From Seison nebaliae (taxonomy: Eukaryota; Rotifera; Pararotatoria; Seisonacea; Seisonidae), in contig JALJEE010002335.1 of assembly GCA_023231475.1 (NCBI GenBank), forward strand, positions 46,741 to 110,740: 64,000 nt of DNA, written 5' to 3'. Every line of letters starts with the position of its first letter. The stretch's first letter is position 1. Position numbers and translations under genes: made by a program. This document shows positions 1-64,000 of this stretch, in pieces. The notes under the pieces are model-generated. The model did not search any database. It was given only the letters and a program-made list of their open reading frames with translations, and was not told the DNA's origin.

Positions 1-2681
1 AAAAAATTTACATTTTCATTCATCGTTATCAAAAATTACATTTCGATGATTACTATCTCATCAATTTTCTTCTTCATCTCTTTCACTCACTCAATTCTTC
101 GTTTATTTATTCATAAAATCTATTTTCATTATCATACTCATTATGATCATTAATAATATTATTCAGTTTTTGTTTAACGTCAAAAAATTATCTAAACAGT
201 AAATAATTAAATTTCTGAATATTTTTATTTTACTTTCGCAAGAAAAAAGATCGCGTAAGAAATGTTTGATAAACATCCCATATCTTCCATCCTCCTTCCA
301 ATTATTATCCAATCGAAGAAAAACACTTTTCTTTTGGAAGATGAATTTATTAAAATTATTCCCAATAATTATTGACGTTCAATTGATTATGTAACTGGTT
401 TTTTATTGATATGAATTACACTGAACACAACTGCATGAATGTGATACGTGAAGATTTTTTTTGTAACAAATGGACTTGATGAAGTAGAACATTATCATTT
501 GTTGATTTATTTGGGGAGTTTCAGATAAAAAAAAAAAGGTGAGTTTGAAGAGTTAATGGAATAAATATATTCCATTCCAATCGAACTAAATACATTTTCA
601 TGATAATATTCATCATGAAGACGATGAGTGAATAGAAATTAAAGAAATTGTTAAATAATTTTCCTTCAATTCACTATCAATATTTTGTCTTCGATTACTT
701 TTCCTTTCGATTCGGCTACTAGCAACTGTTGACTAATTTATCATAGTCTCCCTCCTTTCTTTTATTAAATGGCACCCCAAACAATAACAATAACAATCAG
801 TCAATGGAATTAGAATTTGTGAAGTAATGATATCAAAATAATTCCTTTCACGTAAAATAATCGGAGAAATTTGAATCGAATGTGAATGGAATATCCGTAA
901 TCATATTTCTCCTAAAATAAAGTGAATTGAAAAGAAAAATGATTTTGAAGATTTCTTGCTACTCTTCTCCTCTCCATTCACTCTCAATGGTGATTAATGA
1001 CTAGTTGTAACGGAATGAGGAAAAACGTCAATCGCACTGATGGTTGAAACACAACAATTCTTTTTTTTTTGGAAGCTTCCCTCTATCATAGAATACTATC
1101 AAATGAAATAAAATCATTTCAATTCTCCCTATATCACCATCAATAACATTGAATTCGACCATCATCATTGGAATTGTATGTGAAAACGAATGAAAACATC
1201 CGCAGTTCCTATTAGCAGTATTATTCGTCTTCAATATTGACAGTCTTCCTCAAAAAACAATGTTTTAGATGTGGATGATAAATGGAAAATTATTTAAATA
1301 AACAAACAACCATTTCATTAAATTTAATCTCTAATATCAGATGACTGGATTACACTCATTAAATTCCATCACTTTCATTATCATCAACATGATTATTAGT
1401 AGTGAATTCTAGAGATTATTGATGGAATAATATTGCATCAGAATAAATGATGAAGAATGTGGGAATACGAGAAATGAAAAGGAGAATTTGGAACATTATG
1501 TCACAAAAATAATCAAAGTATTATTAATAAAAGTTGATGATATGACGAATTATTTTCGCCGTTCGATGTTACAACATTATGACTGTTCCTTTCGACAAAC
1601 ATGCCTATATGCGTATATACATAACAGGATGGTAATTATTATAATATAATGGCAGAACATATATCACAGGCAACACATAGAGAAAGATATGAAAGTGTAA
1701 TTCAAATTTTTGTTGATCGAACGACATCAAGAATTTGATGTATTCTTCTTCGGGTACATTGATTCGCGGAGAGATCGACTATCGAATGTAAGAAAAAAGA
1801 AATAGAAAGAATGAAAGAATTGTGAAAGATATTAGTAGAGAAAGTATTTATGGACACATAATAGAAGAAAGAATGTGGAAAATTATCATTCTTATGATTA
1901 TACGAATTATGTTATAATAGTTCGATTTATATTCCATCGATCTTTGATGGTTTTCTTATCGGTTCTTCCCCTCTAACGTAATTCTTCACCATATACAACG
2001 TCTTCCTAGTCATAACGTCTTATTCTAGCAAACGACTAGTGGAGTGGATGAAGTGAATATTATCGGAGGAATGAATGGAGCAAGATCGTAGCGTTTTTAA
2101 AGAAAAAGAAAATTGTTTCCATTCGCCTATTTTGCGGTAATCGAGTAAGATGGAGAGAGGGGGATGGAGGCAATTTCATTGTTCATTCAACTTTTCCCAT
2201 TATCGACGTTGTCGAATTAATGACGCTACACTTCAGAAATATTATCGAAAAAGAATTGTAGGTGATTCCTTCCCCCTCTTCCACAAAAAAAAAGAACATG
2301 ACGTGATTTAGGAAATAGAGAAAAAAAATACGGAAATCAGACAAATCAACTTAAAGAATTTGTGAATAGAACGCGTGATTTCATCGATAAATGAACGACT
2401 CTTACGACTAGTTCCATTCTCGAATCTTCTTAAAAATTAGTTCCCTAACTCCTCATTCATGACAAAAAACGGGTTTTTTTTTTAATTTACTCTCTTCCAC
2501 TTAATCCCTGATTGTATGACAATTAACAAATATTACTTGAAATTTAAAGATAAAGAAGGAAAAACGAATTTCCATTCAGTTTACTCTCTACCATCCACAT
2601 TCCCTCTCAATCAATTATTCAATTAAATCAATTTTTCTAATTCGAAATTTCGAATATTTTCTTATTTCAAATAAATAAATA
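1..2681. other. Gene-free AT-rich stretch
   Basis: I see no supported gene on either strand. Open frames are short (longest about 68 codons), have no recognisable motif and do not join across plausible short introns. I searched the minus strand for the exon that would complete the TBC domain of the neighbouring EVI5-like gene and did not find it. Confidence 0.5.
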
Positions 2682-4011
2682 TTAAACCATCAACATTTCT
2701 TCCATGTCCAATTCTAATAATTTTGATTGATGATGTTCCAATAAGACTAATGCTATTCGATAGATGATATTCAATCCGTCACAAAGGAAACAGTCCATTA
2801 TACGACAAGAAACGGTCAATGGAAGTACAGCGGAGAATAATGTGAGAAACCATCGAGATGCATACATCGACGTTTTCATTTGATATAGAGCAAAATGAGA
2901 GGCGAGTTGAGGAAGATGTTCATCGATTAACATCTCCAATTGATAGATGCAAAGTCGTAATTGCAACATGTCCGGTTTGTACATGTTCCTTAATCCATAT
3001 CGTTTATCTTCCATCAATTTCACAAATATACTAAATGCATCTTCTTCCGGTAGATGGAGTAATAATAATCCAACAATAAATCCACTTCCTTGACAATAGC
3101 CGACTTCTCGATCATGTAACGAATAAGCTTTCATTACATTAAATAAAGACTCTTGACCAATTCCATTTTGTGATTTGAAGAATGAATGTTTCGGATAAGT
3201 TCTTGCTAAATCTCGTCTAATAATCTTCTCACTGGGTGATTTCTCTTTCAAATAATTGATATATTTCTCTCTTAAATAATTTTGATCGATTCCGATATTG
3301 TTCGCTTTCATCTGTTGATTTGGTAGGGAGAAGAGTGTTGTTGCAAAATTGTTGACGGACGAAGGAATTGTCGTCGATTTAGATGAATGACAAGTGATGG
3401 CATTACTCAATAATTGCCAAATAATTGGACGGAAATGTGCTGGTATTCCATATGCGTACACCATCAACACAGTGTAATCTCGACATATTTTCACATTTTT
3501 ACTCCACGTATTTGCTATTTCTGCCCATATCTCCCATTCTAAAATGTCATCGGGCTCCTCTTTCCGTATATCTCTCTCACAATGAAACTTTTGGGGATAT
3601 CTCTTTCGAATCTCCTTCAAATATTCGATTCGACAATTGATATTTCCACCACCTCCACCACCCACTCGAATTGGATTGTTAATTGCCGATGTCGATCCAT
3701 GAGATGATGACGATTGTTTCATTATCTGTTTATTAATGGGTGATTTATTATTACCTTCATTCTTCTGTGTGGATAATATGACATTGCTGGCACTACGCAC
3801 ATGACCAGAACTGCTTCGATTCTTCATGGAATCAATTGCATCTTTCGATTTGACATCATTCATCAATTTACTAAAATTTGCATTATTATTATAGAGAAAT
3901 TGAATTAAATTAATTTATTAACTGATTAGCTTGGTCTAATTCTTGTAATAGATGTTCGATATTCGGTTGCAAGACGAGTTCAGGGGGATTAATTTCGTCA
4001 TTTGATTTCAT
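2682..4011 (-). CDS. EVI5-like TBC-domain Rab GTPase-activating protein, C-terminally short
   Basis: Two exons, 4011-3923 and 3870-2682, joined by a 52-nt intron (GTTAAT...TTTTAG), give 425 residues. A TBC domain starts near residue 172 at a GIP-HFR-IIWQLL motif. It carries the arginine finger (RRDLART, near 246) and glutamine finger (YCQG, near 287) that TBC proteins use to activate Rab GTP hydrolysis. The amino terminus (EHLLQELDQANHKL) resembles the DLELLAKLEEQNRLL stretch before the EVI5 TBC domain; a Gly and Ser-rich linker follows. EVI5 family members continue with YFQKVIPHQF and a long coiled coil. Here the frame stops directly after LDMEEMLM, where GTTTAA could be either valine plus stop or an intron donor. 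A tiny last exon after a 27-nt intron is conceivable but weak. Family assignment is secure; the 3' end is not. Confidence 0.85.
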
Positions 4012-7000
4012 AATTTCTTCGTTCAATATTTTTTTCAAAAAACTTTATTGATCCATTATTGAATAAGTTAAAATAGGGAACATTCCTCTTTTTGTTCAAG
4101 AAGGAAATTTAGTGGGGAAAAAAAGTTTTTGAAAATCTAATGAAATTTGATAGGAGAATAAGGAAAATCGAGTAATTGTTTACCTAAAACTTTGTAATTG
4201 AATTCTAGATAAATTTGAGGAAAAGTTTCTTCCTTTTACAATTCAATCATATTTCAATGTCTTTCTTCTCATTGATAATCATCAATCTGACAAAGAACAA
4301 AAAAGTAGGAGAAAGATGAAAACTTTCGACGAGAGATTCTTTTAATAAAAATAATAATGAATAATTCTCAACGTTCTACATCTTCTTTTTCCTTTACTAC
4401 TTACTTAGGTGTTAGATGATAAATTATCATAATCTCTCTTCCTCTCTTTTTCTTTCGCTTATTCAATTTTATCCAACAGTCGCTCTCTTTCTCCCTCACT
4501 TACAAGAAGTCAATGTCGAGCCACAGAAAAATCTGAACTTCCCTAACGAAATATGAGGATAGTGACGATAATAATCGTTATCTCAATTATATATTCAATT
4601 ATATTAACACAATGAGTTGAGTGATTAGAGAACATGCGTTCGACATCATCAACAATCAAGAATATAACTGACTTACTGAGGGATAATCTGAGCGGATTAA
4701 TCTAACTCAAATCATTCCAGTCTATTGGGAGTATATGAAATGGAACAATTTCCACTTATCTCTAAAGTTAAAGTCAATCGATTTTATTTAACACTCTCTA
4801 CTCAATATTGCACGGTCCTAATTTTCCTTACGGAAATTATAAAGTTTTTTTTATTTAAAATTTCTTATAATTAGACGAAACTTATTTCGTGATGAAGAGC
4901 TTAAAATTTGAAAGACTAACGAATCAATATATTTCTATTTGGAAGTTTCAGTATATTGTCAGTTCAAATTAAAAACGCTAGAGACAGCTGGGGAAGACAT
5001 CATGTAAAATTATCTTCTTGTTCTTTCGCCCTAAACCACGATTAATTGGTAGTCTTCTAATCTTTAAAAATATTTAATTAATCATTTGGCCCACTTGAAA
5101 ACTTTTTATTTACTCTACGTTTTATTATTGAGTATTATTACTCGCTAATAATCAATAAGTCTACCGCTAAATACTCTTTCGATATTAGGTTCAGTTTATG
5201 AGCAATAGGAGGCTTGTTGTTAACAAATATTAGTACGCTGTACGCAACCGCCAACCTTCAACACAACTCATTGGAAACTTTTGCTAAACCAACAGAATTC
5301 CTTTACAAAAAAGGAGCAAAAGTCAAAGAAATACTAACAGTTTAAAACGCAATAATCAGATTTCAATTAATTTATTCTTTAACAATAAGTGGGAGACTTA
5401 ATGAAGATTTAGTTGTGGTTCGTTGTAATTTTGCTGAAATTCTAATTTATGTTTCCAAATATTCAAACGTTAACTTGTTTGGTTTTAATGGAAAAATAAT
5501 CGTAGAATATAAATCTAATATTCTACTACATATTTAGACATAATTATTCTTCCTAAATGTGTTGAACCTCATGAAAATGACATTGAACTTTTCTTGAGGG
5601 AATTACTAACAAAATTGTAAGTAAACTGTTGTCTAATCATTAGGTCTTTGTATCAAGTGCAGAAGAATAACAGAAAACAAACTGAAAAGAACTGATAATT
5701 TCCTGGTGAGGTAAAGCAGATAAATAACAAATGTTCATTCACAACCAGAACAACTACCTGATTAATGTAAACTTTTACCACCACATTTGTTGTTAGAAGG
5801 TGAGAGAAGTAAGTTGGTTTACTTCATCCGTCAGTGGTAAGTTAGAAGAAATAAATTTTGTTGATATCAAATCATTTCTACGAAAGGAAAGAGTTAATAT
5901 CATTAGCCGTCAGTCTCATTTCGTGAGAAATGAATGTTGAGTAATCGTTTTTGAAAATGTGAAATGGAGAGATTGATTAGAATGTTGTTATTAGAATGGA
6001 AGGAAATTAGAAGAAACAGTAGAATGTTCAATTGAATAAATAGAAATTTCGAAAACTTCCTACTATTTCCCATAGCACACAAGGAATTGTTATTAGCTGA
6101 TCGATAGTCATAGAACGAGAACAGCAATGTGAACAAACCATTCGATCGTCAGGCAAATTATTATATTTTACAAGCATGTTATATTGCGATTTATTACACT
6201 TCTTTGCATTCCCGTCTTCACATCAAAAAACATTTTCTTCTATATATTTATCACTTTCAATTTCCAATAGTTCTTTTTATTCATTTTAATCAACTCATTA
6301 GGGATTCTTCTCGATTGTTCGATACAATCAATTAACTTAAATTTATTAAAAGAAATTCACTTTTATTCCCAAACAGACGTGAATATATTCAGCCGAATAA
6401 TGTCCATTTTAATTGACCTTTATTGTCTTGGCATTACGTATCAATAAAAGAAATTTTCTACTTGATTTCATGTACATTTCAATTTTCCCAAGTTAATGGA
6501 CTTCGGCTAAAAACGAACGAAAGAAAGTCCTTTCTTTTATTTGCCGAACAGCTACCAACTTCATTCATTTTAAACAAAAAACAATTATTTATAAATATTC
6601 TCATTTATTGTCTCTCACTACTTTCTTATGAAAATCCCAAAATATTCAAGATTGTGTTAGTTATATTGATTAGAGATTGACTAAAACACATTTAGGGAAG
6701 AATTTTTTGTTTGTAAATTTACATAATATACTTCTTCCTATTATTTCCAAGAAATAGTTTCGATTCGATAAAAAAAAGTGGCAGATGTGCAAAAACTACC
6801 AACCGTAAAAATAATCACAAATGGCTGGTCATCTCACGTGAGTGAAGCACAACTGTATCATGATCGGAATATGATGATGTAAATAAACTTCATAATTCTC
6901 ACAGGTCATAATCAATAATAGTAGAAATGGTAAACCATTTTTAAAAAGACTGATGAAATTCTTCTTCAAATTCACAAATAACTCTTTCAATATTGAAGAC

Positions 7001-10000
7001 AATAGAGAAAATAAATGATTTTTATGGACCGTTCACAGATGTCTCAAAAGAAAATCTCCGATTATAAAAAATAATGATAATAGTCGGCTATTTCACAAGT
7101 ACCGGAATAAGAAGTTTTAATATTGTATTTATCGGTAAAATGGAAAGCTGTCCACTTCCTCATACCACCATTTGATGAAGAGAAATTTGTAGTGGGAGAG
7201 ACTGAAATCAATTGTTTTTTTTCGTCAAGTTCAGACTTGTTCATGTCTTCAATTCTAGAGAACAGTGTTTTCTTTTTAGATAGAAGAAGTTGTCACGCTA
7301 GTTCTCGAATTTGACACATTCGATGAACCGTTCCACCACACTAATTTTCACATTGACATCGTGTGAATTTTAATAGAATATGTTTCTTGTTTGGAAAGTT
7401 CTATCTCATTCCCCCAGATAGATAAAGACGGAAGTAATCAAATTCTGACGCAGTTCGTAACAGTAAGAAACTTCGATGAGAGGAGAAGATAAGATGAAAT
7501 GAAGAGAATATGAAGGATAATTTGTTCTTTCACTTAATATTTCCTTCGTTTGAATGCTGAGTTTTAAGTGAAGACTATTATGCGATTTTCTATTTATTGT
7601 TATGGAAAAATTTCATAAAATTCTCTATTCTTCATTGTTCATAGATTCGCTAATCGCAAACACAGATTGTGTTGTATGAATATTATAGTTCGGAGAAATA
7701 AATATGATAATTACGTCGTAAATATAAGACATAATGACCAGTTTCAACCAGACAAGATACTGTGAGGAGCAAGTTTAAGGTCAAGCTCGTTGAAGATTGA
7801 AGGCAAAATCATCAAAAAGTTTCCAGTCGATTTTCCCATTAACTAATGTTTCTCATTAAAGTATTTTCGTATTAAATGAAGAAGGTCCATCAATATCGTA
7901 TTAATCAATAAATGTTTACGTAATTTTACACGTTTCGATTACATTTATAGACGAATTCTCGGATAAGCAAATGAGAAAGCTTTCTGACGATTAATTGAAA
8001 CGAAAGATTTCACTCCACTTCAAATCTTTTGTCTTCGTTTGTCAATCATTTTATTGATTTTTCTCCTTTATCAATTGAAGTTCGAGTCGTGAGATTGGAA
8101 AAAAAAATATAAAAAAAAGGGATTCAATTGTCAAAAACTAAAACGAAATTGATATCAATATCAGTTATCAATTGATGATAAAATTTCTTTTAAATTGAAT
8201 TCATTTTGTTCATTCTTCTTCTTCTTCTCAACTCGACGTGATTCTAATAGGCATAGAATGTATTTCTCGAGGAATATTCTCATATTTCTGAAATAATAAT
8301 GTACGTTTTATTTTCTATCTATGTTTCCATGTCAGAAGTTATTATGGAAATGTTGTTCTTTTTTCAGTTACGAAGTTTGTCCATTTCTTTGATAAGCCAC
8401 TCGCTAAACAGTAAAGCGTTCAAGGATAAGGAAGATGGGAATTTGAGAACGATTGTTCTATCTTTTCATTCAGACGATTCTTTGATATATAATTCTTATT
8501 TCATGATCTCGTCTAACTTCATCATATGACTGCACAATAACTGCTATTAATGTGTAAATATGACCTTCATGTGAAAAATTTGAAGATTTTATATTTGGAG
8601 AATGTTTTGTTCGAAGATAAATCACTCGATATCATTTTCTTGATACAGCTATTCATCTGGTGTTAATTTAAGGTTGTTGAATATGTTAGATAGAAAAGAA
8701 ATCGAGAGATTTGTAAGAGGGAATTATATTAATATTTTTTTCTTCAATTTTCATACCAAATTTCGTCAGTTATTATTATCTAACTTCTTTTAACTGATCA
8801 ATAATTGTTAGAATAAATTCACTACATTTTGGACGTGTTTATTGTTTGGTGGGTGTAGGTAACAGTTGAAATTTTATGTAGATAGAAAATGGATGAATGA
8901 ACTGATGATATTCAGAGAACTGAATAGAATAAAATCTTTAAATGAAACTTTCACTGTTACAATATGAAATTTTCGTTTTGAGAAGATGCAACAGATCGAA
9001 GGACACTAAATATGTTACTAAATGATCGATTACGATTTACGACTAGTAGAAGTCGATGATATTACTATATATCGCTACCATTATTCTCATTCGTCTTGCC
9101 CTTATCACCATCACCGCCATTATTATCATTCGAACGTTTTTCACCCAAACAAGTTTCTTATGATTGGTGATATAACATATTATTTTCTGTTATGATTCTT
9201 CTTCACTTCACTACCATGACCTTATTAGGAGACAGAATGGAATTGGGCGAAAATTGTAAGTGAGTGGTAAAATACGAGGACAAAAAACTAAATGTATATA
9301 CTCTGTTAATCATTTGTTTCAGTAAGATTGTTATATTTACTCATTGTTTCTGATCGCAGTAATTGAGTCTCAATGAAAAAGAAGGAGTATGTAACTACTT
9401 ATTCATTCAAGAAGTTCTTTTCCTTGTAATATTTGATTACTACTTGATTATGGTTATTGTCTTGAAGAAAAAATTAACTATGTTACACATACACATTCCT
9501 CTTTCGTTATATAAACAACAAGAATATTATGCAACGAAGAGAATTCTTAATAGAAATATAATTTAATTATCTCTAATTTATATTTTATTATTTTTCTTTG
9601 ATTTATTTAAATTTTCAGATGATAAATCATCTCCAAATATATTCAGACTGAAACATCGACTACAATTGAGTCGTAACATTTCCTATCTGATATCACATCA
9701 GAACTTCCAAAATTCAAATGAATTTTAAAATATCTAATTAGTTAGTTTCTCAAAAAGAATTACTTATGTTAGAAATTATTTTTATAAAACATATATTTTC
9801 ACTTCGTATACTAAACACTCAATTTAGATTCATCAAACGATAAGTTTTGTTTCATTAAAATTTTGTTGAATCGATTGGTGATGATTTGAGAGATTAGTTT
9901 GACCTTTTCAAATATTTTTGTTGTCGAACGTCCGACACTTTTCAAACAGTACATTGTTCTTATTTGTCATTAAGATATGACGAAGAATATTTCAAATTTT

Positions 10001-13000
10001 ATATTATAATTAGATTAAAATGAATTACGTTTGTTTTTACATTAGTTCTGATGAAACGATTAGGAAACGAAGAAATAAGAACAATACTTTTTTTTTTCGA
10101 TTCTTTCCGTGAAAGTTTGAGAAAAGGAAGTAGTTGTCATTGTTGTCAGAAAACGTATTTCATGTAAATAAATGAGATAGAAATTACAACAGAATTATTG
10201 TAAATTGTAAGGAATAACATGAAAATTTCTTATTTCTTATATTAAATGATTTTTCAATCACGACATTTTCGTATTAAGAAAAACTAATTTCCTTCGAAGG
10301 TATAAGTGAGAGGCAACAACTGGGAAACTGTGGCATAAAATCTGTTATGATATATGCAAACGAAAATAACTGAAGGGTAGAAGAATAACAGTATTTGGTC
10401 GAAGAGAATGCCAAATACACGTTACTTTCTCGGACCATCTCCTCTTCGGACATATCGTTCTGTAATTCATTCGATTATTAATAAGGAAACATCGGAATAA
10501 CCGATAAACTGATTAAAGAGAGATTTTAAAATTGAATAATTATTCTATTTTTAATACAGTGAATAACGAATTGAAGAAGATTGTAATGCAACATTTTTAA
10601 CTAAAAATTCAAATTTCAGTTCAATACTAGGAGAATATTTAGAGCACTTTAATGTAGTCCAGAAATGGACTTCAATCTGATGAAGGATTGTTTCGCAAAA
10701 GATTTATTGTCTTAATAACAGAAGTATCCTAAGTTTTTTTAAAGAACGGAACGTTAACTAATTGTTTTGGCATTGAAGTGAGAAAGAAAGTAGGAAATGT
10801 AGAAATATTGGAACAAGAAAGTCCATAACACAATCAGTTAAGCAGTGTCTCGACAATTATGTATGTTGAAAGAAAAGTTGGCATTAATGTTTAGATAAAA
10901 ACTTATTCTCTTCCACCATTTCTTTATTTAATCTGACGTGAAATGTTTATTAGCAACCAGTCAATGTCTTCCTCATATTAATTCCGAACTCACCAGCTGG
11001 TGGTGAGCATTGGACAATGAACCTTGACTCACAAAAAGAAAAACTGCATGTTTCGTTTATGAAAAGCTAGAGGAATAACAAACAGCAAATAAGACGTTTC
11101 GATTAATATTAGAGAAGATGAGAATATCATATCTCTCATTGAAATAGGAGGCGAGATTCATGTTCATTGAAAGTAGAATCAAATTCTTCCATTAATCATT
11201 ATTTTCTTCAAATTTTTATTAATTTTAATAAAAGAAAACCTTTATCTTCACATAGTTTGTCATAGAAGGAAGTTATGAATGATAAATTCTTATATCGTTC
11301 TTGACAAGGTAATTCTCAACCATTCCCTCTTTTTTCGCTATTAGTTCATTAACGGAACTGTGAATGAATGAATGAGTAATAATAATAATAATATTTTTTT
11401 TCCTTTTTCTGTCTATTTATAACATCGGCCAATGCGGTCTTCACATTCTTCATTTCTTCTTCATATGTTAGTCTTCTTTCTTACACTTGAATCTTCATTT
11501 GTGAGTCATGTTCATAGTTTATAATCAATCGACTAGCCAACACACAGTGAGTATGTGTAGGAAGTAAGAGGATTATTATGCAGAACTAGAATATTCTAGA
11601 AATTAAAGAAGTTGGAACTCTTACCATTACTCGTAAATCATCATAAATTACTATCATCACATATTCGTAGAGAAGTCAACAATTGGTGATAGATGGGATG
11701 TGTAATCAATTTAATTCTTCTTCATCCGCTTGTCCATCAACTGTAGATTTGTAATAGATGGAAAAGTAGTTGATTGATATGCGAATCAATAGCTATCTAA
11801 ATGAATGAATTGATGGGTGTTAAAAAGAATGAAGGACGTTTGATTCAATTCTACTTCCTCTACATAATACTTTAAGTAAGAGGTCAAGATCACTTCGAAT
11901 TATCATAGGAAATTTGAAACAAATGATTCTGCCTGTTTCCTTCATATCAATATTATATTATTGAGAATTAACATGAAACTATCACTCATTCCACAATTAA
12001 TTCTTTTATTTCATATCACTACTCGTACTATTCTCGACGAATATGTTCTATCGTATTATCTATCGCGAAAAGACTGGTGTTCACCTAAAATTTTTCCTTA
12101 TATATATTATTATATATTATTTTTACATATTTTCCTTTTATTATTCAGCCATTCACTTTTAACCAGAGACACTTACTTACGGATCGTTCGACCTCTCCTC
12201 CTTCTACATTATGACGTGTGGCAGGCGGATCAATAAGCATATACTTCATCAGCATATTCTATGAAAAAATAATGGAGAAATCTGCATTTCGTCATCATCA
12301 ATAATATCGTCATTTTACTTCCGGTGCATCGTTTTTTGCATCAACAACTTCCGGTCGAGCTAACTTCATTCCATATTACATCATTCGCCATCACCACTCA
12401 ATATTTCTTTCGACTTCTTATATCATCATCATTATCACGAATGAAGTTAAGTGTTTACGAGGCGGAGATAGAAATCACAGAGCGCACGTATCAAGCGGAA
12501 CCACAACATCAAAATGAACATCAACTTTTATGTAAATAAACTTTCCTGTTTCTACCGCTACTCCTACTATGGATGATGAGGAGAATTTCGAGTTCAACCA
12601 CTTATCTCCTATAATTTCCTTCATTTTTTTTCATTTATTCTCAACTTTCACTTCTACATATCTCATTTGTTATTTGGTTGAACATTGTTCATTTCTTATT
12701 TTGATAAATAAGATAATATTCATTTCCTATGAAAATGATGAAAAATCGAAAACAAATTGTTGATATTCTCTCCAATTTCTATTGAATTAATTCAATCATA
12801 TTTCCATTTTATTTCCTAATATGTCCAAAGGACAATTATCAATTATATTTGAAAACCATCATAATAATTGTTTCAACAACTTTTATTAACATGATGTAAT
12901 GTTAAGATTTGGGAGTAAAACTATTTTAAAAAATTTCCTTTTTCGAAAATAATAATTTTTTTTATTATGTTGATCAATTGATTATCGATCATATTAGACA

Positions 13001-13177
13001 ATTATCGATAATTATCGATGAAATTTATTATCTCTAATCATTTTTCGTTAGTTGTCTTAGATTAGAAAATAAATTGAAAAAGAACTGGTGTTTTTGATTG
13101 TTAGTATGAAGAGTCGAATTCTCGCATCAATTTGATGAAAATTTAACATTCTTAAAGAAAGAGAATGTCTTTGACGA
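4012..13177. other. 9.2-kb interval with no convincing gene
   Basis: Open frames here (for example 6423-6680, 11961-12236, 12324-12539 and 12569-12763, all +) are low-complexity, lack homology I can recognise and do not connect through the short introns typical of this window. The interval separates the divergently transcribed EVI5-like and LRR-receptor genes, so it probably holds their promoters and enhancers. I see no tRNA or rRNA gene in it. Distant exons or long non-coding RNAs cannot be excluded by eye. Confidence 0.45.
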
Positions 13178-15850
13178 ATGATGACAATGAACAATTTGCA
13201 TTTAACTTTATTCACAATTTCTATTGTTTTTGGAATTTCCGTTAATTTCATTAGTGCTACGGAAATCCTGAACGACGTCGATTTACAATATCTCGGTTTG
13301 CAGAATCATTCAAATCGGAAAATAGTTTTAGTAAAACGAGCAAATCTTCCTTGTCCTTCCTATGTTGATGTTGGCCAATTGAGATTACGACAAAATATTA
13401 AAACGTCATGCAAAAGAACTTATGCGAAGAGTATTATAAGCTTTTATCTACAATCGAATCGCTTCCCAAATTTCAATAGGACAATTAGATGGAATTACAT
13501 TCGGAAAGAATCGTTGAAATTCAATCAAATTAACATCAAATCTAACCAAAAAAATGTGATACTACCAAAATTTGGTTTGAGTGCCCATCCACCCTTTATT
13601 CCAAATGCGAGGAATAATAAGTTGAAATTAATTTCCATTAACGGAATTAAAGAAAATGCTTTTGTGAACTTTGATATTGGCACTGTTTATGGAACGATTG
13701 AGATTTGGAACGGTAATTTAGAAATGATCGAAAAGAATGCTTTTAATCAATTGAACGTTTACAAATTAAGTTTCTTTCATACTACCAGGAATTCACAACA
13801 ACTTTCCGCTGAGCATTTTGGAAGTTGTTCGATAAAATCTTTACATTTTTACGGATTATCTTCATCAAATTTCTTCTCATCACTCAAGAATGTGGAAATT
13901 CCTTATTTGAAGATCGAATATATGACTGTAACTGAACATGGAAATGCACTGACAAGAAATTTCCTTCCACAATCTCACTTTGTTACTTTGGATTTAGTTC
14001 GTATCAGTTTTCGTATCATTGAAGATGATGCACTTCAATATAATGCAAAGAGAATATCACGATTGGTGATTAGTCGAACATTAATTGAGAGAATTGGAGA
14101 AAAGATTTTCAAAAATTTCTTTAAATTGTCTTATTTGGATTTGTCTAATAATCGATTGTCATCAATTCATCCAAATGCGTTTATTGATTGTCAGAATTTG
14201 AAAACATTGAATTTGAATGGAAATAAATTATTATTTCAAATCTCTTCAAATCCATCCACAATGTTCACATTCCTTGAGAAGTTGAAGATAAATATGAACG
14301 TCGATCGAACAACATTTACTGATGAAGACAGCGAATGTTTCGTTGATTACATTCCATCGTCAATTAAAGTTTATCCAGTGAATGGAGAAGGTTGTTCTTG
14401 TGCAATGATAACGTCAATACTTAAGTGGAAAGAGAATTCTCAGAGAAAAAGAAAGAGACGAGATACGATAAATATGGAGATTATACCGAATCATCTTCCA
14501 AATCTCGAATATGCTTCATTGGATGATATCGATAAAAAAAGTACACATCCTTTATTTTATAAATATCCGATACCTCTATTCTTTTCTGATGATTCTGAAG
14601 AAAATTTACCGGAGTTAATGATGGATGACAATTCTGTTTATTCATCACATTCATCATCCAATTGGCAGTGTAAATATTATTCATCGAGTGTATCTTACTT
14701 GAAGAAAACATTCCAACAAGATTGTGCCAAATACAATTACCGATGTTCCAAAATCCGACCAACTTCTCCACATCAGATTTTGAATGATAGAACAGAAATT
14801 ATTCCTAAGAAAACGACAACAACCTCATCAACAACAAAATTATTAAAAATTTCGACAACCAAAAATATTTTCGATAATAAAAGAAAAAAAAGTAAAATGA
14901 CAACAACATCAACAACAACGAAAAGAAAAATACCCACAACAACAACAACCACGACAACAACCACAATTGCTACAACTAAAAGAAAATTGATAACAATCAA
15001 GAACAAATTCCGACAAAATATTTTATCATCTCAAACAGAACCAAAATCTGAATTTCCCAAATTTATTCGGGTTCAAAATGGAACATTAGCAGTATTGAAT
15101 AAAGATAAGGAAACAGTCAAAGTTTCTCTTCCAAACAAAGAAACGATTATTAATAAAATTCAAAGACATGTCAAACCAGTTGAATTCAATGTTTTCTATT
15201 TCATCATCATATTCATATCGACAATAATTATTTCAATTTTATTATTCGTCGCTTGGCAATGCATATTCAATCGATTCCATAAAACGTATCAAATTAATCG
15301 ACGATCGAAAAATTATGCTGTTGGTAGTAGTCATCTTAGCATCCAGAATCAAAACATCTATCGACATTATAATCGAAAATCTTCAACAGAAACATGTCCC
15401 ATCAAATTTGATCCGGAGAACGATGTCAACCAATTAATTCAGTCACTCATTCTTAAACCGACTGCCTCCAATTCAACAATGGACCGAATACTGCGGGTCG
15501 ATGTGTCTTCCAGACCCACATTAGATTCATCGAACGATGTTCTATTTGACAACATAAAAACTTCCGATACGAGTGATGGAATGACAACAAATAGTTCTAT
15601 ACATTCATCAGAAAACGGTCCGACTTCTGGTATGAATCAAAAGTCCAATTCGTATTATTTCAATTTACCCAAAAATCAAACGAGAAAAACTAATCAGCAA
15701 CAAAAACGTCGTCGTCATCACCATAATATCGTTTATCAGAGAAATCATGATTATTTATTGGCAGATCGTTTGGGCGCCAGTAGCGATAGTACAGTTGGAG
15801 GTGGCCTACAACCATCCAACACTGAAGAAAGTAGTTTGAATACAAAATGA
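13178..15850 (+). CDS. Single-pass transmembrane protein with leucine-rich repeats and a Thr-rich stalk
   Basis: An uninterrupted 890-residue frame. A signal peptide (about 1-27) precedes a Cys-containing LRR ectodomain, with the clearest repeats at about 314-350 (YLDLSNNRLSSIHPNAF and LKTLNLNGNKL). A dibasic cluster RKRKRR near 427 resembles a furin-type cleavage site. A Thr and Lys-rich stalk (about 545-607, partly encoded by ACA/ACG repeats) looks mucin-like. One hydrophobic helix at about 672-697 precedes a cytoplasmic tail of about 190 residues with His, Asn and Ser-rich patches. The layout fits an LRR adhesion or signalling receptor, but I cannot assign it to a named family. The first of several clustered ATGs was chosen because it directly precedes the signal peptide. 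It has no introns, unlike most neighbours. Confidence 0.8.
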   Translation: MMTMNNLHLTLFTISIVFGISVNFISATEILNDVDLQYLGLQNHSNRKIVLVKRANLPCPSYVDVGQLRLRQNIKTSCKRTYAKSIISFYLQSNRFPNFNRTIRWNYIRKESLKFNQINIKSNQKNVILPKFGLSAHPPFIPNARNNKLKLISINGIKENAFVNFDIGTVYGTIEIWNGNLEMIEKNAFNQLNVYKLSFFHTTRNSQQLSAEHFGSCSIKSLHFYGLSSSNFFSSLKNVEIPYLKIEYMTVTEHGNALTRNFLPQSHFVTLDLVRISFRIIEDDALQYNAKRISRLVISRTLIERIGEKIFKNFFKLSYLDLSNNRLSSIHPNAFIDCQNLKTLNLNGNKLLFQISSNPSTMFTFLEKLKINMNVDRTTFTDEDSECFVDYIPSSIKVYPVNGEGCSCAMITSILKWKENSQRKRKRRDTINMEIIPNHLPNLEYASLDDIDKKSTHPLFYKYPIPLFFSDDSEENLPELMMDDNSVYSSHSSSNWQCKYYSSSVSYLKKTFQQDCAKYNYRCSKIRPTSPHQILNDRTEIIPKKTTTTSSTTKLLKISTTKNIFDNKRKKSKMTTTSTTTKRKIPTTTTTTTTTTIATTKRKLITIKNKFRQNILSSQTEPKSEFPKFIRVQNGTLAVLNKDKETVKVSLPNKETIINKIQRHVKPVEFNVFYFIIIFISTIIISILLFVAWQCIFNRFHKTYQINRRSKNYAVGSSHLSIQNQNIYRHYNRKSSTETCPIKFDPENDVNQLIQSLILKPTASNSTMDRILRVDVSSRPTLDSSNDVLFDNIKTSDTSDGMTTNSSIHSSENGPTSGMNQKSNSYYFNLPKNQTRKTNQQQKRRRHHHNIVYQRNHDYLLADRLGASSDSTVGGGLQPSNTEESSLNTK

Positions 15851-16316
15851 AATTTTCCTATTAATCTTTAACTTTGTGTTCACCGGTTACTCATCATATT
15901 TCGTTACCTTCTCAATTTTCTTGCTTTCGACTTCTTCTCTCAACTACAATCAATTAATTTATGTTCGTTCTTGTTTTTCTTTTGCCAAACTTTAAATTTA
16001 CGAGAAAAAAAAAACAAACAAAAAAACCTTATAACAAATGTGCCAATATTCCACTACTATTTCTTCCGTCAAATTTTTCCATATCCATATTTTTTTCTTG
16101 TATCATACCAAATCAATTTTGTTTCTCAACAAATGTTTATGTAAATTTTTAATTATTTCATATTTTCCTTTTTTAAAAATTCTTTTCCGTTTTATTTAAT
16201 TGCCGTTATATAAGACAAATGTTCTTTTAATAAAATTGGTAAGAAAATTTCAAAAACTTTTGTTCTCAACTAGAAACTAAATTAGTTGAAAAATAAAGTT
16301 GACGAATTGAAGAATT
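15851..16316. other. Intergenic region between convergent LRR genes
   Basis: This holds the 3' flanks of two convergent genes. On the plus strand an AATAAA polyadenylation-type signal follows CTTTT near 16229 and another AATAAA lies near 16291. No further coding sequence is evident. Confidence 0.4.
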
Positions 16317-17078
16317 TTATTTATACTGAGAAAAATATTGACGAATATGTTTCATTCCTAATTGACAGATTTCTTTAGGGGGTCTCTCTAACGGATTGGT
16401 TAATAATCCACTTTGTATTATATTGAATTGATTCCATTCCAAATATTCCAATTGACAAATAGATCTTGGCAGATATTTAATATTATTATCTCCCAACCAC
16501 AAATCTACCAAATATTCGAGTTGACCAATATTCTCTGGTAGACTTGTTAATTGATTACCATAAATCAGTAGACTTCTCAATTGTTTCATATGAGATATTT
16601 CTTTTGGTAATTCGTTAATCTGATTACTTGAAAGATCAAGGAATCTCAACGATTTTAAACGACATAATGACGACGGAAATTCTGTGAATCGATTATTCGC
16701 CAAATGTAACGAGACTAATGTCAAATTTAATTTTTGGAAAGTATCAGGCAATCTGTTCAATTGATTGTTACTCAACATGAGAACTTGAAGATTTTGGAAA
16801 TTATCGATATGACTTGGAATCGTCATTAGATTATTCGTGTCGAGAATTAAAATGCGAATTTGTTTATGAATTCGATCGAGACGTTCTGGAAATTGTTTCA
16901 ATCGATAACTGAGACATGATTCCCGTTCCGGTGATAATTCTAACATTTCAATTTTGTGTTGTAAACACAAATTAACGATCTCCTTATAGTCATGTAAGAT
17001 TTTTCTCAATTCCTTTCCACGAATCTTTAGTTTTTTTACCAAATAAGTTGGATCGACCTCCACCGTAAATCGAGTCAT
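16317..17078 (-). CDS. Leucine-rich-repeat protein (SHOC2/LRRC-like), possibly ciliary
   Basis: One exon encodes 253 residues with no signal peptide or membrane segment, so the product is probably cytosolic. About seven consecutive 23-residue LRRs run from about residue 70 to 235, with the pattern LxxLxLxxNxLxxLPxxI (for example LRFLDLSSNQINELPKEI). The C-terminal cap contains NPLERPPKEICQLG and then IRQYF, a typical ending of SHOC2-like and small LRRC proteins. The N-terminal 60 residues are charged and helical. I cannot tell which LRRC family it belongs to. An X-box-like RFX site sits 71-84 bp upstream of the ATG, which hints at a cilium-related role (inference). Confidence 0.75.
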   Translation of the reverse strand: MTRFTVEVDPTYLVKKLKIRGKELRKILHDYKEIVNLCLQHKIEMLELSPERESCLSYRLKQFPERLDRIHKQIRILILDTNNLMTIPSHIDNFQNLQVLMLSNNQLNRLPDTFQKLNLTLVSLHLANNRFTEFPSSLCRLKSLRFLDLSSNQINELPKEISHMKQLRSLLIYGNQLTSLPENIGQLEYLVDLWLGDNNIKYLPRSICQLEYLEWNQFNIIQSGLLTNPLERPPKEICQLGMKHIRQYFSQYK

Positions 17079-17148
17079 GTTCTGAAATTAATTATGAGAG
17101 TCACCGACTAATCGTATAGGAGAATAAGGATTATTAGTAGCAATTAAC

Positions 17149-17162
17149 GTTGCCATGACAAA
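17149..17162. promoter_or_regulatory. X-box-like (RFX) site upstream of the LRR gene
   Basis: GTTGCCATGACAAA matches 12 of 14 positions of the ideal X-box palindrome GTTGCCATGGCAAC. It lies 71-84 bp upstream of the ATG of the minus-strand LRR gene, the usual distance for RFX sites in ciliary genes. Function is inferred. Confidence 0.45.
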
Positions 17163-17760
17163 TGGGAAATTTGGGAAATATCGGATTTGAAAGCTGTTAG
17201 TCTGACATTTCTTAATAAAATAACAGGAATTGATGACGGAATAATTTTTTTGTAAAAACTTTCTCACAACTTTCTTGTTATTGGTTGCGAGTGAAAGAGA
17301 ACTGAAAATATCAAAAAAAATTTGTTGTTTATTATTCTCTTGACATTAGCGCTAAGATAATCATGAGGAATGTTAATGGAATAAACATCAACATCCAAAA
17401 GGAAAATAGTTTATATTGAAAGAAGAATTATTTGGAACGAACAGTTTGCCATCGGGCAAATGAATTTAAAGAGAAATATGTTTAATAAGGAGAATAATAA
17501 GAATTTGATAAATTAAATAATTCATTAAAAAGCGACCACAATTCCATGTAATCAATCATGACAGAAAGATATGAGGACAACATTCTGATAAATCTGATAT
17601 AAAGAAGCATCTAAATCTCTAAAGGAAACAAACATGATGAGTAAGACGATGACATGTTTGGATTTGTCAAAAATAAATTGGTAATATAAAACCATATTTC
17701 TTCAACAATAACAAAAAAGAGATAAAACAATGAATATGAGAAGAAATATTTTTAATTATT

Positions 17761-20700
17761 TTATGACCAATGATTGGAATTATTGGTCGTTCGCTTTTCA
17801 CTGACCAACAATAATTCTTTGATGATTTTCGGAACCATCTCTAATTTACATCGGATTTTATTTGATAAATAAGAGATATTAGTCAAGTCACCTTGATTCT
17901 CCATGAGACTAAGTTCTTGGAAAGAAATTGTTCGTTCAACTAAATCATTCCCATCCAAATGTCGATAAGTGATAATATCACGAATTGTAGAGAGATTCAT
18001 TATCGTATTATGTTGATGTGAACGATGATGATGTTCGTCTCCATCTAAAAATTCAATAAAAATATCTCCATTCGTTTTCAGCGATGCAAAACAATGAAAC
18101 GATGAAAGAAATATTTCAAATTTATCATCTGAACATTGTTGTTGTTGTTGTTGTTGTTGGTGACGATGATGGTTTTGTGTTGTAGAAGAATTCATTAGAG
18201 AAGAATTAGCAGATTGAGATAAATTGTTTGTCACATCATTCATTGTACAAATACGATTGACAGTCGATTCATTTAAATGAATCAGTTGAGTAGAATCGAT
18301 GATTGATGGTGGAGATATTGGTGATTTCTGTTTAACTGGCGGTTTCTTATTATCACATTTATTCTCATTTGACTTCATTAATGATGTGTTATTTTTCGAT
18401 TTATTCGTCTGTTGTTTCGCTGCTTTTCTTCCAATCACTAACGGAAATAATCGAGTATGTTGTAACAATTGTAGAGGATCGTTCATTGTAAATTTGAGTG
18501 AATCTTGTAAAGTTTTCTGTGATTTCTCTATATTAAAACAGAAAGCAGTCGTATGAATCGAGTGTAAGTAATAGAATTCATAATTCTTTAATTGATTACA
18601 CATTTCACTGTTTAATGCATCGGCATCCGGTGCAACAAATTGCCCATTCGACGATAAATAATTTACATTTTTTATAGAAATCGATCGATTATCTCTTCCA
18701 TTTCCATCATTAATTAATGATACATTCCATTCACTATAATTGATGAACTGTCGTCTCTCTTCATTCTGCTGTTCAGTTTTTACTGGAAAAGAAATTTCTA
18801 TACGAATTCCATCATGAAAATTGGACTCCACTTCGGACATACTATCCATCAACACCGTTTTCGTATGATTCGTATGGAAAGTGACTTTTGGCGTTTTGCA
18901 TCGAACAAGATTAACGAATTTGAATGCACAAACATATTTCTTCCAGAACTTCTTTGGAAGATTTGTATAAGTGAATACGAGTTGACGGAAAGACTCGTGA
19001 AGTTTTGGAGATTCATCTTCTTTCAATCTCGGCGGTTTCTGAGATTTTTCATTAATTGGATAAAAAATCAAAATTCGATTTCCATCTCCACTAATTATCA
19101 GACATTCACTCACATAATTTATTGAGTTGCTCAATTTGAGAAATTCCAAAATTACTTCTTGTTTCTCATTGATATTCATGACGACAATTTTCGCTTTATG
19201 ACGAATTGGTTTACATCTGGACGCGTCTAATCTTTCTGGACGTAAATGACTAAGAGAAGAAGAAGTTGAAGAAGATGTTCCCGATGAAGTAGAGGACGTA
19301 TATGAAGAGATCGATTGTCTATGAGATAGTGAATTGGTGGGGAAATGACTGTTCTTCTTAAGTTCCGCTAAACTATTCGAATATTTTCCATCTTTCTTAT
19401 TATTCGTTTTTAATGATTGTGTCGATAACGAATTGATCTTACTTAATGGAGTGGAGAATGGTAATCGTTTTATTTGATTTATCGTCTCTCCATTATCTAT
19501 CGAATTTGATGATGATGTTGTTGATGATAATGAATTGACCGTTTGATGATTCTGATGATAATAATGTTCGGTGGAAGAAGTGGATGAATAATTAAGTGGA
19601 TTACCGAAAGGAGTTGGTGTTAATTCTACATTCGTATCACTGTTATTCGTTGTACTATTATTATTATTATTATTATTATTACTACCAGTTTGATTAATAC
19701 CTGATAATGAATTACAATTGAATGGTTGTGAATGAGAATGTTTATGATTTGATGTATTATTAATTAACGATGATTGATTGACAAGACAAGAAGCTGAACA
19801 TGAACAATTGGATAAATTTGTTCCATTATTTAATCGATTCAATTTCATTTCATCTTCACCTCTCGTACAACTATTTGTTCGTTCTCCTGTTATCATATGG
19901 TTACTACTGGATGAATAATTGTGGAGTGTACTACGTCCCGAATCATCGATACTCTCTGATCCAATATTTTGTGTTTGACTTCTTCTTTCTATTAACGAAC
20001 TTTTCTTTCTCTCATCACAATTAGTGAATGAATGAAAAACACCCGATCGATCATTAGATAACTAAATTAAATAATTAAATTAGTTTTTACTCAATTAAAT
20101 AAAAATGAAACGATTGAGAAAGACTCACATGATTTCGTCAAATTTTTCTGATAAGTTGTAAAAAATGGATGTTTCAATACGGATGAAAGATTCAATCGAT
20201 CTTTTGGTTCTTTTTGCAATAACATATAAATCAACGATTGTGCTTCATTCGATAAATTCATTGGCATCATATAATTCCCAATTGCAACTTTACTCAATGT
20301 ATTTTTCACACCTCTCGTATCGAATGGTGGTTTGCCGACAAGCATTGTATAAATCATACAACCCAATGACCAAACATCCGCTTCTAATCCATGAGCATTT
20401 CTTGTAACTATTTCACTAAATAATTGAAAAAATTGAAATAAACTCAAAATGAATGAAAATCGAACGGTGAAATAAAATTGGGAGTTCCACACATTGTGAA
20501 ATGTTTCTCATCAGGAACGGATAATTGTGTCGCCAATCCGAAATCGCCAATTTTCTGAAACGAATAAAATTGAGGAAAATATTGAAAAAAAAATGACGAA
20601 CGATATTCATTGCATTGTTCAACATTAAATTAGATAATGATAAATCTCGATGAAGAATTCCATGCGAATGTAAATATAACATTCCATCGATAATCTGCTT

Positions 20701-21191
20701 AACAAATTGACGAGCTATAAAAGGAAATCGAATGGAATTTATAAAACAAGAAATATATCAACGAACTTTCATCTTCACTAAACGGTTCATGTGAACGTTC
20801 TTTGAGGAATTTTTGCATTTCTCCAATTTCACATAATTCCAAAATTAGATAAACATAATTGGCATCTTCAAAGAATCCATACAATTCGAGAATTGATGGA
20901 TGTTTCAATTGTGCATGAATCTCCACTTCATTCCTCACACGATCAACTAATCCTTTTAATTTCATTTGTTTCTTATCAATCTGTATTATGTATAATGATA
21001 TTATCAACTAGCAAAGTGAAGAAAATTAAACCATTTTAATGGCAACATCACTTCCTGTCGCCTTCGATTTGGCTTTGTAGACGCAAGCGAATCCTCCTCT
21101 CCCCAACATTGAGAGAACTTCATAATTCTTTAAACGATTTTCGTAGAATTTTATCAAAATAGAAAGAATTAACTTCGATTTTATCACTCAT
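17761..21191 (-). CDS. PLK4: Polo-like kinase 4 (SAK), master regulator of centriole duplication
   Basis: Seven exons (21191-21174, 21127-21032, 20980-20767, 20714-20602, 20554-20466, 20415-20112, 20061-17761) with introns of 46-52 nt, all starting GTT, encode 1,044 residues. The kinase domain (about 1-275) has the glycine loop [15 protein letters not shown] lysine in VAIKM, catalytic [11 protein letters not shown], and the PLK4-type activation segment [10 protein letters not shown]. The stretch [12 protein letters not shown] is almost identical to known PLK4 proteins. A Ser, Asn and Gln-rich linker of nearly 290 residues follows. Next come the cryptic polo boxes (from about 560, ending near FPLVIGRKA, about 820), a Lys and Asn-rich linker with polyGln, and the terminal polo box 3 (about 921-1030). 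PLK4 phosphorylates STIL/Ana2 to start centriole assembly. The exon 6/7 junction was chosen because the alternative GTGAGT donor gives an immediate stop. Confidence 0.95.
18137..18160. repeat. GTT microsatellite encoding polyglutamine in PLK4
   Basis: A run of GTT triplets on the plus strand reads as CAA on the coding strand and encodes a short polyGln tract between the polo boxes. A second triplet run (TTA, about 19654-19681) encodes polyAsn in the linker after the kinase domain. Confidence 0.7.
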
Positions 21192-21667
21192 TTAGCTTAT
21201 TCCATTTCTACATGATTCTGAAATCTGTAAAATTCTATAAATATATCATATAAATTAAATGAAGTAGTCGATTCAAATTATTGTTCAAATAGATGCTTCC
21301 CTTTCATTAAATAAAAAGGAGGAAGAAGAGAAATAGAAAAATCTTCCTGTTAAAGAGCTGCGCGTTCTTAAAGCGCCGGACACCGACTGTTGCTAAGGAA
21401 ATTTTGAAGATGTTCATATGAAGTAAACGGAAATTTTAATTTCTTTAAATAGACGAAATAAGAGAAATTTGAAATTTGAAAATGTTAACAACAACTCACT
21501 TCAACCTTCTCTTCAAATCACATATGAATGACAAATGTACTTCAATACTTCAAACTTCTCTTTACCACTCTATAGAGTAAGCTTAACATTTGAAGTGGGA
21601 AATTACTACGCTTTTTTTTTTGTAGAAAATCATTTGAACAATTTGTTTGATATCGAACTCTATTGAT
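21192..21667. other. Intergenic region between PLK4 and transporter copy A
   Basis: It contains the PLK4 upstream region and the 3' flank of the transporter gene. The segment AAGCGCCGGACACCGACTG near 21371 is unusually GC-rich for the window and may be the core of the PLK4 promoter. No coding sequence is seen. Confidence 0.35.
21389..21402. promoter_or_regulatory. Weak X-box-like site upstream of PLK4
   Basis: GTTGCTAAGGAAAT matches the ideal X-box at 10 of 14 positions and lies about 200 bp upstream of the PLK4 ATG. It is weaker than the sites upstream of the LRR gene and MYCBPAP, and a chance match is possible. Confidence 0.25.
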
Positions 21668-23963
21668 TCATTCGTCTGAATCAAGTGTATCATTTATTTT
21701 TGCCAATTCTAAATCTTTAGCTCTTTTTTGTTTTCGTTGATCCCACAACTTACCGTAATTCTTCGGTTTCTTACCTTTTTTCTTTTTCTCCAAATTTTTG
21801 CTACTTTTGAAGAGTGCACCCATCTTTAAGAAACCAGTTGATGCTTTTTCAGATGGTTTTGGATTATCATCTCCTGTCATCTTACCAGCTATATCTTCCA
21901 ATAGTTTTGTAGCGAGACCTTTCCTCATATTTTGCATGTAACTAACGTCTAATGGTTGAGTTGGTTCAGTAATATCAGTTTTAGAAATACCCAATATTAA
22001 ATAACTCAAAGAGGCGACAAAGCCATAACCGAGAAGAATGAGGTAAATTTTCCATGAATATGAAGATAGAATAGTGATTTGTAAAGATAATGATACTATT
22101 GGAAATAGAATACTGGAAAGTGGATTTGTGAATGTGATTCTTTCTTTAGGACATTGATTTAATACGTACGGGGCTGATAATGATACGGAGAATAAACCCA
22201 ATATTACTATTATGACGAAAAAACCAATTCTAAATGGAATTTGCAACATGTAGACACTTCTCATGTAAATGAATAACGATCCCATGTAAAGTACGAGAAT
22301 AAAACAGACAGCTAATTGTTTAATATCCACTAGATCAACGACTGAATCTAATGTATGTACAAGTATGGATTGGGATCTCGTCTTTCCACTTCCTAGTATA
22401 TTTCGATTATGATAATTCACATTTTTAGGTAAGAGATATGGATTAACGTGATTGTCGTGATAATGTTTCATGAAAATTCCTAAGTTTCTAGTACATTTCT
22501 TACATTCCAAGTGCATTTCATCCTCACTATATTCTGGACAATTGCATTCATATCGATAAATTATATTCCATTCATCTTTATTACTATTATTGTTATTGTT
22601 ATTATCATTATTTTTCGATCTGTTAGTTCCTGATCCACGATTTGTCTTATTTTCATTTCCATTACTTAAATCACAATATAATCTGAATAAATCTTTCCTA
22701 CTCATATTTCCTTTTGTTCCATAAACACATGGACAGGCTAATAATGGATGATGACGTAACAATGGAAAAATCATAGCAGTGAAACTGATAAACATGAAAA
22801 TGAATGTTAATATAAGACTAGCAAGTTGCATAAGAATATCAGATAAGAGTACTATGGAAGCTACAGAAGCCACTATCGATAAAATAAACAGGGAAACAGG
22901 TGGAATTGACATTGTTCCTGATGACAGTAATCGATAGTTCTTAAAAAGACCGTCTGCTGTTAAAATCATACCAAACAAATGTACAAATCTGAATGTTAAT
23001 AATATAATAAATATGTTGAATATTGCAGGTAGAGTAGACCAGATGATTAAGAGAGTTCTGTTGAACCTACCAAAAGTAGAAGGAAACATAGCGTATGATA
23101 CTACTTGTGTACCATACGAGTAGAAAACAGATACAACGGCTGGTATAATATAAAGGAGAATAGTGTATAGACAACAGATACAATATTCCGTTTCTATTTT
23201 TAAAGTTTCACATCGATTTAGTACAGAAATAAATATCGGATATGTTCCAAACGCGAAAAAAATTTTCTTAACCATTCCCAATACTCTTTCGTATTCTATA
23301 TGAAATATTGTATTCGGATGAATAATATGTTTATTCCGATGTCCCATTACCATTAGATTGATGCAATATCCAATAACCACTACCATATTAAGTAACGCTA
23401 AAATGGTTCGATTAATATGCTTGGAAATACCTGCACTGAGAGTCAAGACTAAAATCACCAATGTCGGCCAATAATCAAACGTCGAGGGAGCTAATTCATA
23501 TAATCCTGGAGTCATTATTGGTGCCAAACCAACTAACCAAAATATGTGATAAACACAACTCTGAGCAAATATGGCTACGATAAGTATAGTAACTAGTTTT
23601 GTCAATATTAATTGCAAATTAGAAAAATAACAAACTAACACCCTAAAATGAGGGATGCCATTAAATAAGAACTAAATACTCCGAAAACACGGAACATGAT
23701 TTGATGTACATTATGGTAACCGACCAACATCATTTTCAAATGTAAATATGTCACAAAACTTATGGATGATACAAGTCCTGAGAGTAGGAGAGCTAACCAT
23801 CCACTAAAACCTTAAATAATTATTAATTATATTTAATTATATAATGCATAAATAGATATTATAATCTAGTCAAACTGGCATTTTTACCTTGATCTAAAGC
23901 AACTCCTATAATTGTATAAACAGCCATTCCTGAAAACGGTATCAAATCAACCGAATCCCACAT
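21668..23963 (-). CDS. Divergent cationic-amino-acid-transporter-like membrane protein, tandem copy A
   Basis: Three exons (23963-23888, 23810-23640, 23592-21668) encode 723 residues with about 12-14 hydrophobic helices. The segment LTADGLFKNYRLLS and the helices after it resemble the MAEDGLLF loop region of SLC7A1-type CAT transporters, and the whole fold aligns with the transporter-like gene at 47598-52945. The first helix reads MAVYTIIGVAL instead of the glycine-rich GxGxxIGxGIY substrate-site motif of APC transporters, so substrate binding may be changed. A hydrophilic loop holds CNC and then a CxxC-x9-H-x4-H motif (from CKKC), conserved in copy B. The C terminus is Lys-rich. The amino acid transported, if any, is unknown. 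Membership of the CAT branch is inferred from pattern similarity, not a search. Confidence 0.75.
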
Positions 23964-24095
23964 TATCCTGAAATTATTTTTATTAAATTATTCTATGGCG
24001 AACAATGGACCATTTGACAATCACCATTTTTCAATTAATTTCCAATTGTTACACGATGATGAATGTTTTCTTTTTCAATATTTTTGTTTCAATTT

Positions 24096-24139
24096 ATATA
24101 TATTTATATAGATATATATATATATATATATATTTCTAT
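24096..24139. repeat. AT microsatellite
   Basis: An imperfect TA/ATTT repeat, about 44 bp long, upstream of transporter copy A. A similar AT-rich run lies at about 37631-37672. Confidence 0.75.
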
Positions 24140-24580
24140 AGATAAATCGAAAATTTCTTTTTAACAATATAGTATATTAAATATACTATAAACTGTATTA
24201 TCAAGATTTACAAAAACTAATTAATATACAATAATTTAAGATTTTTCTACGAAGAAGAAAAGAACAATTATGAAATAATCGAAAATCTTGAAATCGGAGG
24301 AATTCTTTTTTTTGTCAATTCCAATACATCTAATGTAAAATAATGATTTGAATAAACATATTATTAATTTAATAATGAAATCCATCATTACGATTGATAA
24401 ACAATACAGCTTAATTTTAGGATTTGTGGAAATTTTCTAAAACGTACTCACTAAATTATTAAGAGCTGTGAAATTAACGGACAAAATAATGGATGACCAA
24501 AAACCTTTTTAAGAGTAATATATATATATAATCCATTATACTCTTTGGATACGATGTTTTTATGCACTCAGCCTTCACTG

Positions 24581-24690
24581 TTGTTGATCGACGGTGTCTA
24601 CAATCGTCTTATCAGAAGTTGTTTTCACAGATGTAACCGTTCTCTTCTTTTCGCAACAGTTAGTCTCGTGCCATTGCCGATTCTCTTTTG
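24581..24690 (+). repeat. Dispersed repeat, copy 1
   Basis: About 110 bp resembles, in inverted orientation, 36994-37110. Both copies contain AGATGTAACCGTTC followed by CTTCTTTTCGC. They read in the same frame as YNRLIR...CFHRCNRSLLFAT...PLPIL. The shared frame suggests decayed copies of one coding mobile element, but the element is not identified. Confidence 0.55.
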
Positions 24691-25575
24691 TCGTCTCGTT
24701 TTTACTCTTATCGACAAAATTCCGGAATCGAACTTCTACACTTCACAAATTTTCAACATGAATTATTTTCATAATCGCTCAATCTTTAGTCATACTACTT
24801 GATACTACGATTTATCTCGCGATATTCTTCTCCAAGATTTCAGAAATTTCATTTTTTCTTACGATCCCTCAGAGTCTATACTATAAACTCTATAGTATAG
24901 AAGGCATGGACAAGAGGCATACTTGGAAAGGAGTAAAAATTGTCCCACACTCATCTGTTATATAAATATAATGTATTTGCGGTTTATTTTAAATAATTTT
25001 TTTCGTGAACTCTTTGTTCATTCTAATCAGATATATTTTATAGTAATATCTAATGAATCATGTTGTAATTGGCACCATTTAATAGAAGAGAAAAATAGTT
25101 TAAGAATATATCTTTTTTATGAAGTGACTCTTTGCCTGATTAGTTAAATATAGAGAAAACTAAAGAAGTTAAAAAATTGTCTCATTGAGCGGTTGTCACC
25201 GAATCGTTTGGATTCAGTCTTTTCTTTTAAGTAACACGCCTTGTCTTTCGACATAACTTTCTTTGTAGAAATGTCCGTTATTTATTTATGCATTGGACTA
25301 AAACGTTTCAGCGGTGTCTGATATAGATCTATGTATTAGGTTTGATCATTCAACTATCGTTGATTAATGGAATTAACCGTTTTATTAATTAGTTTTGATT
25401 TATTAAATTTCATATAATATGCTTTCATAGTGTTATTTTATATACAGCAAGCAATAATAATAATATCTATTAAACCAATAAATGTTGAATATCTTATTAA
25501 AAATTTCCAATTAATGTTGCAAATATTTGGATATACATCGTTAAATTTTTTATTTACATGACTAATTAATTTGAT

Positions 25576-27955
25576 TTATCTGGAACCAATTGTATCATCA
25601 TCGGAGGGAGCATATCTTGCCCTACTATTATGTGTCTCCCATAACTTATTAAGATTTGAAACTTCTTTAGATGCTTTTTTTCCTTTTTTTTTCAAAGGTA
25701 CTTTTTTCTTCTGTAATGGTATCTTCTTAGGTTTTTTTGGTTTTATTGGTATAATATCTTCTTTTTTGGAAGTTCCCATAAGATCTTCCCAAAGTTTTCT
25801 ATAAAAACTTTTCTTTACGTTTTCCAAATATTTTTCGTCAATTTGTAAATCAGTTTCCATGAGTGTTGTGTCTTTAATTCCAAATACAAAGAAACTTAGA
25901 ATGCCAAATAAACCATATCCTAATAGAATAAGAAAAATTTTCCATGTGTATGAAGATAGAATGGTGATTTGTAAAGATAATGCTATTATTGGAAATAGAA
26001 CACTAGATAGAGGATGCGACAATGTTATTCTTTCTTCTGGACATTGATTTAATACATATGGTGCTGATAATGATACGGAGAATAAACCCAGGACAACTAT
26101 AATTACAAAGAAACCAATTCTAAACGGAATCTTTAACATGTAGACACTTCTCATATAAATGAACAACGATCCCATATAAAGTACCAAAACAAAACAAACA
26201 GCTAATTGTTTAATATCCACTAGATCAACGACTGAATTCATGGTAGTCATCAACAGAGTTTCGGATTGCGTATAAGGATTGAGAATTGAATTTTTAAATA
26301 TACTTCTAATTGGACTTCTTATCGGACTTCTTATCGGACTTCCGTTCGCACTCTTCGTTGTAGCTTTTGTTGGAGTTTTTATTGAACTTTTTATTGGGCT
26401 TTTATTATGATAGTTAACGTTAGTTGGTAAGACGCTTCGGGAAGAGTGATTATAATAATAATGTTTTATGAAATCCCGCAAATTTTTAGTACATTTCTTG
26501 CATTCTAGATGAATTACATCGTCGTCATATTCTGAACAATTACATTGATATCGATAAATTATTATTTTCTGATGTTCTCTATTATTGTTGCTCTGGTTAA
26601 TGTTATGTTGAGCTATGTTAACTGGTGGCTTGACTGGGTTTGTTGAAAATATATTCTTTTTTTTCTTTTTCCCATAATTCAAATCACAATATAACTGATA
26701 TAATTCTCCATCAGTCATCTTACCCTTTTTCCGATAAACACATGGACAAGCTAATAATGGATGTTGTCGTAATAATGGAAATATCATCGTCGTATAACTG
26801 ATCAGCAGGAATATAAGTACTAGAATTGCACTTGCTAATTGCATAATAACTTGAGGTAGAAAAACTATTGATGAGATGGATGCCATTATCGATATAAGTA
26901 ATAATGAAAGTGATGGAATTAACATTGATCCCGGTGAGACTAAACGATAATTTTTAAAAAGACCATCTGTTGTCAATCCCATTCCAATAAGATGTACAAT
27001 TCTAAATGTGATTAAGATGATGAAAACGTTGAATAATGCCGGTAGGAAAGACCAGACCATTATGAGATTCTTACTGAGTTTTCCAAAACTCGAAGGGAAC
27101 ATAGCATATGCCATGATTTTTCTCCTACAAGAATAAAAAATAGCGATAATGGCTGGTATAATATACAGGAGAATGGTATATATACAACTAATGCAATATT
27201 CTGTTTCTAATTTCAAAACTTCACATCGATTGAGTAAAGACATGAATATCGGATAAATTCCGAAAGCGAAAAAAATTCGATTAACTAATTCTAATGTTCG
27301 TTCATATTCTATATGGAACACCGTATTCTTGGTCGAACAATGTCTGTTACGATATCTGACTAGTGTTATGTTGAGACAATAACCGATCACTACCAATAAG
27401 TTAAGTAGCGCCATTACCGTTCGATTGATATGTTTCGAGATTCCAGAACAAAAATTTAAGACCATAATCACGAAAGTCGCCCAATAATCAAAAATTTCGG
27501 GAGATAGTTCATAAAATCTTGAATTTATTGGTGGTGCCAAATCGACAAAAAAATAGATATGGTACACGAAACTTTGAGCAAATATCGCTATAACAAGACT
27601 CGAAACTAATTAAATAAAAATTACTTGTAAATCAATTAAATAATATGCTAACATACAATAATGAATGAAGTAACTAAATATGATACGAAGATGCCATATG
27701 TGCGATACATAATTTGATGTAGATTATGATATCCCATCAACATAACTTTCAAATGTAAATATGTGACGAAACTGAAAGACGATACGACCGCAGCTAACAA
27801 GAGTGCCAATAACCCAGTGAAACCTTTGAGAATTAATAATAATAAAACTTTTTTTAAAAAGGCAAACTGCCTCCTTTCGTCTCATCCAAGACTAATCCCA
27901 AAATGCTGTAAACGGCCATCCCCGAAAATGGTACTAAGTTAATGGAATCCCACAT
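25576..27955 (-). CDS. Divergent cationic-amino-acid-transporter-like membrane protein, tandem copy B
   Basis: Three exons (27955-27868, 27823-27653, 27605-25576) encode 762 residues. Exon boundaries and phases match copy A, and long blocks are nearly identical (for example DLVDIKQLAVCF and FRIGFFVIIV), so the pair arose by tandem duplication. The first-helix sequence is MAVYSILGLVL, again without the APC glycine motif. The loop motif CKKC-x9-H-x4-H is retained after CNC. Copy B has a private insert made of a repeated SPIR unit (four in a row) and KTPTKATTK before the conserved DLVDIKQLA helix, and a Lys-rich tail. As for copy A, the substrate is unknown. Confidence 0.75.
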
Positions 27956-28872
27956 GACTATGAACTTCTATAAATAGTAAGTGCTTTGTAGTTAGTAATG
28001 AGTCATGGAGTAAATTAATATCTTATTAGAATATTAAAAGAATTATAGGTAACCTTTGGCGCTAGCTTTTTTTGTTCCGATTTAGAATGTTCCAATAGAA
28101 AATCAAAAATTAGTTTTTAACAATTTACAATTTTTTTTGATTATATCTTACAATATGATCTATTTATCAATTAATTGTTATTTCGTCATTCTCAAACACA
28201 AATTACATGATAACATTTCAATCTTTATGTCGCAGTTTAGAACCAGAACAAACCATACTTATATGTATGTTTTCTTTTACGAATCAATGAGTTCGAGTTT
28301 TTCAAATTTCGATTTTCCTTTTACTTCTACAATTATTTATTTCAGTCGTTTCTATTTGCATTGTTTTAACGCAATTTTTAGAGAGTTCTCATTCTTATCA
28401 TAGCAGAGTTTATTTCTAACGCCAGTGTCATATACTAACAAAAATTCTCCAATATATAACCCTCGACTAGTTGTTCTTGGTAGTGGTCTAATTTTTGTTC
28501 GTCAAACTTTCTGATCTTGCTGGTCATATAATAATTTAATTATCTGAATTGACCATCAGTTCATTTGAACGAATCGGTTACCAAATTTATAACATTTACT
28601 TGTAAAGTGAGTTTATTTTTTGTTTTCGTACTTTACTGAAATCGCAAATGAAATTTACCATCAATAATTTAATGAACAATTAATTGCATTAATTTTTAAT
28701 AGCATTTAAATGTAGTTGTTCACCAATATTCTTTTCACGAAATTTACATTATTTCTATTACTTTTGTTATACGTATTAGTATTTCAATATAATTACATGA
28801 AACCTAAATGAAAACAGTTTTCCTTCTCATTTATAATTGCTATTACATAATTTATTAATTTTTTTAAATGTA
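27956..28872. other. Intergenic region between transporter copy B and VWA8
   Basis: AT-rich sequence without a supported gene. The 88-codon plus-strand frame at 28137-28403 has no recognisable feature. The region holds the VWA8 3' flank and the presumed promoter of copy B. Confidence 0.35.
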
Positions 28873-31800
28873 TTAATTATCAAAAGATTGTTCTAATATC
28901 CTACTAATGTTTACAGGTAACTCGGAGGTAGTTCTACAGACAAACGCACGATCTGACGGTAATTTTTGTTTCAAACTTTAAAAAAAAAGAAGAATTACAA
29001 GAAAATAAAAAAATATAAACTGATTAGCTTCGTCTCCCAAAGATCCAATGAATATAGCATAACTAGATAAATTGACTTCATCTTTATGTTTATATGTGGA
29101 TAATAATTCCCCAAAATTATCTACATTAATTCCATAACGACGAAAATTGGCATCAGATAGAATGATAATAAATGCTTCATCGAATTTATCATCTTTCGCT
29201 TCCAATAATTTTTTAATATTCTCTTGTTTGTTTTTCAAGCACGACACAGTATTATCACCGGCAAAACAAAATTGTGAATGAGCAATCATCATCTAGAAAA
29301 ATATTTGTCTAACTAATTGATGAAAAAGAAATAATAAACTTTTAATATGTCAATCTTCTGTTTCGCATTTTTTGGTGGATAATGAACTTTGACAAATTCA
29401 ATTGCATCATCTTCCCCAGAATGTCCAATAATCTCATAAACGATATCATCACGTCCTTCTGCCATTTCTATCAACATTAGGGCAGCCTCTAATTCTAATT
29501 GTAATCGACCATCATAACGAGCAAATCGATACATTGATCCACTCACATCAACCAATAATGAAATTAATTTTGGTCTGATTTTTGGAATTCCATCTTCCGG
29601 CTTGATTAATTCTCTTCTCTTATAAATATTCTTTTCGCCTAACATCGCTTCAACAATTTTAGTTTCATCCATTTCACTTCCTGTACTTTTCCCTCGAATC
29701 CATTGTCTTTCATTTCTTCGAGATTTTAAATTATCAAGTGCATTTCTTAATAATTCAACTTCATGATTAACTGCATTTCGATAACTGGTATAAGTACTAG
29801 CATCATATTCTGACATTTTTATTTCTTCTAATCTATTTAGAAAAATATAAAATAAGATCAAATGAATGAAAAAGAAACTTTTTCTTGAAAACTTCTCGAT
29901 TCATTTCTCGCGCTTTCTTCAAAATTTCTTCTGGTACATTTTGTTTTATTTCGTCTGAAACTTGATGAATGTCATGACCACCATCCAAACGATATGGTCC
30001 TCCAACACCACCTAAACCAGCTGTATCTCGTCCACCTGAACCACCGGCCCACGTATTCCCTCCAACATGTGGTTCATTATTCGGATCGACTTTTCCATGT
30101 TTCGGTCCTCCTAATTCTCCAAATAATCGATCAAGACGATTTCTTTCTAAAGAATTCTCTTCATTTAATCGAACAGAAATATTCAAATTATTCTTCATAT
30201 TTTTCATTTTATTCCAAGACGACAATTGATCATAAGATGGAAATTCAATACCATTCTCTTCAAATTTTTTCGCAATTATTTCATAGATGGAAGTATTATG
30301 TACATCGAAATCGAAGACATTATTCAACGCCTCATATATCGCTGCCATTTCCATTTCCTTATCATTTGAATTCTTATAATAGAATTCATTCAAATGTTTG
30401 ATAACGGCAGTTAATTCTCTCGTTGAATATGGATATTTCAATTCGTCATTATTCACTAATTCTCTTAAAGAATTGAAAGATAAAATTAATTTTTTCACAA
30501 TCTCTTCCGGTACATGTTTCCCATATTGTTGCACTAATTCATATTCGGACTCAAAATCTGGATTATCGATTGCATAGCAATTAAATAGATCTCCCATTTG
30601 AGAATAGAAATCATTTCCTAAAAATGGAAATCCTGGTCGATTTGCTAAGACGATACAGCGGAAATCTTTATGGATTTTAATTACATTTTCATTACCCTCC
30701 AAATGATTTGGCACATGTTTTTTCAACAACCTTCCATCAGATAATCTCATTTGTCCTAAAATAAATTTTCTAAAAAATTTAGAAAAATAAAAAAAAAAAC
30801 CGGAATCAAATAGAGATCGAAGAACGACAGTAACATGTAAAGATGCTTTATCTGCTTCATCGATTAAAAGAATAAGACCATTCTTTATAGCAGTAATTAA
30901 TGGAGAATCAATAATATTGATCTTACCATCAATAATACTAATTTGTGATGATAATGAATGGATTGTTGTATCTCTATAAAATAAATTGAATTAATATGAT
31001 AAATTAAATGAATTTAAAATTAAATAAATTAAATAATAAAACCGATGAAGTTGAATATATTCTCTTGGTAATTCCAATTCTTGAAGTAATTTATCTGCCA
31101 ACTTATTCTTTCCAACACCTTGATTTCCGATGAGACAAATATGATTTCCATTTCTCAAATCACTTTTCATCAATTCTAACAATTGACGATGACGACGATT
31201 CTCATGGAAGACGATATTTGGGATCTTTCCCAAATTTTCACGAGACTTATTTGTCTTTTCAACTTTTTTTCCATTTTTACGATTCTTCTGAAACATTTCA
31301 TCGAAATGGAAATCCTTCTCAATCGGAATAATTCGATTTAATAAATTGTTAAAATTATTCCTCGTAACAGTTGGGAGGAAACGATGTAACATCGAATTTT
31401 TGACAACAAAATGAATAAGAGAATTAGCAACGTCATTATTGATAGAAAATGATGCCAGATTCTCCTGAATATTTAACATTTGTCGCAATGAATAAGTCAA
31501 TTGTCGAAGATGGTTATTTGTCGAATCTTCCAATTCTTTGCGAATTGATAAAAGTTTATCAATAATTTCCTTATTTTTTCCATCATTATTCAATAGAATT
31601 TCACGAAATTCTGTTTCTTTTAATTCATCCAATTTCAAATTAATCCAACCCATTGACACCGTATCATTATTCAACCAATTTTGCTGTTTAGTTCCATTTT
31701 CACTAATGGCAATAATTCGAAATTGTTCATGACAACGATAAATATGTCGTTTTCCATCAAAAATTTTATCAATAATATTTTCTTGTTTATTATTGAAGAA

Positions 31801-33591
31801 ATGATCGAACGATTTGGCGGATAAAATTCGATCACCATTAGGCAATTGATATTCTCGATCTTGAACTAATCTTTATAATTTTAAATAAGAAACAATTTAA
31901 AGAACATTTTTTAAAGCAACAAAAAATAATACCGTTGTAATGCGAATAATGTATGTGGATGTAATCGATGAATTCCATCCAAAATGGTGACTTTTCCATC
32001 GATCATCGCTTGTAATAATTGGGAAATTTTCCATTCAGTATTTCCATTTTCTTCGTTTGTTATACGATTTATCATCAATTCGTTTAACGTCAAATCTTGA
32101 TATAACGGAATAATTTCATGATTATCAATTTGTTTCAAATCTTTCAAAAAAGTTTCGACGAGAAAAGTTTTTCCACTTCCTCTCTCTCCAATTAGACAAA
32201 TATCTGATCCACTTTCAAAAATTCCGTTTAATTGAAATAATGTCTTCTCTTGAGAATCCACTAATTTCTTATGAGGAATTTTTGATTTAATATTTGTTGG
32301 ATTGAATGATAAATTATATTCTTTCACAATCAATGATAACGTTTCTGAAATTTTATCATCTTTTGTTTGAAGGAGATTGATGGGATAAATCGAATTAAAA
32401 ATAAAATCTCTTAAATTTTCTTTCTTATCTTCACATTTATCTAATAATCTTCCATAAATTTCTATTGCTGGTTTTATTAAATTTTCTGGGAAATAAAGTT
32501 TATGTCTCTCCTTTATAATTCCCAAATCGTCTGATTTACTTCCGTTATTAATGGCAAATGCGACAGATGTTAAATCATTTGAAAATTGTTTAACTAATTT
32601 CATTTGTTTCTCATTCTTTTCCTTAACGGTTTCTTCTATGAAGTTTGTTGAAATTGAATAATTGAAATCTTCATCATTCTGTAAAAACTTTCCTTGAAAA
32701 CGTGAACGGAAAGGTGGATCGATCGATTTACCATTAATTCCGAATTTGAAAGGAATTATCGACCTTTCCACACTATTAACACCATATGGTGTTCCCAAAA
32801 CTATACAACGGAAATTGGAATGAATTGGAATTAATTTCGATACATTAATATCTTCTTTTCCATATTTCTTATTGAAAAAGAATAAATAAAATATCGAAAG
32901 AGATTTATGAAAATGAATAAACTTCCAATAAATTTCTATATTTATTTTCATTAATTAATAATGATCCATCTTCTAATTGCATTTCACGATTCTCTAATAA
33001 ATTATTAATAATGGGAAGAACATTTCGTTCGGCATTCTCAACAGCATCAATAACTAATAATCGTCCATTCTTCACTGCTTCCACCACAATCTGATCAATA
33101 AATTTCACATTTCTTTCTTTCATTTCTCGACGTTGCTTCAAATCGCTTTCACTCGTATCTCTCGTCGTACAAATGTATTCGATCTCTCGATTAAATAATT
33201 CCTAAAAATTTCTTATGGACCAAAAAGAAAAAATGGCAAACCGAATAAATGAATGGTAGATGTCGTTTCCTTGGAGTTACTGGACCGACGAGAAACATGT
33301 CCTGCTCTAATTTGTCTTTTTGTATCATCCATTTCAAATCTCTCAATAAACTTTGTGGAATATTTCCTCCAACCGCATAACGGTTCCCTTTTAATATAAA
33401 TAAAATTTATTTAGTTCCATGAAGAATGTGTAACAATATCCGATAGGGATAAGATGCTTCCATTCCGATTTGCTATTCGTTTCATGACTTATGCCATCAA
33501 TCGTGATAGTTGACGATTTATATCTTTTCAATTGTATCTGTTTCATATGTTGTCGAAAGGTTTGACATCGTTGAAAATACATCGATGACAT
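28873..33591 (-). CDS. VWA8: VWA8 orthologue (mitochondrial AAA+ ATPase with VWA domain), compact form
   Basis: Ten exons (33591-33435, 33387-33242, 33201-32923, 32867-31933, 31870-31043, 30973-30801, 30755-29879, 29832-29340, 29292-29021, 28975-28873) with introns of 40-69 nt encode 1,420 residues in consistent phase. Three AAA modules are visible. The first has a degenerate P-loop (FLVGPVTPRKR), the second Walker A GERGSGKT (about 417), the third GNQGVGKNK (about 755) with LVLANRPGFPFLGNDF-like sequence downstream. Then come PKHGKVDPNN and GGNTWAGGSGGRDTAG, which are hallmark VWA8 motifs, and a C-terminal VWA domain with MIDAS LVDVSGSM (about 1226). The N terminus is basic and free of acids for about 30 residues, consistent with mitochondrial import. 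Human VWA8 is about 1,905 residues; the missing part is the central region between NVFDFD and PKHGK. Confidence 0.93.
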
Positions 33592-35378
33592 GATATTAAC
33601 TTAACTTTAATAAATATGATGAAAAGTTATGTTCTACTTTCTTTCATTTCTTTTTCTTTTGAAGATCTTTGGCTTTTGTATCAAATATTTTTTATCTTCA
33701 TCGAACGCTTTTACATGACTTTCAAACAATTCATTTTAATCCTATCATAACACGAGGATTCACATTACTTTACTTTTCCATCGAAAAATTTAGAAAGACG
33801 GATAGAAAAAATATCATTGAACTTCAAATTTCAATAATTTATATGAGCGTTATTTAAGAACAGCATAATAGTGAAATAAAAAATTTTCAACAACTGTTGT
33901 TGTTGACAAAAATTTATAACTACAACCCAATTTTTAAACATTAAAGATTGATATTGTAACTGGAATATCATTCTCATGAACATGCCGATGAACGAACACG
34001 TTCATTCCTTTTCTCTTATTGACATATTCAAAACATCCCGATTCAGGAAAAAGTTTTGGAATATGAGAGACCTCACAACTACTAACCTCCCAACTTCGTA
34101 GCTTCTCTGAAACGTCCGTCAAGTAGGTGTAATAGAAGTTAATAATAGTTATAGAAGTTATAGGTTGTGGAGTAGTAGTTCTGTAGATTGTTCCGAATAT
34201 TTCAGTTCACACTAATCAGAACAGTCCGCCGATGAATCGGGAAACCGTTTCCAGGTACATTTCGTAGAAGAATAAGTATAATAAGAAACTTTACAAGAAG
34301 AAGAAAAAATTGGGCTTTAGAAACAATTATTATTTTAAAGCCGTCAGTCCAAGGAGATCTATTATACTTACAAAGTTAGCATCTTGTTAGCAAAGTTGAT
34401 ACCAGTGTTAGCATGAACTTAATCAGAGAACACCTAGTTGATCTTATATCGATTCATACAACTTTGGTGTCCAAATTAACATCGCAACAATCGAAACTGT
34501 TTTCAACCAAACTATAATCATAGTTTTTAATCCATCGTAATATAATATAATAATTCATAATAGAAATAACAAACAGTAAATCTATTCCAACAGAATATGC
34601 AAAGAAATAGTTTGTAGCACTAAACAGCTAATTCGACGTTGTTGAGCTTTATTAAACTGTGTAGTATTCACTGAATACTATCCATTAATATGACATTCAA
34701 ATGAAATGTATTCGAAGACAATTTAATTCGGATGTTTCAACTGAGAATGTCCTTTAATGTAAAGGGAAATGATGATTAAGAAACATTATAATCTTTCTTA
34801 AAAATAGATCTCATGAAATCTATTTTGAGAACATCCCGAATTTTTCAACAGTAAACGACAAAGAAAGTTTAACAAATCAATGAACGTTGGTTGTTGAAAG
34901 AACGAATAAACTATTTGAAAAATGTTGTTGATGAAAATATCAATGAAAGAACAATTATAATTTTTGAGGATAAAATCGATATTTTCACCACTTCTGAGTA
35001 GTTCAATAGGAGTGACGATTAATAAGCAGTTGAACAAAAGAAGAAATAATAAATTGTTTTTATTGCTTTGGAGCTATTTTAATTCAAGAATAAAATATTC
35101 ATTAATAAGCTATTGATGATAAATATTTGTTTGGGTTCTTCTTATGTTGGATGCAGTTTCGATAATGATCATTCAAATAAGAAAGAAACAAGTGGAAAGA
35201 GGTTTTGTGACTATTGTTTATTCGTTGAAATCGAATACTGTAAAATAGAATAGATATGAACGAAATAAACGATCATCAACTACATCATCATTTTCATAAT
35301 AATGACAATTATTTTAAATGACTATTAAAACAAGTCGAATTATCATTCACTCGAAATCATCATTTTCCTAATCATAAA
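33592..35378. other. Intergenic region between VWA8 and the homeobox gene
   Basis: The two genes are divergent, so this 1.8 kb should hold both promoters. Open frames are short (the longest, 79 codons at 34798-35037 on minus, has no known motif). No repeats or RNA genes were recognised. Confidence 0.4.
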
Positions 35379-36221
35379 ATGAAAGTAATGTCTTCTGATC
35401 GTCATATAATCCAGTCGATTACTGAACAATTCAATTTATCATCATATAATTCCTGTTCTGATAATTTAGATAATATCAGTTTACTCCATCATTTTTTGCT
35501 ATTTCTGCTAAAACAGCAACAACAACAACAAAAACAACGTCCGACACATTATGAATATCAAGAGGAATCTTTCATGAATCAAGATTATCATAATGAACAT
35601 TTAAAAGTGGAAAATTCAAAAAGAAATTCGTCAACATTTTCAATCGATTCGTTGTTGAATGATCCATCTTCATCGATAAAATCCGACATATCCAATCAAA
35701 TTGTGCGAAATAACAATAACAACGACTTTGGAATTAGTCAATTAATCAGTCACACTTCGAAAATAAGAGAATATCCTCGCCATCAACATCATAATGTAGA
35801 AATGCGCCAAAAAGAAAATTCTAAATTATTATTTAAACCTTTAAAAGTTTTCTCTTGCAATTCTCTACCCAACAAACAAAATTCATCTAATGCGAATCAA
35901 ATAAATCATAAACGAAGTAGATTCACTTTTAAAACTGAACATCTTTTAATCATGAACAAGAAGTATCAATATAATCCTTATCCCGATTCGAGACAACGAA
36001 TTCAGATCGCGTATGAATGTAATCTCCGATATGGACAAAGTACAAACAGAAGTTCTAGAACTTTTTCTCTTATTCTTATTTTATTGTTGTTTGAATTAAT
36101 AGATGTAAATCAATTGAAGAAAAATGAAATTGTTACAAAGCAGATTGTGACACATTGGTTTCAAAATAAACGAAAATTAGTTAAACGAATTAAAAGACAA
36201 GAACCGAATACCATTCAATAA
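35379..36221 (+). CDS. HMBOX1/HNF1-class homeodomain protein
   Basis: Two exons (35379-36039, 36103-36221; 63-nt intron that stays open in frame) encode 259 residues; unspliced, the frame would be 280 residues. The homeodomain lies at about 178-255. It starts with RSRFTFKTEHLLIM, continues NPYPDSRQRIQIAYECN and ends THWFQNKRKLVKRIKR, with the invariant W-F-x-N-x-R of helix 3. An extra segment of about 15 residues between helices 2 and 3 is typical of the HNF class, and the motifs SRFTW, YPDEAKREEIA-ACN and KEIKRR of HMBOX1 (HOT1, a telomeric-repeat binding factor) match best. The N-terminal part is Gln, Asn, His and Ser-rich, and I see no clear HNF-p1 dimerisation domain. AATAAA signals follow the stop (36219, about 36250, about 36296). 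Family confidence is good; orthology to HMBOX1 rather than HNF1 is inferred. Confidence 0.78.
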   Translation: MKVMSSDRHIIQSITEQFNLSSYNSCSDNLDNISLLHHFLLFLLKQQQQQQKQRPTHYEYQEESFMNQDYHNEHLKVENSKRNSSTFSIDSLLNDPSSSIKSDISNQIVRNNNNNDFGISQLISHTSKIREYPRHQHHNVEMRQKENSKLLFKPLKVFSCNSLPNKQNSSNANQINHKRSRFTFKTEHLLIMNKKYQYNPYPDSRQRIQIAYECNLRYGQSTNRSSRTFSLILILLLFELIDVNQLKKNEIVTKQIVTHWFQNKRKLVKRIKRQEPNTIQ

Positions 36222-36993
36222 ACATGAAAATAATTAACAATAATCAACAAATAAATTTATAATTTTGTACCGATCGTTTAATTTTTAAATATCTTGAAAT
36301 AAAACTTTAAAATTATTTGATAATTTTAACTCTTCTAATATATAGTAATAACAATAATATACTTTTTCTGACAATTCTAACTATAAAACGAGTAAAACAC
36401 ATTGAAACGTGTCTATATAATTATTTTAGCGAACGTTATTATAATTTAGAATAAAGATATTATAATTGTTTAGAAATACTATAATACAGTTAGTTACGTT
36501 TTCATATATCATAAGGAATTGTTCTAATACTATATGACCACATTTAAAAGAAGATATTTAGATTTCCAAAAAATTGCCTCATTGATAGACGAGAGTGCAT
36601 TCTGAGTTTATTTAAAGATAAAAGATAAATTTAAGTTCTCTTTGTCGACGATAGAGTTTCATTGTTATAACTTATATTTCATATTATTATTATTTATTAG
36701 TTAGAATTCCCGTCGGGATAAATGTGAAAAAAAGGAAAAAATTATTGTCTTCCTTGGTGACAATAAAGAGTCGCAATTGATCGAGAGAATCACGGTCGAT
36801 TTGTAGTGCGGAAGTGGAGTCGTATGTGGAGATAAAATATTTAAAATCTGTAAGAGAAATGTTTAGAGATAACCCATAGTATCTGATAGTGTATGTGAAA
36901 ACGGAATGGGTGTGAAAATGGTAGATTACGGAAGGATGACTGAAGAATAGGTCGGAATTGGTAAATTCATCAATAAGTTAAAAAATATGAAGG

Positions 36994-37110
36994 CACATTA
37001 GAATGGGAAGTGGTAAGAAATTCACTGTGGCGAAAAGAAGTGAACGGTTACATCTATGAAAGCAGCAGATCATTCTCCTAATGAGCCGATTGTAAGCTCG
37101 GTCCATGGAC
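36994..37110 (-). repeat. Dispersed repeat, copy 2 (inverted relative to copy 1)
   Basis: The reverse strand reads DRAYNRLIRR, CFHRCNRSLLFATVNF and LPLPIL, closely paralleling 24581-24690. Conservation of the reading frame between two decayed copies suggests a common protein-coding mobile element. Confidence 0.55.
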
Positions 37111-39276
37111 CAAAAAGACCGATGGAAGCATAGAAGAATGGTCTCCATGGAATACAGTGGTAGCACTAAACTCCTGAAAAGTGAAAGACGGATCATTAAC
37201 GGAATGAACTTACAAGGGAACTACACTTACGTACCGGCTGTTAGTGTAATACTGTTAGATTTGGGAGTGAAAGAGAAAAAAGTGCTGCAGAATTTGTTTC
37301 GGATACGATATGTATCTTCTATTTCATATGTTATTTTCTTGTTCTTCTGTTAATTCATATGGATTAACACTTAACTATTAACACTGTTTTTTCGAGATTC
37401 TTTTCCCTCTGGATCTCTACATTTAAATTGACGAAAGTTGTTATGTCGTTTAACGTTAGTAAACTTCTGGATTAGACAAGTTCTACGTGTTGTAGGGGTT
37501 ATGTGATCATGCTTTCAACAATCATGATGGGGTTTCAACGTCTTGATTGATTATCTAAACAGTTATTTATATCCATTATTTATATTTCTATCCATTTATT
37601 CGGATGTGAATGATTTAGCTTATTTTTATTATTATATATATATTATATAATTATATATTATTATATTAATGTATTAGTTTTACAGGATCTTAAATAAATT
37701 CTGTGGATAACACATATAATCAGTGGGTTCGGTTTTTAATCCCCCATCCTAGATCGTTCTGCAACATTTCATTCCAGAGGTACAATCATGTTCTACGACA
37801 AAGATTGACTATGGTCAATCTATGTTGTTGAATCATGAAAAATATTGCAAAATTTTTAGCTTTCTTAAATTATTCCCATGTCTCAATTTCGTTTGCTTGA
37901 ATTTTGGCATTACAACTTATTTTACACTCGTCATTGTTAATTATGTTCGTATTATGATACGTCTGTTATGACATAATTTTCATCTGTAATTGATAACAAA
38001 ATTTGTTTCTTCATTTCAAGTTAAATAAGATACGTCGTATTCTCTTGCTACATATTCCACTTGGTTCTGAACTCAACCACAACAACATTTTTTTAACTAA
38101 CATAAACGTATGGATTATGTGAAATTTATGAAAATTTTTTGACTGTTGTTCAACTCTAATGGGAAGACAGACCATTAAGCGTACACTTAAAAGAGATATA
38201 TAGATCAATTGAATTTGGGATTGAACGTCTCAAAACATGTCCAAAAATTTGATGTACATCCAGAGTGACATATTTTTCAAGTTCTTCCCAAGGTTTAAAC
38301 ATCAGCCAGATTTTTTGAAGCGATAGATGTTTATTCTGTAAACTCTGTTCAAATAGTAAACTATATTAAATATGTACGGGTCGTAGAGTAAAGCACAGTG
38401 GTTCAATTCACGTTTCCAATGTCACAAGGAGAAGTCATATGTTTCAAAACCTCACGGAACTTACAAGATCTGTTAGAGATCTTCTACCACAGACCATAAA
38501 GGGGGAAATCGATCAACCAAAAATTAATTTTGCTCATATTGAGATTTTTAACAAAAATGTAAAGATAACTAAAGATATATAAAATATATACATAATATAT
38601 GTAATATTGCAACACTATATCATAAACTAAAGATGTTCAAGAAACGTATATCAACAATTTCTATTAAATATTTTCGATATACTGTTTTAAATATATATCC
38701 GTATAAAATGAGAAATCAGATTGTGAAAATTTTGAAGTATAAACATTTGGAAGCCTGACCATAACTTTGCTTTGCATATATTTATGAAGATATATGTAAT
38801 TTAAAATCATCTTCAATGCTATTCAATGAGTTATGAGGACTCTTTCCTTCCGCGAAACTCAATTTTAGGGCATTAAATTATTATTTTATATTATACATTT
38901 AATAAAGAACCTTGTTTCTCGTAATTTAATCGTTTATCGCCACATAATTCTATATATCGATTAAATAACAGTCCCCTAAGGAGGATTCTTAATAATCCTA
39001 TTGGTTGTTGGAAAAATAGAAGTAACATCAGTAAAACTTGATAATCTCAAGTTGATATCTTGATCTAAAATGAAAATTTATATAAGTGAACATTGACCAT
39101 TTAAAATAGAAAGATTTCCTTAAAGTTTTAGTGCAGGATGCAACCTTACAGACAGTTAGTCACCCATTTACATTCCCAAGTATGTAGGTCATTATTTATG
39201 TTCATTTTCTCATGAATTATGTCGATTACACTTTTAATTTATTGACAATAATAGCCAGACCCTCAACTTATTTATG

Positions 39277-39286
39277 AATATAAAAT
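39277..39286 (+). promoter_or_regulatory. TATA box of the small secreted protein gene
   Basis: AATATAAAAT lies about 60 bp upstream of the ATG, which places a start site about 30 bp downstream of the box in a short 5' leader. Inference from position and sequence. Confidence 0.45.
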
Positions 39287-39344
39287 CCCCAAACATTTTC
39301 ATATTTCCTCTATGCAGTGGCATAAATAGTTCTTAAAAATAGAA

Positions 39345-39628
39345 ATGAAGTTTTTGGCTATTCTTATTTTAGTTTCAACGGCAATCGCCAACATTTCTGC
39401 TTTCAGTTTCAATTGGCATTTCGGTTCTAGTCATAAGTGTCATTATACTCAATGTTATGTTAATCCATGTGATTTATCCAAATGTCCTGCTCACCCAGAA
39501 GCTTATTGCTTGTTAGTGGTCAATGAAATAATTTGTGATAATAATCTATTCCCAATTTCAGGATGAATAATTGTAATGGTTGTCATGCGCAATGGTTTGT
39601 CAACGGTATGCCAGTTCCTTGTGTATAA
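39345..39628 (+). CDS. Small secreted cysteine-rich protein
   Basis: Two exons (39345-39511, 39562-39628; 50-nt intron GTTAGT...TTTCAG) encode 77 residues. A clear signal peptide (about 1-19, MKFLAILILVSTAIANISA) is followed by a compact domain with nine or so cysteines: HKCHYTQCYVNPCDLSKCPA, then AYC, and after the intron NNCNGC and VPC. The pattern C-x3-PC-x4-CP-x2-P-x-A-x-C-x4-C-x-GC is one I associate with small secreted invertebrate proteins, but I cannot name a family or function. The intron donor was chosen because only this phase keeps the downstream cysteines in frame up to a stop. Confidence 0.7.
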
Positions 39629-42600
39629 ATGCATCGACATGGTTAAAAGGTGTAAAAGATGAATACAGAACGATAACTCTTTTCTATTACACTGTAATCC
39701 CCAAGATATATCTTGGAAAAAAATTTATCATAAAATTTGAAGTTTCAAGAACATAATTTTACTTTTCTAATAACATATCTTATTCTAAATCTGACAAATT
39801 CTGATGGCAGCTAACAGAATTGGAACATATAATACATGTCTTCTATGAACAACACTAATAATATTGCATCATCATTAACAATTATAATTTCATCATTTCC
39901 TTTATTGATTTGGACACAAGAGACAATAAATTATGATAATAATATGTAGGAAGAAAAGTAGTCGGACATGAGAATTATGATTATCTCTCGTTCTCATGTT
40001 ATTCTTAATAAGAATGCGTTGTAAGTTGAAAGAATTTCATATGTGACATTTTAGATAATGATTTAAAGATTTGTTAAGAAGAAAAAAGTTTCAGAAATGT
40101 TTCATAAATTAATAAATTAATTTATTATTATTGTGTTTTGAAGATTCATTGATGTGTCGATGTTGAGCAAATAAGTAATTGTTGACTGGATGTCGAGTGC
40201 CCGAACATAGAAAGTTATTGCAACATAATTTTTATGCAAATTCCTAATGAATTCTCCCCATAATTTCCATTAATGATGGAATAATAATTATAAGGCAACA
40301 TTATCCAGAGAATTTTCACGATGTTCACACAACAGTTAATTTGAACTCGACTCGACTGGAAAATGTTAAGGACGAAATATATAATTTCCTCTTCATTTCT
40401 TTTTATCTTCACGAAATTGAAGGAATTAAACATATTCGCTTATTCCTCCCAACACTAGAATTATATGGGAGGGAGATGGATGAAAGAAGATTCATAATGT
40501 TCTCTTAATCTTTAATGTTGTGAGAGGACGTTAATGATTCGCATAATTTACTCTTCTATCAAATTAGGAGTCACAATAGTTTATCAAACGAAATTGTTAA
40601 GACATATGAATTGATGCGAGAAATCGTGTAACAGCAACCATCTAGCGAGTCAGCAAATTTTGTTAACTAATAAATTCTATTAAGTCTTTTTTTTTCTCCC
40701 ACCGAAAAAAATCGTATATTTACATCAGATCATAAAATAATTTTCCATGAGCTAATAATGTGCAATGCGTGGAATGCGGCATGAACAGATCCATATTGAC
40801 AACATAATATATATAAGTGAACGATATGGAAGAAATCGTACGATTAATAATTGATAATAATTATGTGCTGAAATGATGCATATGTTCTGTTTCGTCTATT
40901 TTATATCAACTTTCCATTATGAATACCATTGAAATTATTATCGATTTGCTGAAGAATTATAATAAATAGTCCAAATAAAAGAAGAAGAAGAAGAGACGTC
41001 GTTAATGCAATTATTTCGCATACGAACATGTTGTTGGAGGATGATGCGTTCCGTACTTCAAATCAAATTAGCAGCGACATTAACGGCTATTATATAATTC
41101 TATTTTCTAATTCTTGTTCATCTCCGAAAAATTCATTTCATCTGCAGTTGACGGATGAGCATAAGAGTATAACATTCATTATAGTTTTCATCTTATTTCT
41201 TACTAACGACCAACTAAATGAAGGAAATTTTGGAAACGAACAATCCTTCGAAACTTTATATTCATATTGTATTGACATTCGTGTTTGCTTGAATACTTCA
41301 CCTTTTCCCCATGTTCTCCTACGAGAAATAGTTTAATACATCTTCTCTCTTATTCCGTATTCGGTTGATCGACAATTGAGAAAAAAGTATTCGAAGACGC
41401 TTTTTCTTCTGTATCTCTACTACATAAATAACATTCTCTACTACACCTAAGTTACCGCCAACACAAACTGTGCAGGTCATTGACTCCGTGTTTGATTATT
41501 CATCTTATTGAATATGGTTTCAGTTTGTGTTACATAATCCTGACGATTTTCACTCATTAGTTGAGCAAATGATTTCCATTATTAACTGAAATTATTATGA
41601 TCGTGTAAATAATGAGATTTTGAAAAGATGATAATTATGACGGAAATAAACATATTTTTTGATTATTCTCCTCATCTCTCAACAAATAAAATTGATAATG
41701 AAGAAATAATTTCTCCTTTTCTTTTTCGTGGAATTACATACATTTAAATTGTCTTTTACTTGTCACATATTATGATGAGAGAATGAATCGATTCTTCATA
41801 ACGTATCTTCGATCTGAGAGAAAGGTATTAACAAGAACGGAATGATGCAGAAGCCTGTGAACAAATCTTCGTTATGTATCATACAGATGATTATATCATT
41901 CAATGAATTGGACTACTGGGAATAGGAACAACAAAAAAATAATCTATCACCATAAAACATCTTGCGTAATTTGCGAATGATGGACCGATATGTAATCGTA
42001 GGCATTTGCGCTAAAAGGTAAAGATGGTATTTGTGTGAAATGAGAAATCTTTCGAAAGAAAAAAATTTAAGAATTTCTTTCTCATTTCGACAGCTAACAT
42101 AATGATGAGTAGAGAAAATTTTGAATTGAATAATTTTAAGGACAGTCGTTTGAAGAAATTTATTTTGCAAATTTTTCAATAAAACCGAAAACGCTTCGAG
42201 GTCCATCTTATTGCTGCTTATTTACTTAATTTTATTGGGACAATAAAATTATATTAGAATTAAATGTGTTTTCCACTTTGAACTATGCAAATTCATCGTT
42301 TTTCTTCATTAATTATTTATGACAATAAATTCCTTTCAACAACTTTCACTTTTTCGAAAAATGGTGACGGATAAGTGTCAATATCTCTTCTACGCTTTCT
42401 TCCTGTGAGAAAGAAATGGAATAATACTGTAGTAGGAACCAAATTAACGAAGGATAACAATTGATGAATGGCTGAATAGTTCGAGCGGATTATTGTAGGA
42501 GAAGTGAAGACGAGATGGTATTAATTAGGCAGTTCTGTTAGATAAGAAGTGTTGGGAAAAAGAATAAACTTTAGTCGAAAACATTTTCCTTGATTTGAAG

Positions 42601-43181
42601 AGGAAGAAAGAGATAAGTTTCTAATGACGACATTTGGAGAAATTGGAGGACACAACATTAGAATTCATTAAACAAACAATTGTTTAATTGAAGTAGGACA
42701 AAATAGATCTTCGTCTATAAATCGGTTCCTTGGCAAGATAGAATGATGGAAGTGATCTGATTAGACCATGTACGTGTATGTCAAAATAGATATATGCATG
42801 ATAAGTAGATAATCATGAGGAGGAGAATGTCGCTCCTCTCAAATTAGTTACATTTCAAATGATTTATGCTAACATTCATTGGAACTTTATTCTTTCCTTT
42901 CAATTGCTTCTTCTACCGAATGTTTCTATTTGTTTCAGATGCCATTCTTCCTTCTTCTTCTACTTAACAGATAATCGAAAGAAACGTAAAATTGTCAGTA
43001 CTGTTATAAATTGATTAAAGAATATGATACATTTCTACTCTCTGCTATGAAGCGATACAGTCGTTTGTTATTACGAGATATAAGTGTAATCGATCTAAAA
43101 CGATCTCTTGAAGAAGACGAATAATTTTGTGGCACCCTCAAAATTAAAATTTAAGTTTTCTACAACAATCATTAAACCATT
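39629..43181. other. 3.5-kb interval with no supported gene
   Basis: AT-rich, with only short frames. The longest are 102 codons at 41028-41336 (+) and 97 codons at 41913-42206 (-). Neither shows a signal peptide, domain or homology I recognise. It includes the SLC5A7 promoter region at its right end. Confidence 0.4.
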
Positions 43182-45200
43182 ATGGTTCTCCATTGGGGTG
43201 GAATCATTTCTATCGTCGTCTTTTATGTCTTGATACTTGCTGTGGGCATATGGGCTGGACGGAAGTCAAAAGGTGCCACCGAAGAAGAAGTGATGCTAGC
43301 TGGCAGGAATATCGGTCTATTCGTCGGAATGTTCACAATGACCGCCACATGGGTAGGTGGTGGATATATTAATGGTACGGCAGAAATTGTCTATAGTCGA
43401 GGCGTCGTGTGGTGTCAAGGACCTTTCGGTTATGCATTATCGTTAATTCTTGGCGGTTTCCTGTTTGCAAAGAAGATGAGAGCTGAAGGATATGTGACGA
43501 TGTTGGATCCTTTACAAAAGAAATTTGGAGAGCGTATGGGTGGATTATTATTTCTACCAGCTCTTTTTGGAGAAGTCTGTTGGTCAGCTGCTATTCTTGC
43601 TGCTCTCGGTTCAACGTTGAGTGTAATTCTTGAGATTAATAACACTTTGAGTATTATCATATCCGCTTGTATCGCCATCTTTTACACATTGTTTGGTGGA
43701 TTATATGCTGTGGCTTATACTGATGTTGCACAATTAGGATGTATCTTTGTTGGATTGTGGTTGGCCGTTCCATTTGCTTTGAAGCATCAACATGTAGCAC
43801 CTATAGGAACAACCATGACGAAATGGATTGGATCAATTAAATATAAATGTACTTGGAAATATATAGACGATATGCTTATGTTAATTTTTGGTGGTATTCC
43901 ATGGCAAGTTTATTTTCAACGAGTTCTCTCATCCGAAAGTGCAACGAAAGCAATGTATCTTTCATACGCTGCAGCTTTCGGCTGTTTTATCATGGCCATA
44001 CCTTCTGTATTAATCGGAGCCGCTGCAAGATCGGCAGGTCATTGATTTCCTTTTTTTCAAATTTTTCAACGATGAAATCTTTTCTAGATTGGAACAGTAC
44101 GGGGTATACCGGTGTGGTACCAATACCAGAAGAGAATGAAAAATTAATATTACCACTCGTTCTTCAATATTTAACTCCGGATTTCGTTTCATGGATTGGT
44201 TTAGGTGCAATTTCAGCCGCAGTTATGTCAAGTGCAGATTCGTCAGTTTTATCTGCTTCCAGTATGTATGCTCGAAATGTATGGAAATTAGTTATTCATC
44301 AGAAAGTTAGGCTATATAATTTAACAACAACAAATATTTTATTTTTAGGCAGGTGATCGCGAAATTGTTTGGGTGATGAGAATCGGCATTTTTATTGTTG
44401 GCATTGCAGCAACAATAATGGCTGTGATGGTTGAAAGTATTTACTCTTTATGGACCTTGTGTGCCGATTTAGTGTACGTCATATTATTTCCTCAACTCTT
44501 ATTAGTAGTTCATTGGCAGAAAGCAAATACATATGGCTCATTAGCCAGTTACGTTTTAGGTTTAACATTTCGTTTATTGGTCGGTGAGCCAGTGGTTCGT
44601 TTACCTGCCAGTATTCGTTTTCCTGGTTATGATGTACTGAAGATGACACAAGCTTGGCCATATAAATCGATGTCTATGATATTTTCTTTATCAATATTAA
44701 TCTCTGTTTCGTTATTGACGGATTACTTATTCATCAATCGTAAGATCAATAGTAAATATGACATATTTCATTGTCTTGTAAATATTCCAGTTGAATCAAT
44801 ACCTCTACGTTCGCCCACATTATACTCGACTCAGAACATTAATGCAATTGCTCCCAACATGGATTTGCGGGATGACGTACAGAAAGTGCTAGAAGAAGCT
44901 CACGATACATTTGTTTCGTCTCCCGAAAAAACAACTTCGATCACTAAAATTGAAAGACGAAAAAGTAAGGATTTGAAGAAGAAAATTCAGAGCAACATAC
45001 CAATTTTAACGGAAGAAGAGATTCGGAATGCCAGTCTCAAACGACGAGTGAAGAAATCAAGTGTTGGAGATTCATCTGGATCTGATGATGAAGCCATGAA
45101 ACGAATTAAAATTAATTTAAGTTCCATTACTTCTACCCCAGTGAAAGAGGTGATTGAAGAAGATGAAAAAGAGAAGGAAGTCATATCATCTCGTTTATGA
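43182..45200 (+). CDS. SLC5A7: High-affinity choline transporter (SLC5A7/CHT1)
   Basis: Three exons (43182-44037, 44088-44305, 44349-45200) with introns of 50 and 43 nt encode 641 residues, slightly longer than human CHT1 (580). It is a sodium-coupled transporter with about 13 membrane helices that takes up choline for acetylcholine synthesis at cholinergic nerve endings. Family-specific stretches include [55 protein letters not shown] and [18 protein letters not shown]. The C-terminal cytoplasmic tail is charged and Ser-rich. Its presence indicates a cholinergic nervous system. The pseudouridine gene starts only 195 bp downstream on the same strand. Confidence 0.95.
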
Positions 45201-45395
45201 TGTGAGAAAATTGAACTTTGACTCTATTGGGACTACTTTAGTCACTAGATAGTTAATTTACGAATTCTTATTTATTTTGTACTTTTCCCGTTATATCATC
45301 TTATCTTGTGTGTTTTTATTTATCTAAAAGTTTTTTTTATTCTTTTCCGTCTCTTTTCATTTTGCCAATATAATAAAGTCTCAAAATATATTGCA

Positions 45396-47519
45396 ATGAA
45401 ACTCTCCATTTCATCATTTACAAGACACATATCTAAACTATTTAAACTTGCACCGGAAGTCTCTGAAGCACTTAATAAAAATCGACCGATTGTTGCATTG
45501 GAAAGTACAATTATTACACATGGCATGCCATTCCCTTACAATTTAGTGTTAGCAGAGAAGGTTGAAAAAATTTTGAAAATTAACAATGTAGTTCCTGCCA
45601 CAATTTCAATATATAATGGTAGAATACATTGCGGATTAACAACTGAAACAATTCAACGCATTTCAGACGATGAAACAAAATTAGTGAAAGTTAATTGTAG
45701 TGACATTCCAATATTTCTAGAGAAATCAAAACATTCCAATATTTTAGGTGGAACTACTGTAAGTTCAACATTAGCAATTGCCAAAGAGTTGGGCATTAAC
45801 ATCTTTGCCACAGGTGGAATTGGAGGAATACATCAAGAAAATGCTACAGACATAAGTGCTGATATATATCAATTGCGGCAATCCAATAAAATGATTCTCA
45901 TTTGTAGTGGAGTCAAATCGATTTTGAATGTAAATTCTACATTAGAATTTTTTGAAAGTTTAGGGATTCCTCTCATGTTATGGCGCAATGAGGAAGAATT
46001 AATCGAATTATTTGATGGAAGATTCGAAGTTAAAAATAATCCTGCAAATCTTTCCAACGAATTCTTTCCCACATTCTATTCCAGAGAGAATGGTGAAAAT
46101 TTAAAAATTTCAAATTTCATTAAAGATGAAAATGAATTTCAATCCATTTACAATAATTTCACTAATGCCAACAGCGGAATTTTATTAGCCGTTCCAATTC
46201 CCACTCAACATGAATTGAACTTCAATTTAATTAACGAATATACAAAAATTGCACAGGAGAAATTGAAAGAGAATAATATTTCGGGAAAAGCTGTGACGCC
46301 TTTCATTCTTAAACAATTACATAATTTATCCGAAGGTGTTACCGTCACAGCTAATCAAGCATTGTTAATAAATAATGTGTATGTGGCGGCGAAAGTGGCA
46401 AATAAATTGTATTCAAAATCAGATATTAAATATCCAAGAATGAAATTCAAAACACAAGAGAATTTCCATCCGAATAAATCTAGTAAAATTTTATGTATTG
46501 GAGCAGTTAATGTAGATTTAACAATTACAAAGCAAGATTCATCAATCGAATCACCCAATTCAACTACTCCATCAAACATCGACATTTCCGTTGGAGGTGT
46601 TGCACGAAATTTAGCTGCCGCTTTCTCATTAATTTCAAATGAATCTTATGATACTCAATTTATTTCGATAATTGGAGATGATTTATTCGGCAGTCATATC
46701 ATAAACGATTTCCAAAAGAATTTTCCTAATTTAGATATCTCTCTTATGTTAAGGAGTAATGATAAGGATTATCATACATCAACGTTTACACTTTTGCAAT
46801 CAACTGATCGACAACCAATTGCAGTATATGGAGATATGAAAATTCATCAAGAATTATTTCCAAAATTGTTTAAACATGAATCATTGTTGTTAGAGAATGT
46901 GAAGAATGCAAATTTAATCTGTTTCGATTTGAATTTATCAAAAGAAATTTTTGATCTCATTATCCGTATTGGAAAGGAAACACAAACGAAAATTTGTATT
47001 GAACCAACCACCATTGCTAAATTGGATATTTTACGTAATTGTAAGCTGGAGAAACCTTATTTGTCATATATTGATTTCATCACACCAAATCGATATGAGT
47101 TACATGAACTTGTAATTATGTTTTGTGACGGAGAACTTTTTAATCAAATTGAAATTTCCTCAGAGTTTCAAGGAATCGAAGAAGTGGTTAAAGATGCGAT
47201 GAATTTACAAACAATTTTTCCTAATTTAAATTTAATTGTATCGTGTGATAAGGATGGCGCTTTCATCTTACCAGCAAATAACGATAATATTGTTGACAAA
47301 TTGAAGGAAATAAGATATGTGAGAAACGATAAGATTGATTTGATAACTAGTGTGAATGGAGCAGGTGATTGTTTAAAAGCAACAGTTCTAGCCAACTGGT
47401 TATTTAATAGAGAAGATAACTTTTATAAAATTCTGAAAAAAGGATTAACTGCAGCCAAAATTTCTATGAGTGAAATAACAACAGTATCAAGTCAGTTGAA
47501 AAAACTTCATTTGAAATAA
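45396..47519 (+). CDS. Bifunctional pseudouridine-5'-phosphate glycosidase / PfkB-family pseudouridine kinase
   Basis: One exon encodes 707 residues from the ATG at 45396; an upstream in-frame ATG at 45306 would add 30 mostly hydrophobic residues. The N-terminal half (about 20-325) is a PsuG/IndA domain, with VALESTIITHGMP, a GGTTVSST loop, ATGGIGGIH, and ILLAVPIP. The C-terminal half (about 350-705) is a PfkB carbohydrate kinase, with the entry motif ISVGGVARNLAAA and the catalytic anion-hole motif NGAGDC near the end. Together the domains phosphorylate pseudouridine and split it to uracil and ribose-5-phosphate, recycling modified RNA nucleosides; this two-domain arrangement is known in several eukaryotes. 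The absence of introns is notable beside its intron-rich neighbours. Its stop codon is 78 bp from that of the convergent transporter gene. Confidence 0.92.
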   Translation: MKLSISSFTRHISKLFKLAPEVSEALNKNRPIVALESTIITHGMPFPYNLVLAEKVEKILKINNVVPATISIYNGRIHCGLTTETIQRISDDETKLVKVNCSDIPIFLEKSKHSNILGGTTVSSTLAIAKELGINIFATGGIGGIHQENATDISADIYQLRQSNKMILICSGVKSILNVNSTLEFFESLGIPLMLWRNEEELIELFDGRFEVKNNPANLSNEFFPTFYSRENGENLKISNFIKDENEFQSIYNNFTNANSGILLAVPIPTQHELNFNLINEYTKIAQEKLKENNISGKAVTPFILKQLHNLSEGVTVTANQALLINNVYVAAKVANKLYSKSDIKYPRMKFKTQENFHPNKSSKILCIGAVNVDLTITKQDSSIESPNSTTPSNIDISVGGVARNLAAAFSLISNESYDTQFISIIGDDLFGSHIINDFQKNFPNLDISLMLRSNDKDYHTSTFTLLQSTDRQPIAVYGDMKIHQELFPKLFKHESLLLENVKNANLICFDLNLSKEIFDLIIRIGKETQTKICIEPTTIAKLDILRNCKLEKPYLSYIDFITPNRYELHELVIMFCDGELFNQIEISSEFQGIEEVVKDAMNLQTIFPNLNLIVSCDKDGAFILPANNDNIVDKLKEIRYVRNDKIDLITSVNGAGDCLKATVLANWLFNREDNFYKILKKGLTAAKISMSEITTVSSQLKKLHLK

Positions 47520-47597
47520 ACTAATTTTTTTACTTCAAACTTATTCATTTTTTCTTCTACCTTTTTCTTCTTCTTTTCTCCCATTTCTCATAAGATC

Positions 47598-50500
47598 TTA
47601 ATGTCTTGATCTTCCTCTCCCAGTTGCTATTTGTTGGTTTCTCCTTTTTTTCGGCATATGATGGGTTCGATTGGTACCATGCTTCTTTGTTGATGGACTA
47701 ATAGATGGAGAATCTTTCCTCTTATGTTTCTTACCCATGACTTTTGCACGCTTTTCATCACGCCTTGAATGCGTATGACCTTTATGATGAGATGCCACCA
47801 TTTTAATCGGTCTGTTTCGATCATTTCCCTTTTTTATCTGATCTAATGTATAGTATGAATAATAGGAATAAGCCTCTTTGGCGAAATTTGGTTTTACTTT
47901 AACTTGAGTCGGACTTGATCTTTTATTGGTTCGAATGAAACCGTTATTTCCAACAATTACTTTTTTGGCATGAATAGGATCAATGCTATCTATTTTACCT
48001 ATATATTTCGTTTGAGAAAATGGATTTTCATCTTTAATTTGTCTAGCTTTATTTATAGTATTCGCTTTGTGGAACTTAGATTTGTTAGATGCATTCGGAT
48101 CACCATGATCAGAGTCAGCTTTATCTGAATAAATACTTGTTACGTCATATTCATAACCATAGTCATTGTATGATTGAACGTCCTGTAGAATTTCTCTTTT
48201 TAATGGTTGCTTCTTTTGAATGCCATTTGAGCCGATCGTCGTCAAATAATTTGTAGATGATTTAGGTGATCTTGGAAGTCGAATTCGTTCGGTATGAGTC
48301 GGTAGTGATTTTCTCTTTTTGACTGCTTCTTCCTCCAATACAGCTTCAGCAACCGCATGTTTAAAGAATGGAACGGTTGTATCTCGATCTCTAAATTGTC
48401 TTTGAGTTTTTGTTTGAGAAAGTCGTGGTGCTACTTGTGGAGTCCCTTCGAATTCATGACCCATCTTACCAACATGACGAGTCTCATATTTCTGATCTTT
48501 TGGATTTGCAAATGCCACACTTCTAGTAGGAGTTTTGGTTCGCTTCACACTTTCTATCAGTTCATTTGATGAAATGACAGTGGCAGGCTTATGTAAATTT
48601 GGATTTGAACCATCGATTTGTCTTAATCTTCGTGGAATTGTTCTAGACTTACTGAATGCGGTTTCGTGTTCCAATTGTGCATCCATATCGATTTCTTCTT
48701 TAGCAGCAACTATTAAATCAAAATCTTGATTTCTACCTGTAGCTCGTTTTGATGTTTTTGTAGGAGTTCTAGTTCGTCTAACAGTTTCAAAGAAATCTAA
48801 AGAAGATTTGAGGACCGCTGGTCGTTGAGTTTGTCGCGCCTCTGTCCCTTTAACAGATGATCTTATACGATACTCATTCGGTTGAGCAGTCTCAAATAAT
48901 TCGACGGACGATTTGACTACTATCGGTTTCTGCGTTTCCTGCATTAGTTGACCACGCATCGCAGGTTGCGTCGAGTAATCTTTAGGCTTAACGGTTTCCA
49001 ATAACTCCAAAGAAACATTAACTGGTATAATTTCCTGAATATTCGTGTTGGACTCTTCCATTTCTCGTACTTTTCTTTTCGACATTTTGGTGCTGGTAAA
49101 TGGGGAAACATGTTCCAATTTTTGATCCATCTCAATTTCTTGCTTTGCTACGTGAGCAGTCTCCATATCTTGAATTCTACTTGAAGCCCTTGGAACAGTT
49201 TTGGTACGCTGAATTTTCGTTCGACCTGTAGTATCTAATGGTTCTATTGAACTATTAGTTGGAATGGGAGCATGATAATTTACCATATTAGTTGGACTGT
49301 CTATTTCTCGTAACCTTCTCGGTGAAAGTTTACGACGAGGCAAAGGTGTTTCTTTTTCTAATCTCTGATCAAGTTCTAATCCTTCTTTAGCTATATGAGT
49401 TGTTTCGACATTTTGAACTTCCATTGATGCCTTCTTTTCAGATGGCATTTGTTGTTTATTACGTTCCACTGTTTCCACCATTTCTAATTCACTATTAGTG
49501 GGAACTGGACCATGAAAGTTTCCTTCTTCATTAGTACCATCTATTTCTCTTAATTGTCTCGGTTTTATGTTCTTCCCAGGAGGCAGAGGTTTCTCATGTT
49601 CGAATGGTGGATCTATGGAAAGTCCTTCTTTGGCGACATGTGTTATTTCTGCATTTTGTATGCTACTCGAAGCTCTAGGTATTGGACGGGGCATTGGTTT
49701 AGTTCTTTCGGCTGCTTCAAAAACCTCAACCGAACTATTTATTGGAATAGCTTCATGAACATTTTCCCTTTCATCATCTAATTGTCGCACTCTTTCAGGA
49801 ACGACGTTCGACTTCTTTAAACGACCTTGACTTTCTAGTCGTCTGTCAAGATCAAAACCTTCTTTAGCTGCATGTTGAAGTTGTAAATTTTGTGTTTTAC
49901 TCTTCGCTTTACTCGTTGACACTTTAGGTGTTCCCATTGCTTCCACCGCTTCTAATTCGTTACCTGGTCCCATAAAATAAGCACGTTCTAAATTCGATTT
50001 ACCCTCCTTAATTTCAGCATGTTTTTTCAAAAATTCTGTGGTTAAACGGCCGATCATTTCATTTCTTTCCCGATCACCAATAGAACCATTTGATTCCAAT
50101 TTTCCATGATTCAAATATGCTTTTGTATTCTTTGTATAATCATCATTGGCTGTGCTAGAATAAATATCAGATTTCCTCATATCCGTATATGTTTTGATAC
50201 TGGAACCATACGTCTTAACATCGGATGGATTAACTAGATCTCCACTCGTCTGATAACTATCTGCCTCTTGTGCATGTGTCGCATATGGACTACTCTTAAA
50301 AGTGGAAACATCAGTTTGATTATCATTCTGACCATATTGTGTCTCATACGCATATTTCATATTTGGCGGCGCATAACGAAATTTAACATAATCGTCAATT
50401 GGCTCTTCACTCTCATTCATTGTTTTCACTGTATATGATTTTGGTTGATATGATGAGTTATATTGGTCGACTGTTGGTAACAAATAATATCCAGTTTCCT

Positions 50501-52945
50501 CACCACAAGCACCACCAACATGATCGTTAGCCGATTTCTTACCCTTATCTTTACCTTTTCCTTTACCCTTATCTTTACCCTTTCCTTTGCCCTTTCCCTT
50601 ACCCTTATTTTTTCCCTTATCTTTTTTCTTTAGATTCGATTTCGGATTCTTTGACGAACTTCTCCTCTGGTCACTCTTTTTACTTTTCCTATTTGATTCT
50701 TCCGCTTTCTGATCGTGGGCGGTAACTCTCTTTCTAAGCGGCCGTTTCCTTCCTTTCGATTTCTGAGATTGTATCTTCAAATTTAAATATTATACAAATA
50801 AAATGTTCTTTATAATTATGAATACTAACACTTCCCTCGTATGGCTTGCATGGAGTGGATCCATCTGAAAACAATTCCGAAAAGTTTCAAAAGAAGTAAA
50901 GATATTAAAGAACCTGTAAGTTTGTAGATAGTGTAGAATAAAAGGAATGTACCAAAATAAAGAACAACATTCACAATATGTATTTGACATAAAAGTAAAC
51001 TATTGGATATGATGGCTAATAGTGGTACTATCGGCATAATACCCAACGGTAGGACATGTGAGTGTTTTTCATTAACACATTCATATCTTATGTGAAGATA
51101 AATGAGAGCAACAATGACGATACTGCAAGATGTAGTGATGAATACAAAAACCATAATACCGATGAAAGACGATAAAATATTATAAATATGATGTACCAAT
51201 GCAATAATAAATATTAATATAACAATTGCAGTTATAACGGCTGTCTCCAAAGGACTTTTTCTTACGAAACAATTGCCTACTGTATCAGACGGTGGAATAT
51301 CGAATAATTCCGCCTGAATTGTTTCTTCGAAATGACAAGCTGCATTTCTAGATGTAATAGAACTCAAGTACCTGTTACGTTTCTCATCAATAACCGCCTT
51401 ACTCGTATTATTATTATTATTATTATTCAAATTATTATTATAATTCATATTATTCCCACTTTTATTAACTTTTTTGGGAGCGGACTTCGATTTCGATTTA
51501 TCCGTTTTTTTATTAGGAGATTTTTTGGCGTCGGATTTCTTACTATTTTTCCCACCCTTCTTATATTGTTCCTCTCCTAAAGTGTAGTTTGTGGACGTAC
51601 TTCCACTTTTAGTACGCCCACTTTTAGAACTTTTACCGCCGGAAGAAGAATAATAAGTACTTCTTCTGCTGCTACTCCCCCGTTCATCATATTCACAAAG
51701 ACATGCTTGAGGCGGATTTCGTTCATTCAATCTTATGATAATAGTTCCAACAGAAACTAAAATCCCAACGAACAATGAGTGAATAACAACGAACGCTATT
51801 AATCGTCGATAATCGATAAACATTGAAAATACGGTTAATAAAACTGCGTAAAAGGTGAAAGGTGCCGCTTCGAAATATTGTTCGAAAGGTCCAACTGCCT
51901 GAAATGGAAATCTTAACACATCTAAAGTGTTATGAATATTAATCAAATGTTTTTGCCATGTAATATATTGGATACATCCGAAAAGGAATGTAAAGAGAGG
52001 TAACAAACAACCAAATATACGCAACTTCGCAATTTCATCGTTGAAAAGATAAAGCCATGCAAATGGAACTATATCATCATTAACCATCCAAGGAGATAGA
52101 ACCAACAGACCACCCACGGCAAATGTAAAAATTATTGTACCAACAAACAAAGTTATCATAATTGCCGACATAATTGTTCTGCGATTGACTCGAACGACTC
52201 TAGGTGAAAGAAGAATGATATCGAATCCAACATAAGCCATCACAGCGAGAGTGGAACCTTCCAATAATGTGTTAATCGAATATGGGATTTGTGAAGTTTT
52301 AAATTCTGTCCTATACTCTGAATAAAAATAACACATAAAAGTAAGAAATATAATGATGAGGAGGTCGACTCCCACCATTACCGAATGGAAATAATCCATT
52401 ACTCTCATATGGACACATGCATAAGGAATGATAATCATTAAAAAGAAGATTGAATACCAATTCAGAGGAACTTGGAAGATGAAAAGATATTTATGTGCTG
52501 TCGCTTGATTATGTTCATTCATCTGATTCCGATAATTACCGTGATTCGCTTCGTCACAATAGAAGATAAACGCATGGACAAATATGGCGGTTATGATTGT
52601 CATTGTCAATTGAATGAGTGTGGACATTGTCAATCCCATGACTCGACCATACATTGCACGAATGATGGTGGAAGAACCTCCGTATGGTGTAGCAAACGCG
52701 AAATATTCTAAGTAACATAATGCCGTCAGAAACATACAGATAGCAGCTAGTATGTAACAGAGATACGTCATAGGACCTACAATTATATTAATGAATTATA
52801 TTATAGAATAATTTAGGGAACCAGAATATTCAATGATGGCCAATCCACTATTAATGTAGACACCGGTGCCAATCATCGAGCCAACTCCTACCGATGTCAA
52901 ACGTACAGCTGAACATGGGTAAAATGGAGAACTTAATATCCCCAT
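47598..52945 (-). CDS. Giant CAT-like amino-acid transporter with a roughly 1,060-residue repetitive cytoplasmic tail
   Basis: Four exons (52945-52822, 52776-50914, 50864-50830, 50774-47598) give 1,732 residues. The N-terminal 674 form an APC-superfamily transporter. Helix 1 retains VGVGSMIGTGVYINSGLA, and later segments LAVMAYVGFDII and KAAPFTFYAVLL-like sequence recall SLC7 CAT proteins. The protein aligns with the two transporter copies at 21.7-28 kb. The tail starts with basic and KGKG repeats and then holds about six units of roughly 75 residues. Each unit has an HVAKE-x4-D-x2-LE-like core, PRRLREID, a PIPxNSS stretch, and ET-x2-RTK. The large last exon has no ATG for about 120 codons and its 5' edge lies 55 nt from exon 3, with a 35-nt exon keeping the phase. 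That is why I join it to the transporter instead of calling a separate gene. The alternative is a 692-residue transporter ending at 50825. Confidence 0.72.
47900..49980 (-). repeat. Degenerate protein repeats of the transporter tail
   Basis: The coding strand repeats a module of about 75 codons, with HAAKEG, HVAKEG, HIAKEG, HVAKQE, VAAKEE and HVGKMG marking successive copies. Seven or eight NSS/KSS-x-E-x3-ET boxes occur because one section (about 48780-49020) repeats only half of the unit. Confidence 0.65.
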
Positions 52946-53049
52946 TTTATCAAATACGAACTCTCGTCAATTCTTAACAATATAAAATTTTTATTTTCCC
53001 TTTCAAAATTAATGAAGAAATTGCGAGGAATAAGAACAGTGTGCATTTA

Positions 53050-56000
53050 TTAACTATTAAATGGTAAATAATTGTTTAAAGCAAACAATTCTTTCAACGG
53101 TCTAATTCCTCTTTCAATGTATTGTTCCATTTCGCTAACTGTAGAATCATTACCAATTTTTTCCATTTGTGTTTCCACCAATATTTCACAAATATTATCA
53201 ATTGCACGATTTACAATCGCCTGAGTGAACACTAACATACGTTCTCGGAAACGTAAATGTTCAATTTCAAATATTCGTCGTTTCAACTTATCTGGATTGT
53301 CTTCTTGGGCGCCTAATTCGCCCAATTTCAAGAAACTGTCATCAGGCAAATCTCCAAGACTTTCTTTAAATGATGCCGATGACCGAGATTTGTCGCGTTG
53401 ACTCGCCGATTTCGGAGATTTGAAATTTTTCTAAAATAATTCACGTCTCATTAATAAAATCGTAATAACAAAAATTACTGAGGATTTCTGAGCTTTGCCT
53501 TTCTCAAATTTCTTTGTTGGTGCATCGTGTTCAGTTGGTGGTTTTTTCTTCATTAATTCACTTTCCCAAGATTCCCATACTTAATAATAATTTAAATTAA
53601 TAACAGTATTAATTAACAGAAAGATTAAAATAAGTTGAACCTAAATCAGCTGTCGGAAAATGATCATCAATTATCAAATCGATAATTTGAGTACTGAAAA
53701 CAATGTTGTTGGAGAAGTCGAGACCTTTCATTTGAAATAAACTAGGAGAACTATCTTTTTTTTGTGTAGCAGTGATTATATCTTCAATTACATTTATTGG
53801 AATAACAGTTCTACTCGGGTTGTATCCAGTATGAATACGAACTAATTGTCCAAATTCACTCACTTTATCAATCGCATTACATAAAACTTGATATCTGTTA
53901 AATTTGAAATTAAAACATAAACGTATTTCAAATAAATTAAAAATTATTTCTAACACAGCGAATGTGCCAATATCCATTTTGCATTTAGGTATTCTTTCAT
54001 GTAATTCTATCTCGTTTTGTACTAATTTTTCCAATAAATAATTCTTTCTCACGTCGTGGCCAACAATCGCTCTTATCAAATCTTTTAAACATCGTAGATC
54101 ATAATTCCATTTCGGTATGTGTTCCTCCTTAATTTGAGAGTCTCTCGGCAATACATCGACATCTGTTTGATGGAATAAAATTTGACGAAATTTTTAAAAT
54201 ATTAATTTTACCTATAATTTCCGAAGTTGCTTTTGGCACTTCTTCGACTATTTCCATTTCTGTCAATTCTTCTTGATCATATATTTTTGAAACTAAATGT
54301 GCAAATCAAGTAATTTCTAATTAACTGATTATAAAACTGAACTTCTTGCTAATTTCACTTCGTTATGAGTAATTGGCTGCATCGTCATTTCGAGGAGATT
54401 ATTTATCTTTTCCGATTTGGTATTTGGAAAGATTGTGGATTGATCCGCTTTCATAAGCTCCATATAAATTTCATTGATATTCTCAATGACTTCAGAATTA
54501 TAAAAGAGATATGGATTCTTAGTACGGAACAAATCCTCTTCCGTCAGATATCTCTCAATTGGAGTACTGGGACGTTGTTTAATTCGGAGACTGTTGATGA
54601 TACCATGTACTACTTCACGACAAATCGATTCTGCTTCATATTTCAGAATTTTCTGTTCTATTCGATTTTGTCCTAAAGTATCTTGGGTTTTAGACATTGC
54701 TAATCCTCTCAAAATTACGATAATTGGCGCTCCATTCTCTAAAACTGGTGATGTATCTAACGTCCATCTTTCGATATAGACACCAGCCTCCTTTGAACAA
54801 AATACAAAATGTTTGTTCTTTGTTTCACCCGGACGTATTACCTCTTGAAAAATATTATGAGGAATCTAATTAAGGGATATATTGAGGAAAAAACCTTGTC
54901 TCCCATCGAAATAGAATCGTTGAATTTGATGGAAATTAGTTAAATTTCTATTACCTGCCTAATATATATTTATAGATTTAAATATATTAATCTAAAAATT
55001 ATAGAACCATCCACTTGAAATGTATAGTCGTATTTCCCACATTTCTCAACACAGCTGTCTTATGCGCTTTCGTGCCAATCATCGTTTCGAAGTTAATTCT
55101 TGTTTCATTACCCGCTTTCGAACTTGGATCTGCTTCCTTCCACTCAAATAACTTACTCTCCAAAATCAATGCAGGATAATCTCGAGTAGAAAAGAATTCT
55201 TCACCATCAATTACTCTTAAATCAATTGCACTCTTCAAAATTACAATAAATCATCTATTACACAACTTATAATAGTTAACTGGCATATGAGTTTTAATTC
55301 CAATCATCTTTGAGAAATCCTGACTATTTGAAGAAAGAATTGATGAAACATTATCGAATTATGAATAATAACGAATTCTTTTTTGAAGGAGGTAATGACG
55401 ATTCACTATTGGAATTGTTTCAAATGTAACAAAAATTTAAAGTTATAAGAAAATCATAACCTATAGGTTGGCATTGGTTCAGAATCGGAACCTATTCAAA
55501 CAAAGTTCTTTTCAATACTCAATTCGGAAAATTCAATAAACTTGAAGAATCGTGATCAAGCATTGAGTTAGAAGGGAATTGTTGTGAATTACTCCAAGAA
55601 TTCTTCAACGACACCGGATCACCAAGGATCGAATGAGAAACGATTTTACCGTCGTAATCGAATCTAATTCCTTGAACTGCATTTTCTAATTGATTCTTTA
55701 TTGCTTTTGTTACTCCTCCACTCGCCGCCTACAAACGAGAGAAATTTAAATTGAATTTGTTGAATTATATTACGGTGAACTTGTCGTAATTCTTTTGTTG
55801 GCGGACTCTGATAGAATAAATGTGGAGGAATTAACTTCGAATCAATGGGAGCAAATTTGGCAATTTGAATTTTATTACTTGAATTAAATTGGAAATAAAA
55901 TTATTCGAAAAACGAAAGAATCATTAATTGAAACCGTTCATTTTGAGCTAATCCTGTGATATCTTTCTTTACAAAATAAGTTGTTTTTCCTTTCGCCTTT

Positions 56001-56243
56001 TCCTTCTCCGAATTTGGTCTTAACTATAAATTTAACAAGATTAACATTTGATATAATGAGCAATTAAGTAACATTTGCTAATTTAGCTTCATTAATTTTC
56101 AATTCGTTTAAACTGTCCCGATTTACTTTATATTGAAGTTTTGGAGATTTAGGACTAATCGGTGATACGGCATCTTTTATGAATATAGATTAGAGTCCAT
56201 GTCCATAAAACAGAGTCGTTTAACCTGGCTTTAGATTAATCAT
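53050..56243 (-). CDS. MYCBPAP: MYCBP-associated protein (sperm/cilium protein)
   Basis: Sixteen exons encode 811 residues in consistent phase: 56243-56225, 56173-56073, 56023-55914, 55877-55781, 55728-55542, 55491-55461, 55405-55373, 55323-55281, 55232-55008, 54958-54895, 54843-54343, 54292-54212, 54162-53955, 53894-53641, 53579-53479, 53430-53050. The MYCBPAP core is clear: VLRNVGNTTIHFKW, QRFYFDGRQEVIRPGETK, an SKEAGVYIERWTL strand series typical of an MSP/ASH-like fold, and RPSTPIERYLTEEDLFRTKN. The C-terminal third contains a charged linker (KKPPTEHDAP) and helices. Human MYCBPAP is testis-enriched and linked to sperm and ciliary axonemes. A near-ideal X-box lies 48 bp upstream of the ATG. 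The first exon (19 nt) is the least certain; its only support is phase and the following intron. Confidence 0.9.
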
Positions 56244-56290
56244 CTTTCACTGAATAGTAGTAATTTAGTAGTCTTAAATAGATTGTAACT

Positions 56291-56304
56291 ATCTCCATGG
56301 CAAC
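56291..56304. promoter_or_regulatory. X-box (RFX site) of MYCBPAP
   Basis: ATCTCCATGGCAAC satisfies the X-box consensus RYYNYY-N2-RRNRAC exactly and equals the ideal palindrome at 11 of 14 positions. It is 48-61 bp upstream of the MYCBPAP ATG, the expected place for RFX control of a ciliary gene. Confidence 0.55.
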
Positions 56305-56410
56305 CAACTAAATATTGTAAGTATAAATTTTAATTCACTTCCCACTTCTTAAATTAATGCAAGTATTTGAATGTGTTAACGTTTTTGAAAAGTAAGTTTA
56401 ATCAAAATTT

Positions 56411-58063
56411 TTATTTCCACATTAAATGATTCAATAAACACTTAGGATTTGCATTCAATATTGTCAAACTTAAAGACTTTTTAAAATAATTCATTAAAGT
56501 TTTCTTCGATGATTCTCCAAATATTATTACCTAAATATAGTATTATGTGTAATAAAATGAAGTAAATAGAAATATACCTTCCATTGAAACTCTTCAAAAT
56601 TTTCATATAATAATTTGAATTGGCTCATAAACGTATCGATATTGGAAGACGAAAAGAAAACCATGATGGAACGATTCCAATTGTTTATTTTTTTAATTTC
56701 ATTTATCAAATTCGGATTTGGAATAGTTTCATACGCTGTAAACTTCTCCACTTCAACTAAAAAAAATAATTTTTCGTTTAAAAACATTCTAAAAAACTGT
56801 TCGGATTCAACTGTGTTCGAAATTCATCATTAGCCAATTGACTGGATGGATAGAGTAGTTTATAATTTTTTCCTCGTAATGCTAAGAAAATAAGAATGGT
56901 GAAATATTAAATAAAAAAACTTGAATTAATTTTCTTGATCAAATCGTCTCTACAACTACAGTCAAATCCAAAAACTAAATCTCTGTCGATTTCTTTTAAT
57001 TGATCGACTAAATCAGAAAGAATGATAAAAAACTAAAAAAGAAAAAACGCTAACGGACATATTCACCAGTAATTGATGAAACCACAAAACAGAATTTATT
57101 CTTCAAATTAACATTTTTCGCGGACTTCAAACAATCAACCGATCGTTTACTTGTGAAAATAAATCCATTCATTTCCTCCATCTTTCATAAGATAAATCAT
57201 TAAAATTACTCAAATTATTTGTAAAAAATGAGAATTGAAACTTTGAGAAATCTCTCTTCTATTTCATGTACGAGATATCGAAATTCGATTGTCTCAATCG
57301 ATCCACTATTGACAAAATGGAAATTTTTTAAAAGTGACAAATATTCGTCATTTCCGTTAAGTGATGATTTGATGAGATAAATTGGAGTATCGATTCGAAT
57401 ATAATAATGTAAGAGAGTGGAAGTTGAGCCACTAACACCTCCAAAAGTAAATTTATTTGTATTCTTTAATTTTGTTAGGAAATGGAAACGATCCGTTTCT
57501 GCGAATATTTTCGATAATTCATTCGCTGTCCAATTGAGTGATGCAATGATGAATTGATATTTAAAATATGAATTAGTTATTCTTTTAATGAAAGTTACAT
57601 AATGTTTAATCAATTCTTTTTTCGATGAAATCGCATCAAATGTTCCCATATCGATTAAAAGCAAATTTGTATATCGATGAGAATCGATGAAACTGTCAAT
57701 ACTTTCATCAGATGTCACATCTACAACATTTAGTTGGATATTTGAATTACAATTGATTCGTGCTTTATCTATCGCCTTCTGACAATAATCTATTCCAATT
57801 ATCTCAATTGTCTTATTCATTCTCTTATTCATTTCATGAATAAGAGAACAAAACTGACCTTCTCCACATCCAATATCGATTATTGTCAAATCATTCGAAC
57901 ATTCTTCTATGATTCCACCAACACAATTCTTCAATTCATCAACTACATCACTTTCGAACCAATGATTCAATTCGTCATTATTAGACCCAATGAACTGTTC
58001 CGTATAAACTTCATCCCAATAAGTCTTATCAGCTAATCCTGTATATTGCCACTCATCCCCCAT
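56411..58063 (-). CDS. Fusion of EEF1AKMT2 (METTL10)-like methyltransferase and uroporphyrinogen-III synthase
   Basis: Six exons (58063-57242, 57181-57067, 57007-56921, 56881-56798, 56756-56578, 56530-56411) encode 468 residues. Residues 1-223 are a SAM methyltransferase of the EEF1AKMT2 type: TYWDEVYTEQF, motif I IIDIGCGEGQ (61-70), acidic D92 in IGIDYCQKAI, IDMGTFDAIS (137-146), SLNWTANEL and KFTFGGVSGS. That family methylates a lysine of elongation factor eEF1A. From about 225 the protein continues without a break into uroporphyrinogen-III synthase sequence: TPIYLIKSSL, NGFIFTSKRSVD, FCFVV, LLYPSSQL, EKFTAYETIPNP, IMVFFSSSNID and VIIFGESSKKTL. These parallel the order of human UROS motifs LLLKDA, GLIFTSPRAVE, VYVVGNAT, LLFPCGNL, VYQTV, ITFFSPSG and AAIGPTTARAL. 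UROS cyclises hydroxymethylbilane in haem synthesis. The joint lies inside exon 1, with no intervening stop or start. Confidence 0.85.
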
Positions 58064-58463
58064 TTAATTCATTCACCAACTTTAATCGAATTTCAAATTT
58101 CAAATTCTCCATGAAGACGCAGTGGAAATAACGATATACTATTGAAATAGAAAGCTTAAATTGTACTCAATTGAGAGTCAGAATATTCATTTATTTAGTA
58201 TTAATAAAAATATTAATTATAAAAAAATTCTTTCGATTGTCAACATTACACGTAGCATTACTTTAGAAACTTCTTATAATGATAAAATGTTCATAATCTC
58301 AATCGAGTACTATAATGACATCAATAGGAAAAACAAAACACTTAATAAAATTAATTATCCCAATTTTTTTTAATGAAAATTACAGTCGGTTATCTTAATT
58401 CATTTTTGATTTACCTCCAGGGGATTTGATACTATAAATAAAAAAAATAAAATTTTTTTAAAA
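58064..58463. other. Intergenic region between the fusion gene and the basic secreted protein
   Basis: About 400 bp, AT-rich. The 70-codon plus-strand frame at 58161-58373 has no recognisable feature. It should contain the promoter of the fusion gene. Confidence 0.35.
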
Positions 58464-59279
58464 TCATTTTCTTCGTTTCTTGGAGTTTCTCTTCCCATTT
58501 TTAGTATTGTTCCGACTCTTTCCATTACCTGTTCTTCCCCGTCGCTTACCACTGCCATTCTTATTCTTTCCATTATTTATCTTCCTTCGTCCTTTACTGG
58601 TGCTATTTTTGCTCCATCTATTACTTGTCTTGCTTCGTCCTTTACTTGTACCATTTTTGCTCCATCTATTACCTGTCTTTCTCCTTCCTTTACTACTACC
58701 ATTCTTACTCTTTCCATTATTTGTCTTGCTTCGTCCTTTACCAGTACCATTTTTACTTCTTCCATTATTTGTTTTTCCAGGTCTTTTACCAGTACTGCGA
58801 CTGTTATTTGAAAGACTTACTTCATTGTTAACTGACAGATTTAAACTGAAAGTACCGTATTGGATGGTTGTTGTGGTTTTTTCCAATTCTTCACTACGAA
58901 CTTGCGTTAAAGTCGATGTAGATATTATTGGAGTTAGGGAATTAAATTTCGAAGTTTCTGTCGTTAATCTTGAGGTGGTCGAAATATTTAACGGGAGAGT
59001 AGTCAAACCATTTGTTGTCAACAATTGTGTTTTTGTTTTGGTATTTTCGACAGTGCAGAAAATATCAACCATGATTGATGGCATATCTAACATTTCCTCG
59101 CAAGATCTTGGTTCGTTAAGCTCACCTTCAACTTGTATTTTAAGCAGTTTCAACGAATTTGATTCCACGAAAAACATGTTCATTTGAGATATATTGCTTT
59201 TGGGTGTCGGTATACTCCATTGGAAATGCGATGCTGATGCATAAGAAACTAATAGAATAAAATTTATAAACATAATCAT
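58464..59279 (-). CDS. Secreted protein with a basic tandem-repeat tail
   Basis: One exon encodes 271 residues. A signal peptide (about 1-16) is followed by a domain of about 70 residues with two cysteines (SCEEM and FCTV), then a Thr and Ser-rich linker, then a strongly basic tail from about 163. The tail is six imperfect 16-residue repeats of the type KGRSKTNNGKSKNGTS, ending in KKRRK. The first domain resembles that of the adjacent gene at 59612-59998 (shared pattern N-x-I-x2-hydrophobic-x-FF, a hydrophobic KI segment, SC, a final cysteine), so the two are probably tandem duplicates with different tails. A TATA box lies about 50 bp upstream. No named family is recognised. The antisense 235-codon frame is a shadow of the repeats. 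Confidence 0.65.
   Translation of the reverse strand: MIMFINFILLVSYASASHFQWSIPTPKSNISQMNMFFVESNSLKLLKIQVEGELNEPRSCEEMLDMPSIMVDIFCTVENTKTKTQLLTTNGLTTLPLNISTTSRLTTETSKFNSLTPIISTSTLTQVRSEELEKTTTTIQYGTFSLNLSVNNEVSLSNNSRSTGKRPGKTNNGRSKNGTGKGRSKTNNGKSKNGSSKGRRKTGNRWSKNGTSKGRSKTSNRWSKNSTSKGRRKINNGKNKNGSGKRRGRTGNGKSRNNTKNGKRNSKKRRK
58480..58800 (-). repeat. 48-bp coding tandem repeat
   Basis: About six degenerate 48-bp units encode the 16-residue Lys/Arg/Asn/Gly repeats of the secreted protein. Confidence 0.65.
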
Positions 59280-59325
59280 TTAAATTTTCTTTGATTCCCA
59301 AAACCGTCAACTTCTGACAGACTTT

Positions 59326-59335
59326 TATATAAAGA
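59326..59335 (-). promoter_or_regulatory. TATA box of the basic secreted protein gene
   Basis: On the minus strand TATATAAAAG lies about 50 bp upstream of the ATG at 59279. The small cysteine-rich gene also has a strong TATA-like box, suggesting a common promoter style for secreted products here. Confidence 0.5.
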
Positions 59336-59611
59336 ATGAAAGGCATTAAATCAACATAATAATTTCCTTTACCTATTAACATCATCATACCATTTACCAA
59401 AGGAAATGATTATAATTTGATGTAATAACTAATTTAATCAAAAAATTTGTTATTCAACAGCATAATTTGACGTCAGTATTGACTGAAGAAGAATTAGAAG
59501 GAGACAAATAAATAAATAAATATGAAATTTGTGCATTCTGTTTTAAATACTCTGAATAATTTTAAAAAATTAAATAATATGTTTATTATTATTTTCTATT
59601 TGGTAATCTCA

Positions 59612-59998
59612 TTACTTCCCGAAAATACCATCGATAATCTGTTCAATAAAACCTGGTTCATTTTCTGCATCGGTTTCATCATCGGCGTTACCATCGCCCA
59701 TTACTAATGATGGTATTGGTGGTGTTACGATAGGATCCAGGAATGAAATTGAACATTCACCTTCAAAGATTATATTACCATTTGAAATTAGATCGCTGCA
59801 TGAACTGTAATGCATTTGGTTCTTCAGTCGAATTGCAGATATTTTATATTCCGATCTACTTTCTTTATTTATAAAAAATTCAATGTTGTCAATATCATTT
59901 TTGTTCACGTCGAATGTTAGATATCTCAAGAAACAATAAGACTGTTTAACGAATATTAAACAACAGAGAAAAAGACTGTATCTCAAAAACAAATTCAT
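59612..59998 (-). CDS. Small secreted protein with an acidic tail, related to its neighbour
   Basis: One exon encodes 128 residues. The signal peptide is about 1-22 (ending VKQSYC), followed by FLRYLTFDVNKNDIDNIEFF, a KISAIRLKN segment, SCSDL and GECSI. The spacing of these elements parallels the domain of the gene at 58464-59279, on the same strand 332 bp away. The tail differs: it is acidic (DGNADDETDAENEP) and ends in a short hydrophobic helix. Function is unknown. Because the coding region is short and lacks a named family, the call rests on the signal peptide, intact frame and paralogy. Confidence 0.6.
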   Translation of the reverse strand: MNLFLRYSLFLCCLIFVKQSYCFLRYLTFDVNKNDIDNIEFFINKESRSEYKISAIRLKNQMHYSSCSDLISNGNIIFEGECSISFLDPIVTPPIPSLVMGDGNADDETDAENEPGFIEQIIDGIFGK

Positions 59999-60825
59999 CG
60001 TTTTAGAATTTTTTTAAATTTATTAAATCTGTTGATTGCCAAAGTTTGCTTGAGTTTGCGAAAATTATTCAATTTTCTTCCTTACCCAATATATGTTGCC
60101 GAGCTCAAGGAAATAGAATTATAAGTGCAAATAACTTTTTTGAATTGGCTGTTCTTTTTAGTTCCTCTCTAAAATTGGAAAAAATAAAATTAAATATAAC
60201 TCTATACAAAATTTTCCAAATAATTATATACACTTCTTACTCGTAGACAGTACTTGGAAAATAATTAAAAACAAATGTAGTTTGATACGTTGACGAAAAA
60301 TCCAATAATGATGTTCATTAAGGTTCCATTTTAGCTCTGACTATTGAGCAGAAAATGTTTTACTCATTTCCATTTTTCTTCCGCAATCGGTTGTTTGGGT
60401 CCTTTAGTCTTATGCGGATAATACGGTAATCAACAGCGAAAGAGCTATATTACAATTGTTAGTGTGAGAAGTGGTTTGTCTCAATTGTTTTGTTCAAAAA
60501 GCATCTAGAAATATTTGTTTTTTAGGCTGCCACAATGATAACACTGTACAACAAAAAAAAAGTAACGCAAAAATGAAACCTGTTTCTAGATCGGAATTTT
60601 CCTTAGATTACAAATATACTAACCAATTTTTTTGGGAGGTCGCAGTTTTTTCAGAAAAACCAATTTTCTAGTTCTGTGTTATATTTTTTTGAAATCGAAA
60701 ATTTTACCACTAATATTCAACCTTTTTCATTTATTTTTTATGGAGATTGTAGGAAATTAAAAGTAGTTTAGAAAATTGTTAATAAAGTATTATTTAAGTT
60801 TATAACAAGGTTAAGTATTTTAAGA
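59999..60825. other. AT-rich stretch without a supported gene
   Basis: Only short frames (66 codons at 60046-60246 and 60471-60671, +) without recognisable content. It lies between the secreted-protein pair and the broken retrotransposon. Confidence 0.4.
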
Positions 60826-61921
60826 TATAATCACGGACTCCTGAAATAATCTGGAAATGAGTGCTGGAGCAATCACCGTGAACAACACACCTAGTGGAAT
60901 TACAGGACAGATGAGCGAGAAATCTGAGGATGGGATATGGGACGAGTTGACGCACAAGGTAATCAAAAACATAAGAAACGTTAACGGAATCGAATGCCTT
61001 TGTAGCATCAAGAAAGAGAAGATGTAAAGATAGTTTCATTTCCTTGGCAATACTTATAGCCGAACGGAGAATGAGAAGGAGAGGATAGACGATCGATAAG
61101 CAAATTGGTAGGATGGCGAAAAGAGTACGTTCCGATATCGGATCAAAATGAGGTTCTCGAATACTTTCAGTAGGAACGAAGAAATGCAGATCGGTCTGTA
61201 TGAATTTAACGAGATTTGATCGATATTCGGTTTCTTCAGAATTGGAATTATTTTAAAGAGGAGTGAGATAGAGGAGAACTGATAATGAGAAAGAATCAGA
61301 TTTAAGGAATCAGTAAGGCCGGTTACGAGTGATGGAAATAAGTGTTGCACAAATTTAATGCAAACGTTATCGAAACCGTGAGCCTTAGTACCTTCGAGAG
61401 CCTGGATAGATTCGAAAATGTCTTGAGGAGTGAAAAAATCGAAATGGACATTGCCGATATGGCAGACGTGGGGTATAATGGAGGTGCGGTACATATAGTA
61501 GTCGAAGTATTCCGCGAAGGAGTTGGCAGAAATAGAAGATGTCGATGAGTTGGGGGAAGCGATTGGTTATTAATTTCCAAATGTTCGAAGGACGTGAAGA
61601 AAGACAAGCATTACGGAGCCTGCCGTGAAAATGGTCCCTGACACACTTTCTCACGGCTCTGCGAAACAACTTCCGAGATCTTAGATGATGTTCGTGGTTG
61701 AGAGAAGAAGGATTTTCGCGGAAGGTTTTCCAGCAACCGGAAGCTCGACGCTTAAGATGGGAAATAGAAGAAAAATTGGAAATAGGAGGACGAGAAAATT
61801 GTTGACGATGGGAAAAAGTGGTAGATGAACATTGGGGAATAAAGAGTAACTGCTCAGTAGGGGAGAGAGTAGTGTTCATAAACGTAGGGGAAGCATTAAA
61901 AATAATTACTTGCTGGCGCAT
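60826..61921 (-). mobile_element. Degenerate non-LTR retrotransposon (jockey/R1-like) reverse-transcriptase fragment
   Basis: Read on the minus strand, three frames in succession carry parts of a non-LTR ORF2. First comes a Ser/Arg-rich linker ending near LRNACLSSRPSNIWKLI (61921-61560). Then a frame with EGTKAHGFDNVCIKF, IIPILKKPN and SLNSYRPICISSFLLKVFE (61494-61054), matching the finger region of LINE reverse transcriptases. Then LLFLDATKAFDSVN, the catalytic aspartate box A, and ISGVR (61039-60830). Frameshifts near 61560 and 61050 break it, and the sequence ends before the YxDD box, so it is dead and 3'-truncated. It is described only as a remnant. Confidence 0.75.
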
Positions 61922-61980
61922 GAGAGAGGGGGTTTACAATAGTCCTTGCAGGTAATGTTACGTGGGGTGGTATTTGGAGA

Positions 61981-62063
61981 ATAGAAAGTCATGGAAGTGG
62001 GAGCGTTTGCAACCTAACAAACTTCGAATGCATCGATTATATGCTCGATCCAAAGCGTACATA
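61981..62063 (-). repeat. Possible third copy of the dispersed repeat
   Basis: On the minus strand this reads LDRAYNRCIRSLLGCKRS, resembling DRAYNRLIRR...CNRSLL of copy 2 (36994-37110) with several indels. It lies just upstream of the retrotransposon fragment in the same orientation, so the repeat family could derive from that element. Weak. Confidence 0.3.
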
Positions 62064-62111
62064 GATTTCATTGAAAACGATATAGCTGCCTGTAATCCGT
62101 AGGGGGACAGA

Positions 62112-62172
62112 CAATTCGGAGACGTGCCAATTCGGAGATGCGAACAATTCGGAGACGCGACAATTCGGAGAC
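62112..62172. repeat. 16-17 bp minisatellite
   Basis: Four direct copies of CAATTCGGAGA(C/T) start at 62112, 62128, 62145 and 62161, with GC-rich 4-5 bp spacers (GTGC, GCGAA, GCGA). The motif is GC-richer than its surroundings. Confidence 0.8.
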
Positions 62173-63000
62173 CATTTTTAATACTGTAATGAATAGTGTA
62201 ACAAGATGGTAATTTTTCTTGTTAAAAATATTACTTACGATATGTTAGTACGATCCCTTTTAATACATACGATTTAAGATACGATCGGTGGAAGTAAGAA
62301 ATATTGGAAACGGTTAACGAATTGTCAAAGAAAAGTGTTCAGTGTGAAATATAGAAATAATTATGCAAAAGATTTGGGAATATTGGACGATGATATTTTG
62401 AAAAATTTAACAAATTTGGACATAATAGAAAATTTTATGAAAATAAAAATAAGATCAAATTTTCGATTTTGTCGGACTAATGGAATATTACGAAGAAACA
62501 ATAGTTAACAATAGGATAAACTAAAGCTGAAACTGGTAGATGTTTTATATGTGAAAACTCGAGTTAGTCAAAGAAAGAAATATATCATAACGATAAACGG
62601 ATTATACTGAAATATAACCGGTTAACTAACTTCTCGTAATAAAATTTCTTTTTAATTTATTAATTAATAAGATTCGACGCGATGTTTTATGAATATTACA
62701 AATCTAAATTCTTAGAAATCTAACTTGTATTAAAATGGATTTTTTAAAGTCAATACCTATATAATTATATATCATTAGATAGTTCATATCATATAAAGTT
62801 CTTCAGGTTAACATTTTTTCTTGACATTTTAAGTAAAACAAACAATTTTATTTCATTAGTATTCTAAATTATGAGTTTACTATAAAAGGAGAGAATTTGT
62901 TGAACTATTTTCAATTTCTATTTTCTTAATGCGTGTTGGTGAGAAAGTTAATTTTCAAATTTCTTTTTTCTAAATAATTTCATTTTTACTATTTTAGTTA
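62173..63000. other. AT-rich stretch, nothing recognised
   Basis: No open frame of note, no repeats beyond low complexity, no RNA gene recognised. Confidence 0.4.
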
Positions 63001-63360
63001 GAATCACTAACGCGCACCTCGTCCCTTAGAGATCCGGCGAAGCGACAGTGGGATGACCTTTGCCTCTTGGCGACACCAGGTCACTATAGATGGTAGGTGG
63101 TCCTCCGATAATAACATACGGTATCTCAATGGCAACCATTGAGCGGTTGTCGAGATATCCGTTATTTATCGTCTGGTCATCTCTCATGGCAACCATTGGG
63201 CGGTTGTCGAGATGGTCAGGGTCTATAGGGTATTGATGGCAACGTTGGCCCAGTTGTCATCATACCTGATGATTAGGTCGAGGTAAGCCTAGGGGCCCCA
63301 TCTGACCTGGTGGGCGTGGCTCTGGTTCCTCCCGCTTGTATGGTCCGGATCAACTTAGTT
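63001..63360. repeat. GC-rich block with three tandem hairpins
   Basis: Base composition changes sharply to GC-rich. Three consecutive inverted repeats lie at 63106-63171, 63175-63217 and 63229-63266. The first two share an almost identical 28-bp core (ATGGCAACCATTG, then A or G, then GCGGTTGTCGAGAT). The third keeps GGCAAC and GTTGTC arms around a different loop. A fourth smaller hairpin (TGACCT/AGGTCA) sits at about 63054-63082. It may be part of a mobile element or a structured RNA; no coding frame is supported. Confidence 0.7.
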
Positions 63361-64000
63361 AGATGTATCACACCAAACGATCACCAAAGAATCACCAAAG
63401 AAAAATTGCAACATCAGATAAATGGTGCTATTGTACTAAAAAAGCCGAATGAAAGATGTACATTATGTGTGACAACCAGGATTGTCCATTCCAATGGCTG
63501 CATTCCAATGGTGTAGGAGTACGAAGAAAAATCCCAAGAAAATGATTTTGCTCAGCCTACTGTTTCGACAACGCATTCTTCGGGAATGGAAGAGATGTAA
63601 GAAGAGTATCTGAAAGAAGAGAAAATGACATCAGCAAAGGTGAAAAGAAGAGTGAAGAAGAAATATAGATGTGAAAAAGGAAATTAGGAAACGATATAAA
63701 CAGCGATCGAGAAATCGAAAAAATATATTTTCATTAAAACTATTATTGAAAATAATTAATTCGATTTATTATTTATAAATAAAGTTATACCGATTACAAA
63801 ACGAAGATTATATAAGTTTTGATACCGAAATTAAGTCTTGAGTTTAAAAAAATTATAAAAATATATAGATAATATATTCATATACAATAGTATAATATTT
63901 GTATATACATATTCAAATATATCAATAGAGTGATATATAATTTTCTAGCCGTCATTAATCCGTATCACTTTCTACTAAAACTCCTGTAATCTTTTCAAAT
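63361..64000. other. Window end, no supported gene
   Basis: A 68-codon frame (63310-63516, +) contains KKPNERCTLC and a later cysteine, faintly recalling zinc-binding ends of some transposases, but nothing else supports it. The rest is AT-rich. Confidence 0.35.

Follow-up and report, generated by a model that had tools for sequence, protein, structure and literature searches.

The window studied here is a stretch of 64,000 nucleotides of DNA from Seison nebaliae, a very small rotifer living in the sea, and covers positions 46741-110740 of contig C36 (assembly GCA_023231475.1). It contains a gene of the minus strand whose six exons, once spliced, encode an uninterrupted protein. Its N-terminal half resembles the eEF1A-lysine methyltransferases of the EEF1AKMT2/Efm4 family and its C-terminal half resembles uroporphyrinogen-III synthase (UROS). 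The coordinates proposed for the gene in an earlier note on this DNA were correct (Table 1). In the database, it corresponds to SNEBB_005195 (P0001), a 472-aa 'hypothetical protein' of Seison nebaliae.

Gene structure and surroundings

Aligned over 479 positions, our own six-exon splice model (479 residues) and SNEBB_005195 agree at 470 and differ only at intron 2. The 26-nt intron 2 of our model was discarded, as the UROS half scored 44.7 bits against the HEM4 profile with this intron and 48.8 bits with the 47-nt intron of the database protein. With SNEBB_005195 as reference, the protein thus counts 472 residues and not the 468 of the earlier note. The five introns measure 60, 47, 39, 41 and 47 nt, the value for intron 2 being taken from the database protein. 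The acceptor of intron 1, GAAAG, is unusual by the absence of a pyrimidine tract; the UROD gene of this assembly, however, likewise requires a comparable acceptor, AAAG. If intron 1 were retained, the frame of exon 1 would stay open for 8 codons beyond the predicted splice site, up to an in-frame TAA at 57217-57215.

Table 1. Features of the methyltransferase-UROS gene (window coordinates; residue numbers refer to the protein)
Feature	Position	Strand	Remarks
Whole gene	56411-58063	-	Six exons
Exon 1	57242..58063	-	822 nt, one open frame; ATG at 58063-58061; complete methyltransferase domain and first 51 UROS-assigned residues
EEF1AKMT2/Efm4-like methyltransferase half	57395..58063	-	Residues 1-223; extent from PF13847 and PDB alignments of the predicted model
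SAM-binding motif I, IDIGCGEGQ	57854..57880	-	Residues 62-70; D63, G65, G67 and G69 invariant in a 3-sequence alignment
DMGTFDAIS motif	57626..57652	-	Residues 138-146; D138 and G140-S146 identical in P0002 and P0003
Putative eEF1A-recognition hairpin, KFTFGGVSGS	57425..57454	-	Residues 204-213, with F205 and F207; assigned by likeness to Efm4/METTL10
UROS half	56411..57394	-	Residues ~224-472; HEM4 match at 264-445 of the 472-aa protein
Assigned UROS N-terminal stretch in exon 1	57242..57394	-	Residues 224-274; Met codon absent
Intron 1	57182..57241	-	60 nt, GTTTCA...GAAAG; same join in SNEBB_005195
Exon 2 (database model)	57055..57181	-	Begins ATG GAG GAA ATG; end deduced from SNEBB_005195
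Intron 2 (database model)	57008..57054	-	47 nt; deduced from SNEBB_005195 and the sequence
Exon 3 (database model)	56921..57007	-	Deduced from our own splicing and SNEBB_005195
Exon 4	56798..56881	-	Our own splice model
Exon 5	56578..56756	-	Our own splice model
Exon 6, including stop codon	56411..56530	-	Our own splice model

Elsewhere in the window, on the plus strand, a 756-residue open frame (45249-47519) carries an Indigoidine_A domain (5.8e-85), presumably of the pseudouridine-5'-phosphate glycosidase type, and a PfkB kinase domain (8.6e-21), and is a second two-enzyme gene; such Indigoidine_A-PfkB genes occur in other animals. It is preceded by an SSF-family symporter in pieces (43176-45200, plus strand; first piece 5.3e-17), which by eye is like a high-affinity choline transporter. 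On the minus strand, three large frames of multi-pass membrane proteins, amino-acid-transporter-like by eye, lie at 21668-23671, 25576-27609 and 50825-52795, the first two looking like tandem paralogues; a Pfam scan of the frames at 21668-23671 and 50825-52795 gave nothing above cut-off. The same strand holds several frames resembling midasin exons, with AAA and VWA parts (29313-32954), a 1063-residue basic frame with degenerate internal repeats (47598-50789), and overlapping frames that resemble remains of a LINE-type reverse transcriptase (60800-61933), all judged by eye. Neither tRNA genes nor Rfam families were found within the 64-kb window.

The two halves of the protein

The N-terminal half has a seven-beta-strand SAM methyltransferase domain, with a PF13847 (Methyltransf_31) match at residues 58-128 (3.5e-11, above the Pfam cut-off). 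It aligns with a chytrid protein-lysine methyltransferase (P0002) and a metagenomic protein (P0003) through motif I, DxGTFDAIS, NWT and FGG, the DxGTFDAIS and NWT columns being invariant among the three proteins. The UniRef name of P0002 reads 'Protein-lysine N-methylt', and its Efm4-like status is our own reading. According to the accessible text of the corresponding papers, METTL10 carries a PF13847 domain and is both nuclear and cytoplasmic (PMC4140779), and eEF1A is held by the phenylalanines of a hairpin, F210/F212 in yeast Efm4 and F218/F220 in human eEF1A-KMT2 (hairpin 217-226) (PMC10844748). These residues are paired here with F205/F207, so that the two-Phe hairpin is kept. The protein thus shares with EEF1AKMT2/METTL10 (Efm4/See1 in yeast) the PF13847 domain, motif I, the DxGTFDAIS motif and the F-x-F hairpin, and differs from it by a second enzyme placed right after the last methyltransferase strand; its activity is predicted. 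As a query against the genome, an Efm4-like protein matched the fusion locus at 4.1e-9, with a sole other match at 0.36. Searches with the methyltransferase half matched 2 of 119 candidates in the protein collection and, among PDB sequences, gave weak matches to methyltransferases and matches to unrelated chains, at best E 0.0029.

The C-terminal half is a very divergent UROS. The HemD check proposed in the earlier note gave a significant PF02602 (HEM4) match within residues 224-472 (6.2e-13, 48.8 bits for a cut-off of 27.5), and in the whole 479-aa model the same profile matches residues 264-452 (7.2e-11, above the Pfam cut-off), so that the identities given to both halves stand within one protein. 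The NCBIfam UROS model NF004593 matched at 2.3e-6, its 27.2 bits being far under its cut-off of 275. Aligned with human UROS, this half scores 93, for 31.6 ± 5.0 after shuffling (0/1000 shuffles as high), and keeps the order of the human motifs: FTS, VV...T, LL.P,.Y.T, FFS and G.SS, the last corresponding to GPTT. As the earlier note had claimed, the five later exons keep phase across their short introns and carry the UROS motifs in order. The likeness to UROS/HemD (PF02602) therefore lies in a HEM4 match over the cut-off across most of the domain and in the motif order of human UROS (1jr2); the differences lie in the strong divergence and in an N-terminal strand that apparently comes from the methyltransferase exon, with no start codon of its own there.

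With the UROS half as query, none of 2625 candidates in the protein collection matched at E <= 10, and the PDB sequence search did not find UROS and returned a single unrelated chain (E 0.28). The two structure predictions, of low quality (mean pLDDT of 50.7 for one and 46.9 for the other), were uninformative on a complete two-lobed UROS fold, and UROS was absent among the matches listed for them. HemD relatives collected for an alignment were set aside as too uniform, the best 80 of 453 confirmed stretches being enterobacterial by title except one labelled Chryseobacterium.

This divergence, together with a 23% identity to human UROS and the replacement of the human VGNAT and GPTT by VSSIT and GESS, speaks for a UROS half without enzymatic role, either decaying or turned to another use, that its partner carries along. 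However, the frame is kept across five introns and candidates exist for the remaining haem pathway. Furthermore, human T103, Y168, S197, T227 and T228, which we take to be important active-site hydroxyl and tyrosine residues, correspond here, in a pairing made by eye, to T312, Y382, S409, S440 and S441, so that the hydroxyl or aromatic character is kept at each position. We therefore regard the loss of enzymatic function as improbable.

The junction within exon 1

As the earlier note had described, a single frame runs from KFTFGGVSGS directly into UROS-assigned sequence inside exon 1. Methyltransferase and UROS-assigned sequence thus share the same exon and the same frame, with almost no linker. 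In 47 of the 50 PDB matches listed for the predicted methyltransferase model, the alignment stops at residues 221-228 (245-247 in the other three), and the first UROS strand is assigned to residues 228-232; the join therefore lies at the domain edges.

Where the UROS begins is the critical point. Methionine codons occur in exon 1 at residues 1, 78, 82 and 139 only, and none is in frame from residue 139 to the exon 2 splice. With a separate start at exon 2, the UROS would thus be about 50 residues short. Spliced leaders are used by rotifers, and the locus could in principle hold two cistrons: a methyltransferase with a tail of 59 residues that stops at TAA 57217-57215, and a UROS starting at ATG 57181 after trans-splicing at ...GAAAG|ATG. 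In keeping with this, exon 2 opens with an ATG immediately after the AG, the UROS core taken from this ATG alone keeps its HEM4 match (2.1e-11), and the UROS N-terminus proposed in exon 1 is weak by itself. Indeed, residues 224-274 alone did not align significantly with human UROS, either locally (24, for 21.6 ± 4.2 after shuffling; 5339/20000 shuffles reach 24) or with free end gaps (13, for 10.7 ± 5.0; 6000/20000 shuffles as good), and other parts of human UROS give this stretch a higher score.

Against two cistrons, a UROS started at exon 2 enters HEM4 at position 40 and is some 50 N-terminal residues short, the SNEBB_005195 model splices exon 1 to exon 2, and the methyltransferase would be left with a coding tail that lacks an explanation and to which nothing in P0002 or P0003 corresponds. 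The coding character of this tail is visible in its codon score, 0.139 bit per codon for residues 224-274 and 0.131 for the methyltransferase part, in which windows of 51 codons range from 0.063 to 0.229 (5th-95th percentile). Over the same stretch, scores are 0.01 and -0.07 in the other forward frames and 0.03-0.08 in the reverse frames, each of these five frames containing 1-5 stops; the continuation into intron 1 gives -0.13 over its 8 codons. The score of residues 224-274 was reached by 2 of 108 open 153-nt frames from presumed non-coding stretches, and the chance of 51 open codons by base composition alone is about 1.5%.

Placed in register before the core, the tail also improves the match to UROS. 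Residues 224-274 raise the HEM4 score from 43.9 to 48.8 bits (+4.9), which none of 8 shuffled tails did (43.6-45.8). The tail adds 14 units to the alignment of the core with human UROS, and 85 of 3000 shuffled tails do as well; under two other gap penalties, 77 and 61 of 3000 equal the real tail. When windows of the methyltransferase half were put before the UROS core instead, 3, 2 and 2 of 172 reached the real score under the respective penalties. The first strand and the FTS motif are also spaced much as in human UROS, at 228 and 280 in the fusion protein and at 3 and 58 in the human enzyme. Altogether, comparison at the sequence level gives modest support to a UROS N-terminus lying within exon 1, which would make the fusion obligatory, and we consider two separate cistrons unlikely.

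Proposed origin of the gene and its probable place in haem synthesis

We consider it likely that the locus holds a genuine two-domain gene, in which two once separate genes, for an EEF1AKMT2/Efm4-family methyltransferase and for UROS, were joined in frame. According to the accessible text of the Seison nebaliae genome paper, the genes are compact and the genome has probably been reduced (PMC8351084). In such a shrinking genome, a small deletion between neighbouring genes probably joined the end of the first domain to the start of the second. A join located inside an exon and not at an intron would fit exon shuffling less well than a deletion of what lay between two neighbouring genes.

A loss of DNA could also have arisen in the assembly, if a collapsed stretch had deleted what separates two genes. 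The gene is seen in a single assembly, and a Seison nebaliae draft was built from a two-strain pool according to the accessible text of PMC8351084. Nevertheless, a random loss is unlikely to keep both frames open and in phase and to cut at both domain edges. The same text gives a consensus quality of 46.8 for the strain-B draft, which may not be the assembly searched here (PMC8351084). Such an artefact thus appears exceedingly unlikely.

Candidates for the seven other haem enzymes were found elsewhere in the 36.0-Mb, 846-contig assembly that was searched: ALAD on C407, PBGD on C212, UROD on C555, CPOX on C29, FECH on C277, ALAS on C545 (matched in pieces, at 325.9 and 241 bits, both under the single-hit cut-off of 338.55) and a probable PPOX on C697 (also in pieces, at 83 and 34.1 bits, both under the cut-off of 97.85). 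The ALAS query matched three more contigs more weakly, which probably encode related aminotransferase-fold enzymes. GC content is 29-33% at the ALAS, ALAD, PBGD, UROD, CPOX and FECH loci and 29% at the fusion locus. The search for a separate UROS gene called for in the earlier note had a mixed outcome: with the fusion protein and the UROS half as queries, the fusion locus was the sole match in the genome, but HEM4 and human UROS matched nowhere, the fusion locus included, and these two queries are uninformative on a second UROS. Since the other seven enzymes have candidates elsewhere, the fusion gene is probably the UROS of Seison nebaliae.

Fusions of a methyltransferase with UROS exist in Bacteria, in which the methyltransferase of CobA(SUMT)-HemD works on the UROS product. 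While the two proteins have this combination in common, the CobA/SUMT methyltransferases belong, as we assume, to PF00590, a family other than that found here; PF00590 is absent from the 17 Pfam matches of the fusion protein at E <= 10, which sets it apart from the CobA-HemD type. The Indigoidine_A/PfkB bifunctional pseudouridine-degrading protein also carries two enzymes per chain, and one is encoded about 9 kb away in the window; its enzymes act in one pathway, whereas the methyltransferase and UROS do not.

The full-length fusion protein matched SNEBB_005195 itself and the chytrid methyltransferase among 7999 scored candidates of the protein collection; that the fusion is lacking elsewhere means little, because this collection yielded no UROS from another animal. 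No description of a METTL10/EEF1AKMT2-UROS fusion was found in the open-access papers searched, in agreement with the earlier note, which knew of none. An old synteny at human 10q26, raised in the earlier note as a possible explanation of how the two genes met, had no trace in these papers either. The terms 'heme', 'porphyr' and 'operon' are absent from the main text of the Seison nebaliae genome paper (PMC8351084), as are heme, haem, porphyr and fusion from the accessible part of a later rotifer paper (PMC12256650). By its sequence, the gene would thus be a composite of two known families, whose pairing we did not find described.

In the genuine two-domain gene that we favour, one transcript would give one cytosolic protein of 472 residues and 55 kDa, made of two tandem folded domains, each with an independent active site. 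The protein would be simply bifunctional: its N-terminal half would methylate the eEF1A lysine equivalent to yeast K316 and human K318, and its C-terminal half would close hydroxymethylbilane to uroporphyrinogen III. Step four of haem synthesis would then depend on the fusion protein, if the animal has, as we infer, no other UROS. The main consequence would be an obligatory 1:1 co-expression of both enzymes.

A stronger form of this explanation, compatible with it, is a Rosetta-stone fusion in which haem or tetrapyrrole would control eEF1A methylation, or translation status would control haem output. The whole of its evidence consists of the fusion itself, the near-zero linker and the key residues kept in both halves. 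Many gene fusions are neutral, the fusion is seen in one genome only, and no link between the two pathways was found in the accessible text of the papers examined. Such control is in our view very unlikely. We likewise give little credence to the full reading in which the fusion would be the only UROS of an animal, its two sites would communicate, and haem synthesis and translation-factor methylation would be co-regulated.

If expression follows the reading given here, an animal would produce one of its essential haem enzymes solely as the C-terminal part of a methyltransferase of a translation factor, and two housekeeping activities would be tied into one gene. The role of eEF1A K318 methylation is 'so far unknown' according to the accessible text of PMC10238732, and the protein could then offer a natural case for probing its purpose. 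Finally, under the same condition, the fusion might serve as a derived character of the Seisonidea, to which the Acanthocephala could perhaps be added.
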